Assembly: GCA_002070025.1 (NCBI GenBank)
Contig: MWCL01000009.1
Location: forward strand, 1 to 57,708
DNA length: 57,708 nt
Direction: 5' to 3'
Source: Spirochaetes bacterium ADurb.Bin215
Lineage (GTDB): Bacteria > Spirochaetota > Spirochaetia > Treponematales > Treponemataceae
Position 1 is the stretch's first letter. Every line of letters begins with the position of its first letter. Below the pieces are notes generated by a model, which was not told the DNA's origin, did no database searches, and saw only the letters and a program-made list of their open reading frames with translations. The translations under genes were made by a program, and so were the position numbers. Positions 1-57,708 of this stretch are shown one piece after another.

Positions 1-90
1 ATCGTGGTTGTGGTGGTGAGCCTGCTTACCAAAAAACCGTCCGCCGAAGCGCTGGCCGTGTACGACGAAACGGTAAAAGAACTCGCCTGA
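1..90 (+). CDS. C-terminal tail of a probable sodium:solute symporter (partial)
   Basis: The window opens inside a reading frame that ends with TGA at 88-90. The 29 visible residues begin with a run of valines (end of a membrane helix) followed by SLLTKKPSAEALAVYDE. A last helix leading into a short SLLTKxP-type cytoplasmic tail is typical of SSS-family sodium/sugar symporters, which often sit in sugar-use loci. The gene lies in the same direction as the GH3 glycosidase that follows but is separated from it by a terminator hairpin. The family call rests only on this tail, so it is tentative; another polytopic transporter is possible. Confidence 0.45.
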   Translation: MVVVVVSLLTKKPSAEALAVYDETVKELA

Positions 91-110
91 TATCACCGTT
101 GGTACTCGAT

Positions 111-152
111 GTCTCATGAGATGCATCCGCGTTTCATGAGACTTTTTTTTAT
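111..152 (+). terminator. Rho-independent terminator after the symporter gene
   Basis: GTCTCATGA (111-119) pairs perfectly with TCATGAGAC (134-142) across a 14-base loop and is followed directly by eight T (143-150). It starts 20 bases after the upstream stop codon and ends before the GH3 gene, so the two genes are probably separate transcription units. Confidence 0.8.
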
Positions 153-209
153 CTTTTTAGTATTTCTTCTCAATTCCGGGCTATACTTGATACCAATTTG
201 GGGGAAATC

Positions 210-2099
210 ATGAAAAAGTATAGAGTTGTAGCTATAACCATACTGATTTGCACCGTTCTCGTTGAAGCTACCTGTAACGGTAAAAATGAGACTGTCGAAG
301 TTCCTGCCACTGCATCGTACCGTGATACCGCGCTTCCGGTGGAAGAGCGGGTGGAGGATCTCCTGTCCCGGATGACCCTGAAAGAGAAAGTTGCACAGAT
401 GGCGCAAGCGGTTATCTACCGCGCCTCACCACAGGATACAAAAACCTGGGCGCTCGGCTCTATATTGAGCGGCGGCGGTGATCATCCCCGATCGGGAATA
501 TCTGCAAAAGACTGGCTTGATCACTGCAACGAGTATCAAAAAGCCGCCATTTCCACACGCCTCGGCATTCCCCTGCTGTACGGCATTGATTCTGTTCATG
601 GATGTGCAAAGATGGGCGGCGCCACGGTGTTTCCCCACAATATCGGTCTCGGAGCGGCAAATGATCCGGAGCTTGTCGAACGCATAGGACGGATTACCGC
701 AACCGAAACGGCCGCCGGGGGTATTCACTGGAATTTCTCACCCTGTATCGCCGTGTCCCGGGATGAACGCTGGGGCCGTGCGTATGAAAGCTATTCCGAG
801 TCGCCCGGGATAGTCGCCAGACTGGGCTCGGCCTATGTCCGGGGACATGAAGCGGGACGCCTTTCAGACCGGGAAACCATTGCGAGCTGTCCCAAGCATT
901 ATTTTGCGGATGGCGGCGCGGAATGGGGAACGAGTCCTCACGGGATTGACCGGGGGAATTCATCCCTTCCGGAAGATGAACTTCGCCGGATTCATCTCGC
1001 ACCCTACATCGCGGCCATGAAAGAAAACCCGGCAACGGTCATGATCTCGTTCTCAAGTATCCATAACGAGAAAATGCATTCAAACAAACAATGGATCGAC
1101 GTACTCAGATCGGAGCTCGGTTTTACCGGATTGATCGTGTCCGACTGGGCGGGCCACACCGAGATTGACGGTCCGGATAAATTCGCACAGGCCATCAATG
1201 CCGGAATAGACATGATCATGATTCCGGAAGACTATCAACTATTCATCACCGAAGTCGTAGGAAATGTGGAAGATGGAACGATTTCCATCACCCGTATCGA
1301 TGAAGCTGTTCGACGGATTCTCACATTGAAATTTGAAATGGGGCTCTTCGAAAACCCGTTCGCGGACGATTCTCTCATTCCGCTCGTCGGAAGCGATGAA
1401 CACATGGCTGTCGCCAGGGATGCGGTCCGGAAAAGCCTTGTGCTTCTGGAAAACAAGAATACGGTGCTGCCCCTTTCAGCGAATAGTACCATCGCCCTTG
1501 TGGGAACCAAGGCAAAAGATCTCGGCGCCCTCTGCGGGGGCTGGACCATCTACTGGGGCGGGTACAGCGAATACGAAACGCTCCATCCCTGGCTTGAACA
1601 GAATTCCGCTCGCGCTGTCGCGAATAATGAACGGGTGAACGGCATGGACCTCCTCACTGCCTTTACGGAGCGTCGCGGCAGTACTTCCATCCTCTATTCC
1701 GAAGACGGCTCGGACATCACCGGAGCGGATTGCGCAGTGGTTGTTGTCGGTGAAAAGCCCTATACGGAGATGACGGGAGATACTGACTCACTTGCTCTGT
1801 CAAAGCTGGATATCGACCGGGTACGGACCGCGAAAGGGCAGGGTCTTCCCGTTGTCGTTGTGGTTATCAGTGGACGACCGCTCATTCTGGACAGCATCCT
1901 TCCGTACTGCGACGCCGTGGTGGCTGCCTGGCTGCCCGGTTCCATGGCGGGCCCCGGCATTGCAGACGTCCTGTTCGGGGATTATAATTTTACCGGGAAA
2001 TTGTCTGTTACCTGGCCGGAAAGTATGGATCAACTCCCGATAAACGTTGGGGACGGTAAAGAGGGGCTGTATCCCTTTGGCTATGGACTGAGCTATTAG
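210..2099 (+). CDS. Glycoside hydrolase family 3 beta-glycosidase, exported
   Basis: A 629-residue retaining exo-glycosidase that should release terminal sugars from beta-linked oligosaccharides. The N-terminal (beta/alpha)8 domain holds a KHYFADGG substrate-site motif and the nucleophile loop VSDW, with Asp at about residue 312. The C-terminal alpha/beta sandwich begins near the RKSLVLLEN motif and ends with PFGYGLSY, typical of the barley Exo-I/ExoP branch. ATG at 210 is chosen because a GGGGG Shine-Dalgarno (200-204) lies 5 bases before it; an in-frame TTG at 198 has none. A basic, hydrophobic N-terminus points to export. A Cys in an irregular lipobox (EATC) could make it a lipoprotein, but this is uncertain. 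A TATACT at 182-187 may be its -10 box. The exact sugar specificity cannot be read; the arabinan-type neighbours suggest a plant-polysaccharide side-chain role. Confidence 0.93.
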   Translation: MKKYRVVAITILICTVLVEATCNGKNETVEVPATASYRDTALPVEERVEDLLSRMTLKEKVAQMAQAVIYRASPQDTKTWALGSILSGGGDHPRSGISAKDWLDHCNEYQKAAISTRLGIPLLYGIDSVHGCAKMGGATVFPHNIGLGAANDPELVERIGRITATETAAGGIHWNFSPCIAVSRDERWGRAYESYSESPGIVARLGSAYVRGHEAGRLSDRETIASCPKHYFADGGAEWGTSPHGIDRGNSSLPEDELRRIHLAPYIAAMKENPATVMISFSSIHNEKMHSNKQWIDVLRSELGFTGLIVSDWAGHTEIDGPDKFAQAINAGIDMIMIPEDYQLFITEVVGNVEDGTISITRIDEAVRRILTLKFEMGLFENPFADDSLIPLVGSDEHMAVARDAVRKSLVLLENKNTVLPLSANSTIALVGTKAKDLGALCGGWTIYWGGYSEYETLHPWLEQNSARAVANNERVNGMDLLTAFTERRGSTSILYSEDGSDITGADCAVVVVGEKPYTEMTGDTDSLALSKLDIDRVRTAKGQGLPVVVVVISGRPLILDSILPYCDAVVAAWLPGSMAGPGIADVLFGDYNFTGKLSVTWPESMDQLPINVGDGKEGLYPFGYGLSY

Positions 2100-2104
2100 G
2101 TCCA

Positions 2105-2126
2105 GCTATCAAAATTGTTGAAAAAA
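2105..2126. repeat. 22-bp repeat, copy 1
   Basis: These 22 bases are identical to 9413-9434. The core, TCAA-AATTG-TTGA, is an imperfect inverted repeat. This copy lies just after the GH3 stop codon, inside a possible hairpin loop closed by CCAGC (2102-2106) and GCTGG (2130-2134). The second copy lies between nrdG and the regulator gene. Confidence 0.75.
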
Positions 2127-2167
2127 CGCGCTGGTTTTACCGGATTGTGGTAATGTACCGGTTTTAA

Positions 2168-2183
2168 TTTAGTAAATACTAAA
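2168..2183. promoter_or_regulatory. Candidate regulator operator, site A
   Basis: TTTAGT-AAAT-ACTAAA is a perfect inverted repeat of two 6-base arms around 4 bases. It lies about 27 bp upstream of the -35 box of the ABC importer promoter. The same 6-4-6 architecture with matching half-sites occurs at 2269-2284 and at 9384-9399 over the promoter of the ArsR-like regulator. Binding by that regulator is an inference. Confidence 0.55.
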
Positions 2184-2209
2184 ACAAAAAATAAAAAACT
2201 AAAAAACAT

Positions 2210-2239
2210 TTGACAATTTGAAAATAATGACTCTATACT
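2210..2239 (+). promoter_or_regulatory. Sigma-70-type promoter of the sugar ABC importer operon
   Basis: A perfect -35 box TTGACA (2210-2215) is followed after 18 bp by TATACT (2234-2239). A second -10-like box TATAAT (2261-2266) without a good -35 lies downstream. The 209-base gap between the GH3 gene and the binding-protein gene is AT-rich and holds this promoter between two candidate operators. Confidence 0.75.
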
Positions 2240-2268
2240 TTCGTTAGGTTGATTAGTATCTATAATGT

Positions 2269-2284
2269 TATAGTAGTTACTAAA
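2269..2284. promoter_or_regulatory. Candidate regulator operator, site B
   Basis: TATAGT-AGTT-ACTAAA shares the 6-4-6 inverted-repeat plan of sites A and C, with one mismatch between the arms. It sits downstream of the main -10 box and next to a second TATAAT, where a bound repressor would block initiation or early elongation. Centres of sites A and B are about 101 bp apart, which would permit looping. Confidence 0.5.
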
Positions 2285-2308
2285 TAAAAGACGGAAGGAG
2301 GACAAATT

Positions 2309-3610
2309 ATGAAATATTTGTCAAAGATTCTTGCGGTGACAATGATGTTCTTCATTGCCGCCGCCGTGTTTGCCGGCGGAGCGACTGACCAGAGCGCTTC
2401 GGGAGACAAAGTTACCACGCTGACATTCTGGACCTTTCAGGAACTGCACAGCGCGTTCATGCTGGATGCCGTGGAGAGCTGGAACAAATTGCATCCTGCA
2501 GAGAAAGTCACCCTGAAGGTTGATGTTCTTCCCTATGATGAAATGCACAACAAACTGCTCATTTCTCTTCAGGCGGGTACCGGTGCTCCTGATATCTCCG
2601 ATATCGAGATTTCCCGGTTTGCCAACTATCTGAAGGGTAAGAATCCGGGACTCGCACCGCTCAATGATGTTCTTGCCGCGGACCTGGACAAGTTTGTCCG
2701 TGGACGGCTGGACAATTACGCGAAAGACGGCAAGTTCTACGGTCTTGATTATCATGTCGGTGCTTCGGTCATGTACTACAACAAGGAAATCATGGATCAG
2801 GCGGGCGTTGATATCGATTCCATCATTACCTGGGACGATTATTTCGAAGCAGGTAAAAAGGTTGTCGCGAAGACCGGCAAGCCCATGTCGACCATCGAAT
2901 CAACTGAACACTGGTCCTACTACCCGCTCATCTCCCAGCAGGGTTCCGACTTCCTCGACAAGAACGGTAACGGGGTACTGGATAACGATATCAACGTAAA
3001 GACCCTCGAGTTCCTCAAGAAGATGCTGGATGCCAATGTCGTTATTACCGCTCCGGCCGGATTCCACCATTCGGAGGAATACTGGAGTTTCATGAACAAT
3101 TCCGGTGCTGCGTCACTGTGGATGCCCCTGTGGTACATGGGCCGGTTCACGTCCTACATGCCGAAGCTCAAGGGCAAGATTGTTGTCCGACCGCTTCCGG
3201 TCTGGAAGAAGGGTGGATCACGGTCTGCCGGTATGGGTGGCACCGGTACCGCAGTTACCAACCAGTCAAAGAATCTTGATCTTGCCAAACGGTTCCTTGC
3301 GTATGCCAAGGGCTCAAAAGAGGGATCAATCAAGACCTGGACAGTCCTCGGTTTCGATCCGATCCGCTGGGATGTATGGTCCGATCCTGCCATGAAGGCT
3401 CCGAATATTTATACCGACTACTTTGGAAACGGTGTATTCGACATGCTCGTAAGCATCAAGGATGAAATCGGCGGCATCAATGTCGGCGAGAAATATCCCG
3501 AGGCGGTCAGTATCGTACAGCGGAATGTCATGTTCAAAGTACTCGGCGAAAAGAGCGCAACGCCCAAAGAGGCATTGAGCGCTGCGAATAAACTGCTCAA
3601 CAGCAGATAA
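2309..3610 (+). CDS. Sugar ABC importer, extracellular solute-binding protein (family 1)
   Basis: A 433-residue binding protein that captures a sugar or oligosaccharide outside the inner membrane and delivers it to the two permeases encoded next. It has a signal peptide ending near VFA-GG (about residue 22), no lipobox Cys there, and the family-1 pattern: TLTFWTFQE near the mature start, PDISDIEISRF, and aromatic-rich segments such as EHWSYYPL and LWMPLWYMG that commonly line sugar clefts. A strong Shine-Dalgarno (GGAAGGAGG) precedes ATG 2309. It is the first gene of the operon binding protein-permease-permease-GH51-GH43, so an arabinan-derived oligosaccharide is the likely ligand. No ATP-binding subunit is encoded here; such operons often share an MsmK-like ATPase encoded elsewhere. 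Confidence 0.93.
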   Translation: MKYLSKILAVTMMFFIAAAVFAGGATDQSASGDKVTTLTFWTFQELHSAFMLDAVESWNKLHPAEKVTLKVDVLPYDEMHNKLLISLQAGTGAPDISDIEISRFANYLKGKNPGLAPLNDVLAADLDKFVRGRLDNYAKDGKFYGLDYHVGASVMYYNKEIMDQAGVDIDSIITWDDYFEAGKKVVAKTGKPMSTIESTEHWSYYPLISQQGSDFLDKNGNGVLDNDINVKTLEFLKKMLDANVVITAPAGFHHSEEYWSFMNNSGAASLWMPLWYMGRFTSYMPKLKGKIVVRPLPVWKKGGSRSAGMGGTGTAVTNQSKNLDLAKRFLAYAKGSKEGSIKTWTVLGFDPIRWDVWSDPAMKAPNIYTDYFGNGVFDMLVSIKDEIGGINVGEKYPEAVSIVQRNVMFKVLGEKSATPKEALSAANKLLNSR

Positions 3611-3622
3611 CGCGTAATGGTT

Positions 3623-3653
3623 TTACCGCGGAGCGATAGTTTCTCCGCGGTAA
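3623..3653 (+). promoter_or_regulatory. Intercistronic hairpin after the binding-protein gene
   Basis: TTACCGCGGAG (3623-3633) pairs perfectly over 11 bp with CTCCGCGGTAA (3643-3653) around a 9-base loop, followed by a weak T-rich stretch. Hairpins here commonly protect the binding-protein mRNA or act as partial terminators, so that binding protein is made in excess over permease. The following permease has its own Shine-Dalgarno and no visible promoter, which fits read-through. Confidence 0.7.
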
Positions 3654-3680
3654 TTTCGTTACAACCTATTGGAGGAGTAC

Positions 3681-4586
3681 ATGCCGGGGTCATTCTTTTC
3701 ACGACGCATCATTACGCAAAAAACCGCTCCATGGATTTTTGTTTCGCCGTTTATCATTGTATTTTTCGTTTTTTTCCTGTATCCACTCATTTCAACATTC
3801 GTGATGAGTCTCCAGGAAATTCATGGTCCGGGTGATGTAACGTTTATCGGACTGCAGAATTACCGGGCGCTGGCAAATGAGCAATTCGCCCACGCAATCA
3901 AGAACAGCGCGGTCTATACCATTTTGACAATTGCCATCCTGGTACCGCTTCCGCTTGTTCTGGCGGTATTCATCAATGCCCAAACAACACGGCTTCGGGG
4001 TTTTTTCAAGTCAGCCTATTTTCTTCCGGCGCTTACCTCGGTTGTTGTTGCCGGTCTTTTTTTCCGTTTTGCTTTCAGTGCCCAGGAAACGGCTTTTATA
4101 AACAAGCTTGTTGCCACCATCGGGGGAACGCCAAAGGATTGGCTGTTTCAGCGGTGGACAACCATGTTCGTTCTGGTACTTTTTTGTACCTGGCGATGGT
4201 TCGGTGTCAATATAATCTATTTTCTTTCCGGGCTTAACGCCATTCCGCAAGAACAGTACGAGGCCGCCGAGATTGACGGCGCGTCTCCATTTCAGCGTTT
4301 TTTCTTTATAACGCTGCCGAATCTGAAAGCCGTTACCGTCTATGTGGTAACCATAAGCGTATACGGCGGATTCGCAATGTTTGCCGAAAGCTTCACCATG
4401 TTCGGTTCTGCCCGATCACCGGGAGATATCGGTTTGACCATAGTCGGGTACATCTATCTTGAAGGATTCAATTTTGCCCGGCTCGGCATGGGTTCAGCCA
4501 TCGGGGTGACCCTGTTTGTCATCATCATGACCGTTAATCTGATACAACTCAGCTTTACGGGTACGTTCAGGAAGAAGGGGAACTGA
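3681..4586 (+). CDS. Sugar ABC importer permease, MalF/UgpA type
   Basis: A 301-residue inner-membrane permease with about six hydrophobic helices. It carries the cytoplasmic EAA loop, seen as EQYEAAEIDGASPFQRFFFI, which docks on the ATPase. ATG at 3681 is chosen because GGAGGAG (3671-3677) lies 3 bases upstream; an in-frame TTG at 3669 overlaps that site and would remove it. It pairs with the next gene as the heterodimeric membrane channel for the upstream binding protein. The stop codon is 2 bases before the next start, so the two are probably translated together. Confidence 0.93.
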   Translation: MPGSFFSRRIITQKTAPWIFVSPFIIVFFVFFLYPLISTFVMSLQEIHGPGDVTFIGLQNYRALANEQFAHAIKNSAVYTILTIAILVPLPLVLAVFINAQTTRLRGFFKSAYFLPALTSVVVAGLFFRFAFSAQETAFINKLVATIGGTPKDWLFQRWTTMFVLVLFCTWRWFGVNIIYFLSGLNAIPQEQYEAAEIDGASPFQRFFFITLPNLKAVTVYVVTISVYGGFAMFAESFTMFGSARSPGDIGLTIVGYIYLEGFNFARLGMGSAIGVTLFVIIMTVNLIQLSFTGTFRKKGN

Positions 4587-4588
4587 GT

Positions 4589-5437
4589 ATGACCTACCAC
4601 AATAGATCAATTCTGATACAACAAATTCTGAAGTATATGGTCATGGTCGCCATGTCGGTTTTTGCCCTGGCTCCATTTCTGTTTCTGCTTCTCTCCTCGC
4701 TCCGGCCCGGCGCTCAAATGGTGCAAAACGGACTCACGCTTGATTTTGACTTGCGGACAATGAGTCTTGAAGGATACCGGATTCTCATGAACTACAGCGA
4801 AGGGCTGTACTTTAACTGGTACACAAACAGCGTGATCATTACCATTGTCCAGACCTGTGTTTCCGTTCTGCTCAGTTCAATGGTTGGCTACGCGCTCGCC
4901 GTGTACGATTTCAGGGGACGGAACCTGGTTTTTACCGTGGTTCTTGCGGTCATGATGATTCCCGTCGAGATTCTCATTCTTCCGCTTTTCAAACTGACAA
5001 TTCTTTTGAAGATCATTGACACAAAAGCTGGAGTCATTCTTCCGTTCGCCGTTTCTCCGTTCGCGGTATTCTTTTTCCGTCAGTATTCCATGGGGATTCC
5101 GAAAGATCTCATCGACTCGGGACGGATCGACGGATGTAATGAACTGGGAATATTTTTCAGAATCATTACTCCGGTGCTCTTGCCTGCATTCGGGGCAATC
5201 GCCATTCTCCAGGCAATGGGAAGCTGGAATTCATTCCTCTGGCCGCTCATTGTACTGCGTTCTAACGAAAATTTGACATTGCCTATCGGACTGCAATCGT
5301 TGTTGACGCCGTATGGGAACAACTACGACGTATTGCTGTCCGGATCGGTTTTGTCGATAATACCAATCATCATCGTCTTTCTGCTGAATCAGAAAGCGTT
5401 TATTACCGGCCTGACTGTCGGAAGTGTAAAGGGATAA
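4589..5437 (+). CDS. Sugar ABC importer permease, MalG/UgpE type
   Basis: A 282-residue partner permease with about six transmembrane helices. The EAA loop is recognisable but divergent (DLIDSGRIDGCNELGIFFRI, with Ser where Ala is usual), followed by a typical LPAFGAIAILQAMGSWNSF stretch and the C-terminal QKAFITGLTVGSVKG tail of MalG-type subunits. It starts 2 bases after the upstream permease stop and precedes the GH51 gene by 8 bases. The complex should import the arabinose-containing oligosaccharides that the two following hydrolases produce or process. Confidence 0.93.
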   Translation: MTYHNRSILIQQILKYMVMVAMSVFALAPFLFLLLSSLRPGAQMVQNGLTLDFDLRTMSLEGYRILMNYSEGLYFNWYTNSVIITIVQTCVSVLLSSMVGYALAVYDFRGRNLVFTVVLAVMMIPVEILILPLFKLTILLKIIDTKAGVILPFAVSPFAVFFFRQYSMGIPKDLIDSGRIDGCNELGIFFRIITPVLLPAFGAIAILQAMGSWNSFLWPLIVLRSNENLTLPIGLQSLLTPYGNNYDVLLSGSVLSIIPIIIVFLLNQKAFITGLTVGSVKG

Positions 5438-5445
5438 TTACTACC

Positions 5446-6936
5446 ATGAGCAAAGTATCAATGACTGTCGAGAAAAACTTCGTACGCTCCCACGTGGACG
5501 ACCGGTTATACAGCTCCTTTATCGAGCATCTTGGCCGTGCGGTGTATTCAGGAATCTATGAACCAGACCATCCTCTGGCAGATGAACAGGGATTCAGAAA
5601 GGACGTGATTGCCCTGGTGCGGGACCTCGGTGTTTCGTTGATCCGGTATCCGGGCGGAAACTTCCTTTCCGGGTATGACTGGAAAGACGGTATCGGTCCG
5701 CGGAATAGTCGTCCGCGTCGTCTGGATCTTGCATGGAGAACCATTGAGCCAAACCTGATCGGTATTGACGAGTTTGTTGACTGGTCAAAAAAAGCCGGGA
5801 CCGGCATCATGGGCGCGGTAAACATGGGAACCGGCACGCCGAAAGAAGCGGGCGAGTTACTGGAATACTGCAATTTTTCCGGCGGAACGTACTGGAGCGA
5901 CTTGCGAAAAAAGAATGGGCACCCGGAACCCTACGGAATAAAAACCTGGTGTGTGGGAAATGAAATGGACGGGCCCTGGCAAATTTGCCATCTCGACGCA
6001 GTCGACTACGGAAAAAAAGCCCGGGAAACCGCCAAGATAATGAAATGGATTGACGAGGATATCGAGCTGGTTGCCTGTGGAAGCGCGACCAGTCTCATGC
6101 CGAGTTATCCCGAGTGGGACCGGATCGTTCTAGAGCATACGTATGAGCAGGTGGATTATCTCTCGCTCCACCGGTACTACGAGAATCATGGGAACGACCG
6201 GGATTTTCTCGCGTCCTTTGTGGACATGGACCGCTTCATAAAAAGTGTCGCGTCCACGGTTGATTACGTGAAGGCGCTCAAGCGGAGCTCCAAAACGGTG
6301 TACCTTTCATTCGATGAGTGGAATGTGTGGTATCAGCAAAAGCAGACCCGCTTTGATTGGGAAGTGGCACCGCCCATTCTGGAGGATCAATACTCCCTGC
6401 TTGACGCGCTTGTATTCGCCGGTTTGGGTATTACCCTTATCAACAATTCCGACCGGGTGCGGATTGCCTGTCTTGCGCAGTTGGTAAATGTTATCGCGCC
6501 CATCTTTACCCAAAAAGGTGGACCGGCGATCATGCAGAGCACGTACTGGCCGTTCAGGGATATTTCCCGCTACGGACGTGGTTCGGTACTTGAACCGGTA
6601 ATCAAGGCCCCAACGATGGAAACCGTGTACGGCGACGCGCCGGTACTGGCTCTTGCGGCGGTACACCAGGAAGATTCCCGTGAACTGACGGTGTTTTGTC
6701 TGAACATTGACGAGACAGAGACCCATCAACTTGATCTCGCGCTCGGATCTTTCGGCGATATAACCATGATCTCGCGACAGGAGCTTTCGGGCAAAGACCG
6801 CCATGCGAAAAATGACTTTTCCATGCCGGACAGGATTATACCGAAATCTCTGGAACCTGTTCAGGGATCATGTCCGAATTGTTCTTTGATCATACCGCCG
6901 CTTTCCTGGAATGTGTTCCGCTTTTCCTATAGCTGA
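5446..6936 (+). CDS. abfA: GH51 alpha-L-arabinofuranosidase, cytoplasmic
   Basis: A 496-residue retaining arabinofuranosidase that removes terminal alpha-L-arabinofuranose from arabinan, arabinoxylan or imported arabino-oligosaccharides. The general acid/base Glu is in CVGNEMDG (about residue 173) and the nucleophile Glu in SFDEWNVWY (about residue 291). FIEHLGRAVYSGIYEP near the N-terminus and the C-terminal beta-sandwich match full-length GH51 enzymes. No signal peptide is present, so it probably acts inside the cell on sugars brought in by the ABC importer encoded just upstream. It starts 8 bases after the permease stop; its Shine-Dalgarno is weak, which suggests dependence on upstream translation. 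Confidence 0.95.
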   Translation: MSKVSMTVEKNFVRSHVDDRLYSSFIEHLGRAVYSGIYEPDHPLADEQGFRKDVIALVRDLGVSLIRYPGGNFLSGYDWKDGIGPRNSRPRRLDLAWRTIEPNLIGIDEFVDWSKKAGTGIMGAVNMGTGTPKEAGELLEYCNFSGGTYWSDLRKKNGHPEPYGIKTWCVGNEMDGPWQICHLDAVDYGKKARETAKIMKWIDEDIELVACGSATSLMPSYPEWDRIVLEHTYEQVDYLSLHRYYENHGNDRDFLASFVDMDRFIKSVASTVDYVKALKRSSKTVYLSFDEWNVWYQQKQTRFDWEVAPPILEDQYSLLDALVFAGLGITLINNSDRVRIACLAQLVNVIAPIFTQKGGPAIMQSTYWPFRDISRYGRGSVLEPVIKAPTMETVYGDAPVLALAAVHQEDSRELTVFCLNIDETETHQLDLALGSFGDITMISRQELSGKDRHAKNDFSMPDRIIPKSLEPVQGSCPNCSLIIPPLSWNVFRFSYS

Positions 6937-6951
6937 TTGAAGGGTCGTGAA

Positions 6952-8442
6952 ATGTATGGTGGTCAGGTAAAAAAAGGTACACGGTTTTTTCGTGTACCGG
7001 CGATCATGGTTGCGGGGGTGCTTCTGGTTTGTTCCTGTGTGTCCTCCTCTCACACGGGTACGGAGATTGCTTCTGCCAATCTCCGGTTTCCTGAACGCCC
7101 CCCGGAACTACGTCTTTTCGATTACACGGGATTCCGTGATCCGGCCACCTGGGGATTGTTGAATGGACACGATCCGTCGGTTATCCGGGATCCGGAAACC
7201 GGATTCTGGTACGCGTACTCAACGGATGTTCAGCGCGGCATGCTTGCGGAAAGCGGCATTCAGATCAGACGTTCGTCGGATCTTGTTTCCTGGGAGTTCA
7301 TCGGGCGGGCTCTGGAAGGAATTCCGGACGATGTGGATGACTGGGCGAGTCCTGCCGGATTCTGGGCTCCCGCCTGTATCCGGGTTAATGGTGAATACCG
7401 ACTCTATTATTCCGCGTCAATGTTCGGAAAACAGCGTTCCGCAATTGCGCTTGCGGTATCGGCGAATCCTGAAGGGCCTTTTGTGCACCGGGGAATCGTT
7501 CTGAAAACGGATACCGGTGATCCGGTGAATGCGATAGATCCGGCGATTGTCATTGACAATGAAACCGGCGCCCACTGGATGGTCTACGGTTCGTTCTGGG
7601 ACGGTATCCGTATGCTTCCTCTCGATACGGAAACCGGGTTTCTTCTTTCCGGACAAGTCGGGGATACGTTCGGTATTCCTGTTGCCACACGAAGCCGTGC
7701 TGTGGACGGTGCCGTTGAAGGGGCAGACATTGTGTTCAATTCCGGGACCGGATATAATTATCTCTTTGTATCGTACGGTTCGCTTTTTTCCGACTATCAT
7801 ATACGGGTTGCACGGAGCAAGACCCTTACCGGTCCGTACCGTGACCGGAACGGCCGTGTAATGACAGATACCACCTCGCCGGACAACCCTGCAGGACTGA
7901 AAATAACGAGCGGTTTCAAGTTCGGGACTACTCCGGGGTGGTTCGCCCCGGGACATTCTGCAGCTTTCAACGATGGTGAATCCTGGTACCTTGCCCATCA
8001 TGCCCGTCCGGAGGATGGTACCTCCTGGCCATATCTTCAGATACGGCGGATGTTCTGGACCCCTGACGGATGGCCGATAGTGAATCCGCTCAGTTATTCC
8101 GGCGAGACGGAACAACCGGTCAGTCCCGTTGATGTAGAGGGTGCCTACGACATCATTCTTTTTGAAGACAATCCTGAATCCACTATAACCGGATCCACCG
8201 TTCTGGAAATGAAAGTATCCGGTAAATTTACACTGTTAACGAAAGATTCGGGAGAGAAGATCCGGGGAACATGGGGTCTCTCCGGTAGCAACACGATACG
8301 TTTTGCTGCGGCGGAGTGGGGTGCCGAATGTGTGGTGATTCCTTCATGGGACCGCACCACGGACAGCGCGGCAATGGTGCTTACCGGTCTTGATTCGCGG
8401 GGACGTTGTGTATGGGCCTGTTCACTCCGGCAAGCGTTGTGA
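6952..8442 (+). CDS. GH43 endo-1,5-alpha-L-arabinanase lipoprotein
   Basis: A 496-residue five-bladed beta-propeller hydrolase cutting the arabinan backbone outside the inner membrane. The three acidic residues are visible: base Asp in GHDPSV (about 74), Asp in AIDPAI (about 196) and acid Glu in AVEGADI (about 256). The extra C-terminal beta-rich domain of about 120 residues (DIILFEDNPESTI onward) resembles that of Bacillus Abn2-type arabinanases. ATG 6952 has AAGGG 7 bases upstream; the earlier in-frame TTG at 6937 is adjacent to the GH51 stop and has no such site. The signal peptide ends with VCSC, a plausible lipobox. Together with the GH51 enzyme and importer it forms an outside-cut, import, inside-trim pathway. 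Confidence 0.9.
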   Translation: MYGGQVKKGTRFFRVPAIMVAGVLLVCSCVSSSHTGTEIASANLRFPERPPELRLFDYTGFRDPATWGLLNGHDPSVIRDPETGFWYAYSTDVQRGMLAESGIQIRRSSDLVSWEFIGRALEGIPDDVDDWASPAGFWAPACIRVNGEYRLYYSASMFGKQRSAIALAVSANPEGPFVHRGIVLKTDTGDPVNAIDPAIVIDNETGAHWMVYGSFWDGIRMLPLDTETGFLLSGQVGDTFGIPVATRSRAVDGAVEGADIVFNSGTGYNYLFVSYGSLFSDYHIRVARSKTLTGPYRDRNGRVMTDTTSPDNPAGLKITSGFKFGTTPGWFAPGHSAAFNDGESWYLAHHARPEDGTSWPYLQIRRMFWTPDGWPIVNPLSYSGETEQPVSPVDVEGAYDIILFEDNPESTITGSTVLEMKVSGKFTLLTKDSGEKIRGTWGLSGSNTIRFAAAEWGAECVVIPSWDRTTDSAAMVLTGLDSRGRCVWACSLRQAL

Positions 8443-8457
8443 CAGAGGGTGTTGCCG

Positions 8458-9375
8458 TTACTCCTCGCTGAAGATGGTTCTTACCTTGATGTCCTGGTTG
8501 TAGTTTCCGAAACCCTTTCCGAACAGCGTGCAGCCGCCCACATGCGCAGCAGTGTCCGGGACGGCAACCCGGAACGTGATGGGACTTGTTGAGTCAATAC
8601 CGAGTTTGACCGTGTTTATATCCGAAATTTTTCCACCATCGATGTAGGTACCTTCATTGTTAATGGTTAACAGTTTCAGCAGTCCGTAGGAATTCCAGTG
8701 TTCATCCCACCACTCGGGAGTAAACAGGCCCTTGACGGCCCCGCCGAAATCTCCGGGACTTGTCCAGAATCCCAAATCAATACCGTTAATCGAGAAATAA
8801 ATATCGCTCGGCCAATTGGAACATACCCCGGGAGCTTCAGAGCAGATCTCGAATGAAATCTGCAATTCTTCAAGTGTCTGGCTATCCTTCAGATAATTCG
8901 GTATCCGGTATTCAACAAAGCCTTTGGTGAACCAGAGAATACCCGCTTCCTTCTTGGACGGATCATCGAAATATCTCGGTTCATCCACTTCTCCGATTAC
9001 AGTACGTTGAGTCGCGATACCGCAGGTGGGCAATACAAGATACTGGGTAAAGGTTCCGATTGGAATTTCTGTTTCATACATGAGCGTATGATCCAGGTCT
9101 GAAAGTATGTCTATCATGAAAAGATGATCTTTCAGTGTGCAAATCTTCTGCGAACCACGTTTCCCGGATGTATAGATAAACTCGACCAGATCGGCTTCCA
9201 GGAGCGGTTTCATGTGCTGGGTTATGGCTCCGTTCGTTACATTTACCGCCTCGGCAAGTTCATTCAGGTTGATCTGTCGACGTTCGGCAATCGTTTTTAG
9301 CATTTGTAGACGCACCGGTGAACTCAATGCCTTGCTGAGTGTCAGTATTCCGGAGTGGGTGTTTATATCTCGCAT
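8458..9375 (-). CDS. ArsR-like winged-helix regulator with large C-terminal sensor domain
   Basis: A 305-residue regulator. Residues about 8-90 form an ArsR-type winged helix: SSPVRLQMLKTIAE, then NLNELAEAVNVTNGAITQHMKPL as the recognition helix, then LVEFIYTSGKRGSQKICTL as the wing. Residues about 95-305 look like a beta-rich ligand-binding domain rich in aromatics, with no metal-binding Cys cluster. It converges on the GH43 gene with a 15-base gap and probably controls the arabinan locus. ATG 9375 is preferred to the in-frame TTG at 9420: its -10 box TATAAT ends 6 bases before this ATG, which predicts a leaderless mRNA, and the TTG would lie upstream of the promoter. A 6-4-6 inverted repeat over the -10 box suggests autoregulation. 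The ligand, perhaps arabinose or an arabino-oligosaccharide, is inferred from context. Confidence 0.8.
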   Translation of the reverse strand: MRDINTHSGILTLSKALSSPVRLQMLKTIAERRQINLNELAEAVNVTNGAITQHMKPLLEADLVEFIYTSGKRGSQKICTLKDHLFMIDILSDLDHTLMYETEIPIGTFTQYLVLPTCGIATQRTVIGEVDEPRYFDDPSKKEAGILWFTKGFVEYRIPNYLKDSQTLEELQISFEICSEAPGVCSNWPSDIYFSINGIDLGFWTSPGDFGGAVKGLFTPEWWDEHWNSYGLLKLLTINNEGTYIDGGKISDINTVKLGIDSTSPITFRVAVPDTAAHVGGCTLFGKGFGNYNQDIKVRTIFSEE

Positions 9376-9381
9376 GAAAAT

Positions 9382-9410
9382 ATTATAGCAAACACTATAA
9401 CTTTTGTATA
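9382..9410 (-). promoter_or_regulatory. Promoter of the ArsR-like regulator
   Basis: On the minus strand, TATACA (9410-9405) is followed after 17 bp by a perfect TATAAT (9387-9382). Six bases separate the -10 box from ATG 9375, so transcription would start at or next to the start codon. The -35 box is poor, as expected for a regulated or weak promoter. Confidence 0.6.
9384..9399. promoter_or_regulatory. Candidate regulator operator, site C
   Basis: Read on the minus strand: TATAGT-GTTT-GCTATA. The left arm equals that of site B (2269-2284), and the 6-4-6 plan equals that of sites A and B. It overlaps the regulator's own TATAAT, so binding should repress the regulator's transcription. Confidence 0.55.
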
Positions 9411-9412
9411 CT

Positions 9413-9434
9413 GCTATCAAAATTGTTGAAAAAA
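9413..9434. repeat. 22-bp repeat, copy 2
   Basis: Identical over 22 bases to 2105-2126. This copy starts 2 bases after the nrdG stop region and lies just upstream of the regulator's promoter. In the minus-strand direction it contributes a T-rich run directly after nrdG. Confidence 0.75.
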
Positions 9435-9435
9435 A

Positions 9436-10185
9436 TTACCGGAAAGACGCGGTCGGAACGAGGGTTTTCGCGTATTTGAAGAGGCGGTCTTTTTCGGATG
9501 GCGGATAGGGCTCACGGTCATTCCATGCGGGATCGAGGCAGTTCCCCGGGGCAAACGCGGTCAACTGCCAGTTTGCGTTTGGCGGCAGAAGTCCGGCAAT
9601 GACGGAAAGGTCCCGTTCCGTTACCAGATCGGGGACGAGAACGGTGCGGAATTCCACTTCGAGGGCTCCGGCGCGGACTTCACGGTCGAGAAGGGCAAGG
9701 CTTTTACGAAGCTCTGTCGCAGCCCGTTCTCCCGCGGCGCTTTCAATGGTAAGTTCGCCGTAGCGTTCGGGTGTTGTTTTCAAATCAATGGCGATCATGT
9801 CCGGGCGGAGATCGCGGTTGGAGAGAAGGGTTGCGAGGCGGTCGGAGAGGGTTCCGTTTGTGTCGATTTTTACACCCAGTCCGAGTTCACGTGCTTTGTG
9901 TATGCAGATTTCCAGCGCCGGTGAAAGGAGCGGTTCTCCTCCCGTTATGGCGAGTCCGCCGAGTACATTTTTCCTTTTTTCAAGATGCGCAAACACTTCT
10001 TCAAGCGGGATGTACTCATTTTCGGTTTCGCCATGGGGGCCCGAAGCAACGCTTGCCGTAGCAAGCTCGCCGTTATGGCACCAGGGGCAGCGCAGGTTGC
10101 ATCCGGGAAGGAACACAACCGCGCATACCCGTCCGGGAAAATTCACCAGGCTGGTTTTTTGAAGACCAACCCGAAGATTTTTCAC
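9436..10185 (-). CDS. nrdG: Anaerobic ribonucleotide reductase activase, radical SAM
   Basis: A 249-residue radical-SAM enzyme that uses S-adenosylmethionine and a [4Fe-4S] cluster to create the glycyl radical of class III ribonucleotide reductase. The cluster motif CNLRCPWC gives Cys29, Cys33 and Cys36, and the SAM-binding GGEPLL follows. It overlaps the upstream gene by 4 bases (ATGA), so translation is probably coupled to the protein carrying the glycyl-radical site, its direct substrate. It is longer than the compact E. coli NrdG (about 150) and is of the NrdG2/PFL-activase-like size class. The gene is last in the nrdR-nrdD-orf180-nrdG operon. Confidence 0.9.
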   Translation of the reverse strand: MKNLRVGLQKTSLVNFPGRVCAVVFLPGCNLRCPWCHNGELATASVASGPHGETENEYIPLEEVFAHLEKRKNVLGGLAITGGEPLLSPALEICIHKARELGLGVKIDTNGTLSDRLATLLSNRDLRPDMIAIDLKTTPERYGELTIESAAGERAATELRKSLALLDREVRAGALEVEFRTVLVPDLVTERDLSVIAGLLPPNANWQLTAFAPGNCLDPAWNDREPYPPSEKDRLFKYAKTLVPTASFR

Positions 10186-10724
10186 GCGAGCGTTCCTTCC
10201 GCTGCCGGTACCTGTACATGAATTTCACGGGTCGAGTGGGCGCGGCTTACTTCCCGTCCTGCTTCGTCAAAGAATATGACGGTAGGCGCGGAAAATACAC
10301 CGTATTCCTGTGCGCGCTCGAGGCCCGCGTCGCTGTCAACGTCAATCTGTTCCCCGGAGAAGGGAAGGCGTGAGCAGCATTCCTTTACCGGAGGACAATT
10401 CGGGCAGGTCTTGCGTACGAAGATCTCATAGCGGGCAATGGTTCCGTCAGCGTTTTCAGGCGCCATGGTTTCCATCGGTTTTTGTACGTCCGACGGCATG
10501 GTGTTCTTGTCCATATTTTCAGGCAAATGCTTTTCTATTGATCCGGATTCGGCTATGAAAAGTTTGCGATGGTCGTATTCCTCACGTTTGCCCTTGTTCC
10601 AGTTTCGTACAGAGCGGTAGTATCCCACGATGCGCGCGTACACTTCGGTAGTGGTTCCATGTACGTCCCGGAGGTCTTCCTTGACCCGGGCAATGTCAGC
10701 CTCAATTTCCTGTATCGTTCTCAT
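10182..10724 (-). CDS. Detached NrdD glycyl-radical domain fused to a glutaredoxin-like domain
   Basis: A 180-residue protein with two parts. Residues about 24-56, TEVYARIVGYYRSVRNWNKG and on to HRKLF, match the C-terminal glycyl-radical segment of class III ribonucleotide reductases; Gly34 in RIVGY is the expected radical site. Residues about 98-178 form a thioredoxin/glutaredoxin fold with redox motif CPNC (107-110), a cis-Pro region SAPTVI, and a linker in between rich in Met, Pro and acidic residues. The upstream NrdD lacks exactly the first part. A strong Shine-Dalgarno (GGGAGGGG, 5 bases before ATG 10724) shows that it is translated on its own, not as the debris of a frameshift. It overlaps nrdG by 4 bases. 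It may supply the radical glycine and the electrons for reduction in one polypeptide. The assignment of Gly34 is by motif only. Confidence 0.82.
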   Translation of the reverse strand: MRTIQEIEADIARVKEDLRDVHGTTTEVYARIVGYYRSVRNWNKGKREEYDHRKLFIAESGSIEKHLPENMDKNTMPSDVQKPMETMAPENADGTIARYEIFVRKTCPNCPPVKECCSRLPFSGEQIDVDSDAGLERAQEYGVFSAPTVIFFDEAGREVSRAHSTREIHVQVPAAEGTLA

Positions 10725-10756
10725 CTTTTCCCCTCCCAGGGTTTTTTATATTTGTT

Positions 10757-10773
10757 GCCGGCAAACTGCCGGC
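10757..10773 (-). promoter_or_regulatory. Hairpin between nrdD and the glycyl-radical/redoxin gene
   Basis: GCCGGC-AGTTT-GCCGGC on the minus strand forms a perfect 6-bp GC stem in the 68-base gap. No T-run follows, so it is not a complete terminator. It could protect the 3' end of nrdD mRNA or set the ratio of the two subunits. Confidence 0.55.
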
Positions 10774-10792
10774 CGGACTTTGTAAGCCGGTA

Positions 10793-12928
10793 TCAGTGTG
10801 TTCCGCCGGCGACGGTATTCTTTTCCTTTTCCAGACTGGCCAACCGTTCGGCGAGCATTTCTTCCCGTTCCGCCTTGCAGTTGGGACACTCGAAGTGCTC
10901 ACCGTCAAGATATCCGTGAATGGGACATACGGAAAAGGTCGGCGACACGGAGAAGTACGGTATGCGGTAATTTGACGCGACCGCTTTTACGAGGTCGCGG
11001 CAGGATTCCCAGTCGCGGATCGCTTCTCCCAGGAAGATGTGGAATACCGTTCCGCCGGTATACTTTGTCTGGAGCGCTTCCTGGTGATCGAGTGCTTCGA
11101 AGATGTCGGTGGTAAAATTGACCGGCAGCTGGCTCGAGTTCGTGTAGAAGGGATCCTTGTCTCCGGACGTAATGATGTCCGGGTATTTTTTCTTGTCGTG
11201 GCGGGCAAGCCGGTAGGACGTGCTTTCGGCCGGGGTCGCTTCCAGATTGAACAGGTCCCCGGTTTCTTCTTGAAAGTCGGCGAGTTTTTGGCGCATGTGG
11301 GTGAGCACTTTCTCGGCGAAGGCCTTGCCGCGGGGATCCACGATGTCCACGCCGAGGAAGTTCATGCAGGACTCGTTGAGACCGCAGATTCCGATGGTGG
11401 AAAAGTGGTTGTTCAGGTGCGAAAGATACCGGCGGGTATACGGGAAGAGTCCTCCCTCGAGCAGTCGTTCAATGACCTTCCTCTTGAGCCGGAGACTGAT
11501 CTTGGCCTGTTCCATGAGGAAATCGAGCCGGGCGAAATACTGGGTTTCGCTGTTCGCGAGGTAGCCGATCTGGGGCATGTTGATGGTGACTACGCCGATC
11601 GATCCGGTAAACTCGTCCGAGCCGAACAGTCCGCCGCCGCGCTTGCGCAGTTCTCGTTTGTCGAGCTGGAGCCGGCAGCACATGGAACGCACGTCGCTCG
11701 GGTCGAGATCGGAGTTGAGGAAGTTCTGGAAGTAGGGCGTACCGTACCGGGCGGTCATTTCAAACAGGAGTTGGGCATTTTCCCCCGACCAGTCGAAATC
11801 CTCGGTGATGTTGTACGTCGGGATGGGATACTGGAATCCGCGTCCGGCGGCGTCGCCGTCGATCATCAATTCAATGAAGAGCCGGTTGATCCGGTCCATC
11901 TCGGGCTGGCATTCGCCGTAGGTAAAGGGCATCTCTCCGCCGCCGACAACCGCGTATTTGTCCGCGAGGTCGTGCGGGCAAGCCCAGTCGAGGGTGATAT
12001 TGGTAAAGGGTGCCTGGCTTCCCCAGCGGCTCGGTGTATTGACGCCGTAAATGAAGCTCTGCAAGCACTGTTTTACTTCCTTGTCCGAAAGGTTGTCTTT
12101 CTTGACGAAGGGAGCGAGGTAGGTGTCAAAAGAGCTGAACGCCTGCGCACCTGCCCATTCATTCTGCATGATGCCGAGAAAGTTGACGATCTGCTGGATG
12201 AGCGTGGAAAGGTGACGCGCGGGTTTCGAGGTGATCTTGTCGGGAACGCCGCCGAGGCCTTCGGCTATGAGCTGGCGGATGGACCAGCCGGCGCAGTACC
12301 CGGAGAACATGGAAAGGTCATGGATATGGAAGGCCGCGCTCTTGTGCGCTTCCGCCACTTCGTCGGGATAGACATTCTTGAGCCAGTAATTGGCGGTTAT
12401 GGTTCCCGAGTTGTGGAGAATGAGTCCGCCGAGCGAGAAGTTGACGTTCGCGTTTTCCTTGACGCGCCAGTCGGACTGACTCAGGTAGCCGTTCATGGTT
12501 TCATCTATATCGAGGAGGAGTTTCTGGGTATCGCGGATCGCTTCATGGCGGGCGCGGTACAGAATGTACGCTTTTGCAACGGCAACTTCGTTTGATTCTA
12601 CAAGAACGGATTCCACGAGGTCCTGAATTTCTTCTATCGCAGGAATCGAGTGTGCGTGGCGTCCCGCCATGAGAATGCGAAGCTTTTCTTCTACCTGATC
12701 GGTCAGCTCGCGGGCCTTGTCCGGGTCGGGTGTTTCCTTGACCGCCTGGATTGCCAAGTTGATCGCGCGTTCAATCTTTGCGCGGTCGTATGAAGTAACT
12801 TCACCGGAGCGTTTTACCACATTCTTTAGAAAAGATGCGGTCTCCGGGTCTTTGGATGTTCCGAGAAAACTTTTCCATTCGGGAAAAACCTCCTGCGGAA
12901 TTTCATTTGAATCATTGTGCGTTGCCAT
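10793..12928 (-). CDS. nrdD: Class III anaerobic ribonucleotide reductase, catalytic part without glycyl-radical domain
   Basis: A 711-residue protein that reduces ribonucleoside triphosphates to deoxy forms under anaerobic conditions. It has an N-terminal ATP-cone (about 30-125; VVKRSGEVTSYDRAKIERAI), then the ten-stranded barrel with NFLGIMQNEWAGAQAFSSFD, SRWGSQAPFTNITLD and SMCCRLQLD, and the C-terminal zinc-site residues FSVCPIHGYLDGEHFECPNC. In ordinary NrdD about 50 more residues with an RVxGY radical motif follow; here the chain ends in a short charged helix and a stop. That segment is in the next gene. A GGGGGGAG Shine-Dalgarno precedes ATG 12928. The start overlaps nrdR by 17 bases. 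The presence of zinc ligands and the absence of any damaged tail suggest a natural split. Confidence 0.95.
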   Translation of the reverse strand: MATHNDSNEIPQEVFPEWKSFLGTSKDPETASFLKNVVKRSGEVTSYDRAKIERAINLAIQAVKETPDPDKARELTDQVEEKLRILMAGRHAHSIPAIEEIQDLVESVLVESNEVAVAKAYILYRARHEAIRDTQKLLLDIDETMNGYLSQSDWRVKENANVNFSLGGLILHNSGTITANYWLKNVYPDEVAEAHKSAAFHIHDLSMFSGYCAGWSIRQLIAEGLGGVPDKITSKPARHLSTLIQQIVNFLGIMQNEWAGAQAFSSFDTYLAPFVKKDNLSDKEVKQCLQSFIYGVNTPSRWGSQAPFTNITLDWACPHDLADKYAVVGGGEMPFTYGECQPEMDRINRLFIELMIDGDAAGRGFQYPIPTYNITEDFDWSGENAQLLFEMTARYGTPYFQNFLNSDLDPSDVRSMCCRLQLDKRELRKRGGGLFGSDEFTGSIGVVTINMPQIGYLANSETQYFARLDFLMEQAKISLRLKRKVIERLLEGGLFPYTRRYLSHLNNHFSTIGICGLNESCMNFLGVDIVDPRGKAFAEKVLTHMRQKLADFQEETGDLFNLEATPAESTSYRLARHDKKKYPDIITSGDKDPFYTNSSQLPVNFTTDIFEALDHQEALQTKYTGGTVFHIFLGEAIRDWESCRDLVKAVASNYRIPYFSVSPTFSVCPIHGYLDGEHFECPNCKAEREEMLAERLASLEKEKNTVAGGTH

Positions 12929-13385
12929 GTTCTCCCCCCACTTTATTCACTTCTGCAACAAATTCGTCCAGATTTCCGAAATGACGATATACCGAGGCAA
13001 ACCGGATGTAGGCCACCTTGTCCACCTCGTTAAGTTTTGACAATACGAGTTCGCCGAGCGTCGTGCTCGGTATTTCATGCGCGCCCTTGCCGGCCATTAC
13101 GGCCTGATCTTCAATTTCATTGACGATGTTCTCGATCGTCATGGTTGAAACCGGACGTTTTTCCAGTGCCCGCTCTATGCCGTGCTCAATCTTGTGCCGG
13201 TCAAAGGGCTGCCGCCGTCCGTCGCGTTTGATGACCATGAGTTGTTTTTCCTCGATACGTTCATAACTGGTGAAACGATATCCGCAGCCGAGACATTCCC
13301 GTCTGCGGCGGATGCTCTCGCCGTTGGCGAGGGTCCGCGATTCAATTACCTTGTCATCAAAACTGCCACAATGGGGACAGCGCAT
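12912..13385 (-). CDS. nrdR: Ribonucleotide reductase repressor NrdR
   Basis: A 157-residue repressor that senses ATP/dATP and represses ribonucleotide reductase genes. It has an N-terminal zinc ribbon (CPHC at 3-6 and CLGC at 31-34) and an ATP-cone domain (about 46-136: LMVIKRDGRRQPFDRHKIEHG). ATG 13385 is chosen because the zinc ribbon starts there and GGAG lies 8 bases upstream; the longer open frame to 13469 runs into the promoter. It is the first gene of the nrd operon, overlapping nrdD, which fits autogenous control of the operon. Confidence 0.95.
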   Translation of the reverse strand: MRCPHCGSFDDKVIESRTLANGESIRRRRECLGCGYRFTSYERIEEKQLMVIKRDGRRQPFDRHKIEHGIERALEKRPVSTMTIENIVNEIEDQAVMAGKGAHEIPSTTLGELVLSKLNEVDKVAYIRFASVYRHFGNLDEFVAEVNKVGGEHGNAQ

Positions 13386-13440
13386 ACTTTTTCTCCATGT
13401 CAAAATCTCCCAGATATGGTGTATCCGGGCCGTGAATTTC

Positions 13441-13469
13441 ATATTAGCACTAATTATGGGGTAATGCAA
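13441..13469 (-). promoter_or_regulatory. Promoter of the nrdR-nrdD-orf180-nrdG operon
   Basis: On the minus strand, TTGCAT (13469-13464) and TAATAT (13446-13441) are separated by 17 bp. A perfect 12-bp inverted repeat ATTAG-CA-CTAAT (13443-13454) overlaps the -10 box and could be an operator. It is shorter than the usual 16-bp NrdR box, so binding by NrdR is only a guess. Confidence 0.65.
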
Positions 13470-13498
13470 GGAAAATTGTGCAAAAAGAACGAATTTTG

Positions 13499-14167
13499 TC
13501 AGCTGCGGTTCCGTACCGCCCGGTCCGTGGTTGCTGCCACGTCCAGAAGGCTGATAACGAGAAGGGGAACAAGGGTGACGAGCTTGTGGATTCCTGCGGG
13601 AAGGGTCTTGCGGACACTGCCGCCCCGTGCGTCCCAGGCACGGGAAAGGGTGGTCCAGGAGTCAAAGATTCGGGGGATGAACAGGAGCATGAGGGAAAAG
13701 GCGCGGGGAAAGTCGGGTATGGTGACGTTCCCGGGGATAATTTTCATGAGGGTCAGGCGGACCGCGGCGAGAACGCCGTGAATCGCAATCCCGGTGGTCG
13801 TTTCAAAAAACACCATACCGGCGGTAAAGACGACGGCCAGTTTCCAGAGATAGCGTCCTGTTTCGGACAGTTCATGGATCCAGGTACTGCGTTCTTTTCC
13901 CAGAATGCGGACAGCGGCAATAAAAATGCCATAGAACACAATACTACGTACAAGACGAAGAAGGGATTCACCCCGCAGGCGGGATACCGCAGCTGCGGCA
14001 AGTACGAAAATCGTCGCCCCCCCGAGAAGATACCAATTCCCGGAAAATATCAGGATGGTAACCGTAATGAGCACCGCGAGCTTGATCCCGGCGGGACAAC
14101 GGTGGGCAAGGGTTGCTCCCGGCTGGTGTCGGAAAAGGGGGAGGTAGACGCGGCTTCTTACTCCCAT
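13499..14167 (-). CDS. bioN: ECF transporter transmembrane (T) component, biotin system
   Basis: A 222-residue membrane protein with about five hydrophobic helices and the family's coupling motif near AWDARGG (ARG motif contacting the ATPase). It links the ATPase to the substrate-binding S component BioY. ATG 14167 is chosen: AAGGAAG lies 7 bases upstream, and the start then overlaps the upstream ATPase gene by 10 bases. The longer frame to 14218 would lie deep inside that gene. Order bioY-ATPase-T component matches a dedicated biotin importer. The call could equally be written EcfT. Confidence 0.85.
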   Translation of the reverse strand: MGVRSRVYLPLFRHQPGATLAHRCPAGIKLAVLITVTILIFSGNWYLLGGATIFVLAAAAVSRLRGESLLRLVRSIVFYGIFIAAVRILGKERSTWIHELSETGRYLWKLAVVFTAGMVFFETTTGIAIHGVLAAVRLTLMKIIPGNVTIPDFPRAFSLMLLFIPRIFDSWTTLSRAWDARGGSVRKTLPAGIHKLVTLVPLLVISLLDVAATTDRAVRNRS

Positions 14168-14892
14168 AACAGATCTTCCTTGGTGTGGTAGCTCCCGAGC
14201 GGATTCCGGATCCCCCACTGCTCGAGCGGCGCTTCAGCGAGCGCTTTTTCCGGGGTTCCGTCATACACAAGGCGGCCCCGATGCAGAACGAGAAGACGGT
14301 TCGCGAGCGCGAGCACTTTTTCCAGTTCATGAGTTAAAACAATTACCGTTTTTCCGCTGGTGTGGAGATCCCGGATAATGGTATTTACCTGGACCACGCC
14401 CGGCCAGTCAAGGTTGGCAAAGGGCTCGTCAAAGATTATGACTTTGGCTTCCATCGCCAGAACACCGGCAACGGCAAGCCGCCGTTTTTCTCCACCGGAC
14501 AGGGTTCTCGCCGGCCAGCTGCTTTTTTCGGTGAGTCCGGTTCGTTCAAGACAGTCCGCGGCGATACGTCGGGCTTCATCCCGGGTACTGCCGAGGTTCA
14601 GCGGACCGAATGCGGTATCTTCCTCCGGAGTTTCTCCGAGTATTTGCGCCGAGGCATCCTGGAACACGAGTCCGATCCGGGTTTTCTGTCCGGTTTCGTC
14701 TTTATCTATAATAATGGTTCCCGCGTCGGGGCGGTCGAGGTCGGCAATAAGGTGCATGAGTACCGATTTTCCGGAACCGTTCGCGCCGCTTATTACGGCA
14801 CAGTCTCCGCGGTGAATGGTAAAGGAAACATCATCGACCGCCGGCTGCGGTGCTCCCGGAAACCGGCGGGTAAGGGAACGGATTTCAATCAT
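14158..14892 (-). CDS. bioM: ECF transporter ATPase, biotin system
   Basis: A 244-residue ABC ATPase that powers biotin uptake. Walker A is GANGSGKS (36-43), the signature is LSGGEKRR, Walker B is VIIFDEPFANLD and the switch histidine is in VLTHELE. The Q-loop follows GLVFQDASAQILGETPEEDTAFG, typical of the EcfA/CbiO family. It overlaps bioY by 8 bases upstream and bioN by 10 bases downstream. Only one ATPase gene is present, so it should act as a homodimer, as in BioMNY, rather than as the EcfA1-EcfA2 pair of group II systems. Confidence 0.92.
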   Translation of the reverse strand: MIEIRSLTRRFPGAPQPAVDDVSFTIHRGDCAVISGANGSGKSVLMHLIADLDRPDAGTIIIDKDETGQKTRIGLVFQDASAQILGETPEEDTAFGPLNLGSTRDEARRIAADCLERTGLTEKSSWPARTLSGGEKRRLAVAGVLAMEAKVIIFDEPFANLDWPGVVQVNTIIRDLHTSGKTVIVLTHELEKVLALANRLLVLHRGRLVYDGTPEKALAEAPLEQWGIRNPLGSYHTKEDLLWE

Positions 14893-15442
14893 TCGGTGAA
14901 AGGTAGCGGTGTATGACCGGACGGAGGCGCGCCGTTATGGGAACAAGGACAACCAGCTTGATGGCGTCGGCGGCGAGGAAGGGGACGACGCCCTTCGCGA
15001 TAGCTTCTGCGAAGGAAATCTGGAGTGTCTGGCGGAGGAAGAGAACACCGGGAATGTAAATACAGGCAAATCCCGCGAGCGCGGCGCTGATGATTACCGG
15101 AACGGCGTCCCGGGTAGCATGGGGGTTAACCCGGCGCATTGCCTGGCCGGCGACAAATGCGCCGATAAAATAGCCGACAAGATAGCCGCCGGTAGGTCCC
15201 GAAAGAACGGCTATGCCGCTCTGTCCGCCGGAGAAGACGGGAAGTCCCAGAATGCCGGCAAGGAGAAAGAGGCCCACCGCACCGGCGCCCTGGACTGGTC
15301 CCAGAAGGAGCCCGGCCAGAATCGCGAGCGCATTCTGGATTACGATGTGAATGGGACCGATGGGAATTGAAAAAAACGACCCCGCGCAGATGAGCGCCGC
15401 GAAGAGGGACGTATACACGGATCTGAGAGACGATTGTTTCAT
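14885..15442 (-). CDS. bioY: Biotin-binding S component
   Basis: A 185-residue integral membrane protein with six predicted helices that binds biotin at high affinity. Family features are visible: IPIGPIHIVIQNALAILAGLLLGP, then GIAVLSGPTGGYLVGYFIGAF, the conserved GPTGGYL region of BioY. It overlaps lnt by 4 bases (ATGA) and bioM by 8 bases, so the genes are probably translated as a chain. The presence of BioY suggests that the organism takes up rather than makes biotin; no biotin-synthesis gene lies in this window. Confidence 0.95.
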   Translation of the reverse strand: MKQSSLRSVYTSLFAALICAGSFFSIPIGPIHIVIQNALAILAGLLLGPVQGAGAVGLFLLAGILGLPVFSGGQSGIAVLSGPTGGYLVGYFIGAFVAGQAMRRVNPHATRDAVPVIISAALAGFACIYIPGVLFLRQTLQISFAEAIAKGVVPFLAADAIKLVVLVPITARLRPVIHRYLSPND

Positions 15443-17025
15443 GATGGCAATCCTTCGCGAAGCACGGAATTTTGCTGGCCTCGTCTGTTTGATATGAGGG
15501 GGTATACAATAAAAAGCAGTATCATGGCAACCGCCAGCAACACGGGAAACCAGTCGCCGAAGACGGCATAAAAGGTGCGTATGCGCGGATATACGGGCAC
15601 GGGAACCCTGATTGATTCAGCCTTGAACAGGGGCATGTCGTACAAAACGGTTCCGAGCGGATCAACCACAACCGTATAGCCGGCGTTTGTTGATCGAACC
15701 AGCGTGGTCCGCATTTCTATCGCCCGGAACGAAGCGATTACGAAATGCTGGTATTCGGCACTGTCTGTTTTTGACCAGGAGTCATTTGTCAGGTTGACGA
15801 GTACATCGCTCCCGTTTTTATGAAGACGGGAAATGAGTGCGGGAAACGCGTCCTCGAAACAGATGGGCGCTGCAAAATTGACCTCACGCCCGTCAGCATC
15901 GGTTACGGTCATTGCCTTGTATTCAGTTCCCGGTATCCATCCGGAAGAAAAACCGACGAGGGAATCGAAAAACTTCCTGACCCATGCATACTCGGTGAAG
16001 GGCATGTATTCGGCAAAACAGACAAGCTGGATTTTCGCATACCAGTCCCGCAAAGATCCGTCGCTGCCAAGCAGAATCACCGAGTTTGAATACCTTTGCT
16101 CCTCAGGATCAACGAGAACCGGGGAACCGACCAGCAGGGGCGCGCGGATATCGGCGAGAAATCCGGTAAAGGGGTCATCCCGGGGGATACTGTCATAATA
16201 CTCGCGGTGTTCCCGGTATGAACGGGTAAGGATGGATTCACTCCATACCACGAGATCCGGCGGGGTTCGGGGATCCGGTATCTGTTTGCGGGTTAACTGC
16301 TGGGAGATGAGGAGGTTTTTGCGAATTGCTCCCCGCTCCCACGGATCGGCATTATTCTGTACAAGAACAGTATCAAGTGTGGTCCAGGGAACGGGCGGAT
16401 TCGCCATACGAATCCATCCATAAACAAACGAAAGCGCGAATAGTCCACCGGTAAAAATCATGAGATTCGCCAGGGAACGGCGGTTGACGGACGCGAGTAC
16501 TTCGGCAACTGTCGCGGAAAAAAGGCACAATAAAAACCCGATCCCCCAGGTTCCCGCAAGATCCGCTATCTGGATGAGGGGTGCGAGATCACGGGAGGTC
16601 ATGACGAGGGTTCCCCAGGGGTAGGCGAGAAAGCCAATGGATTTTACCCATTCCCAGAGCGTCCAGACGGCCGCAAAAAGAAACGGCCTCCATGCGGAGG
16701 GAAACCTGAAACTGTAGCGGAGCGCCCAGCCAACCGGGATTCCCAAAAAGAAGTAGGCGACCGCCGAGGCTCCAAGGGTAAAGACGGCAAAGTCCTTGAA
16801 GTTTGCAAGCCAAAAACTGGACATAAGATGAACCAGCAAAAACATGGCACCGGTCAGAAATCCGGATTGACGGAATGACCGGGTTTCCCTGATTGCCAGA
16901 TAGAGGGGAACAAGGGCAAAAAGGCCGAAGAGGGAGGACCCAAGTTTAAACACTTCGTTCGGAATGCCAAGGGACAGCATGATTGCGGAGAGAACCAATA
17001 AAAACAGGGGCCGTAAACATCTCAT
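15439..17025 (-). CDS. lnt: Apolipoprotein N-acyltransferase
   Basis: A 528-residue inner-membrane enzyme that adds the third acyl chain to the N-terminal Cys of lipoproteins. Eight or so hydrophobic segments, six before and at least one after the catalytic domain, frame a nitrilase-type domain with Glu in VWSESIL, Lys in AKIQLVCFAEYMPF and Cys in APICFEDAFP as the Glu-Lys-Cys triad. Of three in-frame ATGs (17046, 17037, 17025), 17025 is chosen because a good promoter (-35 TTGAAA, -10 TAAAAT) places the transcript start just before it; a GGTGG also lies 5 bases upstream. The longer forms cannot be excluded. Lipoproteins at 6952 and 31057 are possible substrates. Confidence 0.93.
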   Translation of the reverse strand: MRCLRPLFLLVLSAIMLSLGIPNEVFKLGSSLFGLFALVPLYLAIRETRSFRQSGFLTGAMFLLVHLMSSFWLANFKDFAVFTLGASAVAYFFLGIPVGWALRYSFRFPSAWRPFLFAAVWTLWEWVKSIGFLAYPWGTLVMTSRDLAPLIQIADLAGTWGIGFLLCLFSATVAEVLASVNRRSLANLMIFTGGLFALSFVYGWIRMANPPVPWTTLDTVLVQNNADPWERGAIRKNLLISQQLTRKQIPDPRTPPDLVVWSESILTRSYREHREYYDSIPRDDPFTGFLADIRAPLLVGSPVLVDPEEQRYSNSVILLGSDGSLRDWYAKIQLVCFAEYMPFTEYAWVRKFFDSLVGFSSGWIPGTEYKAMTVTDADGREVNFAAPICFEDAFPALISRLHKNGSDVLVNLTNDSWSKTDSAEYQHFVIASFRAIEMRTTLVRSTNAGYTVVVDPLGTVLYDMPLFKAESIRVPVPVYPRIRTFYAVFGDWFPVLLAVAMILLFIVYPLISNRRGQQNSVLREGLPS

Positions 17026-17035
17026 AATTACCACC

Positions 17036-17065
17036 ATTTTACTCATTTTTCTTGAATAGTTTCAA
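17036..17065 (-). promoter_or_regulatory. Promoter of lnt-bioY-bioM-bioN
   Basis: On the minus strand, TTGAAA (17065-17060) and TAAAAT (17041-17036) are 18 bp apart. Each matches the consensus at 5 of 6 positions. Ten bases separate the -10 box from ATG 17025, so the leader is only a few bases long. It overlaps the divergent promoter at 17052-17080. Confidence 0.65.
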
Positions 17066-17080
17066 TATTGCCCGTATTAT
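17052..17080 (+). promoter_or_regulatory. Promoter of the GHMP-kinase gene
   Basis: TTGAAT (17052-17057) and TATTAT (17075-17080) are 17 bp apart. The -10 box ends 6 bases before ATG 17087, so the expected transcript start is the A of the start codon. No Shine-Dalgarno is present, which fits a leaderless mRNA. It overlaps the lnt promoter on the other strand. Confidence 0.65.
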
Positions 17081-17086
17081 GGTCTT

Positions 17087-18244
17087 ATGCGGAAAATTGC
17101 GGCTTTACACACCGAAGAATACGAATCTGCGCCTGATTCCATGGTTTCTGTCCCCGGCAGGTTTCATTTGCTCGGTGATCATACCTGGTTTGCCCGCGGA
17201 AATACTCTCTCGATGGCCATAGACAAAAGTCTCTTTCTGGCCGTATCCGCACGTACCGACCAGAATTATCGCGTGTATTCCGCGTCCCTCGGCGAGCGGA
17301 AAAAATTTTCCTCCTCCAATCTCAAATACCGCAAGGAAGATCGCTGGGCCAACTCGGTTAAAGCGGTTGTGGCGTCCTTCATGGAATACGGAATACAGAT
17401 TCCCGGTCTCAATATTACCATGCTTTCGGAAATACCGCCCGACGCCGGGCTCGGAACTCCGAATGCCATGAAGGTTGCCGCGGGCATCGCCCTGAAGCGC
17501 CTTTTCGCCCCGCAAATTGACGATTCCGTACTGGTTGCCCTTCTTGAACGGGCGAACACCCATTTCCTGAAAACCTATGCGCACCGGGCGGACATTCTCT
17601 GCGCACTGACCGCGAAAAAAGGCTACTGCATCCGCACCGATCATAACCGGGTTACCGCCGATCTCGTGCCGGTTCCCGAGGACGGGTATTCCATACTGCT
17701 GACCGATTCCCGTGTTCCCCGTCTTCTTGCCCGCGAAGAGCTTGCCCTGCGCATCAGGGAATGCATCAAGGCGTATGAGATTGTCCGTACGGATCCCGAT
17801 GCGCCGTCGGACTTCAACCAGATGACCGAGTCCCTCCTCGAGGAAATAACCGACATCCCGGAATCGGTCCGCCGCAGGGTTATTTTTATCATCCGTGAGT
17901 CTGAAAGTGTCCGCGAAGCGGTGAATGCCCTGAGCGCCGGCGACTATCTGCAGTTCTCCCGCATTGTGAACCGTTCCCACGAGGGGCTGCGTGACCGCTT
18001 TGAAATTTCCTGTCCCGAACTTGACTGGCTGGTAAAACGGGCGCTCGAATTTACGGTTCCCGATGTTCCCGACCTGATCTGTTCCCGCATGACCGGCAGG
18101 GGCTTCGGCGGCTGTACGTATACAATTCTCAGGAATGAGTATGAACAGGAATACATCAAGAAACTTGATGACTACGAGCGCATCTTCGGCTTCAAACCGG
18201 TAGTCTACAAGGTTACCCCGTCTGACGGAGTACGGTTTTTGTGA
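17087..18244 (+). CDS. Divergent galactokinase-like GHMP kinase
   Basis: A 385-residue protein with the whole galactokinase architecture: VPGRFHLLGDH at 22-32 (GalK signature 1), IPPDAGLGTPNAMKVAAG (ATP loop) and SRMTGRGFGGCTYTIL (motif 3). Key residues differ: canonical GEHTDYN reads GDHTWFA, so the galactose-binding Asp is Trp, and the ATP-loop GLSSSA reads GLGTPNA, without the two serines. A possible catalytic Asp remains in HRADIL. The protein may act on another sugar or have lost kinase activity. It has no galactose-pathway neighbours and is followed by surE after 13 bases. The start at 17087 agrees with its promoter but has no Shine-Dalgarno. Confidence 0.8.
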   Translation: MRKIAALHTEEYESAPDSMVSVPGRFHLLGDHTWFARGNTLSMAIDKSLFLAVSARTDQNYRVYSASLGERKKFSSSNLKYRKEDRWANSVKAVVASFMEYGIQIPGLNITMLSEIPPDAGLGTPNAMKVAAGIALKRLFAPQIDDSVLVALLERANTHFLKTYAHRADILCALTAKKGYCIRTDHNRVTADLVPVPEDGYSILLTDSRVPRLLAREELALRIRECIKAYEIVRTDPDAPSDFNQMTESLLEEITDIPESVRRRVIFIIRESESVREAVNALSAGDYLQFSRIVNRSHEGLRDRFEISCPELDWLVKRALEFTVPDVPDLICSRMTGRGFGGCTYTILRNEYEQEYIKKLDDYERIFGFKPVVYKVTPSDGVRFL

Positions 18245-18250
18245 TATACT
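18222..18250 (+). promoter_or_regulatory. Extended -10 promoter of surE
   Basis: CTGACG (18222-18227), 17 bp, then TATACT (18245-18250) preceded by TGn (extended -10). Seven bases separate the -10 box from ATG 18258, so the mRNA may be leaderless. It lies over the end of the upstream GHMP-kinase gene. Confidence 0.55.
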
Positions 18251-18257
18251 CGGTGCC

Positions 18258-18989
18258 ATGAGAATCCTTGTGACCAATGATGATGGACTGACAAGTGAAG
18301 GAATCCAGGTTTTGGCTTCGGTGCTGCGCCGGGATCACGAGGTTTGGGTCGTCGCGCCTTCGACAAACCGTTCGGGAGTTTCTCACGGTATCAGCATGAC
18401 CGATCCGCTGCAGTTCCGGCCGTTCGGAGAACGGGAGTATTCCTGTTCGGGTTTACCGGTAGACTGCTCCATAACCGGATCGTTGGGAATCATGCCGACT
18501 CGTCCGGATCTGGTTCTTTCCGGCATTAACCGCGGTGCGAACATGGGGACCGATATCGTCTATTCCGGGACAGCCGCCGCGGCGCGTCAGGCTGTTTTTT
18601 CCGGTCTGCGCGGGATCGCGGTGTCCCTTGTTGCGGAAGAAGATCCCTTTTTCTGGGAACCGCTGGCGTGTTTTGTCCGGGACAACCTTGCCACGCTCGT
18701 TTCGCTGTGCAGCGCGGACTGTTTTGTAAACATCAACGCGCCATCACGGCAGGAGTATCGGGGTGTCCGGATGACCAATGTTTCACGCCGGAATTATCGT
18801 GACAGTATTGTCATGCACGACGGACCCGACGGCAACAAGTACAGTTTTTTCCACGGCGGCATAATAGAAACCGACGGGGACGAGAATTCGGACTGGCGGG
18901 CGGTCGAGGACGGCTATGTGTCCGTTTCCTGCATTTATGCGCATCCGGTCAGTATTCCTGTAGCGGATGTGCCATCGTTCAGGATATAA
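18258..18989 (+). CDS. surE: 5'/3'-nucleotidase SurE
   Basis: A 243-residue metal-dependent nucleoside-monophosphate phosphatase, a survival protein in stationary phase. The N-terminal metal site LVTNDDG (Asp8, Asp9), APSTNRSG (Ser of the site) and SGINRGANMG (Asn) are all present, and length matches the family. It starts 13 bases after the GHMP-kinase stop. The upstream sequence carries an extended -10 box rather than a Shine-Dalgarno, so expression may come from its own leaderless transcript. A TPR gene follows within 25 bases. Confidence 0.95.
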   Translation: MRILVTNDDGLTSEGIQVLASVLRRDHEVWVVAPSTNRSGVSHGISMTDPLQFRPFGEREYSCSGLPVDCSITGSLGIMPTRPDLVLSGINRGANMGTDIVYSGTAAAARQAVFSGLRGIAVSLVAEEDPFFWEPLACFVRDNLATLVSLCSADCFVNINAPSRQEYRGVRMTNVSRRNYRDSIVMHDGPDGNKYSFFHGGIIETDGDENSDWRAVEDGYVSVSCIYAHPVSIPVADVPSFRI

Positions 18990-19014
18990 GATCCGGCAGA
19001 ACCGGAGGGGCAGT

Positions 19015-19695
19015 ATGACTGAAGTAATGAAAAACGGAATAACACTCTACCGGGACGGGCGCTATGCCGATGCCCTGCTTGAGTTTCTTGAACAACCCGC
19101 CGGGGAAACCGCGAATAATCTTGAACTGGCCTATTTTATCGGATTGTGTTATGCGCGTCTTGAACGCTATGAAGACGCGCTGGTATATCTCGAACAGGTT
19201 GTTACCGCTGACAGTGATCTTGCACGGGTCTATCAATGCCGGATATTGCTCGCCGTTGTCTATTCCCTGACCGGCCGTACCCGGCTTGCGGCCTTTGAAC
19301 TTCAAAAACTTCTCGAAGCCGGATACGAGTCTGCCCAGGTATTTTGCTCGCTCGGGTTTGTCGCTTTTGAAAACGGAGAAACAGACGAGGCCGTACACTG
19401 GTATGAAAGAGCCCTCGAACTCGACGAGGGAAATACCACGGCGCTCAACGGCCTCGGATTCATTCTTGCCGATACCGGCGGGGATTTCACCCGTTCCCTC
19501 ACCATGTGCAAAAAAGCGGTTGATTCCGATCCCGACAATCCTGCTTATCTCGATTCCATCGGCTGGGTATATCATAAACTCGGGTTTGAAAAAGAGTCGC
19601 GTACCTTTATAAAGCGCGCTCTGGCCAAGGCGCCGGACAACCTGATCATAAAAGCGCATCTCGACGAGATCATGTCTGCCGGAGGAAAAAAGTGA
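19015..19695 (+). CDS. Cytoplasmic TPR-repeat protein
   Basis: A 226-residue protein made largely of tetratricopeptide repeats, each a pair of helices used for protein binding. Repeat hallmarks include GITLYRDGRYADALLEFLEQ, FIGLCYARLERYEDALVYLEQ, FENGETDEAVHWYERALELD and SIGWVYHKLGFEKESRTFIKRAL. No signal peptide is present. ATG 19015 is chosen because GGAGGGG (19004-19010) lies 4 bases upstream; the longer frame begins inside surE. Its stop overlaps the start of the next gene by 4 bases (GTGA), so the two proteins are probably made together and may interact. The function is not known. Confidence 0.85.
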   Translation: MTEVMKNGITLYRDGRYADALLEFLEQPAGETANNLELAYFIGLCYARLERYEDALVYLEQVVTADSDLARVYQCRILLAVVYSLTGRTRLAAFELQKLLEAGYESAQVFCSLGFVAFENGETDEAVHWYERALELDEGNTTALNGLGFILADTGGDFTRSLTMCKKAVDSDPDNPAYLDSIGWVYHKLGFEKESRTFIKRALAKAPDNLIIKAHLDEIMSAGGKK

Positions 19696-21740
19696 GAACA
19701 CGGACAATTCTACGGTACCTGATGACCGCAGGTATGGCGCTGATTCTTGCGTTTTCTGCCGCGGCACAAAGCCCTGCCGTACCCTCCAGCGCCGACCGTG
19801 TACGCGCTGCCGAGGAATTCCGCCGGGGTGTTCAGGCTTATTACCGCGGGTATTTTAACGAAGCGGTTCTGGTGTTTGAAAAAGCACTGTCCTATCTTCC
19901 CGGCGAACAGCGGATTCTGGACTGGCTGGGAAAAGCATATTACCGTACCGGTGTTGAGGGAGCGGCCCTTCAACAGTGGCAGTTTGCGCTCAATGCTTCG
20001 GGCGGTGACATTCTGCTGCAGAACAGAATAGAAACCGTACGTGAACGCCGTACCATTGCCGCCGTTTTCGATGAAACAGTCCGATATGTGGAAGCGGGAC
20101 TCATCAATTCCCGGACGGAAAACGGGTATCTCTTCCGGCAGCCGGTTTCCATTCTTCCGCTTTCTGACGGCACCTTCTGGGTGAGCGCGTACGGATCAAA
20201 CGAACTGCTACATTTTGATGTAAACGGTGTAATACTTGAGCGATCACGGGGACCGGTCGGGGGCTTTGACCGTCCGTTCGGTCTCGCGCGGCTTTCAGAC
20301 GGACGAATCCTTGTCGCCGAGATGGCCGCAGACCGTGTTTCTGTACTGTCTCCGGGCGGCACGTATATGTCCTCTTTTGCCGGCCGGGGCCGCGACGGCG
20401 GTCAGTTGCTTGGTCCGCAATATCTGGCTGTCGATTCGTCAGAGAATATCTTTGTTACCGATTTCGGCAACGCGCGGGTATGCGTATTTAACCGGGAAGG
20501 CGAGTTTCTTTTTTCTTTTGGTACGAAGGGACCACTGTTCCCCGGATTTACCGCGCCCACCGGTATCGCCATTGCCAACGACCGTGTTTTTGTAGCCGAT
20601 TCGGTAACCGGAGCGGTACATGTTTTCGATACTTCAGGAAATTATTCCCGGCCCCTTCTTCCCGAGGGCACCGTTCCCGGTTGCGAGAGTCTGGAATTGT
20701 GGAACGGCGGACTCATCGCAGCGCTTCCTTCGAGAGCAGTGTATATCGATACCGCCTCCGGCGCACACTTTGATCTAGCCCGCCTCGGCAACGCGCCCAT
20801 ACGCATTACTGGGGCCGCACCCGATGCGAACGGAAATCTTGTACTTGCCGATTATCACGGCGAATCCTTGCAAATTGCTTCCCGCATGAGCGAGCTTGTA
20901 GGCGGACTCTTTGTTCAGGTTGAACGGGTCTTCTCGGATTCATTCCCGTCGGTAACGCTTGAGGTACGGGTTGAAGACCGAAACCGGAATCCGGTAGTCG
21001 GCCTGAAGCCGATTAACTTCATGATTACCGAGGATAAACGCCCGGTTGCCAACATGAATCTCCTTGGAGCCGGATACCGGGATGACGTATGCGATATAAC
21101 CATACTCATTGACCGGTCAGCAGCATCGGCGGCGTATACCCGGCAAATTCGGGACGCCATAGCGGAAATAGCCAATGCCATGAAAGGCCGCGGAACGCTC
21201 CGTCTTGTATCCGCTGGAGCGGTACCGGTCCAGGAAGGATCGGGAAGTCCCTCGACCGGTGCATGGGATGCGTTTACGGCTAAAGCCGCGCCTTCGGAGC
21301 AATGGGCCTTTGATCTTGGATTGCGTCTTGCGGCGAATGATCTTGTTACCGCGGCAAAGAAACGCGCGGTGATTTTTCTAAGTACCGGCACAACCGGGGA
21401 CTTTGCCTTTGACCGCTACAGTCTCAATGATCTGGCCGCCTATCTGAACAATAACGGAATCCTTTTTTCAACGGTCTATCTTGAACAGACGGAACCTCCC
21501 GCGGAGTTTGACTACCTGACCAGAAGCACCGGCGGCAACTCGTATTATGTGTATCGTCATGAGGGGATAGCCTCCGTTGTGGACGACATGGTAGAAGCCC
21601 CGAACGGTGTGTATGTACTTTCCTTCGACTCGGCGCTTCCGACCGATTTCGGTCGGGCCTACCTGCCGGTGGAAATTGAAGTATACCTCATGAACCGTTC
21701 AGGACGGGATGAAACCGGATACTTCGCCCCGCTGGAATAG
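19692..21740 (+). CDS. Exported TPR-NHL-VWA-like protein
   Basis: A 682-residue protein with a signal peptide (hydrophobic core MALILAFSAAA, cleavage near AAAQ, about residue 25). Residues about 35-120 are TPR-like, about 130-400 show NHL/six-bladed propeller repeats (GGFDRPFGLARLSDGRILVA, GPQYLAVDSSENIFVTDFGN, FTAPTGIAIANDRVFVAD), and about 470-640 look like a von Willebrand A-type domain (DITILIDRSAAS, then AVIFLSTG). The MIDAS motif is degenerate: DxSxS reads DRSAA. It begins with GTG 19692 overlapping the TPR gene. Propeller and VWA parts suggest a periplasmic or surface scaffold. Similar NHL proteins occur in treponemes, but the role is unknown. Confidence 0.75.
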   Translation: MRTRTILRYLMTAGMALILAFSAAAQSPAVPSSADRVRAAEEFRRGVQAYYRGYFNEAVLVFEKALSYLPGEQRILDWLGKAYYRTGVEGAALQQWQFALNASGGDILLQNRIETVRERRTIAAVFDETVRYVEAGLINSRTENGYLFRQPVSILPLSDGTFWVSAYGSNELLHFDVNGVILERSRGPVGGFDRPFGLARLSDGRILVAEMAADRVSVLSPGGTYMSSFAGRGRDGGQLLGPQYLAVDSSENIFVTDFGNARVCVFNREGEFLFSFGTKGPLFPGFTAPTGIAIANDRVFVADSVTGAVHVFDTSGNYSRPLLPEGTVPGCESLELWNGGLIAALPSRAVYIDTASGAHFDLARLGNAPIRITGAAPDANGNLVLADYHGESLQIASRMSELVGGLFVQVERVFSDSFPSVTLEVRVEDRNRNPVVGLKPINFMITEDKRPVANMNLLGAGYRDDVCDITILIDRSAASAAYTRQIRDAIAEIANAMKGRGTLRLVSAGAVPVQEGSGSPSTGAWDAFTAKAAPSEQWAFDLGLRLAANDLVTAAKKRAVIFLSTGTTGDFAFDRYSLNDLAAYLNNNGILFSTVYLEQTEPPAEFDYLTRSTGGNSYYVYRHEGIASVVDDMVEAPNGVYVLSFDSALPTDFGRAYLPVEIEVYLMNRSGRDETGYFAPLE

Positions 21741-21742
21741 CA

Positions 21743-24700
21743 TCAGTACATTAGTTTTCCGCCGACACCCAGGGTTAGTTCGAGCAGGGCGTTTCCGTTC
21801 CGGAACCGTGAATACGCGGTTCCGCCCGTAAGCGATACTTCTCCATTTTTCCCTATACCGACAGCCAACGTATGTTTGTAATCAAGAGTAAACGAGAGAT
21901 CCTCATCGAGGGTTACCGTACACTGCAGGTTGTCCTCGCGCCGGGCTGAAAGAGGCAGGGTTGTTACACGCATGAGTACATCACTCAGAAAGGATGATGC
22001 TATCGGACGTTTCCATATACCCATGATGGTATTGCGGTAAAGCTCTCCCGATCCGGATATTGCCGGTGAGTCATAATGAAACCCGTTCTGTAACGATACG
22101 GTTCCCCCGTCGGTAAAAAAGAGCAACAATGAATGCCAGGTATCAATACTCCAGGTAAAGAACCCGGTACCCCATGAAGACGACCAGCGGTACAGTTGTG
22201 AAATTTCATCCTGTTCATACCAGGAGAAGATCGGCAAAATTCCGAATGTTCCAGCCAGGTTCAGTGCGGTGAATGACGCCTGTATCGAACTTTCCCATAC
22301 ATCCTGGCGGTTGTCCGCAGTTGCGCTCGTGGCTGTTGTACGGGATACGGCAGTTTCCACCGAGCGGGGAATCCAGAGATCGGCCAACTGTCCGCCTCCC
22401 TGACGTTGCCAGGAAAGCCGATAATTGTTCATGAAATACCGGCTGTTTTCCAACTCGTCATCACGGATTATCCGGTCAAGATCCTCCATGAAAAGATCCT
22501 GAAAAGGAGAGACGGAAAGGAAATATTCCATGTCTCCCAGATCGGAGAAGAGATTCTTCGTGTCCTCCGCGTAGTCTCCTCCGGCGGATACAGGACGTTC
22601 TCCCCCCGATTTCCGGGTCCAGGAAGGAATCAGCGTTGTTCCGGCAATTCGGATCGGGAAGGAAAGAACTGCTTCAGCGGTGGATGTATGCACGATCACG
22701 GCTGTCGCACGATATGCGGCTGCCGCTTTTCCTGAAAGACGTACCGCACTCAAAGCTGTGCCTGACGAGGATTTTTGACCGGAGTCAGATTCCGGATCTG
22801 TTTCAGGAGCTTTCCCGAACGGTGTATTCCAGTCAAAATTGAAAGAGAATGTGCCGTTCCGTTCGGCCGCGTCCTGTTCGCCCGGGGAAACCATATACTC
22901 AAGCATGTCAGTCCAGAGCTGTTGCCAGCCGGTATCACCGATATCGGTACGTTCCGGCAAACCGGACTGATCAAAGGAATTTTCAAGCGAAAGGGAAAAG
23001 GAACCGGCTGATGCCGTACCAAGGCCGGGGTTCATGGTAGCGGATATGGAACGGTAGAGGGTTCGGCCCGAAAAATCGAGCATTGATTCTACCTTGAACG
23101 GTACCGGTCCCGAAAGTGAAAAGCCGGTATCACGGCGGAATGCGTTGCCGGAAAAGTCTGCAAAACAGGATTCCCGCATGTTTAGAACATACATCGGGAT
23201 TTCAACCGAATACCCGGCGCTGTCCGCGAGGCGCGCCGTTTCGGTGCTCGCGGTCATTGTTCCGGTAGTCTTAACGGTGAAAAGGGTAACGGACGCTTCT
23301 GCGGTTCCTGCTGCGGACGAGGTTGTTTTCCCGGCGGCTGAATCAGCGGTCAGGGACAGTGCTGCGTCGGAAACGAGTGGAATCCCTCCAGCGCTGGCCA
23401 GAACCCCGGGACGGTCCCAGGTGAAGGCCGTTTTGTTTCTGCCGGCAACTTGCATGTCGGTTCCTTCAAGATGGAATTCATCCAGATAGACCATGTATTG
23501 CGGCGCCGAGCGGGTTCCGCCTGAAGAATCCGGAGGATTGGTACCGGGGGCCCAGCCAGAAAGAATGATGTCCGCCCGGGCGGGATTTCCGTCACGATTG
23601 GGTATTTGTACGCGGCCCTGTGAAGACGGGAGCTGTTCGTCGTCAAGGTACATGGTGGCGGTATCAAGATCAATCCGGACTTTATGCCAGGTTTGCTCTG
23701 AAAGAACCGCTGTATCCAGTACGGCCTCCAGGGCCCGTTTGCCGTTATTCGCAAGTCCGGAAGGGCTGGAGAGTGTCAGGGTAATCTCCGCGCCCGGAGG
23801 GGGGAGGGTATCAGCATAAAAATAGAAAACAAGGGACTGGTACTGTTCGAGAAAAAGCTCACCCATGTACCGGTACAGCCGGATGGATTCGGTGCTGTTC
23901 TCGGGAGTGAAACCGAGCGCGAGTACGCGGTTTACGCTTCCCGGATTGAACCGGTCAACGACCGGGCGGTCAAAACTCCGCAGGGAGACTGGGTCATCCG
24001 CTTCCTCGACCGAAAGCCGGCCCGACCCGTTGTATTCAGGTTGGGCGGCAGCCGTAAACGGGGCTTCCCGAAGTTCTATGCGAGAAGTCTCTATGGTGAA
24101 GGATAGCGGTACCACGGTTGCGGGAACACTGGTTATACCATCCCTCGGGCGGGCAATTAGCCGGATATTCTGTCCGGCGCCAAGAGCACGGCGATCTTCA
24201 TCGGTCAATTCGATCGTTTCGCTTCGCCAACTGCTTCCTGCCGGAGGTGTGTCCAGCTTCCAGGTCCTGATGGTTCCGGGATCATCATAATAGTCGTCGA
24301 TACGGGTGCCGAGCTGCAGGAACAGATCAAAGTCATCCCGTGTACCGGGGTTGCGTATCATGAGTGAAAGTGATGCAACGCCCCGTAAGTCGTATCCACC
24401 TTCGGTTCCTGACAGGATATCGGCCGCCGACCACTGGTTTACCAGGGTATGGGTAGCGCTCATGACAAGAACGGCGCCTCCGTATGTTGATCCGCTGTGG
24501 GATGGTAACTGGTCGTCTTCAGTATTGGCAAGCGGAACTCTGTTGTCGCGGTCAAGTGTTTCACTCAGGGGAAACAGGGACGAAGGTCCGCCGAAGGCCG
24601 GCAGCCCGAGTACGGGTTCCGTCTGCGCAGGGGGCGGAACATACCAGTCTTCCGGCGGATGGAGGAGGACCGGCGATCCGTCCATGCCGAAAATACGGTA

Positions 24701-26578
24701 AAACCCGGTGGTATCATGCGTGGAAAGATCGAGCGCGAACGCTGTTTCCGCCGTAATGGTTTCACCAGTCCATACTGTTCCGGCTGAAACCACGAACGAA
24801 CCGGGACTTGATTCCGAAGCGTCGGTGTATCCGTCATCTGAAAGATTCCAGCTCAATGCGGAAGCCAGGGAGAAGTCAAGGCGATCGGTTGCGTTCCATG
24901 CGATACCGGCGGCCATGGTAAGGGTTGCGTTCCGTGCCGACGTTTCGCTGTCCATCCAGGTGATACGGATCGTTTCCCCCGTTTGGGGCGGCCGCACCAG
25001 GGTAAGCAGGGAACTGGATTCATCATAGGTAAATGAATTGTCGGTAATACCGTTTCTGACAATCTGAATGGTTCCCGGAATTGCGTTTTCTCCCAGCGAG
25101 ATGGTTCCAATGGGGGTATGGGTTCGGGAGCGGATAACCAGAGAGGTATCCGTGTTTCGCCCTCCGCCGGCCGGAAGATACATGAGCGGCTGTTCCGGAG
25201 CAAGGGGAAACCGGGATGAAGGAGAACGATAACGACTGCTGCCGTTGGACGGCGCGTTTCCGTCCGTTCGGAATACTTCCGCAAATTCTGTTCCGAATTC
25301 CTGTACCGCAACTATATCGACCAGTTTTTCCGTTTCACGATGAATGATTTCAAGCCGGGTTCCGTAGCTCCGGTAACGACTTGCGAGAGAGAACGGAGAG
25401 AAGTATCCCCGTTCCTGTACCACAAGCGACTCGTTTCCATCGACTCCCAGAATGTAGCGTTCGGCACAGTCGTCACGATAGGATGGATCATCCGGATCGG
25501 GGAGATACTCCTCGGGCAGGGCTTGTGTTGACGATTCGAACCATGCGCGGGTTTCACTGATAAAATCGGTCAGTTCATCGCCGGCGGTTCCACCTGCGGA
25601 CCATGCGCCGTCATACACGACCGCCACCGTACTGGTTGTATCGAATTCGAGTTCAAGGATACCTTCAATTCCATGTATGGTGAATTCGGCAGGGTTGAGC
25701 TTTCTCCATCGCCTGTTTTTTACCCGGGCTGAATCATCGCGCAACGGGCCGTTCTCATCTTCGATGTAGACGGAAACCGTTCCGGTAATCCGTGAGGATG
25801 GCAGCACGAACCATTTGCCTAGTACCGGAGTTTCAAGGGGAATAAACTCATCGGTAACTTCATTCATGCCGGAGAGAACCATTTCACGTTGTACGGCGGT
25901 ATCATATCGGACCATGGCGTCCGCTTTCCAGGAATCGCCGCCAAAGGTTCCCATGATACCGGGGCTGAGAATGTCGCCGCCGCCGGCCGTAATAAACGGA
26001 TACGTATCGGGAAAAATGATACCCGAATTACCGATCCGAACATGTTTGACCACGGTTTCGTCATCGCCCACATAGCCGGCGGCAACGGTATTCCGGGTGA
26101 ATTCCTCCGCAAACGTTGCTTCGAAGTACCAGGTTTGATCAAGGAAGAGCCAGGTTGACAGGTCAACCTGTTGCTCAAATACCGGCGGGGAAAACGAGAT
26201 AGTATCCCCGTCCGTGGAAAAGTTGATGGCCAGCACACCGGTAAGGCTGCTTTCCCAGGTTCCGTCCAGGAAAAACTCTACTTCGCGGTCCCTGATTTCA
26301 AATGAGTACAGGGAAGCCGGATCCTCAACACGGAACAGTCCGCTTAACCGGGCAAGAAACGCCGCTTCGGGGCTCAATCCCTCGGGGAGCTGGTACGTTC
26401 TGTCAGTATCCGTCGGTTCGGAAGAAGTATCCCCGGGTGTTGCGGGTTCCTCCGTACCGTCGGAAGTGCCGGCGGGGATGGACGGTACTGTCAGATCAGA
26501 TTCCGTGGGTTCCTGTGCAGAGGATGAAAAAGCAAGCAGAATGACTAGTATGGTGAACAGAATACCCCTATGGTTCAT
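21743..26578 (-). CDS. Very large exported beta-rich protein, unknown function
   Basis: A 1611-residue protein with a signal peptide (ILFTILVILLAFSSSAQ, cleavage near residue 21), a Ser/Thr/Pro/Glu-rich spacer, and then almost entirely beta-strand, Ser/Thr/Gly-rich sequence. About residues 730-850 and 900-1080 look like two jelly-roll or lectin-like modules (for example SLSLMIRNPGTRDDFDLFLQ and QSLVFYFYADTLPP with YMVYLDEFHLEG). A short module (VRNGITDNSFTYDESSSLLT) recalls repeated segments of SprA-type giant outer-membrane proteins. The C-terminus alternates polar and hydrophobic residues and ends in GKLMY, like an outer-membrane barrel end. It overlaps dinB by 4 bases, and its stop lies 2 bases from that of the convergent TPR-NHL-VWA gene. 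Outer-membrane or surface location is inferred; no family is recognised with confidence. Confidence 0.6.
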   Translation of the reverse strand: MNHRGILFTILVILLAFSSSAQEPTESDLTVPSIPAGTSDGTEEPATPGDTSSEPTDTDRTYQLPEGLSPEAAFLARLSGLFRVEDPASLYSFEIRDREVEFFLDGTWESSLTGVLAINFSTDGDTISFSPPVFEQQVDLSTWLFLDQTWYFEATFAEEFTRNTVAAGYVGDDETVVKHVRIGNSGIIFPDTYPFITAGGGDILSPGIMGTFGGDSWKADAMVRYDTAVQREMVLSGMNEVTDEFIPLETPVLGKWFVLPSSRITGTVSVYIEDENGPLRDDSARVKNRRWRKLNPAEFTIHGIEGILELEFDTTSTVAVVYDGAWSAGGTAGDELTDFISETRAWFESSTQALPEEYLPDPDDPSYRDDCAERYILGVDGNESLVVQERGYFSPFSLASRYRSYGTRLEIIHRETEKLVDIVAVQEFGTEFAEVFRTDGNAPSNGSSRYRSPSSRFPLAPEQPLMYLPAGGGRNTDTSLVIRSRTHTPIGTISLGENAIPGTIQIVRNGITDNSFTYDESSSLLTLVRPPQTGETIRITWMDSETSARNATLTMAAGIAWNATDRLDFSLASALSWNLSDDGYTDASESSPGSFVVSAGTVWTGETITAETAFALDLSTHDTTGFYRIFGMDGSPVLLHPPEDWYVPPPAQTEPVLGLPAFGGPSSLFPLSETLDRDNRVPLANTEDDQLPSHSGSTYGGAVLVMSATHTLVNQWSAADILSGTEGGYDLRGVASLSLMIRNPGTRDDFDLFLQLGTRIDDYYDDPGTIRTWKLDTPPAGSSWRSETIELTDEDRRALGAGQNIRLIARPRDGITSVPATVVPLSFTIETSRIELREAPFTAAAQPEYNGSGRLSVEEADDPVSLRSFDRPVVDRFNPGSVNRVLALGFTPENSTESIRLYRYMGELFLEQYQSLVFYFYADTLPPPGAEITLTLSSPSGLANNGKRALEAVLDTAVLSEQTWHKVRIDLDTATMYLDDEQLPSSQGRVQIPNRDGNPARADIILSGWAPGTNPPDSSGGTRSAPQYMVYLDEFHLEGTDMQVAGRNKTAFTWDRPGVLASAGGIPLVSDAALSLTADSAAGKTTSSAAGTAEASVTLFTVKTTGTMTASTETARLADSAGYSVEIPMYVLNMRESCFADFSGNAFRRDTGFSLSGPVPFKVESMLDFSGRTLYRSISATMNPGLGTASAGSFSLSLENSFDQSGLPERTDIGDTGWQQLWTDMLEYMVSPGEQDAAERNGTFSFNFDWNTPFGKAPETDPESDSGQKSSSGTALSAVRLSGKAAAAYRATAVIVHTSTAEAVLSFPIRIAGTTLIPSWTRKSGGERPVSAGGDYAEDTKNLFSDLGDMEYFLSVSPFQDLFMEDLDRIIRDDELENSRYFMNNYRLSWQRQGGGQLADLWIPRSVETAVSRTTATSATADNRQDVWESSIQASFTALNLAGTFGILPIFSWYEQDEISQLYRWSSSWGTGFFTWSIDTWHSLLLFFTDGGTVSLQNGFHYDSPAISGSGELYRNTIMGIWKRPIASSFLSDVLMRVTTLPLSARREDNLQCTVTLDEDLSFTLDYKHTLAVGIGKNGEVSLTGGTAYSRFRNGNALLELTLGVGGKLMY

Positions 26579-27768
26579 TCATCCGTCCCCATACCGGGCT
26601 GTACAAGACGGGCTCGGGTGATCAGCCGCTTGCCGCGCTTTTTTTCCAGCTTGTGCATTGCCTGTTCAACAAGACGTTTTTTCTTGGTCGATCCGTCGTC
26701 AAACAGGGAAAGTTGTTCCATCGGAGGTTTGTCGTCAAGCCGATTAACCGCAAGTCCGATGAGTCGAACAAGAGCTCCCGGTTCCAGCTTTTTACGCATA
26801 AGGGTTCGTGCTCGTGAAAACAGATCGGAAGAATCCCGTACCGCGTTTTCACCGGTAGACTGAATTGATACCGTGGTAAAGTCGGCATAACGAATTTTGA
26901 CGGTTACCGTTTTACTGTACAGCTCTTCATCAAGAAGCCGGTACATGAGCTCGATGGAAAGTTCGAGGAGCATGCTCTCCAGCACTTCACGATCATGGAT
27001 GTCCCGGTCAAAGGTGCGTTCGGCGCTGATGGAGCGCGATGCTGTCTCGCCGGACATGATGCCGGGATCTATGCCCCGCACCGCCTGATACAGAAAAGAG
27101 GCGCCGGCGTCTCCGAGAATTCCGGCAAGAAGTTTTTCGGGGCAGGCCAGTATGTCCTCCACGGTTCTCAGTCCGGCATTTGCGAGCCGTTCACGGGATT
27201 TTTCTCCTACACCCCAGACATCCTTTAAAAGCCTTGCGCGCATGAAGGAGGCTTCTTCGCCCGGTTCAATCATGGTCAGTCCGTCGGGTTTTGAAAGACC
27301 CGAGGCGATCTTTGCCAGATAGCGGTTGGGAGCAACGCCCACAGAAATGGTAAGACCTGTTTGGTCATGTACCCGCTGTTTGAGCAACAGGGCCGCTTCG
27401 CGGGGAGTACCGAAAATGCGTTCGGTTCCGCTCATGTCGAGGAAGGCTTCGTCAACGGAGATTTGCCGTATGTCCGGTGAAAACCCGTCGAGGACGGCCA
27501 TGACTTCACGGGATTTTTCATGATAACGGTGCATTCTGCCCGGAAGAAATATGCCCTGCGGACATAATTGATGTGCCCTGAACGAGCTCATTGCCGAATG
27601 GATGCCGAACTTTCGGGCTTCATAGGAACAAGTGGATACAACACCGCGTTTGTCCGGATCACCGGCAATTATGACCGGTTGCCCCCGGTATTCGGGATGA
27701 TCCAGTTGTTCAACGGCCGCGAAAAACGCGTCGAGGTCAACATGAAAAAAAACATTCGGTACCGGCAT
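26575..27768 (-). CDS. dinB: DNA polymerase IV (Y family, translesion)
   Basis: A 397-residue low-fidelity polymerase that copies past damaged bases. The palm motifs are intact: HVDLDAFFAAVE (metal Asp at about residue 11), YEARKFGIHSAM, and SVDEAFLDMSG (catalytic Asp-Glu near residue 105). ISVGVAPNRYLAKIAS and a helix-hairpin-helix (LLKDVWGVGEKSRERLANAG) follow, then the little-finger domain. It has a C-terminal tail with QLSLFDD, which is the usual beta-clamp-binding peptide. The start overlaps the upstream membrane-protein stop by 1 base and its stop overlaps the large exported gene by 4. No LexA-type box is seen at the operon promoter. Confidence 0.95.
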   Translation of the reverse strand: MPVPNVFFHVDLDAFFAAVEQLDHPEYRGQPVIIAGDPDKRGVVSTCSYEARKFGIHSAMSSFRAHQLCPQGIFLPGRMHRYHEKSREVMAVLDGFSPDIRQISVDEAFLDMSGTERIFGTPREAALLLKQRVHDQTGLTISVGVAPNRYLAKIASGLSKPDGLTMIEPGEEASFMRARLLKDVWGVGEKSRERLANAGLRTVEDILACPEKLLAGILGDAGASFLYQAVRGIDPGIMSGETASRSISAERTFDRDIHDREVLESMLLELSIELMYRLLDEELYSKTVTVKIRYADFTTVSIQSTGENAVRDSSDLFSRARTLMRKKLEPGALVRLIGLAVNRLDDKPPMEQLSLFDDGSTKKKRLVEQAMHKLEKKRGKRLITRARLVQPGMGTDE

Positions 27769-29747
27769 TATCCATCCAGGGCGGCTGCGGAATTTTCTCC
27801 CTGGGGACGGGGAAACACAACCGTTTGTACTACTTCAAGAAGATAGTCCATTTTGGCGTTTTCGTCTGAAAGTTGTACACCGAAAGGGTTTTCCCGGGTG
27901 TACAACCGGACGGTTGCCGTTATTTGCGACTGGGAATCCGAAGAAAAATTGAACGAGAACGCTCCTTCGGGATCATCGGGTGAAACAAAAAGTGTATCCT
28001 GGCCTGCATTCTGGTAGGTAAAGGGAATTGTGGCCGAATAGACCGAGATTCCCCGGTTTGATGAAACAAGTACTTCAATCCGGTTGACCGGAAGCATAGG
28101 GGTTATCGCGATTTCAAGGAGCTGTTTGTCCAGGAACCGTTTGTTCCGGGTTTCAACTTCCAGAAATGAAGCGGGAATCTCCGGCGGTGCCGATTCAGCG
28201 GTCCGGATTGTTCCGACGGTCCCGGTTCCGGCAAGCGATGAAATCTCCATGCGGCTTCCCGTTTTGGAAATGATGTGCCACACCTGTACCGGCAGCGGTC
28301 GTTCTGAAGACCATGCCGGGAAAAAGAGCAGGGTCCCCGCAAGGATGAAGGCGCAAATGGTGGCGGGAAAGAGTTGAATAGGGAGATAAAAATCATTCTT
28401 GCGGCCGAACAGTCCCATCGCGTTGAGAAATCGGGAAATCATGAACTGGAACGGCAGCGCGAGGAACGCGAGGCGTATATTCCATCCGTTCATACCAGTA
28501 AATACCGCTTGCACTGCTTCGGGCGTGCCGGAAGCGAGAATGCGTGCATACGGATACAGCGGGAGCATGAGGATGACAATTCCCGCAAGCGTAAACAGGG
28601 GATGACGAAGATGATAAAAAATGAAGGCGATTCCGTAGAGCAGAATAAACAGGGGTGTAAGGGAGAAATCGAACGCGGAGAAGACAAAAACATTGATCAT
28701 CGCGCAAAATGTGCTCAAATAACCGTATACGCTGTTGTCGTCCGGAAAACGAAAAATCTGGTTCAGGGAAAGGATCGCCGTGGTAATGAACCAGGCGAAA
28801 AAGAATTTTCCCGCGAGCGCCAGTACGGGAAGAAGGGCCCAGCTTCCATCAGTTCCGAACCTGAAGCGAAGCAGGAATGAGGAAACAGCCTGTCCCGCAT
28901 ACAGTGCGGTTATATTCACCACGAGGAAAAGGAAAGGAAGCCACCACAGGGAAAGGGTGTAGCGGAGCCGTCGTTCCGCGGTTGTACCGCTAAGGAAACT
29001 GAAGACGAACAGAAACAGGAGAATGAGCGCAAACGCGGTAATAATGAAGATAACCATGGACCGTTCACCGATAAAGAATATCCGGTCCCGGAACTGCTGC
29101 AAGAGGTAGTGTCGGTCCTGGTCTTCCGGAATTCCCCGGGAAAAGGTTTCCGCCAGGCTCTCCAGTACCGCCGAGATGTCGTATGACGTTTCAAGGCAGA
29201 GTACGGGTATGCCTGCGTCGTGATAGGGGCGAACAACGGGCAATTCTTCATTCCAGCCCATCCGGTATACCTGAAGCCGGGACTCGGCAATTTCAAACGG
29301 AACTGCATGATCCTGGATGGTTTGAACGACCGATTCCAGAAGCCAGCGGGGCGGGGTGTCAAAACGGACGCCGGGATGTATTCTCACCCGATCGGAAGGA
29401 CCCGGCAGAAGAACGATCATGACTACGGATTCTTCTATGGAAAGTTTCTCAATGAGCGAACCGGCTCCCTCGGGAGGAATTTTTTTAAGATTTGCGGGGA
29501 GATCGGAAAAGTCCTGCACGGTAAAAGCGGCAAGGAGGCGGCCTGGCGGCGGAGCGTCTTGTTTCTGCTCCATGAATGATTCCAGCAGGCGGACTGCGGC
29601 GGTATCGGCATGGTCCGGTGCTACAAGGACAAACAGCGGAGTATCCTGCCCGGTGCCGGAAGAAAAATACCGGTTTTCACGAGCCGTCAGGCTTGCCAGG
29701 AACGAGAAAATGAGTATCAGTACAGAGAAGAATGTTCGCCGGCCCAT
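27768..29747 (-). CDS. Polytopic membrane protein with extracytoplasmic N- and C-terminal domains, unknown
   Basis: A 659-residue protein. A signal-like helix (FFSVLILIFSFLASLTA) is followed by a soluble region of about 200 residues, then a block of eight to ten transmembrane helices (about 225-490, beginning MVIFIITAFALILLFLFVF), then a beta-rich C-terminal domain of about 170 residues (PVNRIEVLVSSNRGISVYSA, ITATVRLYTRENPFG). The layout resembles polytopic proteins with a peptidase-like ectodomain, but no metal-binding motif was found. ATG 29747 is chosen over TTG 29783 because a -35 TTGACG and -10 TTTATT lie between them, with the -10 box 8 bases before ATG. It heads the operon with dinB and the giant exported protein. 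The function is unknown. Confidence 0.6.
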   Translation of the reverse strand: MGRRTFFSVLILIFSFLASLTARENRYFSSGTGQDTPLFVLVAPDHADTAAVRLLESFMEQKQDAPPPGRLLAAFTVQDFSDLPANLKKIPPEGAGSLIEKLSIEESVVMIVLLPGPSDRVRIHPGVRFDTPPRWLLESVVQTIQDHAVPFEIAESRLQVYRMGWNEELPVVRPYHDAGIPVLCLETSYDISAVLESLAETFSRGIPEDQDRHYLLQQFRDRIFFIGERSMVIFIITAFALILLFLFVFSFLSGTTAERRLRYTLSLWWLPFLFLVVNITALYAGQAVSSFLLRFRFGTDGSWALLPVLALAGKFFFAWFITTAILSLNQIFRFPDDNSVYGYLSTFCAMINVFVFSAFDFSLTPLFILLYGIAFIFYHLRHPLFTLAGIVILMLPLYPYARILASGTPEAVQAVFTGMNGWNIRLAFLALPFQFMISRFLNAMGLFGRKNDFYLPIQLFPATICAFILAGTLLFFPAWSSERPLPVQVWHIISKTGSRMEISSLAGTGTVGTIRTAESAPPEIPASFLEVETRNKRFLDKQLLEIAITPMLPVNRIEVLVSSNRGISVYSATIPFTYQNAGQDTLFVSPDDPEGAFSFNFSSDSQSQITATVRLYTRENPFGVQLSDENAKMDYLLEVVQTVVFPRPQGENSAAALDG

Positions 29748-29755
29748 TGGAACAG

Positions 29756-29783
29756 AATAAAGTTTCAACAGCGGTACCGTCAA
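29756..29783 (-). promoter_or_regulatory. Promoter of the membrane protein-dinB-giant protein operon
   Basis: On the minus strand, TTGACG (29783-29778) and TTTATT (29761-29756) are 16 bp apart. Eight bases separate the -10 box from ATG 29747, so the mRNA leader would be absent or one or two bases long. No Shine-Dalgarno is visible. Confidence 0.5.
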
Positions 29784-29820
29784 GTACAGCTGTTGAAGAA
29801 ATCCGCCGATAGTATAAACG

Positions 29821-29849
29821 TGTACAAATAAAACTATCTGGTATATACT
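29821..29849 (+). promoter_or_regulatory. Promoter of the HATPase-like gene
   Basis: TGTACA (29821-29826) and TATACT (29844-29849) are 17 bp apart. The following ATG 29880 has a GGGGG Shine-Dalgarno (29870-29874), so this transcript has a normal leader. The -10 box lies in the left arm of the palindrome at 29840-29866. Confidence 0.55.
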
Positions 29850-29866
29850 GGTGTTCAGTATGTACC
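29840..29866. promoter_or_regulatory. Palindromic candidate operator over the -10 box
   Basis: GGTATATACTG and CAGTATGTACC are inverted copies with one mismatch over 11 bp, separated by GTGTT. Only the right arm would be in the transcript, so this is more likely a protein-binding site than an RNA hairpin. The factor is unknown. Confidence 0.5.
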
Positions 29867-29879
29867 AGCGGGGGATTGC

Positions 29880-31046
29880 ATGGCAGCCGGCGAAAAAAAA
29901 AGTATTTTGAAACTTCCCTTGAAGATAATTCTTACACAGGAAGGCTCAACATTCTTTATACGACAGAACAAGAAGCTTCTGAAATTCAAGCTGGCGGACA
30001 ATGTGGAGGAATACGGTATATTTCTCGATGAATTTACGCCGGCGACCATTCAGCGCCTCCTTCTGATAGACTACATTTCAAAAATTGAAACATCAAAACC
30101 GGAGTTCATATCTTCCCGTCAGGAAACGATGGATCTTTCAAAGCTGATTGTGTATTCAGTGCTCTACCGTCAGTATGATGCCTATATTTTCAATAAAATT
30201 CTCAGTTCGGACGTTATCAAGCGCTGGAACCGCCTCAATCCTGCGAACATCATTGACGAAAAAACGCATATTAACGAAAATTTTCTCCGTAATGTGCTGA
30301 AAAAGAACGAAAAACTCATTTCTGAAGCAAAACAGGAAATTCTTTCACCCCTGTATACCTTTATCAATAAAAATACCTCCCTCCTTCCGGAGGAAAAAAA
30401 TATCCAGCTCCTGCTCAGTGAAAAGTTCATGAACAACCTGCGGCCCTTTACCTGGTTCATTATTACGAAGTTCAAGGACGCTGACGGATTCGAAAACATT
30501 CTCCGCACCATACGGTCAAGTCTTACCGAGTACATGGACAAGGCAAAAATCGCCGAATACATTTCACTCATGCTCATGGAACTGGTTGTCAACGCGGAGA
30601 ATACCAATCTTCGCAAGGAAGTTAAAAACATGTACAAGGGATCGGTTGACCCGAATACGGTCATGTTCGATCCCAATATCCGGAAAAAAGTTATCGCCGA
30701 ACTTGAACGCAAGCACGAAGTGGTATTTGTTTCATGGAAACTCGGCGGCGGCAGCACCTCAATCGGTACCCAGGGAAAACTGCAGATAGTTGTATACAAC
30801 AAGGATGACCAGTCAGAGACCGTCCGCGAGAGTATTAACGACAAAAAGAACGCCGATCTCAAGAAAAAGTCGCTCATCGACTTTTACCGGGAAATCCCCG
30901 AGGGAGACGAGGATACCAGCCTGGGAATGTATTACCTTTCATACCTGAGCGAGGCATGCGAAAAAGTGAATGTCAGATTCGAATCAAATGCGAACCAGTT
31001 CCGCGACTCTGACCTGACGGTTATCAATCTTTCCTTTATATTCTGA
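29880..31046 (+). CDS. Protein with histidine-kinase-type ATPase fold, unknown role
   Basis: A 388-residue soluble protein. The C-terminal half (about 220-388) shows GHKL/HATPase_c-like landmarks: MLMELVVNAEN resembles the N box, VVFVSWKL then LQIVVYNKDDQ the central strands and G1 region, and DTSLGMYYLSYLSEACEKVNVRFES the G2 region and following helix. A phospho-accepting His helix and transmembrane segments are absent. The N-terminal 200 residues are charged and helical (EKNIQLLLSEKFMNNLRPF). It has its own promoter with a palindrome and strong Shine-Dalgarno. It could be a switch kinase, anti-sigma-like factor or ATP-binding sensor. The G1 motif is not canonical, so ATP binding is uncertain. 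Confidence 0.55.
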   Translation: MAAGEKKSILKLPLKIILTQEGSTFFIRQNKKLLKFKLADNVEEYGIFLDEFTPATIQRLLLIDYISKIETSKPEFISSRQETMDLSKLIVYSVLYRQYDAYIFNKILSSDVIKRWNRLNPANIIDEKTHINENFLRNVLKKNEKLISEAKQEILSPLYTFINKNTSLLPEEKNIQLLLSEKFMNNLRPFTWFIITKFKDADGFENILRTIRSSLTEYMDKAKIAEYISLMLMELVVNAENTNLRKEVKNMYKGSVDPNTVMFDPNIRKKVIAELERKHEVVFVSWKLGGGSTSIGTQGKLQIVVYNKDDQSETVRESINDKKNADLKKKSLIDFYREIPEGDEDTSLGMYYLSYLSEACEKVNVRFESNANQFRDSDLTVINLSFIF

Positions 31047-31056
31047 GACCGTTGTC

Positions 31057-31749
31057 ATGGGTATCCATTTTCGGGCAATTTCACGAATCATCAGTCTCTG
31101 TATTGTTTTATTTCTGGTATCCTGTGCCCAGTCGGGTCCCGTAATCCATACTTCAACGGTAAAACTGCTCCGGGTTCAGGAAGAATCCGGCGAGTTTGTC
31201 GAGCGTTTGTCCGTGTTTGTCCTCTTTGAGGATGATGACGGAATCGAGGATTTCGCGTCGATAACGGTACGGCACGACGACACCGGTCTGTTCTGGCTTC
31301 TTGAAGCCGATGATACCGTTGTGCGTCTGCGCGGCTCGGACCGCTGGAACGGTTCAAGCGAACTGGCCCCTCCGCCCGGCGGTGTCTTTCCCGAGGGTGA
31401 TTACACCATTATCGCGCAGGATCTTGCCGGCAATGAAGCACTTCAAACCTTTTCCCTGAGTCGCATGGAATTTCCGGAAACACTGCCGGTCCGTTTTTCC
31501 CTGGACGGAGATCTGTGGACCATGGAACGCAACCCGGATGACGGCGGGTTTACCGAAAACTACCTGTTCGTGTACACGGACGGGAACCGGCTCGTACACG
31601 TGACGAAAATGCCCGCCGGGCAACAAAAATTCTTCGGGGATCTTGATACGTTCCGTCGCCAGTATGAAGGCGCCTCCCGGGTACAATGCTACTCGGAAAC
31701 ACGCGACGGAAAAGCCGGGGTATTGTTGAGTCCTGTTGATATGGAGTAG
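31057..31749 (+). CDS. Hypothetical lipoprotein
   Basis: A 230-residue protein with a lipoprotein signal: a hydrophobic stretch ISLCIVLFLVSC with lipobox LVSC (Cys about residue 23) followed by AQSGP. The rest is beta-rich and acidic (FVLFEDDDGIEDFASITVRHD, GVFPEGDYTIIAQDLAGNEALQTF), like an immunoglobulin-type or Ig-like domain. No family is recognised. It follows the HATPase-like gene after 10 bases and precedes trmB by 11 bases. It should be anchored in the periplasm or cell surface after processing and would be a substrate of Lnt. Confidence 0.75.
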   Translation: MGIHFRAISRIISLCIVLFLVSCAQSGPVIHTSTVKLLRVQEESGEFVERLSVFVLFEDDDGIEDFASITVRHDDTGLFWLLEADDTVVRLRGSDRWNGSSELAPPPGGVFPEGDYTIIAQDLAGNEALQTFSLSRMEFPETLPVRFSLDGDLWTMERNPDDGGFTENYLFVYTDGNRLVHVTKMPAGQQKFFGDLDTFRRQYEGASRVQCYSETRDGKAGVLLSPVDME

Positions 31750-31760
31750 AATGAGCCGGT

Positions 31761-32462
31761 ATGGCTACCGAAACAACCGGCGATAAATTCCTTCGAACCG
31801 TTCGTACCTATGTCCTTCGCGCGGGCAGAATGACCGATGCCCAGAAACACGCGTACGAAGAACACGCAAAACAATGGTGTATCCCCTTTACACACGAATC
31901 GCTTGATTTCCACGGTATTTTTTTCAATGACGCACCGGTGGTTATCGAGATAGGGTTCGGCATGGGCCAGGCAACTGCGCTGATTGCGCGTGACAATCCC
32001 TCCATCAATTACATCGGCATTGAGGTTCATCGCGCCGGAGTGGGCCGGCTTTTATCAGAAATTGAACGCATGGGGCTTTCCAATCTGCGCATTATTGAAT
32101 ACGACGCGCTTGAGGCTCTCGAGACAATGATACCGGACAATGCCGTTTCAGCGTTCCATATATTTTTCCCCGATCCCTGGCCAAAGAAAAAACACCACAA
32201 GCGTCGTCTGGTGCAGCGTCCGAGAACTGATCTATTCACACGGAAGTTGGTATCCGGCGGCTATATGTACATGGTAACGGATTGGGAACCCTACGCGGAA
32301 CACGCGCTGGAGGAACTTACCGCAACCGGTGGTTTGACGAACCGGTATGCGGGATATGCTCCGCATCAACCCTGGCGGCCAGAAACACGTTTCGAACAGA
32401 AGGGGTTGCAGGCACAGCATGGTATTTATGAATTGATGTTTACCAAAACGCTGGAGGAGTAA
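31761..32462 (+). CDS. trmB: tRNA (guanine-N7)-methyltransferase
   Basis: A 233-residue SAM-dependent enzyme that makes m7G at position 46 of tRNA. The SAM site is [16 protein letters not shown], followed by [14 protein letters not shown], and the family motif [21 protein letters not shown] contains the substrate-binding and catalytic residues. The C-terminal YELMF motif is also present. Length is in the normal range. It lies in the same direction as ligA, which starts 3 bases after its stop. Confidence 0.95.
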
Positions 32463-32465
32463 TCC

Positions 32466-34496
32466 ATGGCGGAAAAAACCGGCAAAAAAGCGGTCCGGGC
32501 ACGCGAGCTTGAAAAGAACATACGCTATCATCAGAACCGTTATTATAACGGAGAACCGGAGATTACCGATGACGAGTTCGACGCGCTCTGGGATGAGCTT
32601 CGCTCGCTTGATCCGGATAATCAGGTTTTTACCGAAATCAACTCCGAAAGTACCGACGGTTTTCCCAAGGAATACCACCTCATTCCCATGGGAAGTCAGG
32701 AAAAAGCTGCCGATCCGGAATCGTTTACCGCATGGGCGGTGAAAATGCCGTTCGCGCACTTCATTGTCCAATACAAGCTCGACGGCGCCAGTCTGGAGCT
32801 TCAGTATGAAAACGGGGTGCTGACTCATGCCGTAACCCGGGGAGACGGGCGTGTGGGTGATGACATTACCCGGAACGCGCGGAAAATGAACGGTGTGCTT
32901 CCGGAACTTCCCGGCGCGTATGGTCCCGGCGGCGCCACGCCGTTTTCCGGCGGGGTACGCGGTGAGGTAATCATGACCCGCGCCGTCCATCGTGAACGCT
33001 TTCCGGACAAGGCAAACTGTCGAAATGCCGCGAACGGGCTCATGAAACGAAAGGACGGAACCGGGTGCGAATATCTCGAGGTGCTCTGTTACGACGCGGC
33101 GCCCGGTATACCCGGCAGTCCCTTTACGGGCCATGCGCCTTTTTCCGACGAAATTGAAAAACTCGACTGGCTCGCTTCGTGCGGGTTTTCCGTGGTTCAC
33201 ACCGAACACTGCGAGGGTGTTCAGGCGGTCATTGACTACCGGGCAAAGGTTATGGATATCCGTCCGGAGCTTCCGTTCGATATAGACGGGCTCGTTATCA
33301 AGGGCCGCGAAATTGATCCTGACGATCTTTCTCGGCCGCGCCCCGAAAAACAGATAGCGTTCAAATTCAGCCTTGAAGAAGCGGTTACCGTACTCCGGGA
33401 AGTATTCTGGAGTGAATCGGGCGCGACCTATACGCCGATTGCCCGGATTGATCCGGTCCGGCTTGCCGGGACCACCGTACAGCGCGCAAATCTGGTCAAT
33501 CCAAACATGATCGCCGAACTCGGTCTTCGCATCGGAAGCCGCATCGTGGTAACCAAACGGGGCGAAATCATTCCAAAAATTGAGGCACTCGTTGAAAATC
33601 CGCCGGACACAACCGCGATTGTCCAACCGGATACCTGTTCGGTGTGCGGAACCGCGCTTGCCGATGAAGGAACCCGTTTGTATTGTCCCAATCCGGACTG
33701 TCCGAAACGTCTCCATCACCGGCTGGAAAAATGGATCGACGTGCTCGATATCCGCTCATTCGGCGAAAACCTCATACGCCGCCTCTTCGAGAGCGGACGG
33801 GTTCGGAGAATTCCCGATCTGTACACCCTGACCGTTGATGAACTCGCCGCGATGGAACGCATGGGGAATCAGAGCGCGGAACGGGTGCTTCGTTCGCTCA
33901 CCGCGAAAAAATCCGTGTCGCTTGCCGAATTTGTCGCCGGTTTCGATATTGAAGGAATCGGGGTGACCATGATGGATAAACTGGTGGACGCCGGCTATGA
34001 TACCCTGGACAAGCTGTTTGCGGCGAGCGGAGATGATTTGCAGGCGGTGTACCAGTTCGGATCAACCCTGGCGCAAACCCTGGTCAGTCAGCTTGCCGTG
34101 TTACGGCCGGAAATGGAAGACCTTGTCGATTCGGGCGCCCTGGAAATAAAGCCTCCCGTGCGTAATGGCATTTTCGCCGGCAAGAGCTTTTGTTTTACCG
34201 GAGAACTTGCGGGGATGAAACGGAACGAAGCGGAACGTCTCGTCAAGTCGCTCGGCGGTTCCGCCAAATCGTCGGTAACCCGTGACCTGTCGTTTCTGGT
34301 TACCAATGAGCCTGCGTCCTCGTCGTCAAAAAGCCGCAAGGCGCGGGAGCTGGGTATTCCGATTATCGATGAGCCTGCCTTTCTCGCGCTGGCCCGGGGA
34401 GAGACAATCGCGGTAGAACCGCCGGAACCGGCTGAAACCTCCCCGGCGAAAAGTCCGCAGAAGGATCCCGGAAACCAGATGGAGCTCGGGTTATGA
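32466..34496 (+). CDS. ligA: NAD-dependent DNA ligase
   Basis: A 676-residue replicative ligase. The N-terminal NAD-binding Ia region has YYNGEPEITDDEFD; the adenylated Lys is in YKLDGASLE (about residue 104); DGRVGDDITRNAR, KFSLEEAVTVLREVFW and the four-Cys zinc finger (CSVC, then CPNPDC) follow, with helix-hairpin-helix repeats and a C-terminal BRCT domain (FAGKSFCFTGELAGMKRNEA). The C-terminus adds about 35 Pro/Glu-rich residues. The usual region HLVPMLSL before the catalytic Lys is divergent here (YHLIPMGSQEKA), a feature worth noting but outside the catalytic motifs. GGAGGAG precedes ATG 32466; the stop overlaps the next gene by 4 bases. Confidence 0.97.
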   Translation: MAEKTGKKAVRARELEKNIRYHQNRYYNGEPEITDDEFDALWDELRSLDPDNQVFTEINSESTDGFPKEYHLIPMGSQEKAADPESFTAWAVKMPFAHFIVQYKLDGASLELQYENGVLTHAVTRGDGRVGDDITRNARKMNGVLPELPGAYGPGGATPFSGGVRGEVIMTRAVHRERFPDKANCRNAANGLMKRKDGTGCEYLEVLCYDAAPGIPGSPFTGHAPFSDEIEKLDWLASCGFSVVHTEHCEGVQAVIDYRAKVMDIRPELPFDIDGLVIKGREIDPDDLSRPRPEKQIAFKFSLEEAVTVLREVFWSESGATYTPIARIDPVRLAGTTVQRANLVNPNMIAELGLRIGSRIVVTKRGEIIPKIEALVENPPDTTAIVQPDTCSVCGTALADEGTRLYCPNPDCPKRLHHRLEKWIDVLDIRSFGENLIRRLFESGRVRRIPDLYTLTVDELAAMERMGNQSAERVLRSLTAKKSVSLAEFVAGFDIEGIGVTMMDKLVDAGYDTLDKLFAASGDDLQAVYQFGSTLAQTLVSQLAVLRPEMEDLVDSGALEIKPPVRNGIFAGKSFCFTGELAGMKRNEAERLVKSLGGSAKSSVTRDLSFLVTNEPASSSSKSRKARELGIPIIDEPAFLALARGETIAVEPPEPAETSPAKSPQKDPGNQMELGL

Positions 34497-35086
34497 GCAA
34501 TGCGAAGCGAAGCCTCGCGTCGAGTATTGTTTCCATCCTGGTTTTTTCCTTTGCCGTTATCGCAATTGGGGCATGGTACTCGTATTTTGTATCATCCCGG
34601 AAGATTCTTGCACACATGGCGCCCGGAAACGTTATTCTGCCAGTATCCATTACCGTATACGGACGGGGAAACGATACGATAAGCGCGCGTCTCGCGTTTT
34701 ATTCTTCGGACTGGACAATTATCAACACACTCGAACGGTCCTGGCCGGGTTGGGAAATAAGCATTGATTCCTGTATCATCGAAAGCGGTGAAGGCTGGAT
34801 TGTATTGCCGCTGGTTATTCGTACCGACGAAACCCGGGAAGGGCAGGGCGTTGAAGTTTCCCGTTACTATGACCGGGACGGATTTCCCTCAATCTATGAA
34901 AGCGTCCGTATAACACCGCGGGAACGGAAGGCCCTTGTACGGCTCTTTTCACTTGCAAAAAGCGGGTTCCCGGCGATCTTCGCGTCCGGACGGTTTTCCC
35001 GCCGAACAACCACCCTGCGCCAGTTTGAATCCGGAACCGAGTATTTTCTCCATGTTGATGAGTCCGGTACTCTTTCGTTCCGCTAG
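34493..35086 (+). CDS. Hypothetical membrane-anchored protein
   Basis: A 197-residue protein with one N-terminal hydrophobic helix (SIVSILVFSFAVIAIGAWYSYFV) and a soluble part of about 165 residues outside the membrane, beta-rich (VILPVSITVYGRGNDTISARLAFYSSDW) and with a basic segment (RFSRRTTTLRQF). No family is recognised. It overlaps ligA by 4 bases (ATGA) and overlaps the end of the convergent helicase gene by 4 bases. Its genomic coupling to ligA may only reflect dense packing. Confidence 0.7.
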   Translation: MSNAKRSLASSIVSILVFSFAVIAIGAWYSYFVSSRKILAHMAPGNVILPVSITVYGRGNDTISARLAFYSSDWTIINTLERSWPGWEISIDSCIIESGEGWIVLPLVIRTDETREGQGVEVSRYYDRDGFPSIYESVRITPRERKALVRLFSLAKSGFPAIFASGRFSRRTTTLRQFESGTEYFLHVDESGTLSFR

Positions 35087-37080
35087 CCGGAAAACTTTTC
35101 CTTCATTTTTGCGAGAATATCCATTGCTTCATCAGTTTCCACCGGCTGGCTCGGTTCATGATACTCAACCAGGTCCGGGGGGATTTCCTGCAAGAAAGGC
35201 GAGGGGGTGCATTCGATTACACCGCCCATTTTTCTCCGGCGGTGACAGCTGGAAATGTAGAGCTTGTCGCGCGCGCGCGTAATGGCAACATAGAAGAGCC
35301 GCCGCTCTTCCTCAACCGTTCCGTCGCCGTCCTCCACGCTTCTCGCGTGCGGAATTATGCCGTCTTCGGCGCCCACAATGAAGACTACCGGAAACTCGAG
35401 TCCCTTCGCCGCGTGAATGGTCATGAGGTTCACCTTGCCCTTGTCGGCGTCGTCTTCAAGATCATCGCGGCTGATGAGGGTAATGCGGTTGAGGTAGTCG
35501 TAGAGGGATTTCTTGAAGTTGTCGGGATCTTTTTCCCAGGTGGACATTGAATTGATGAGACTGTCGATATTCAGGAATTTGTAGCGAGCGGCTTTTTCGT
35601 TCTTCTGGTATTCCTGGACCAGGTAACTCCAGTAATCGATGGCGTCGACCATCTTCTTCACCTTGTTCGACAAATCCTTGCCCGAAAGCATGATCGTGCG
35701 TTGTTCGCCGATAAACGCGACAAATTCTTCGAGATCTGCCCGTGATTTTTCCGTGAACGTTGACCCGGCGTCTTTCAGGAGCTGTTCCATGGCGGACCAG
35801 ATGGAACAGGACCTGGCCGTCGCGATGGCGGATACCTGTTCAATCGTCTTTTTTCCGATTCCCCGGCGCGGCGTATTGATGATGCGCAGGAGGTTTATGT
35901 CGTCGTCGGGATTCGCGATGACGCGCAGATAGCTGATAATGTCCTTTATTTCCTTTCGCTGGAAAAAACTCGTACCGCCGGACATGAGGTAGGGGATGTT
36001 CTGTTCGAGAAAGGCTTCTTCTATGGCCCGGCTCAGGGAATTGGTCCGGATGAGAACGCCGAAATCGTCGTACTTTCTTTTTTCCTTCATGCGGATGCTC
36101 TGAATCATGTCCGCCACAAAGTCCGCTTCATCGGCTTCGTTTTCCGGAATGTAAATTTCAATGGGTTTCCCCGAATCGTTTCCCGACCAGAGCGCCTTTA
36201 CCTTGCGGTTGGTGTTGTTCGCGATAACTCCGTTCGCCGCGGCAAGAATCGTTCCGGTGGACCGATAGTTCTGCTCGAGCTTTATTTCCAGCAGGTCGGG
36301 AAAATCCCGTTCAAACATGCGGATGTTTTCATAGCTCGCGCCCCGCCAGGAGTAAATTGACTGATCATCGTCGCCGACGACACAGATGTTCCGGTCGGCA
36401 AGAAACCGCATGAAATGATATTGCTGGATGCTCGTGTCCTGGAATTCGTCGACCATGATGTACTGATACCGTTCGCGGTACTTCGAAAGGACATCGGGGT
36501 GTTCGTTGAACAGTTTGATGGGAAGCAATATGAGGTCGTCAAAATCAACCGCGTTGTACAACTTGAGACCCTGTTGGTATTCTTCGAAGAGTCCACGGTA
36601 CTGGTCGTTCGCAGTTTCCCAGTTCCACCGGCCCATCTTTATGTTTGAAAAGAGATTACCGATCATGTAAACATCGAGTGCGTCCTGGGTGAACCCGAGT
36701 TCCCGTCCGGCGTCCTTGATGAGCTGATTCCGGTCAACGTCATCGTAGATACTGAAATTGTCGCGCCAGCCGAGACGGTGTATGTCTTCGCGGAGAATGC
36801 GGACCCCGAACGCGTGAAAGGTACTCACGGTGAGCATCTGGAGCTTCTTTCCGGTCCGCTCCTTGACTCGTTCGGCCATTTCACGTGCGGCCTTGTTCGT
36901 AAAGGTGAGGGCCAGAATTTGTGATTGCGGTATGCCCGACTCAAGCATGTGGGCCATGCGGTAGGTAATTACCCGGGTTTTTCCGGAACCCGCTCCGGCG
37001 ATAATAAGAACCGGGCCGTCTATGGCGGTGACCGCGGTGTATTGTTCGGGGTTCAGCTCTGTGCGGTAGTCATTCTTCAT
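35083..37080 (-). CDS. UvrD/PcrA/Rep-type 3'-5' DNA helicase
   Basis: A 665-residue superfamily 1A helicase for repair and replication restart. All motifs are present: Q motif LNPEQYTAV, motif I GAGSGKT (about 31-37), Ia LTFTNKAAREM, II VDEFQDTS, III GDDDQSIYSWRGA, IV LEQNYRS, V TIHAAKGLEFPVVFIVG and VI RRLFYVAITRARD. It is shorter than E. coli UvrD (720) and lacks the long C-terminal extension; it could be Rep-like or PcrA-like. It is divergent from flbB, where spirochaete operons often have fliJ or fliI. Its -10 box ends 9 bases before the ATG, so its mRNA leader is very short. Confidence 0.95.
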   Translation of the reverse strand: MKNDYRTELNPEQYTAVTAIDGPVLIIAGAGSGKTRVITYRMAHMLESGIPQSQILALTFTNKAAREMAERVKERTGKKLQMLTVSTFHAFGVRILREDIHRLGWRDNFSIYDDVDRNQLIKDAGRELGFTQDALDVYMIGNLFSNIKMGRWNWETANDQYRGLFEEYQQGLKLYNAVDFDDLILLPIKLFNEHPDVLSKYRERYQYIMVDEFQDTSIQQYHFMRFLADRNICVVGDDDQSIYSWRGASYENIRMFERDFPDLLEIKLEQNYRSTGTILAAANGVIANNTNRKVKALWSGNDSGKPIEIYIPENEADEADFVADMIQSIRMKEKRKYDDFGVLIRTNSLSRAIEEAFLEQNIPYLMSGGTSFFQRKEIKDIISYLRVIANPDDDINLLRIINTPRRGIGKKTIEQVSAIATARSCSIWSAMEQLLKDAGSTFTEKSRADLEEFVAFIGEQRTIMLSGKDLSNKVKKMVDAIDYWSYLVQEYQKNEKAARYKFLNIDSLINSMSTWEKDPDNFKKSLYDYLNRITLISRDDLEDDADKGKVNLMTIHAAKGLEFPVVFIVGAEDGIIPHARSVEDGDGTVEEERRLFYVAITRARDKLYISSCHRRRKMGGVIECTPSPFLQEIPPDLVEYHEPSQPVETDEAMDILAKMKEKFSG

Positions 37081-37089
37081 GTGGCCACC

Positions 37090-37118
37090 ACTATATTGGA
37101 GAAAAAGACACTTGTACA
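37090..37118 (-). promoter_or_regulatory. Promoter of the helicase gene
   Basis: On the minus strand, TGTACA (37118-37113) and TATAGT (37095-37090) are 17 bp apart. Its -35 box shares bases with the -35 box of the motility-operon promoter on the other strand, so the two polymerases would compete. Confidence 0.5.
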
Positions 37119-37141
37119 GACGCAGAGACTGCGGTTATACT
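37112..37141 (+). promoter_or_regulatory. Promoter at the head of the motility operon
   Basis: TTGTAC (37112-37117) and TATACT (37136-37141) are 18 bp apart. It is of sigma-70 type, not the GCCGATAA type of the flagellar sigma factor. The GTG start of flbB lies at 37161 with AAGGGGG upstream. Its -35 box overlaps that of the divergent helicase. Confidence 0.6.
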
Positions 37142-37160
37142 GACTGACAAGGGGGATTCT

Positions 37161-37784
37161 GTGGCAGCAAACGGTACCATCGGCAGGGTTGTAGTTCTCG
37201 TCATCCTGATTGCGCTGCTCGCAGCCGGCGGAGTGCTCTGGTTTGACTATCTCGGTATCGTTGAATCCCGTCAGTTTTTTTCTCCCCTGTACAAACTTTT
37301 CGGTCTGGAAACCCGTACCGGAGTCTCGACCCTTCCGGGAGAACCCGGGGATCTGGACGGAGACCGCCTGGCGAAGCGGCTTGAATCCGTGGAGCTGCGT
37401 GTTCAGGAACTGGATACCCGTGAAGCGGAAATTGAGCGCCGTGAAGGTGAGATACTCCAGATGGCGCAGGAGCTTGACGACCGGCTGGTGTCGGTTGAAG
37501 AGAAGGAACGAACCTTCTCCGAAATCATGCGCCAGACCGATGACCGCAACGCGAACATACGCAAAATTGCAGAATATATGAACGGTATGCCTCCTCAAAA
37601 TGCCGTGGACAACCTTCTTGCCATGGATGATCAGGATGTTATTGACGTGCTCCGCATGGCCGACATTCTCGCATCGGAGGCGGGACGGGGATCGTCCGTT
37701 GCCTACTGGTTCTCCCTCATGCCTCCCGAACGCGCCGCAGAAATTCAGCGCAAAATGGCGAACAAACCCGTTACGCTCAACTGA
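37161..37784 (+). CDS. flbB: Periplasmic flagellar collar protein FlbB
   Basis: A 207-residue membrane-anchored coiled-coil protein. One N-terminal helix (VVVLVILIALLAAGGVLWF) is followed by a long charged coiled coil (about 75-135: LESVELRVQELDTREAEIERR) and a MotE-like C-terminal part (MPPQNAVDNLLAMDDQDVIDVLRMAD). In Borrelia, FlbB is the base of the collar around the periplasmic motor. The start is GTG 37161, with AAGGGGG at 37149-37155 upstream. Position before fliK-flgD-flgE matches spirochaete motility operons. The fliI and fliJ genes that often precede flbB are not in this window. Confidence 0.85.
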   Translation: MAANGTIGRVVVLVILIALLAAGGVLWFDYLGIVESRQFFSPLYKLFGLETRTGVSTLPGEPGDLDGDRLAKRLESVELRVQELDTREAEIERREGEILQMAQELDDRLVSVEEKERTFSEIMRQTDDRNANIRKIAEYMNGMPPQNAVDNLLAMDDQDVIDVLRMADILASEAGRGSSVAYWFSLMPPERAAEIQRKMANKPVTLN

Positions 37785-37900
37785 TTTCCTGAAAAATTGA
37801 TTCAACTCATCACCTCTTTCTCTCGACAATTGAAGTGCAGGACTGTGCTTTTTTCAAAACATCAGCCCTGACGTTTACTTTTTCTGGAGGTACGTACGTG

Positions 37901-39211
37901 ATGCAAACGCTCGACGTTCAGGTACACACACCTCCCGGCGAATCCGGTGCCAGAGGCACCAAGGGTCCGCAGGGAGCAATGCTTGCACTGCTGAACGGTG
38001 AAAAGGGAGCGGAAACTGCACGAAACGGAACTTCATTCCTCGCAATCATCCAGAAGATGCTTGCCGGTTCCATGGAAGGATTGGACGGACAGACCCTGTC
38101 GCGTGCCATACGAGATGCCGGAAGAGGAGCAGGGAACCACTTGGTTCCGGGTGAGATGGACACCCTTATAAAACCGGGATCTGCCGGGCTGAAAGCCGCG
38201 GGCAGTAAAACAAAAAAGGGCATTGAAGACGCGGACGCTCTGTCCGCCTCATTGCTGGGCGGGACCACGCTCCGTGATCCGCTCAAGGCCGCGTTGAAGG
38301 AAGAAGGCGGAGCAGATGTAATCCGCCAGGCCTTACAGAAAGCCGGAGAACGGTTGCCGGAAGCCGGCATTGAAACCGCGGCCCAACCGGGACAGACGGT
38401 GCCGGCGGAACGAGTCGCTGAACGCGCTTCCGGGGAACAGCTGACGCTTGTGGCGTCGCCCCTCCAAAAGGCCGAACAGAAGACTGACGGTCCCGAGGCG
38501 GAACGCGAGAGTCGGGGAAAGGTTGATAAAACCGCCCGGCGCAACCGATCAGCGGCTATCAACGTTCGCGACGAACGTATTCAGGCGGAAGCGGTCCGGG
38601 AACGGATTGAATCTCCCGCGGCGGATACTACTGTGCGCGACAACGGAGACGGCACCGCGGACATGAGCATCACGTTCCGCTCTGACGGAAACAACCCCCG
38701 TCAGGGAACGACAACCGCAAGCCTGTACACAAATCCGGCTGCCGACGGGCAAAGTTTCTCCGCGTTTCTCTCGAAAGAAGTGAATGAGGGCGCCCGGGAC
38801 TTTGTACGGGCGGGTCAGATTGTGCTCCGGGAGAACAATACCGGAACGATCCGGCTTACCCTGCATCCTGAAACGCTCGGCAATGTACGCATAAGCCTGG
38901 AACTCGGTTCTGACCGTAAAATTTCCGGACGTATCGTGGTGGACTCAAAAGAGGCCTACGACGCGTTCAGCGAAAACCTCTCGGGGCTTTCGGACGCCTT
39001 CCGTGAAGGCGGCTTCGATACCGCCGGGTTCAACCTGTCCTGGTCCGGAAAAGATCAGGCGGAGTTTGCCGCGGAACAACAGGAAGCGGCGGTTCGCGCA
39101 CCTTTTTACGCGCAATCCATCCCCGATGTAATGTCCGGGACGGAAACAGCCGATAGGGTAATGAGTGCGTACGGAACCGACGGTACGCGCGGCGTGAATT
39201 TGTTTGCATAA
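37901..39211 (+). CDS. fliK: Flagellar hook-length control protein
   Basis: A 436-residue secreted ruler. The N-terminal two thirds are low-complexity, charged and Ala/Gly/Glu-rich, as in other FliK proteins. The C-terminal domain (about 315-405) has the conserved GTIRLTLHPETLGNVRISLEL, the substrate-specificity switch fold. ATG 37901 is 10 bases after GGAGG (37886-37890); an adjacent in-frame GTG at 37898 has ideal spacing and would add one residue. The longer frame to 37835 has no ribosome site. The gene is followed after 41 bases by flgD, the usual neighbour (tap1 in treponemes). Confidence 0.88.
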   Translation: MQTLDVQVHTPPGESGARGTKGPQGAMLALLNGEKGAETARNGTSFLAIIQKMLAGSMEGLDGQTLSRAIRDAGRGAGNHLVPGEMDTLIKPGSAGLKAAGSKTKKGIEDADALSASLLGGTTLRDPLKAALKEEGGADVIRQALQKAGERLPEAGIETAAQPGQTVPAERVAERASGEQLTLVASPLQKAEQKTDGPEAERESRGKVDKTARRNRSAAINVRDERIQAEAVRERIESPAADTTVRDNGDGTADMSITFRSDGNNPRQGTTTASLYTNPAADGQSFSAFLSKEVNEGARDFVRAGQIVLRENNTGTIRLTLHPETLGNVRISLELGSDRKISGRIVVDSKEAYDAFSENLSGLSDAFREGGFDTAGFNLSWSGKDQAEFAAEQQEAAVRAPFYAQSIPDVMSGTETADRVMSAYGTDGTRGVNLFA

Positions 39212-39252
39212 GTTTTTTTGAGACCCAAACGGGTCTTGGAGGTGAGGCAAGA

Positions 39253-39726
39253 ATGGATATTGGATCAATGTTGGGGAGCACAGCAATGAGCTCGCAGGAG
39301 AAAACTCTAACCCAACTCCAGGTTGATTCGTTCAACAAGACGCTTGCGGTCAACGGAAGGACCCCCAAGACAGAACTCGGCAAGGATGATTTTTTACAGC
39401 TCCTCATCACGCAGTTAAGCCACCAGGATCCCACTGCGCCGATGGAGGATACCCAGTTTATTGCGCAAATGGCGCAGTTTTCGAGCCTTGAGCAGATGAC
39501 CAACATGTCAAGCAGTTTTACCAAAATTGCGTCCATGATGGGCAGCTCCGAGGCAGCGTCCGCGGTGGGAAAACCCGTGGATATCGAATCGGGTGACTCG
39601 ATCGTTTCCGGTACGGTAATGGCCGCCTCGCGCGGAGATTTCCCGCAGGTACTGGTAAACGGAACCTGGCACGACTGGTCGTCGGTAAAGACCGTATACG
39701 CATCCAACGGAGGTGAACAGCCATGA
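39253..39726 (+). CDS. flgD: Flagellar hook-cap protein
   Basis: A 157-residue assembly cap for hook subunits. The conserved N-terminal segment [41 protein letters not shown] is present in full. It is short compared with E. coli FlgD (231): the C-terminal beta domains are reduced, as in other spirochaetes. A GGAGGTGAGG Shine-Dalgarno precedes the start. The stop overlaps flgE by 4 bases. Confidence 0.95.
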
Positions 39727-41114
39727 TGAGATCCCTTTATTCCGGTGTTTCCGGAATGCAGAACCACCAGACACGCATGGACGTGATCGGAAATAACATT
39801 TCTAACGTAAATACCACCGGATTCAAGCGGGGCAGGGTCAATTTTCAGGACCTCCTTTCCCAGCAGATGTCCGGCGCGGCAAAGCCGACCGACGAACTCG
39901 GCGGTGTAAACCCCAAAGAAGTGGGACTCGGTATGAATATCGCCAGTATCGATACCATTCATACGCAGGGTTCCCTGCAGACCACCGGAGTACAAACCGA
40001 CGTCGCCATTCAGGGAAACGGATTCTTCATGATGAAGGCCGGTGAAAAATCCTTCTATACCCGTGCCGGAACCTTCGGCCTCGATAACGAGGGAACGCTC
40101 GTAAACCCGGCAAACGGTATGCGCGTACAGGGATGGATGGCACAGGATATTGACGGTCAGCTGATTCTCAATACTTCTGCACAGCCGGAAGATCTCGTAA
40201 TTCCGGTAGGTTCAAAAATTGATGCAAAAGCAACCAGCATGGTCAATTATGCCTGTAACCTGGACAAACGTCTTCCCGAAATTCAGGAAGGCGCATCGCA
40301 GGCAGACATACTCATGTCTACCTGGAGCACGGAGTTCCAGGTGTACGACGAGTTCGGCCAGACCCACAACCTGAACATCAATTTTACCCGGGTGCCGGGA
40401 ACCAATAACCAGTGGCAGGCCACGGTAAACGTTAACCCCCAGGGCGCCGAAGGAACTGAAACCCGTGTAGGTGTGGGTACCACCGACGGAACCGGCAATA
40501 CCTTCACGATCCAATTTGACAACAACGGCATGCTCGCCGGAGTTGTGGATACCGCGGGCAATACCAGCCCGGAAGCCGGTCAGGTAGTAATCCAGGCATC
40601 GTTCAACGTGCCCGGCGCCGACCCGGATGAAACCGGCGCGCCAACACGCCAAACGTTTGACATAAATCTCGGTGAAATCGGTAGCGTTCGCAACACCATT
40701 ACCCAGTTCAGCGAAAAGAGTTCCACCAAGGCCTACGAGCAGGACGGGTTTACCATGGGGTATCTTGAAAACTTCAAGATCGACCAGAGCGGTATTATCA
40801 CCGGTGTGTATTCAAACGGTGCAAACCGTACCCTCGGTCAGCTGGCACTTGCGACGTTCGCGAACCAGGGCGGTCTTGAAAAAGCCGGCGAGAACACCTA
40901 TGTGCAGTCGAACAACTCGGGAATCGCGAACATCGGCGTTTCCGGTGTAGCCGGAAAGGGAAAACTCATCGCCGGTGCGCTTGAAATGAGTAACGTCGAT
41001 CTTACTGAACAGTTTACCGACATGATCGTTACCCAGCGGGGTTTCCAGGCCAGTTCGAAAACCATACAGACTTCGGACACCATGCTCGACACGGTGTTGA
41101 ATCTGAAACGGTGA
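39723..41114 (+). CDS. flgE: Flagellar hook protein
   Basis: A 463-residue hook subunit, exported by the flagellar type III system and polymerised in the periplasm. The N-terminal [34 protein letters not shown] and the C-terminal coil ([21 protein letters not shown]) are the D0 parts. Lys165 (in PVGSK) and Cys178 (in [10 protein letters not shown]) fall at the positions used in Treponema denticola for the spontaneous lysinoalanine cross-link between hook subunits, so this hook is probably covalently linked too. It overlaps flgD by 4 bases and is followed by a strong intergenic hairpin before flbD. Confidence 0.97.
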
Positions 41115-41123
41115 TTTAAGTAA

Positions 41124-41172
41124 CAGGTGGACGGAGTAGGTGCCGTATGGTAAAATACTCCGTCCTCACCTG
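41124..41172 (+). promoter_or_regulatory. Strong hairpin between flgE and flbD
   Basis: CAGGTGGACGGAGTA (41124-41138) pairs with TACTCCGTCCTCACCTG (41156-41172) apart from a 2-base bulge. No T-run follows, so it is not a simple terminator. It may protect flgE mRNA, which needs high expression, or lower expression of downstream genes. Confidence 0.7.
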
Positions 41173-41187
41173 AACGTTAAGGAAAAA

Positions 41188-41385
41188 ATGATAGCGGTAA
41201 CACAGTTGAACGGCAAACAGTACTGGATAAATCCTCATCAGATAGAAGCGATAGAAACCAATCCCGATGTAACACTCGTGATGCTCTCCGGCAAACGGGT
41301 GGTTGTGAGGGAAACTCCCGAGGATATTATTGACCGTATTGTCGAGTACCGCCGCCAGATTGGCGCATTCAAGAACGAGGAGTAG
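41188..41385 (+). CDS. flbD: Flagellar protein FlbD
   Basis: A 65-residue small protein found next to flgE and motA in spirochaetes and some Gram-positive bacteria (FlbD family, not the Caulobacter regulator). The family pattern MIAVTQLNGKQYWINPHQIE, then IETNPDVTLVMLSGKRVVV, is clear. ATG 41188 has AAGGA 5 bases upstream; the longer frame to 41140 would lie within the hairpin. Its molecular role is not defined; it may be a membrane-associated assembly factor. Confidence 0.9.
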   Translation: MIAVTQLNGKQYWINPHQIEAIETNPDVTLVMLSGKRVVVRETPEDIIDRIVEYRRQIGAFKNEE

Positions 41386-41391
41386 GATTCT

Positions 41392-42171
41392 ATGGATATT
41401 GCATCTTGGATAGGGTTGTTTGGCGGACTCGGCGTCGTAATGTTCGGCGCCTTTCTCAACGGATCACTCGGAAGCCTTATACATATTCCGTCGCTGTTCA
41501 TTACCGCCGGCGGTTCGTACATGTGTCTGTATCTTACCTTCCCCCTCTCCTATGTTATCGGTATTTTCAAAATAATGGGGCGGGTATTCAAAACCTACGA
41601 CTACGGTGAAAAAGCCCTTGTTCAAAAGCTTGTCTCCTTTTCCGAGAAAGCGCGCCGCGAGGGTATCCTGGCCCTTGAAGAAGAAATTCAGGATCTTGAC
41701 GATGAATTCATGCGCAACGGGCTCCGTCTCGTGGTAGACGGTACCGACGGCGAAATAATACGCACACTGATGGAAAATGAGCTGAACCAGATGGAAGCCC
41801 GGCATAATACCTGGGTTACCCTGGTTAACTCCTGGGCAACCCTTGCTCCCGGTTTCGGAATGCTCGGAACCGTTATCGGTCTTATCGGTATGTTGACGAA
41901 CCTTGAAGACAAGAGCTCGCTCGGTCCAAACATGGCGGTCGCGCTCGTAACCACACTGTATGGTTCTGTTATGCAAAACTGGCTCTTCGTTCCCATGGCC
42001 GGCAAGCTTACCTACCACAACAACATGGAAGCAAAAGCCCGTGAAATGATCATTGAAGGGGTTCTGTCAATCCAGGCCGGCGACAATCCGCGAATTCTCG
42101 CACAGAAGATGCTTACGTATCTCTCACCGAAAGATCGTCGCGCTATTGAATCCGATGTCATGAAGGATTAG
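41392..42171 (+). CDS. motA: Flagellar motor stator protein MotA
   Basis: A 259-residue proton- or sodium-channel stator subunit with four membrane helices and the cytoplasmic loop that drives the rotor. Conserved parts include [16 protein letters not shown] at the N-terminus, the charged loop ([14 protein letters not shown]), and [21 protein letters not shown] in the third helix, followed by [14 protein letters not shown]. It lies 6 bases after flbD and 7 bases before motB, the normal pair. Confidence 0.96.
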
Positions 42172-42178
42172 GAAGGGT

Positions 42179-42910
42179 ATGGCAAAGAAGAAACGGGCAC
42201 CGTCAGAATCAAAGACTCTCTGGCTGAACACCTACGCGGACATGATTACCCTTGTTCTGTGCTTCTTTGTCATGCTGTATGATCCGTCAGAGGCCGATGT
42301 AACCCAGCTTGCCACCATGACCGCGTCAATCAGCAATGAAGCCACGGGCGGCGGGCAATCTCTTGCGGCGGGCCGCCTTTCCGATCTGGGAAACAATATC
42401 AATTCGCTTCCTTCGACCGTAAAAGGAAAGTCTCTCGGCCTCGCGGTGAAGCGGGCGGTCAGTCTTTTTGCACCGGAAGTAAAAACCAACAAAATCAGCA
42501 TCACCAGCGATGAACGCGGACTCGTTATCACCCTTGCCGCGGACGCTTTTTTCCGGACCGCGAGCGCTGAGCTCAACATCAACGAAACACGGGACACCCT
42601 GCTCAAGATAAGCCAGTTCTTGGCGGATCCCGAACTCAAGGACCAGGAAGGCCGTCCGCGAAGATTCCGGATAGAGGGTCATACCGATACGGGAGACACC
42701 GACCCGGTGCAATGGCCGAGCAACTGGGAATTGTCCGCCGCGCGCGCGGTAAACGTGTTGCACTATTTGACAGACTTCGGCGCCGACGAAGAACGCTTCT
42801 CGGTCGCCGGATACGCGGACACCCGACCTGTTTTTACAAACGATACCGCCGAGGGTAGAGCTTACAACCGGCGGGTAGACATTATTATTCTGGACGAGGG
42901 GCATTTTTAA
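42179..42910 (+). CDS. motB: Flagellar motor stator protein MotB
   Basis: A 243-residue partner of MotA. Residues 14-33 form the channel helix; Asp21 in [16 protein letters not shown] is the ion-binding carboxylate. After a plug and linker, the C-terminal OmpA-like domain (about 115-240: [11 protein letters not shown] and [14 protein letters not shown] with GYADTRP) anchors the stator to peptidoglycan. GGAAGGG precedes ATG 42179. All key residues are intact. Confidence 0.96.
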
Positions 42911-42943
42911 TGCTATCATGTAGCCTAAAAAAGGATGAACGCT

Positions 42944-43458
42944 ATGAGTGATCAAGACGATATCAACCTGGAAGGCGGAGACGTCGGGACGACGGAAACC
43001 GGTGGACGAAAGATCAGCGGACTCATTCCCCAACTGTTAAAATGGGTAGCCATTGTGCTGGCCGCGCTCATATTCATTGTAACCGTCGTGGTTATTACGG
43101 TGAATATCATTGGCGGATCGGGCAAAAACATGACTACAGTACCGGTTTCCGAGGAATACACCGGTGACCGATCGGAGTCATCCAGACCAGAACCAGCGAT
43201 GAAATTCCCGCCTCGGTTGTCGCGGAGATTGCGCTTGGCTATACTGCAGACGATAAAACCACCCCGGCGGAACTCAGTGCCCGTATAGTCGAAATAAAGG
43301 ACTTCCTCCGCTCATATCTCCAGAGCAAGACGGCCATGGAGCTCAAGAACGAGGACAAGATAAAGATAGAAATTCGGAATCAGATAAATGACAACATATT
43401 GTCGAAGTCCCGGATCAAGGATGTTCGTTTCACAAAATACGAGATTGTTGAACAATAA
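42944..43458 (+). pseudogene. fliL: fliL interrupted by a one-base frameshift
   Basis: FliL is the single-pass protein that supports the stator ring. The N-terminal part in the first frame is normal: LIPQLLKWVAIVLAALIFIV (membrane helix) and VPVSEEYTG. Near 43166-43168 the reading frame breaks; the natural continuation PIGVIQTRTSDEIPASVVAE is in the frame one base ahead, and runs to TAA at 43456-43458, ending RFTKYEIVEQ, a normal FliL tail. Taking the upstream frame gives a false tail to 43288. One missing base between GGTGA and CCGATC restores a full protein of about 171 residues. ATG 42944 fits AAGGA 8 bases upstream better than ATG 42935. All neighbouring motility genes are intact, so a sequencing error is as likely as a real mutation. 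Confidence 0.85.
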
Positions 43459-43466
43459 AGGATGCC

Positions 43467-44501
43467 ATGACTGAAGTTCTTTCACAGGACGAAATTGATC
43501 AGCTGCTCACCGCGATAAGCGCCGGAGATACGGATACTGAGGATTTCCGTCCGGTCAATGATACGCGCAAGATCAAGATCTACGACTTTAAGCGCCCCGA
43601 CAAATTCTCGAAAGAACAGATCCGTACCGTCTCCATCATGCATGAAACATTCGCGCGTCTTACCACGACGGCGCTTTCCGCACAGCTGCGGAGCATGGCG
43701 CATGTACATGTGGCTTCGGTTGATCAGCTTACCTATGAGGAATTTATCCGGTCGATTCCCACACCGACAACCCTTGCGGTTATAAACATGGACCCGCTCA
43801 AGGGAAACGCGATTCTGGAAATAGATCCGTCGGTTACCTTTTCGATCATTGACCGCCTTTTCGGCGGAACCGGACAGGGAACCAAGGTACAGCGCGATCT
43901 TACCGATATTGAACAGTCGGTTATGGAAGGCATTATCGTGCGCATTTTGGCGAACATGCGCGAAGCCTGGACCCAGGTTATCGACCTTCGCCCGCGCCTC
44001 GGCCAGATTGAAACAAATCCGCAGTTTGCGCAGATCGTTCCGCCTTCGGAAATGGTTGTTCTCGTGACCCTGGAAACAAAGGTTGGCGAAGAAGAGGGAA
44101 TGATGAACTTCTGTATTCCCTATATAACCATTGAGCCGATCATTTCAAAATTGTCCAGCCAGTTCTGGTTTTCCTCGGTGCGCAGAAGTTCCACCACCCA
44201 GTACATGGGTGTTCTCAAGGAAAAACTGTCGACCGTTGATATGGATGTTGTTGCCGAAATCGGATCCATCAATCTTCCCGTACGGGACGTACTCAACCTC
44301 CGGGTAGGAGATGTTGTACGCCTTTCGAATGTGCGTGTAGGCGATCCGTTTACCCTGAGCGTCGGCAACAAGAAGAAGTTTTTATGTCAGGCCGGTGTAA
44401 TCGGAAAGAAAGTAGCGGTTCAGGTACTGAAGAAGCTTGCCGATATTGAGCAGGAAGAGTTTGAAGAATTATCGGTAGAAGGAGAGGATGCATATGAGTG
44501 A
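43467..44501 (+). CDS. fliM: Flagellar motor switch protein FliM
   Basis: A 344-residue C-ring protein that binds phosphorylated CheY and passes the signal to FliG. The N-terminal EVLSQDEIDQLLTAI is the CheY-binding peptide. The middle domain contains the conserved FERLxTTALSAQLRSM-like stretch (FARLTTTALSAQLRSM) and GGxG loop (FGGTGQG). The C-terminal surface domain (about 260-335: INLPVRDVLNLRVGDVVRLSN) is FliN-like. It overlaps fliY by 8 bases. Confidence 0.97.
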   Translation: MTEVLSQDEIDQLLTAISAGDTDTEDFRPVNDTRKIKIYDFKRPDKFSKEQIRTVSIMHETFARLTTTALSAQLRSMAHVHVASVDQLTYEEFIRSIPTPTTLAVINMDPLKGNAILEIDPSVTFSIIDRLFGGTGQGTKVQRDLTDIEQSVMEGIIVRILANMREAWTQVIDLRPRLGQIETNPQFAQIVPPSEMVVLVTLETKVGEEEGMMNFCIPYITIEPIISKLSSQFWFSSVRRSSTTQYMGVLKEKLSTVDMDVVAEIGSINLPVRDVLNLRVGDVVRLSNVRVGDPFTLSVGNKKKFLCQAGVIGKKVAVQVLKKLADIEQEEFEELSVEGEDAYE

Positions 44502-45627
44502 CGGTTCCATATCTCAAGACGAGATTGATGCCCTGTTGGCAGGTGTCGACATGGGGGGAATGGGTGCCGCTGCTGCTCCTTCCGTCCAGTTTTCCGACGC
44601 ACAGCTGACTGCAGTAAAGAAATACATTGAAGAAAACGTTCCCGCGCTCAAGAGCAACCTTGAGTCGATGACCGGCGAAACGATCGGATTTGATTCCCCG
44701 GTTATCGAAATAATGAAGCGCGACGATTTTTTGCGGAAGATTCCGGAAATGGTTGTCGCCTCCGTGATCGATTTTAACGAAACGCTGGTTGGTGATCACA
44801 TTTTTGTCATGACCAACGAGCTTGCGACGAAAATCGTGTCGCTCGTAAACCATGAGGAAAACGCCGATCTCGATGAAATGTCGCTTTCCGTAATCAGCGA
44901 GACAATATCACAGCATGTGGGAATTGAGTTGACCGCCCTTGAAAAAGCCGGTTTTTCCGGTGTGGCGAACAATCCCGCCGAAACGTTGAATGTCCCCAAA
45001 GCCATGGTCCGTTTCCCGCAGCAGGACTTTGTCGTATTTACCTTCCCGGTTACCATCGGCGATTCTGCCTTCTCCCTGTGGGAAATCATGTCCTACCAGA
45101 TTGGCGGCGAAATTGCCAAAGCCTTCGGCGCCGCAGACGGAGACATACCGAATCTTTCAGCCGCGTCCGGACAGCTCGATATGAGCGGAATGCAGAACAT
45201 GGGCGGCATGGGTAACGGTATGCAGAACATGCAGAACATGGGCGGCATGGGCAACGGTATGCAGAACATGCAGGGTATGGGCGGTATGCAGGGACAGATC
45301 ATGGGCATGAATCAGAATGTGCAGTCCGTACAGTTTCCCAATCTCCAGATGAACTCCATGTCCGCCGAACAGGGCAATATCGGTCTTATCATGGACGTTT
45401 TCATGGAAATGACCGTAGAGCTCGGGCGTACCCGCAAGGTAATCAAGGAAATTCTCGGAATGGGCGAAGGTACCATCATCGAACTCGATAAACTGGCCGG
45501 TGAACCGGTAGACATACTGGTTAATCACAAGCCGATTGCCAAAGGTGAGGTAGTGGTTATTGACGAAAACTTCGGTGTTCGTGTAACCGAGATTCTCTCG
45601 CCGATTGAACGGGTAACGGAGATGTAA
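44494..45627 (+). CDS. fliY: Flagellar switch protein FliY (FliN-type) with Met-rich linker
   Basis: A 377-residue switch protein. The N-terminal GSISQDEIDALLAG mirrors the CheY-binding peptide of FliM; a CheC-like domain follows (about 40-225: ETISQHVGIELTALE), and the FliN domain is at the C-terminus (about 295-375: VFMEMTVELGRTRKVIKEILGMGEGTIIELDKLAGEPVDI). Between them, residues 230-277 are a Met/Gly/Asn/Gln-rich linker with 14 Met in 48 residues, encoded by a tandem DNA repeat. ATG 44494 is chosen because AAGGAG lies 9 bases upstream; ATG 44488 has only 3. Confidence 0.95.
   Translation: MSDGSISQDEIDALLAGVDMGGMGAAAAPSVQFSDAQLTAVKKYIEENVPALKSNLESMTGETIGFDSPVIEIMKRDDFLRKIPEMVVASVIDFNETLVGDHIFVMTNELATKIVSLVNHEENADLDEMSLSVISETISQHVGIELTALEKAGFSGVANNPAETLNVPKAMVRFPQQDFVVFTFPVTIGDSAFSLWEIMSYQIGGEIAKAFGAADGDIPNLSAASGQLDMSGMQNMGGMGNGMQNMQNMGGMGNGMQNMQGMGGMQGQIMGMNQNVQSVQFPNLQMNSMSAEQGNIGLIMDVFMEMTVELGRTRKVIKEILGMGEGTIIELDKLAGEPVDILVNHKPIAKGEVVVIDENFGVRVTEILSPIERVTEM
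45190..45297 (+). repeat. Tandem repeat in fliY (39-bp period)
   Basis: A 30-base unit beginning ATGCAGAACATGGGCGGCAT occurs at 45190-45219 and again at 45229-45258 with one base changed, 39 bases apart, and a degenerate third part reaches about 45297. It encodes the Met-rich linker MQNMGGMGNG. Such repeats can change copy number. Confidence 0.85.
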
Positions 45628-45652
45628 GCCGGACCAAAAAAAAGGTGGGGGA

Positions 45653-46342
45653 ATGCAAAATACGATTATTCACGGAAAAGCCCTGGCCGCTGCTGCAGCA
45701 GTAATGCTGTTATGCGCGGCTTCTCTTTATTCTCAGGACACTTCTGTAACTGCCGGTCGGGAATCCGCGGAAACCGCCATTGTACTGGATGAAGGTCCCG
45801 CTACGGCGCTTACCGGGTCTCCCGAATCAGATTCTCCGGGATCAGTGTGGGTCCTGTTACGGATTGTTCTTGTCCTGGTCATTGTATGCGCAGGAATTTA
45901 CGGTGTTGTGTATTTGCTCAAAAAAAGCTCGGGAACCAGCGCCGCGAATGATCCGTATATACGGGTTGTCGCTCAGTTGCCCCTTGCGCCCGGCAAAAGC
46001 GTCCAGATACTGACGGTTGGATCCCAGGCCTTTCTTGTCGGTCTTTCTGAAAGCGGTATTCAGAATATCGCGGAAATAACGGACCGCGAACTGGTGGATG
46101 CCATGAATCTGGAAGCAGACCGGAATCCCCGTGAACCCGTCCCGCCCTTTTCCGCGCTGTTGTCCCGCTTCATGCCGAAAACCGGTAGCGGCGGCGAAAC
46201 TGCTGCGGCTAAACAGAAAAATGAAGAATCGGCGGAGCCCCTTTCCGCCGGTGAAACGGCAGATTTTATCCGACGCCAACGGGAACGTCTCGGTAAAACC
46301 GGCCGCAATGAATCCGGGAGCCGGACAGGGCGGTCTGAATGA
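45653..46342 (+). CDS. fliO: Flagellar export protein FliO/FliZ
   Basis: A 229-residue protein that helps assemble the FliP-FliQ-FliR export gate. A signal-like N-terminus (ALAAAAAVMLLCAASLYS) is followed by a short periplasmic part, a membrane helix (VWVLLRIVLVLVIVCAGIYGVVYLL) and a cytoplasmic domain (about 100-160) with the family pattern VVAQLPLAPGKSVQILTVGSQAFLVGLSE. The C-terminal 55 residues are charged and low in order. AAGGTGG precedes the start. It overlaps fliP by 4 bases. Confidence 0.9.
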   Translation: MQNTIIHGKALAAAAAVMLLCAASLYSQDTSVTAGRESAETAIVLDEGPATALTGSPESDSPGSVWVLLRIVLVLVIVCAGIYGVVYLLKKSSGTSAANDPYIRVVAQLPLAPGKSVQILTVGSQAFLVGLSESGIQNIAEITDRELVDAMNLEADRNPREPVPPFSALLSRFMPKTGSGGETAAAKQKNEESAEPLSAGETADFIRRQRERLGKTGRNESGSRTGRSE

Positions 46343-47163
46343 ACGGGTCACGAACATTCCGGCTGGTATTCATTTTTCTCCTGTTTGCGCTGATCATGCC
46401 CACAGTCCTGGCATCCCAGGAAGCGTTTCCGCAAGGGACAACGCCCGGTACTACACGGATGAATCCCGACCGGGACGCTGGCCGCATACCCTTTATCGAT
46501 TTGCAGATACGGGATCCGGAATCAAGCAATGAAGTCGCTTTTTCGGTTCAGCTTCTTCTTCTCCTTACGCTCCTGTCGCTGGCGCCGAGTATACTCATCC
46601 TTACAACCAGTTTTCTCCGCATATCCATCGTTCTGGACTTCGTAAAGCGCGCATTATCTCTTCAACAGGTACCGCCTACCCAGGTATTGAACGGCATTGC
46701 GCTTTTTTTGACCTTGTTCATCATGTGGCCGACCTTTTCCCTGGTATACGATAATGCGTACCGGCCGCTCGCCAACGGCGAGTTAACCGTTTCCCAGGCA
46801 TATACTGAAGCGGAAGGCCCCATCCGCATGTTCATGTACCGCCAGATGTCGCGTGACACCTCCGCCATCGCGACGTTCATGACCATCGCAAAACTCGACA
46901 AACCGCGCACGCTTGCCGACGTACCGACCCGCGTACTCGTTCCCGCGTACATACTTCATGAACTGACTGTCGCCTTCAAGATAGGAATTCTCCTGTATAT
47001 TCCGTTCATCGTCATTGATATGGTTGTGGCGAGCATCCTCATGTCCATGGGCATGATCATGCTGCCGCCGGTTCAGATTTCAATGCCCTTCAAGCTCATC
47101 CTGTTTGTGCTTGTTGACGGATGGGGATTGTTAACCCAGCAATTGTTCAATTCGTTCATGTAG
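46339..47163 (+). CDS. fliP: Flagellar export gate protein FliP
   Basis: A 274-residue core part of the type III export gate. It has a cleavable signal peptide (LVFIFLLFALIMPTVLAS), a helix LLLLTLLSLAPSILILTTSFLRI, the conserved FLTLFIMWP stretch, and the C-terminal helices with LLYIPFIVIDMVVASILMSMGMIMLPP, the family signature. It overlaps fliO by 4 bases and lies 9 bases before fliQ. Confidence 0.97.
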   Translation: MNGSRTFRLVFIFLLFALIMPTVLASQEAFPQGTTPGTTRMNPDRDAGRIPFIDLQIRDPESSNEVAFSVQLLLLLTLLSLAPSILILTTSFLRISIVLDFVKRALSLQQVPPTQVLNGIALFLTLFIMWPTFSLVYDNAYRPLANGELTVSQAYTEAEGPIRMFMYRQMSRDTSAIATFMTIAKLDKPRTLADVPTRVLVPAYILHELTVAFKIGILLYIPFIVIDMVVASILMSMGMIMLPPVQISMPFKLILFVLVDGWGLLTQQLFNSFM

Positions 47164-47172
47164 GAGGTGGTC

Positions 47173-47442
47173 ATGTCCCTGGGTATGGTAATAGCGCTCA
47201 TGCGCAACGGAATTTTCGAGATCCTGGTACTATCCGCTCCGGTGCTCCTTGCGGCCCTTGTCGTGGGTCTGGTGGTCGCCATTTTTCAGGCGACAACATC
47301 AATCCAGGAACAAACCCTCACCTTCGTACCAAAAATCATGACCATCCTTGCCATGTTGGCCCTGCTCGGCGGATGGATGTTTTCCTCATTGACGGATTAC
47401 ACCATAGCCCTGTTCAACATGATTCCCCAGATGGTTAATTAA
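47173..47442 (+). CDS. fliQ: Flagellar export gate protein FliQ
   Basis: An 89-residue, two-helix export-gate subunit. Conserved features are LVLSAPVLLAALVVGLVVAIFQATTSIQEQTLTFVPKI, the family signature, and a second helix MLALLGGWMFSSL. ATG 47173 is chosen because GGAGG lies 5 bases upstream; a GTG at 47167 overlaps that site. Confidence 0.96.
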   Translation: MSLGMVIALMRNGIFEILVLSAPVLLAALVVGLVVAIFQATTSIQEQTLTFVPKIMTILAMLALLGGWMFSSLTDYTIALFNMIPQMVN

Positions 47443-47448
47443 CGCTTT

Positions 47449-48246
47449 ATGGGTCCCTTTGATACGATCATCCAGAATGCTCCATTCTTTTTCCTCGTTG
47501 CGGTCCGCATTTTTGCCATGATACTCACGACCCCCCTCTTGTCGATACAGTCTGTTCCCCGTGTCGCGAAGATTGCGCTTGCCGGCGCTACCGCCTATCT
47601 GGTACTGCCGTACGCGTACAGTACGGGCTGGAACGTTGATCCGTTCTCCCTGCATTATGTGTTGCTGGTTGTGGGTGAGGGACTGCTCGGTGTCATTACC
47701 GGATTCTTCATCAGCGTGCTCTTTGCCATTTTCAGCTCTGCCGGTCAGTTCTTTTCCTTTCAAATGGGGTTCGGCGCCTCCGCGGTCTTCGACGCGCTTG
47801 CCCAGGTAGAAAACCCGTTGATGGGACAATATCTCAATCTGATTGCGATGCTCATTTTCTTGCAGATAAAGGGATTCCAGACACTGTTTATCGGCGGTGT
47901 GCTCAGAAGCTTTGAATCCCTGAACTGCTTTGCACTGGTGGGTAATCAGGAAATGTTTGTGTCCTTCTTTCTGAAAGGACTGACCACACTCTTTTTCAAT
48001 GCCATGGTAATAGCTTTTCCCATTTTCGGCACGCTCATACTGATTCATGTGTGCATGGGTATCCTTTCGAAAGCGGCGCCACAGATGAACCTTCTTTCTG
48101 AAGGTTTTCCGATAACCATCCTCACGAGTTTCTTCCTGCTTGTGGTTGCGTTGCCCTTCATGGCCAATACATTCACCGCAATGATGGAACAGGGGTTCGA
48201 GGCGCTTGAACAGCTGCTCCGCAGCGCGGGTGGGGGTATCAGATGA
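47449..48246 (+). CDS. fliR: Flagellar export gate protein FliR
   Basis: A 265-residue export-gate subunit with six membrane helices. Conserved blocks are FFLVAVRIFAMILTTPLLS near the N-terminus, GEGLLGVITGFFISVLFAIFSSAGQFFSFQMGFG, and GILSKAAPQMNLLSEGFPITI, the FliR signature. No strong Shine-Dalgarno precedes ATG 47449, 6 bases after fliQ, so translation may depend on upstream ribosomes. Its stop overlaps flhB by 4 bases. Confidence 0.97.
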   Translation: MGPFDTIIQNAPFFFLVAVRIFAMILTTPLLSIQSVPRVAKIALAGATAYLVLPYAYSTGWNVDPFSLHYVLLVVGEGLLGVITGFFISVLFAIFSSAGQFFSFQMGFGASAVFDALAQVENPLMGQYLNLIAMLIFLQIKGFQTLFIGGVLRSFESLNCFALVGNQEMFVSFFLKGLTTLFFNAMVIAFPIFGTLILIHVCMGILSKAAPQMNLLSEGFPITILTSFFLLVVALPFMANTFTAMMEQGFEALEQLLRSAGGGIR

Positions 48247-49385
48247 AAAACCCGGTACGTATCCCTGAAAATGACCTGCTCTGGATTGATCTCCAGTGGT
48301 TCGCCGCGGAAGATGAAGGACGAACCGAAGACCCGACCGAGTACAAGCTCAGGAAGGCCCGTGAAGAGGGACGTGTTGCCAAGAGTCAGGAGCTCAATGG
48401 CGCTCTCGTATTGTTGATCCCCGCGCTGGTGCTGGTTGCTCTCGCACCCGGCATGATGAATACCTGCACGGAAATGATCCGCTTTTTTTTGCTTCGTTCA
48501 ACGACAACCGAGATAAACGATCCGGTTCTGGTACAGGCCTTTTTACGCTATTTCATCAAGCTGGTTCTTCCCATAGCCGCGTCCGCAGTTCTTGCCGGAC
48601 TCGCCTCGAATCTCGTTCAAAACGGCGGATTCATTTTCAGCGTGAAGCCCATAGCGATCAATATGGGAAAAATCTCGCCAAACTTTCCCAAGTACTTCAA
48701 GCGGGTGTTGTTCTCGTCGGAGGGATTGTTCAACCTGGCAAAATCCCTCATAAAAGTGGGAGTCATTGCGTTTGTTGCCTATTTGACCATACGGGGAGAA
48801 GTTCCCCGCCTCGTTTCGATGCTTTCAACCAGTCTCTGGCAGGCCATCGTGTTCGTGGCTTCGCTTGCCGCCCGGATCATACTGGTTTCTGCGATCATTT
48901 TCATCGCCATATCAGTTCCGGATTATGTGTTCCAGCGCCGTCAGTTTATTGAATCCCTCAAGATGACCCGGCAGGAAATCAAGGAAGAATACAAACAGAT
49001 GGAAGGGGATCCCCTCGTAAAAAGCAGGCTCCGCCAGCGGATGCGCGAGCTGTTGAGCCAGAACATGATGGTCAATGTTCCAAAGGCCGATGTGGTTATC
49101 ACCAACCCGACCCATTTCGCCGTTGCCATGCAATGGGACCGTTCGACCATGCGCGCTCCCATGCTTACGGCGAAGGGCGCCGATCTGCAGGCACAGCGCA
49201 TCAAACAGCTCGCCCGTGAAAACGATGTTCCGATCGTGGAAAACAAACCGCTGGCGCGCGCGCTCTATGCGGAAGTGGAAATTGGTGATATGATACCGGA
49301 TGAATACTATCAAGCCCTCGCGGTAATTTTGGCGAAAGTTTATGCGCTTGACTCTCGCAAGCAGCGTATGCTCAAGGAACTGTAA
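48243..49385 (+). CDS. flhB: Flagellar export switch protein FlhB
   Basis: A 380-residue export-gate protein that switches from hook to filament substrates. The N-terminus (EDEGRTEDPTEYKLRKAREEGRVAKSQEL) is typical. Four membrane helices follow. The C-terminal cytoplasmic domain has the self-cleaving NPTH motif (TNPTHFAVAMQWD, Asn about residue 288), which cuts between Asn and Pro. The start overlaps fliR by 4 bases. Intact motifs suggest a working switch in step with the FliK ruler at 37901. Confidence 0.97.
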   Translation: MKNPVRIPENDLLWIDLQWFAAEDEGRTEDPTEYKLRKAREEGRVAKSQELNGALVLLIPALVLVALAPGMMNTCTEMIRFFLLRSTTTEINDPVLVQAFLRYFIKLVLPIAASAVLAGLASNLVQNGGFIFSVKPIAINMGKISPNFPKYFKRVLFSSEGLFNLAKSLIKVGVIAFVAYLTIRGEVPRLVSMLSTSLWQAIVFVASLAARIILVSAIIFIAISVPDYVFQRRQFIESLKMTRQEIKEEYKQMEGDPLVKSRLRQRMRELLSQNMMVNVPKADVVITNPTHFAVAMQWDRSTMRAPMLTAKGADLQAQRIKQLARENDVPIVENKPLARALYAEVEIGDMIPDEYYQALAVILAKVYALDSRKQRMLKEL

Positions 49386-49393
49386 CATACACT

Positions 49394-51472
49394 ATGGCTG
49401 AGAAGGGATTATCAGTACAAAAAAGCGACCTCTTTGTAGCAGCCGGCGTGGTTACCATCGTGCTCATGCTCATCGTTCCGCTTCCAACCGTCATTCTTGA
49501 TCTGTTCATGGCCCTCAATCTGGTCATGAACCTGCTGGTCCTTTTGATTGTCCTGTATACCCGAAACGCAATCGAGTTTTCCGTGTTTCCGACCATTTTG
49601 CTCGTGAGTACCCTGTTCGGTCTCGGGTTGAACGTATCAAGTACCCGGCTCATTCTTACCCTGGGCACCAAATTTGACGGTAGAATGGTTCGCGCGTTCA
49701 GCACATTCGTAATCGGATCCAGCGGAACCGACGGTCTTGTAATCGGTTTTGTCATATTCATTATTCTCATCGCCGTGCAGGTCTTTGTTATCACCAAAGG
49801 ATCAACCCGTGTCGCGGAAGTTGCCGCGCGCTTTACCCTGGATGCCATGCCGACCAAGAACATGGCAATCGAAGCGGAGTACAATGCCGGAGCCATTACG
49901 GAAGACGAGGCCCGACAAAGAAAAAAGGATATTCAAAAAGAAGCCGACTTTTACGGAGCCATGGACGGTGCGAGCAAGTTCGTCTCCGGGAACGTAAAGA
50001 TCGGTATATTCATTACGATCATCAACCTGGTTGCCGGTCTCATATTCGGCATGATTTTCCGCAGCGAGCCCTTTTCAGTCGCCATACAAACCTACGCATC
50101 CCTTACCATCGGCGACGGACTGCTGTCCCAGCTTCCGTCACTGTTTGTCTCGGTGGCAACCGGTATCATCGTAACCCGGGCGGTTTCCGACGGAACGTTC
50201 GGTACCGATGTAACAACCCAGTTTTCACGTAATGCCTGGGTCTATTTTGTCGGCGGCGGAACCCTGGCCATTATCGCGTTCCTGCCGGGTTTCCCCTGGT
50301 ATGTACTGCTCCCGCTGGCCGGCTTGCTCGTTTTTACCGGTTACCGGCTCAAGAAGGGGCAGGAGCGGGATTTCAGAAACACCCTCAGAAGCGAAGAAGA
50401 AAAGCAAAAACAGAAAACGGGTGAAAGCCCGGCGGACATAAGTCCGGTTGTACCTCTTGATCCGCTTTCCCTCGAACTGGGCTACGGTCTTATCCCGCTG
50501 GTGGACAAGGACAAGGGCGCGGAGCTCCTTGAACGGGTCACACGAATCCGCCGGGAAAGCGCGCTGGACCTGGGCCTTGTGGTTCCGCGAATACGGATTA
50601 TCGACAACATGCGGCTTGAACCGAGCGAATACTGTTTCAAGATCAAGGGCGTTGAAGTAGCGCGCGGAAAAATCCGCATGGGTTCCTACCTGGGCATCAA
50701 TCCGGGTGGTACGCTTGAAGACATACCGGGAGAGAAGACAACCGATCCCACATTCGGGCTCCCCGCTGTCTGGATTTCGGATGAAAACCGTGAACGCGCC
50801 GAACGGGCAGGCTATACGGTCGTTGATCCGCCTTCGATAATCGCGACCCATCTTACCGAGATAATCAAGCGTCACGCGGCGGAAATTCTCGGACGGCAGG
50901 AAGTACAGTCCATTGTAGACGCGATCAAGAAAGACTATCCCTCTGTTGTGGATGAAGTTACCAAACTGTGTTCGATCGGAGAAATTCAGAAGGTGCTTCA
51001 GGGCCTCCTCCGGGAACAGGTTTCAATTCGCAACATGGTCGTTATTCTGGAGACCATCGCCGATTATCGCCCCATTACCAAGGATACGACCGTTCTGGTA
51101 GAGAAGGTCCGTCAGTCCCTGGCCCGTCAGATCTGTCTCCAGTACGTTGACGAAAACACCATGCTCCACGTGCTTACGGTACAGCCGGAACTCATACAGA
51201 AGATTGTTGACAGCCGGGTTGATACCGTAAACGGTCCCATAGCGGCCCTGGAACCGGTTGTACAACGGACGTGGATACGCTCGGTTTCTCACGCGGTGTC
51301 TTCTGCCCAGCAAGCAGGATACGTTCCGGTTATTCTCTGTCCCGAGGAGGCGCGTATACTCGTCAAGAACTCTACCGAGCGTGAAATACCCGATCTCGTC
51401 GTGTTGTCGGTTCCGGAAATCGCAAATGATATCAGGGTTGAAGCTATCGGTGAAATCCGGCAGGAAGAATAG
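49394..51472 (+). CDS. flhA: Flagellar export protein FlhA
   Basis: A 692-residue export-gate protein with about eight N-terminal membrane helices and a large cytoplasmic ring domain. Signatures include LDLFMALNLVMNLLVLLIV, the FHIPEP-region relative RFTLDAMPTKNMAIEAEYNAG and EADFYGAMDGASKFVSGN. The C-terminal domain runs from about 345 to 692 and ends in LSVPEIANDIRVEAIGEI. The start ATG 49394 is 8 bases after flhB with only a weak Shine-Dalgarno. Confidence 0.97.
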   Translation: MAEKGLSVQKSDLFVAAGVVTIVLMLIVPLPTVILDLFMALNLVMNLLVLLIVLYTRNAIEFSVFPTILLVSTLFGLGLNVSSTRLILTLGTKFDGRMVRAFSTFVIGSSGTDGLVIGFVIFIILIAVQVFVITKGSTRVAEVAARFTLDAMPTKNMAIEAEYNAGAITEDEARQRKKDIQKEADFYGAMDGASKFVSGNVKIGIFITIINLVAGLIFGMIFRSEPFSVAIQTYASLTIGDGLLSQLPSLFVSVATGIIVTRAVSDGTFGTDVTTQFSRNAWVYFVGGGTLAIIAFLPGFPWYVLLPLAGLLVFTGYRLKKGQERDFRNTLRSEEEKQKQKTGESPADISPVVPLDPLSLELGYGLIPLVDKDKGAELLERVTRIRRESALDLGLVVPRIRIIDNMRLEPSEYCFKIKGVEVARGKIRMGSYLGINPGGTLEDIPGEKTTDPTFGLPAVWISDENRERAERAGYTVVDPPSIIATHLTEIIKRHAAEILGRQEVQSIVDAIKKDYPSVVDEVTKLCSIGEIQKVLQGLLREQVSIRNMVVILETIADYRPITKDTTVLVEKVRQSLARQICLQYVDENTMLHVLTVQPELIQKIVDSRVDTVNGPIAALEPVVQRTWIRSVSHAVSSAQQAGYVPVILCPEEARILVKNSTEREIPDLVVLSVPEIANDIRVEAIGEIRQEE

Positions 51473-51486
51473 GAAAACAGGAACGT

Positions 51487-52779
51487 ATGGATATATTGAG
51501 TGAACAGGGCGCAACCTATGATGAATGTCTTGCCAGAATACGTGAAAAATTCGGGCCGGATGTTCATGTTCTCCGGCAGAAAAAGGTGAAAATTGGCGGA
51601 TTTCTCGGGTTTTTTGAGAAAGACGGCATAGAGCTCTATTTCATGCTTTCGAAAAATCCCTACCGCCAGACGATTGCACAGAATCCTTCCTCGACAAATT
51701 TCAATGACGAGCGGAAGCGTATCCTCCAGCAGGCGATAAAGAACGCTCCCTCCCTGGCAGGACGGATCCCCGAGATTCCGGCCGAACCGACGCGGCAGAG
51801 CGAAGAGGCCAATGCCGCAGTCCGCGGACGGGACCAGCTTGAAACCATACTGAAAACGGTAAAAAAACTGGAGCAACGGCTCGACAAGTCGGATATGGAC
51901 GATGCCGACAAGGCCGGTGAGCATGAAACCATCAGCAAGATAGAAATGCTTCTCGAGAATAATGACTTTTCCTCGTCTTATATCCGTAAACTGCTGACGC
52001 GCGCACGGAATGAATTTACCCTGGAAGATCTGGACAACTACGATCTGGTTCAGGAAACAATCGTGAACTGGATCGGAGAGTCCATACAGATAGCGCAAAA
52101 CCGGAGTACCGTGCGACCCCGCATCATTGCCCTCGTCGGTCCTACCGGCGTGGGTAAAACCACAACGGTGGCAAAACTTGCCGCGGCCTATTCTCTCGCG
52201 GCGGCAAAAGGAAGCAGACCGCTCAATGTCCGGGTAATTACGATCGATAATTATCGTATCGGGGCAAAACAGCAGATTGAAATTTACGGAAATATCATGA
52301 ACATACCGGTTTCCTGCGCGGAAACACCGTCAGATCTGCAAACGCTCGTAGCAATGTATCAGGATGTTGACGTAATCCTGATTGATACGATAGGAAAAAG
52401 CCCGAAGGATTTTTCACGGATCGCGGAAATGCGTCATTTTCTTGACGCAGCCGGTCATTGCTCCGATGTGTATCTTGCCTTGAGCGCCACTACAAAATCG
52501 AGCGACATGCGCGAGATAATGCAGCAATATGAAACCTTCGGCTACGGGTCGGTCATCGTGACAAAATTCGACGAGACAACCCGCGTCGGGAATATTGTGA
52601 GCGCGCTGGATGAAAAAAAGAAGCCGGTAGCCTACATAACCACCGGACAGCGGGTACCGCTCGATTTCGAGCAAGCCGCAGTTGTCCGGTTCCTGACCAG
52701 CCTGGATGGCTTCAGAATTAACCGCGCACGTGTGGAAGAACGGTTTCCCGTAACGGAAACAACGTTTGAATGGAGATAA
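51487..52779 (+). CDS. flhF: Flagellar GTPase FlhF
   Basis: A 430-residue SRP-type GTPase that sets flagellar position and number. The basic, variable N-terminal region is followed by an NG domain. The P loop is GPTGVGKTTT (about 218-227), with DNYRIGAKQQIEIYG, the switch DTIGKSPKDF and TKFDETTRVG. In spirochaetes this should place motors near the cell poles. The gene is followed at once by flhG, its regulator, the usual order. Confidence 0.96.
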   Translation: MDILSEQGATYDECLARIREKFGPDVHVLRQKKVKIGGFLGFFEKDGIELYFMLSKNPYRQTIAQNPSSTNFNDERKRILQQAIKNAPSLAGRIPEIPAEPTRQSEEANAAVRGRDQLETILKTVKKLEQRLDKSDMDDADKAGEHETISKIEMLLENNDFSSSYIRKLLTRARNEFTLEDLDNYDLVQETIVNWIGESIQIAQNRSTVRPRIIALVGPTGVGKTTTVAKLAAAYSLAAAKGSRPLNVRVITIDNYRIGAKQQIEIYGNIMNIPVSCAETPSDLQTLVAMYQDVDVILIDTIGKSPKDFSRIAEMRHFLDAAGHCSDVYLALSATTKSSDMREIMQQYETFGYGSVIVTKFDETTRVGNIVSALDEKKKPVAYITTGQRVPLDFEQAAVVRFLTSLDGFRINRARVEERFPVTETTFEWR

Positions 52780-52780
52780 T

Positions 52781-53701
52781 ATGGAAGACCAGGCAGAGAA
52801 CTTGCGGGCGCTCATGAAGGATAAAACGGCCCTTCAGGAATCATTCGTCGAAACCGAAACGGACACGACCCCAAAAAGCCCGCGTAAAACACGAATAATA
52901 ACCGTGACCAGCGGCAAGGGCGGTGTCGGGAAAACAAACGTCGCGACCAATATGGGAATTGCCTACGCACAGATGGGAAAAAAAGTCATCGTTATTGATG
53001 CCGACCTCGGCATGGCAAACATCAATGTCATGATGAATCTTATCCCGCAGTACAATCTCTATCACGTTATGCGAAAACAAAAGCGCATGTCCGAAATCAT
53101 ACTTGATACCGACTACGGAATAAAACTCATTGCCGGCGCCTCCGGCTTTTCCAAAATAGCGAACATGACCGAAGATGAACGCAATTCGTTTATAAGCGAG
53201 TTGTACACCCTTTCCGATACCGATATCATCATTATCGATACGAGCGCCGGTGTATCGAAAAACGTACTGGGATTTGTGGCCGCGGCTGATGAAGTGGTTA
53301 TTGTTACGACCCCGGAACCAACGTCCATTACCGACGCGTATGGAATAATCAAGATTATCGCTACCGAAGTGGACAACCTGAACATTAACCTGAAGATGAT
53401 CGTTAACCGGGTGTCTTCGTCGCTTGAGGGGAAGCGGGTCGCGGAACGGATGATCCAGATTGCCGGACAATTTCTCAATCTGAAAGTGGAGTATCTCGGT
53501 TTTATATACGACGATCACATGGTTTCCCAGTCCGTGCTAAAGCAGAAGCCCTTTTTGATAAATGATCCAAAAGGAAAAGCGTCGGTATGTCTCAAGCACA
53601 TTGTGGCCCGACTCGAGAAAACGGAATTTCTGGATACTGAAGGATTCGGCCGGTTTGTACGGAAATTGTTTGCCCGGGACTGGAGTGATCCGTACCGCTA
53701 A
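52781..53701 (+). CDS. flhG: MinD/ParA-type ATPase FlhG (YlxH)
   Basis: A 306-residue P-loop ATPase that limits flagellar number by acting on FlhF. The deviant Walker A is SGKGGVGKT (about 44-52), followed by VIDADLGMANINVMM, the family signature, and DTSAGVSKNVLGF. An N-terminal DQAENLRALM segment resembles the FlhF-activating helix. ATG 52781 has GGAG 6 bases upstream; the in-frame TTG at 52766 lies before that site. The C-terminus ends in LFARDWSDPYR. A promoter for the next gene follows. Confidence 0.94.
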   Translation: MEDQAENLRALMKDKTALQESFVETETDTTPKSPRKTRIITVTSGKGGVGKTNVATNMGIAYAQMGKKVIVIDADLGMANINVMMNLIPQYNLYHVMRKQKRMSEIILDTDYGIKLIAGASGFSKIANMTEDERNSFISELYTLSDTDIIIIDTSAGVSKNVLGFVAAADEVVIVTTPEPTSITDAYGIIKIIATEVDNLNINLKMIVNRVSSSLEGKRVAERMIQIAGQFLNLKVEYLGFIYDDHMVSQSVLKQKPFLINDPKGKASVCLKHIVARLEKTEFLDTEGFGRFVRKLFARDWSDPYR

Positions 53702-53722
53702 ACGGCTTCCGATAAAAAAACC

Positions 53723-53751
53723 TTGACCAGTAACACTTTTTCGCATAGTCT
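53723..53751 (+). promoter_or_regulatory. Internal promoter after flhG
   Basis: TTGACC (53723-53728) and TAGTCT (53746-53751) are 17 bp apart, in the 68-base gap before the gene at 53770. A strong GGGGGAGGGG Shine-Dalgarno (53756-53765) follows. It would let the sigma-factor gene and its neighbours be expressed apart from the main operon. Confidence 0.6.
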
Positions 53752-53769
53752 AGTAGGGGGAGGGGTTTT

Positions 53770-54468
53770 ATGTTCGAGCCGAAATTGCCGGTTATAGCTG
53801 CTGCGGTCGGTTTCGTTCTGTCCTTCCTGGTCGGTTTGTTCAGTGGAGCCGCCTTTCCTGCATTTTTGTTACGCGCTCTCGGTATGGCAGTGTTCTTCGC
53901 TGTAATTGCGGTGCTGTTGCACGTTGCTGTGCGGAAGTTTCTTCCGGAACTTCTTGACGGTGGGGAAACGCTATCGTCGACCGCCGCGGTACGGGATACC
54001 GGTACGCAGGTTGACCTTACCATCGGAGATGATGCGGAGCCCGTATCGCCGTTTAACGGCGCAGACACGGAGCAGGAACCGTCTCCGGTTTTGGACGATA
54101 CGGAAGAATTGCGGTATGATGAAGCTGTATCATGGCAGGATGACATGACCGCTATGCCCGTAAAGGATTCCGGACCGGCTCTGAAGGCCTCTCCGCCAGC
54201 AAGTACGGACGGCCCGGTGCCGCGGGCGGAGCAGGAAAAACCCGGGGAAAAACCGAAAGGCGGTATTTCGGGGCTGGACATCCTGCCTGATATACAGGAT
54301 TTTGTACCGGAAGAAAAAGTAGTGGAAGAGGATGCCGCCGATTTTGACGACAGCGTTGTTGTGCAGTCGTCCGGAAAAGGGTTTTCAGTACCCGATATAA
54401 AAAGCGACGGAGTAGAAACCGAAACAATGGCAAAAGCTATCCGTACAATACTGTCCAGGGACAATTAA
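53770..54468 (+). CDS. Hypothetical membrane protein in the motility operon
   Basis: A 232-residue protein with two membrane helices at the N-terminus (AAAVGFVLSFLVGLFSGAAF and ALGMAVFFAVIAVLLHVAV), then an acidic, low-complexity cytoplasmic tail of about 165 residues rich in Asp, Glu, Pro and Ser, ending with KAIRTILSRD. No family is recognised. Its place between flhG and the flagellar sigma factor, with its own promoter, suggests a motility-linked role, perhaps at the pole. A FlhF/FlhG anchor or a regulator of the sigma factor are only guesses. Confidence 0.8.
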   Translation: MFEPKLPVIAAAVGFVLSFLVGLFSGAAFPAFLLRALGMAVFFAVIAVLLHVAVRKFLPELLDGGETLSSTAAVRDTGTQVDLTIGDDAEPVSPFNGADTEQEPSPVLDDTEELRYDEAVSWQDDMTAMPVKDSGPALKASPPASTDGPVPRAEQEKPGEKPKGGISGLDILPDIQDFVPEEKVVEEDAADFDDSVVVQSSGKGFSVPDIKSDGVETETMAKAIRTILSRDN

Positions 54469-54495
54469 CGTATTTGATACTAAAAGGGTGTGTAC

Positions 54496-55284
54496 ATGGG
54501 GAATGCGCTGTTGGAGCAAAAAACAGAAGAAGAACTCTGGTCTGAATACAAAAAGACGCGCGATCCGGCAATTCGGGAGTTTTTCATAAAACAATATGCT
54601 CCTCTGGTTAAATATGTCGCCGGTAAGGTTGCCGTAGGCATGCCGAGTAATGTTGAATTTGACGATCTGGTCGGGTTCGGCGTATTCGGTCTGCTCGATG
54701 CCATAGACAAGTTCGATCCGGAAAAGAATGTAAAATTCAAAACCTATGCCGTTACCCGTATACGGGGATCAATTTTCGACGAACTCCGTTCAATTGACTG
54801 GGTCCCCCGGTCGGTACGTCAGAAAACACGTGAAATTGAAGACGCAATAGTACAGCTTGAATCCAGACTGGGACGGACTGCAAGCGATTCGGAAATCGCT
54901 CAATCACTCGGTGTAACCGAATCTGATTTTCAGCAAACCCTCTTTAAAATATCGGGAACCAGCATTCTGTCGCTGAATGATGTCTGGTATGCCGGCGATG
55001 AATCCGAACGAATTTCAATCGGCGACAGTATAGAATCGCCCGCTTCATTGAATCCTGATGTTATTGTCGAACGGGAGGAAATCAAGCGGGTTATTGTCGA
55101 GGCGATTAACGAACTGCCCGAGAAGGAAAAAATGGTTCTAGTCCTGTATTATTATGAGGATCTTACCCTCAAGGAAATAGGGCAGGTGCTTCATGTAACG
55201 GAATCACGGGTATCACAGCTGCATACGAAAGCCAATTTACGCCTTCGGGCAAAGTTGACCAATATCCGCAAAGGCATTATCTGA
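54496..55284 (+). CDS. Flagellar sigma factor (FliA/WhiG, sigma-28 family)
   Basis: A 262-residue RNA-polymerase sigma factor that directs late flagellar genes. Region 2 is [75 protein letters not shown]; region 3 follows, and region 4 is [44 protein letters not shown] 54496 has AAAGGG 8 bases upstream; the in-frame GTG at 54490 is too close. In treponemes the equivalent gene is called fliA or whiG; both names fit. No clear anti-sigma gene is adjacent. Confidence 0.95.
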
Positions 55285-55300
55285 CAAGGGAGCCCGCCGT

Positions 55301-57271
55301 ATGGTAAATCTGGAAAAAATCCGCGAAGCTATGGCCCTTCGCTATGAAGAAGACCAGAGCCGGGTTTTTATTGAGGTTGAAGCAGCTACTCTCGACGAGG
55401 CACTTGCCGATGCCGCCATTCAGCTTGATGTACCGACACGGGATATCGACTACGAAGTTCTCCAGAAAGGCACGAACAGTTTTCTCAGTTTTAACAAGCG
55501 GAACTGGATAATCAGGGCCTATGAAATACAGAAAAAGCGGAAGAAAAAAGCGCAAGCAGCGGCAGGCGGAGCCGGAGATGGAAGTGCGATTGATCTCGGA
55601 CCGGTTATTGAGGATAAAAACGGCGACGCATTTGTCTTCTGCGCTCCCGACGGTGTGTATCTGAAAGTGATGCCTCCGGTCGGAAACGGAACCAGAGCGA
55701 CTCTGCGGGATGCGATGGAAAGGATTAGGGAGCGGGGTATTACCAACGTTTCAGAGGAAAAAATTGCTCCCATAGTCAAGGACGCCGCCGGGAAACATGT
55801 ACGTATCGCACCATTTACGCATAATCCCGGACAGGATGCCCTCATGGCGGTTGATATTACCGATCAGGAAATGAAAGCCTGGCTCTATGTAACGCCTCCG
55901 GGACCAAACGGCGCGGATCTTTCAGTAGACGTAATCGTCGCGTTTCTCAAGAACAATCGGGTTCTTGCCGGGATTGACGAAACCCGCATACAGGATTTTG
56001 TGGACCGACCGGTATACAAACAGAACTATCTCGTCGCCGAAGGCATAAAACCGCAGGACGGCGCCGATGCACATATTCTGTATAATTTTGAAACAGACCG
56101 CTCAAAGATACGACTCAGGGAAACAGCTTCCGGCAATGTTGACTTCAAGGAGCTCAACCTTGTACAGAATGTGGTAGAAGGACAACCTCTTGCGCAAAAG
56201 GTTCTCGCGGAGCGCGGTAAAGCCGGAAAAACAGTGACCGGAAAGTACCTTGAAGCAAAGAACGGAAAGGATATACCGCTCCCCGTAGGCAAGAACACCC
56301 GGGTCGCGGAAGACGGCCTCACCATAGTCGCCGAAACGAACGGTCAGGTTATCATGCTCAACAACAAAATCAATGTTGAGCCCATACTCACCATTGAAGG
56401 GGATGTATCCCTCAAGACCGGAAACATCATGTTTCTGGGCACCGTGTATATATCCGGCAATGTTGAGGACGGCTTCTCCGTAAAGGCTTCCGGCAACATT
56501 GAGGTCAAGGGCACGGTCGGCAAGTCCGAACTGGACGCGGAAGGAGATATCGTGGTCAGCCAGGGTGTCGCCGGAAAGGGTGAAGGGTATATCCGCTCGG
56601 GTAAATCCATATGGGCCAAGTTCATTGAAAATACCCGTGTTGAAGCCGGCGAGTTTGTCATAGTCTCCGACGGTATCATCAATTCGCAGGTGAGTGCGAA
56701 CCGAAAAATTCTCTGTCAGGGCAAGCGTGCCGCTATCATCGGGGGAAATCTCAGCGCGGCCGAGGAAATTCACGCGAAAACCCTGGGAAGTTACGGCGGT
56801 GCGAGCGAAACCGTTCTGAGCGTCGGTTTCGATCCGAGGAGCAAGGAGCGTCTTGATATTCTTTTGTCAAACAAGCAGACCGCGGAGCGCGAGCTTGAAG
56901 ATGTTCAGCTCAATTTCAATACGCTCATGAATCAGAAAAAACAGAAGAAGGATCTTCCCGAGGACAAGGAAATAGCGCTCAAAAAACTCGGTGAACGGCA
57001 GTATATTCTTCAGACAGAGCTGGAAGAAATTGACGGCGAAATCAAACAGATTCAGACGTATCTGAATACCTTGAAGACCAGGGGAAAAGTATCCGCCTCG
57101 GTAAAGGTTTTCGCCGGAGTAAAGATTGTTATTCGCGATGTGACCGAAGAAGTACGAACTGATTGCAAGGCAACCACATTTTATCTTGAAAACGGCCTCA
57201 TCCGGTACGGCAAGTATCAGGGGGCGGATGAAGACATGAAGAGGGTGCCCAGTGGCTATTCAGCCAATTGA
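55301..57271 (+). CDS. DUF342/FapA-family protein with N-terminal Jag-like domain
   Basis: A 656-residue cytoplasmic protein. Residues about 12-70 resemble the Jag N-terminal domain (VEAATLDEALADAAIQLDVPTRDIDYEVL, then NSFLSF). The central part (about 150-520) is a DUF342 (flagellar assembly protein A) repeat-rich beta-helix (ASGNIEVKGTVGKSELDAEGDIVVSQGVAGKGEG). The C-terminal part (about 525-600) is a coiled coil (ERELEDVQLNFNTLMNQKKQK). FapA-like proteins lie next to motility genes in spirochaetes and Vibrio, where FapA affects cell pole targeting. Role here is inferred. It overlaps the next gene by 20 bases. Confidence 0.85.
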   Translation: MVNLEKIREAMALRYEEDQSRVFIEVEAATLDEALADAAIQLDVPTRDIDYEVLQKGTNSFLSFNKRNWIIRAYEIQKKRKKKAQAAAGGAGDGSAIDLGPVIEDKNGDAFVFCAPDGVYLKVMPPVGNGTRATLRDAMERIRERGITNVSEEKIAPIVKDAAGKHVRIAPFTHNPGQDALMAVDITDQEMKAWLYVTPPGPNGADLSVDVIVAFLKNNRVLAGIDETRIQDFVDRPVYKQNYLVAEGIKPQDGADAHILYNFETDRSKIRLRETASGNVDFKELNLVQNVVEGQPLAQKVLAERGKAGKTVTGKYLEAKNGKDIPLPVGKNTRVAEDGLTIVAETNGQVIMLNNKINVEPILTIEGDVSLKTGNIMFLGTVYISGNVEDGFSVKASGNIEVKGTVGKSELDAEGDIVVSQGVAGKGEGYIRSGKSIWAKFIENTRVEAGEFVIVSDGIINSQVSANRKILCQGKRAAIIGGNLSAAEEIHAKTLGSYGGASETVLSVGFDPRSKERLDILLSNKQTAERELEDVQLNFNTLMNQKKQKKDLPEDKEIALKKLGERQYILQTELEEIDGEIKQIQTYLNTLKTRGKVSASVKVFAGVKIVIRDVTEEVRTDCKATTFYLENGLIRYGKYQGADEDMKRVPSGYSAN

Positions 57272-57596
57272 TTTGCAAACGCTGTACGCGCAGCTGGAAA
57301 AAGTCGGAAAAACGCAGGTTCATCAGCAGGCCGCAGTACAAAACGCGCGGGAGGCGGAACTTGCCCGAAACCGGGAAGACGCCCAGAAAAAGGTGACTAC
57401 CGTTCAGGAAGCCGAAGCCGGAGAAGAAGGGACGGGTATCGTCCGGGAACGGAAGGATTCTTCGGGCGACACTGCGAACGATTCCCGATCCGGACCCGAA
57501 GCCCGTCAACAGGAAAATACCGCTCCTGAAGAGTCGGATGACCGGGAAGTAATCCGCGATCCCGATCTCGGATCGCATATCGATATTTCAGGCTGA
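57252..57596 (+). CDS. Small hypothetical protein
   Basis: A 114-residue, highly charged, Gln/Glu/Asp-rich protein with a helical N-terminal half (LQTLYAQLEKVGKTQVHQQAAV, then AREAELARNREDAQ) and a disordered C-terminal half that ends DPDLGSHIDISG. It starts with GTG 57252 inside the end of the DUF342 gene, with GAGGG upstream. The next gene starts 3 bases after its stop. No family is recognised; similar short ORFs occur at this place in treponeme operons. Confidence 0.7.
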   Translation: MAIQPIDLQTLYAQLEKVGKTQVHQQAAVQNAREAELARNREDAQKKVTTVQEAEAGEEGTGIVRERKDSSGDTANDSRSGPEARQQENTAPEESDDREVIRDPDLGSHIDISG

Positions 57597-57599
57597 CGC

Positions 57600-57708
57600 A
57601 TGAACGCCTTGTTTTATACCGCATTGGTACTTTTCATCATAAATCTTGTTGTACTGTTTGCCGCGTTCATACGACTTAAAGACCGGTTTTCATCTGCGCG
57701 TATTCTGG
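57600..57708 (+). CDS. Start of a membrane-protein gene (partial)
   Basis: ATG 57600 opens a frame that runs off the window. The 36 visible residues contain one strong N-terminal membrane helix (LFYTALVLFIINLVVLFAAF) followed by IRLKDRFSS. It starts 3 bases after the preceding stop and is in the same direction, so it is part of the same operon. The product cannot be named. Confidence 0.65.
   Translation, partial: MNALFYTALVLFIINLVVLFAAFIRLKDRFSSARIL

Follow-up and report, generated by a model that had tools for sequence, protein, structure and literature searches.

ArsR-family proteins are by default taken to be metal or stress sensors, and members of the large family to which the regulator described here belongs are annotated as such. 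ArbA of Caldicellulosiruptor bescii is an ArsR-family protein encoded beside the arabinofuranosidase gene abfA and associated with three predicted sites; in the accessible portion of the source report, it is proposed, by computational prediction only, to be a repressor of arabinoside use and is presented as the first member of the ArsR family to control carbohydrate use (PMC8579813). ArsR-annotated genes also lie beside arabinan/arabinose clusters in Geobacillus 56T3 (gene 1352; PMC4428132) and Lactobacillus rossiae (araRS; PMC4855831), where they adjoin an importer and GH43, or arabinose genes; the accessible parts of these two reports provide annotation only, with neither a motif nor a mechanism. 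Neither ArsR nor ArbA appears in a review from 2024 on how bacterial hemicellulase genes are regulated (PMC10766802). The locus analyzed here resembles that of ArbA, as far as the accessible part of the published description goes (PMC8579813), in that an ArsR-family gene is linked to an arabinofuranosidase gene and to conserved local operators.

Gene content of the locus and architecture of the regulator

The window is a 57,708-nt stretch (positions 1 to 57,708) of contig MWCL01000009.1 from Spirochaetes bacterium ADurb.Bin215, to which the coordinates in Table 1 refer; the genome scanned comprises 2,606,581 bases in 189 contigs and is 95.5% complete. An operon for a sugar ABC importer, a GH51 alpha-L-arabinofuranosidase, and a GH43 endo-arabinanase is faced by the convergently transcribed regulator gene. 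The GH51 gene is present in a single copy, with no other relative in the genome. As judged by eye from the sequences, the endo-arabinanase, whose reading frame may alternatively start at a TTG codon at 6937, has a lipoprotein-like signal (LLVCSC) and GH51 has no evident signal peptide, suggesting that cutting takes place outside the cell and is followed by import and final hydrolysis inside. A GH3 gene upstream of the importer operon (198-2099) has no operator in front, and the stretches examined around the two closest orthologs contained no relative of it. The region has no Rfam match to a riboswitch or other RNA element. Genes for arabinose catabolism, namely those for a LacI-type regulator, a sugar kinase, an arabinose isomerase (araA), and a class II aldolase-type epimerase, are located on another contig of the same genome (C11; L132:6207-11099, minus strand) and probably constitute an arabinose catabolic operon under its own LacI-type control.

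Table 1. Features of the arabinan locus, in window coordinates
Feature	Coordinates	Strand	Remarks
Operator A, TTTAGTAAATACTAAA	2168..2183		Upstream of importer promoter, center ~ -70
Importer operon promoter	2210..2239	+	TTGACA 2210-2215, 18-bp spacer, TATACT 2234-2239; 11/12 consensus
Operator B', TTGATTAGTATCTATA	2249..2264		Degenerate; exactly 20 bp upstream of operator B
Operator B, TATAGTAGTTACTAAA	2269..2284		Early predicted transcript (~ +24 to +39), directly 5' of ribosome-binding site
Solute-binding protein, sugar ABC importer	2309..3610	+	Pfam SBP_bac_1, E 5.8e-37
Permease 1, sugar ABC importer	3669..4586	+	Pfam BPD_transp_1
Permease 2, sugar ABC importer	4589..5437	+	Pfam BPD_transp_1
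GH51 alpha-L-arabinofuranosidase (ArfA)	5446..6936	+	NCBIfam NF051901, 690 bits vs cut-off 625
GH43 endo-arabinanase	6952..8442	+	Pfam Glyco_hydro_43 + GH43_C
Regulator, 305 aa	8458..9375	-	ArsR-type winged helix ~7-90 + CBM6/35/36-like beta-sandwich ~95-305 (predicted)
Regulator promoter	9382..9410	-	TATACA-17-TATAAT; TATAAT = 9387-9382
Operator C, TATAGCAAACACTATA	9384..9399		Fills regulator promoter spacer, overlaps -10; autoregulatory placement

A two-domain architecture can be predicted with confidence for the regulator. Its N-terminal part exceeds the cut-offs of two ArsR-type winged helix-turn-helix profiles (Pfam HTH_20, 33.6 bits versus 27; HTH_5, 26.7 versus 22), and the modeled winged helix is closest to CadC (1u2w_C; Z 12.7, rmsd 2.2, 85 residues), with CzrA and SmtB also close. 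The NCBIfam metalloregulator profile HTH_metalloreg scored below its cut-off (42.1 versus 55 bits), the alpha-3 metal-site cysteines are absent, the sequence there being NLNELAEAV, and the protein has 305 residues compared to ~100-120 for ArsR/SmtB metal sensors. The C-terminal part is as large as had been reported in the first-pass annotation (about 210 residues), and its AlphaFold2 model, built with 70 relatives, reached a pLDDT of 95.4 and a pTM of 0.91. The top structural match was a CBM6 (2cdp_D; rmsd 2.9, 123 residues aligned) with a Z score of 9.9, which is moderately above the usual best score of 7-8 for models without clear matches. CBM35 and CBM36 entries were also among the best matches. 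Cry toxin domain III and BcsB, two further matches with the same beta-sandwich, are taken to reflect the fold alone. No Pfam family matches residues 95-305, none of the 70 family members matched a carbohydrate-binding Pfam family at E up to 1, and the PDB sequence matches listed cover the winged helix, apart from one weak unrelated entry. The domain is confidently predicted to be a CBM6/35/36-like, galactose-binding-like beta-sandwich, a match that constitutes good evidence for the fold and a lead for function.

A 22-bp sequence, GCTATCAAAATTGTTGAAAAAA, occurs on both sides of the gene group (2105-2126 and 9413-9434). It is part of a dispersed repeat, ACTGCTAYCAAAATTGTTGAAA, which is matched 182 times in this genome and 73 times, mostly as a one-base variant, in one congener, and not in any of 38 other genomes of relatives searched. 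The copies inspected occur as singlets, 22-bp tandems, and inverted pairs, many directly after a stop codon and some before a terminator-like hairpin. Neither of the two Y1-type transposase genes in the genome has a copy nearby, so a REPIN-type origin is unsupported so far.

Predicted operator sites and promoter anatomy

The three inverted repeats A, B, and C that the first-pass annotation had described as 6-4-6 palindromes with TTTAGT or TATAGT half-sites were read directly in the sequence. Five of the six half-sites conform exactly to this rule, but one half of site C is TATAGC, so that this site carries one mismatch; a 5-6-5 pattern, TWTAG-N6-CTAWA, fits all three and is the better common description. 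In the complete genome, this pattern has three matches with zero mismatches, all at A, B, and C, compared to 18 for the reversed control pattern; the concern that the motif might be scattered over the genome was thereby dispelled. With up to one mismatch, the 6-4-6 pattern has seven matches in the genome, of which the four outside the locus lie in or near genes without arabinan-related appearance, and the araA locus has no good TWTAG-N6-CTAWA site. A regulon extending beyond the locus was rejected, since neither these outside sites nor the araA locus provides an arabinan-related target with a good site.

The importer promoter is of a strong sigma-70 type, and its TTGACA element is conserved across the aligned orthologous promoters. 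As had been claimed, it is flanked by two of the sites, A being 27 bp upstream and B 30 bp downstream, while site C overlaps the TATAAT element of the regulator promoter. The regulator -10 element ends 6-8 nt before the ATG in orthologs (L050, L031, L052-L054, and L137-L139; here 9373-9387), which places the predicted start point on or near the ATG, so that the regulator transcript is probably leaderless. The location of C over the -10 element and spacer, and that of B in the early predicted transcript, would be expected of repressor sites, and it is on these operator positions that the proposed repressor role rests.

The spacing of A and B had been given correctly as 101 bp; however, the looping suggested between them is not borne out, given that A was found in only two examined clusters and that the A-to-B distance is 101 bp in one and 121 bp in the other. 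What is conserved, as judged from the aligned promoters, is instead a tandem pair of predicted sites, B' and B, exactly 20 bp apart. At offset -20 from B, the eight orthologous promoters match a mean of 7.9 of 10 consensus positions against a background of 4.6 +/- 0.8, the best of the offsets tested. Because 20 bp makes up roughly two turns of the helix, the same face of the DNA could accommodate two adjacent dimers, which might bind cooperatively. Operator B' had been missed in the first-pass annotation.

Conservation among orthologs and in the wider family

Close relatives of the regulator are rare in Spirochaetota (9 of 393 genomes). The two closest orthologous clusters, L030 (regulator 74% identical) and L031 (71%), retain the operon order and sites at both promoters. 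Site A is also present in L030, at 2997 and 121 bp from B; in L031, it was not found within one mismatch, and the importer-promoter site there has one mismatch. A site equivalent to B occurs in all eight orthologous promoters, and an operator-like site is located at -24 to -26 of the regulator in those spirochete orthologs that have upstream sequence. Treponema-type orthologs (L051-L054) have sites at the same two places wherever upstream sequence is present, and the further clusters L137 and L139 fit the same picture; L138 is apparently the same contig as L052, with identical length and sites, leaving two independent clusters among L137-L139.

The operators of the Treponema-type orthologs read TTTAA-N6-TTAAA or TTTAA-N6-YTATA, so that in most cases the G at position 5 of each half is replaced by A, and the recognition helix, TNGAITQHM in the regulator described here, is TNGAVTHHM in these orthologs and TNGTVTHHM in L054. 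Position 5 of the half-site is G in 21 of 24 cases with Q53 and in 2 of 22 with H53 (the other 20 include 18 with A); these counts are descriptive, since the orthologs share descent and the sites were collected with related patterns, and because the orthologs are few and related, a single evolutionary event or two may account for the correlation.

A scan of an 84,980-species genome collection yielded at least 519 confirmed relatives, the best 80 of which were used for the family analysis. These 80 come from Spirochaetota and Bacillota (Paenibacillus, Lachnospiraceae, Clostridia), and most of them adjoin GH51, GH43, or importer genes. In an unbiased search of 87 non-redundant upstream regions, mostly from Bacillota, that counted all 5-mer palindromes with gap lengths of 0-12, the top palindrome was TTTAG-N6-CTAAA, observed in 23 regions versus 0.15 expected; the highest count for any palindrome in shuffles was 7. 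One of the relatives that carry the motif is the cultured Pseudobutyrivibrio xylanivorans DSM 14809 (L081). Upstream of the regulators, the motif was 83 times as dense as in the remaining locus sequence. Chance palindromes were ruled out by this density, by the unbiased search itself, and by the uniqueness of the motif in the genome. In the wider family, roughly half of the upstream regions, those of Paenibacillus in particular, lack a match within one mismatch over 300 bp, suggesting that motifs have probably diverged within the family; the palindrome search did not resolve a motif specific to the Paenibacillus subgroup.

A second subfamily in related spirochetes (L035-L049; 36-39% identical, recognition helix PQSTVATNV or similar) is often located near GH51 or importer genes. 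These paralogs have no TWTAG-type motif within one mismatch directly upstream, and their top palindrome, TATCA-N7-TGATA, is weak (3 of 14). In six Bacillota loci (L068, L072, L077, L119, L126, and L128), two regulators of the family lie close together; in five of these loci, an exact TTTAG-N6-CTAAA site precedes the more distant member of the pair (38-41% identical). Relatives in three congeners (G005:C10, L022; G008:C3, L020; G009:C286, L017) each have one stop codon in the frame examined (TAG, TGA, and TGA, respectively), which may be internal to the gene or terminal.

It is an evenly balanced proposition that these proteins form a widespread Spirochaetota/Bacillota family combining an ArsR-type DNA-binding domain with a carbohydrate-binding-module-like sensor that reads imported plant cell wall oligosaccharides, with operator and recognition helix having diverged together into several subgroups. 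If true, a fold known mainly from secreted glycosidases would serve as a sensor inside the cell, and, in bacteria of the gut, rumen, and soil, the family would provide dedicated switches with predictable operators for arabinan and related plant fiber oligosaccharides.

Proposed regulatory model and comparison with known systems

The regulator is proposed, with a probability of about 0.72 for the full model, to be a dedicated one-component repressor that is autoregulated and responds to arabino-oligosaccharides. A dimer would bind TWTAG-N6-CTAWA through the ArsR-type winged helix. Without substrate, repressor bound upstream at A and at B' and B, which together cover ~ +4 to +39 of the importer transcript, would block promoter escape, and repressor on operator C, inside its own promoter, would limit its own synthesis. 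The surface endo-arabinanase and the importer would bring arabino-oligosaccharides into the cell, where their binding to the C-terminal beta-sandwich would cause the repressor to leave the DNA, allowing the importer, GH51, and GH43 genes to be expressed. The single autoregulated local repressor that had been predicted in the first-pass annotation is well supported by the uniqueness of the motif, its conserved positions in orthologs, the unbiased search, and the co-variation of helix and operator.

That the effector is a sugar is plausible, since the C-terminal domain is predicted to fold like a carbohydrate-binding module, and an oligosaccharide is favored on the basis of the importer, the location of the enzymes, and the fold, as well as the encoding of free-arabinose catabolism elsewhere under its own LacI-type regulator. 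The same regulator and sites could alternatively respond to free L-arabinose, which GH51 would release in the cell; many characterized arabinose regulators, including AraC and AraR of the GntR family, respond to arabinose, and this precedent speaks for such an inducer. It is nevertheless unlikely, although a serious contender, because the separate araA operon lacks these operators and has its LacI-type regulator, and because the sensor domain is similar to oligo- and polysaccharide-binding modules. Activation of the importer operon, or activation combined with repression from A and B, would accord with the placement of A at about -70, a position used by activators, but is improbable in view of the limited conservation of A, the conserved sites being B in the early transcript and C in the regulator's promoter.

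The AT-rich motif and the overlap of one half of C with TATAAT might be taken to mean that a different regulator uses the sites, or that they are AT-rich promoter stretches with a chance palindromic appearance; restriction of the motif to this locus in the genome, its linkage to the regulator gene across two phyla, and its co-variation with the recognition helix make this explanation very improbable. That the protein is a classical ArsR/SmtB sensor of metals or metalloids, adjoining the operon by coincidence, is scarcely credible: the similarity of the winged helix to CadC, CzrA, and SmtB is outweighed by the additional 210-residue domain and by glycosidase and importer neighbors in many genomes, and metal sensor identity was rejected on the profile score and the missing cysteines.

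The dedicated repressor thus proposed has the winged-helix fold and dyad operators of CadC, CzrA, and SmtB but differs from them in the lack of metal-site cysteines, the ~210 extra residues, and the sugar utilization context. Its C-terminal domain shares the predicted beta-sandwich with CBM6, CBM35, and CBM36; in contrast to these modules, it has no Pfam profile match, is ~80 residues longer, and has a DNA-binding domain as its fusion partner, the protein as a whole having no evident export signal. According to the accessible part of the source report (PMC8579813), the ArbA gene is divergent with abfA and its three sites lie in one intergenic region, whereas the regulator gene described here is convergent with the importer operon and the sites are distributed over two promoters. 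No sensor domain is mentioned for ArbA in that part of the report. The ArbA prediction means that this kind of system has already been proposed. No paper on the combination of ArsR with a carbohydrate-binding sensor was found in the open literature, and subscription papers may differ. As far as the open literature shows, the operator, its tandem arrangement, the coupled change in the recognition helix, and the carbohydrate-binding-module-like fold of the predicted sensor are new.
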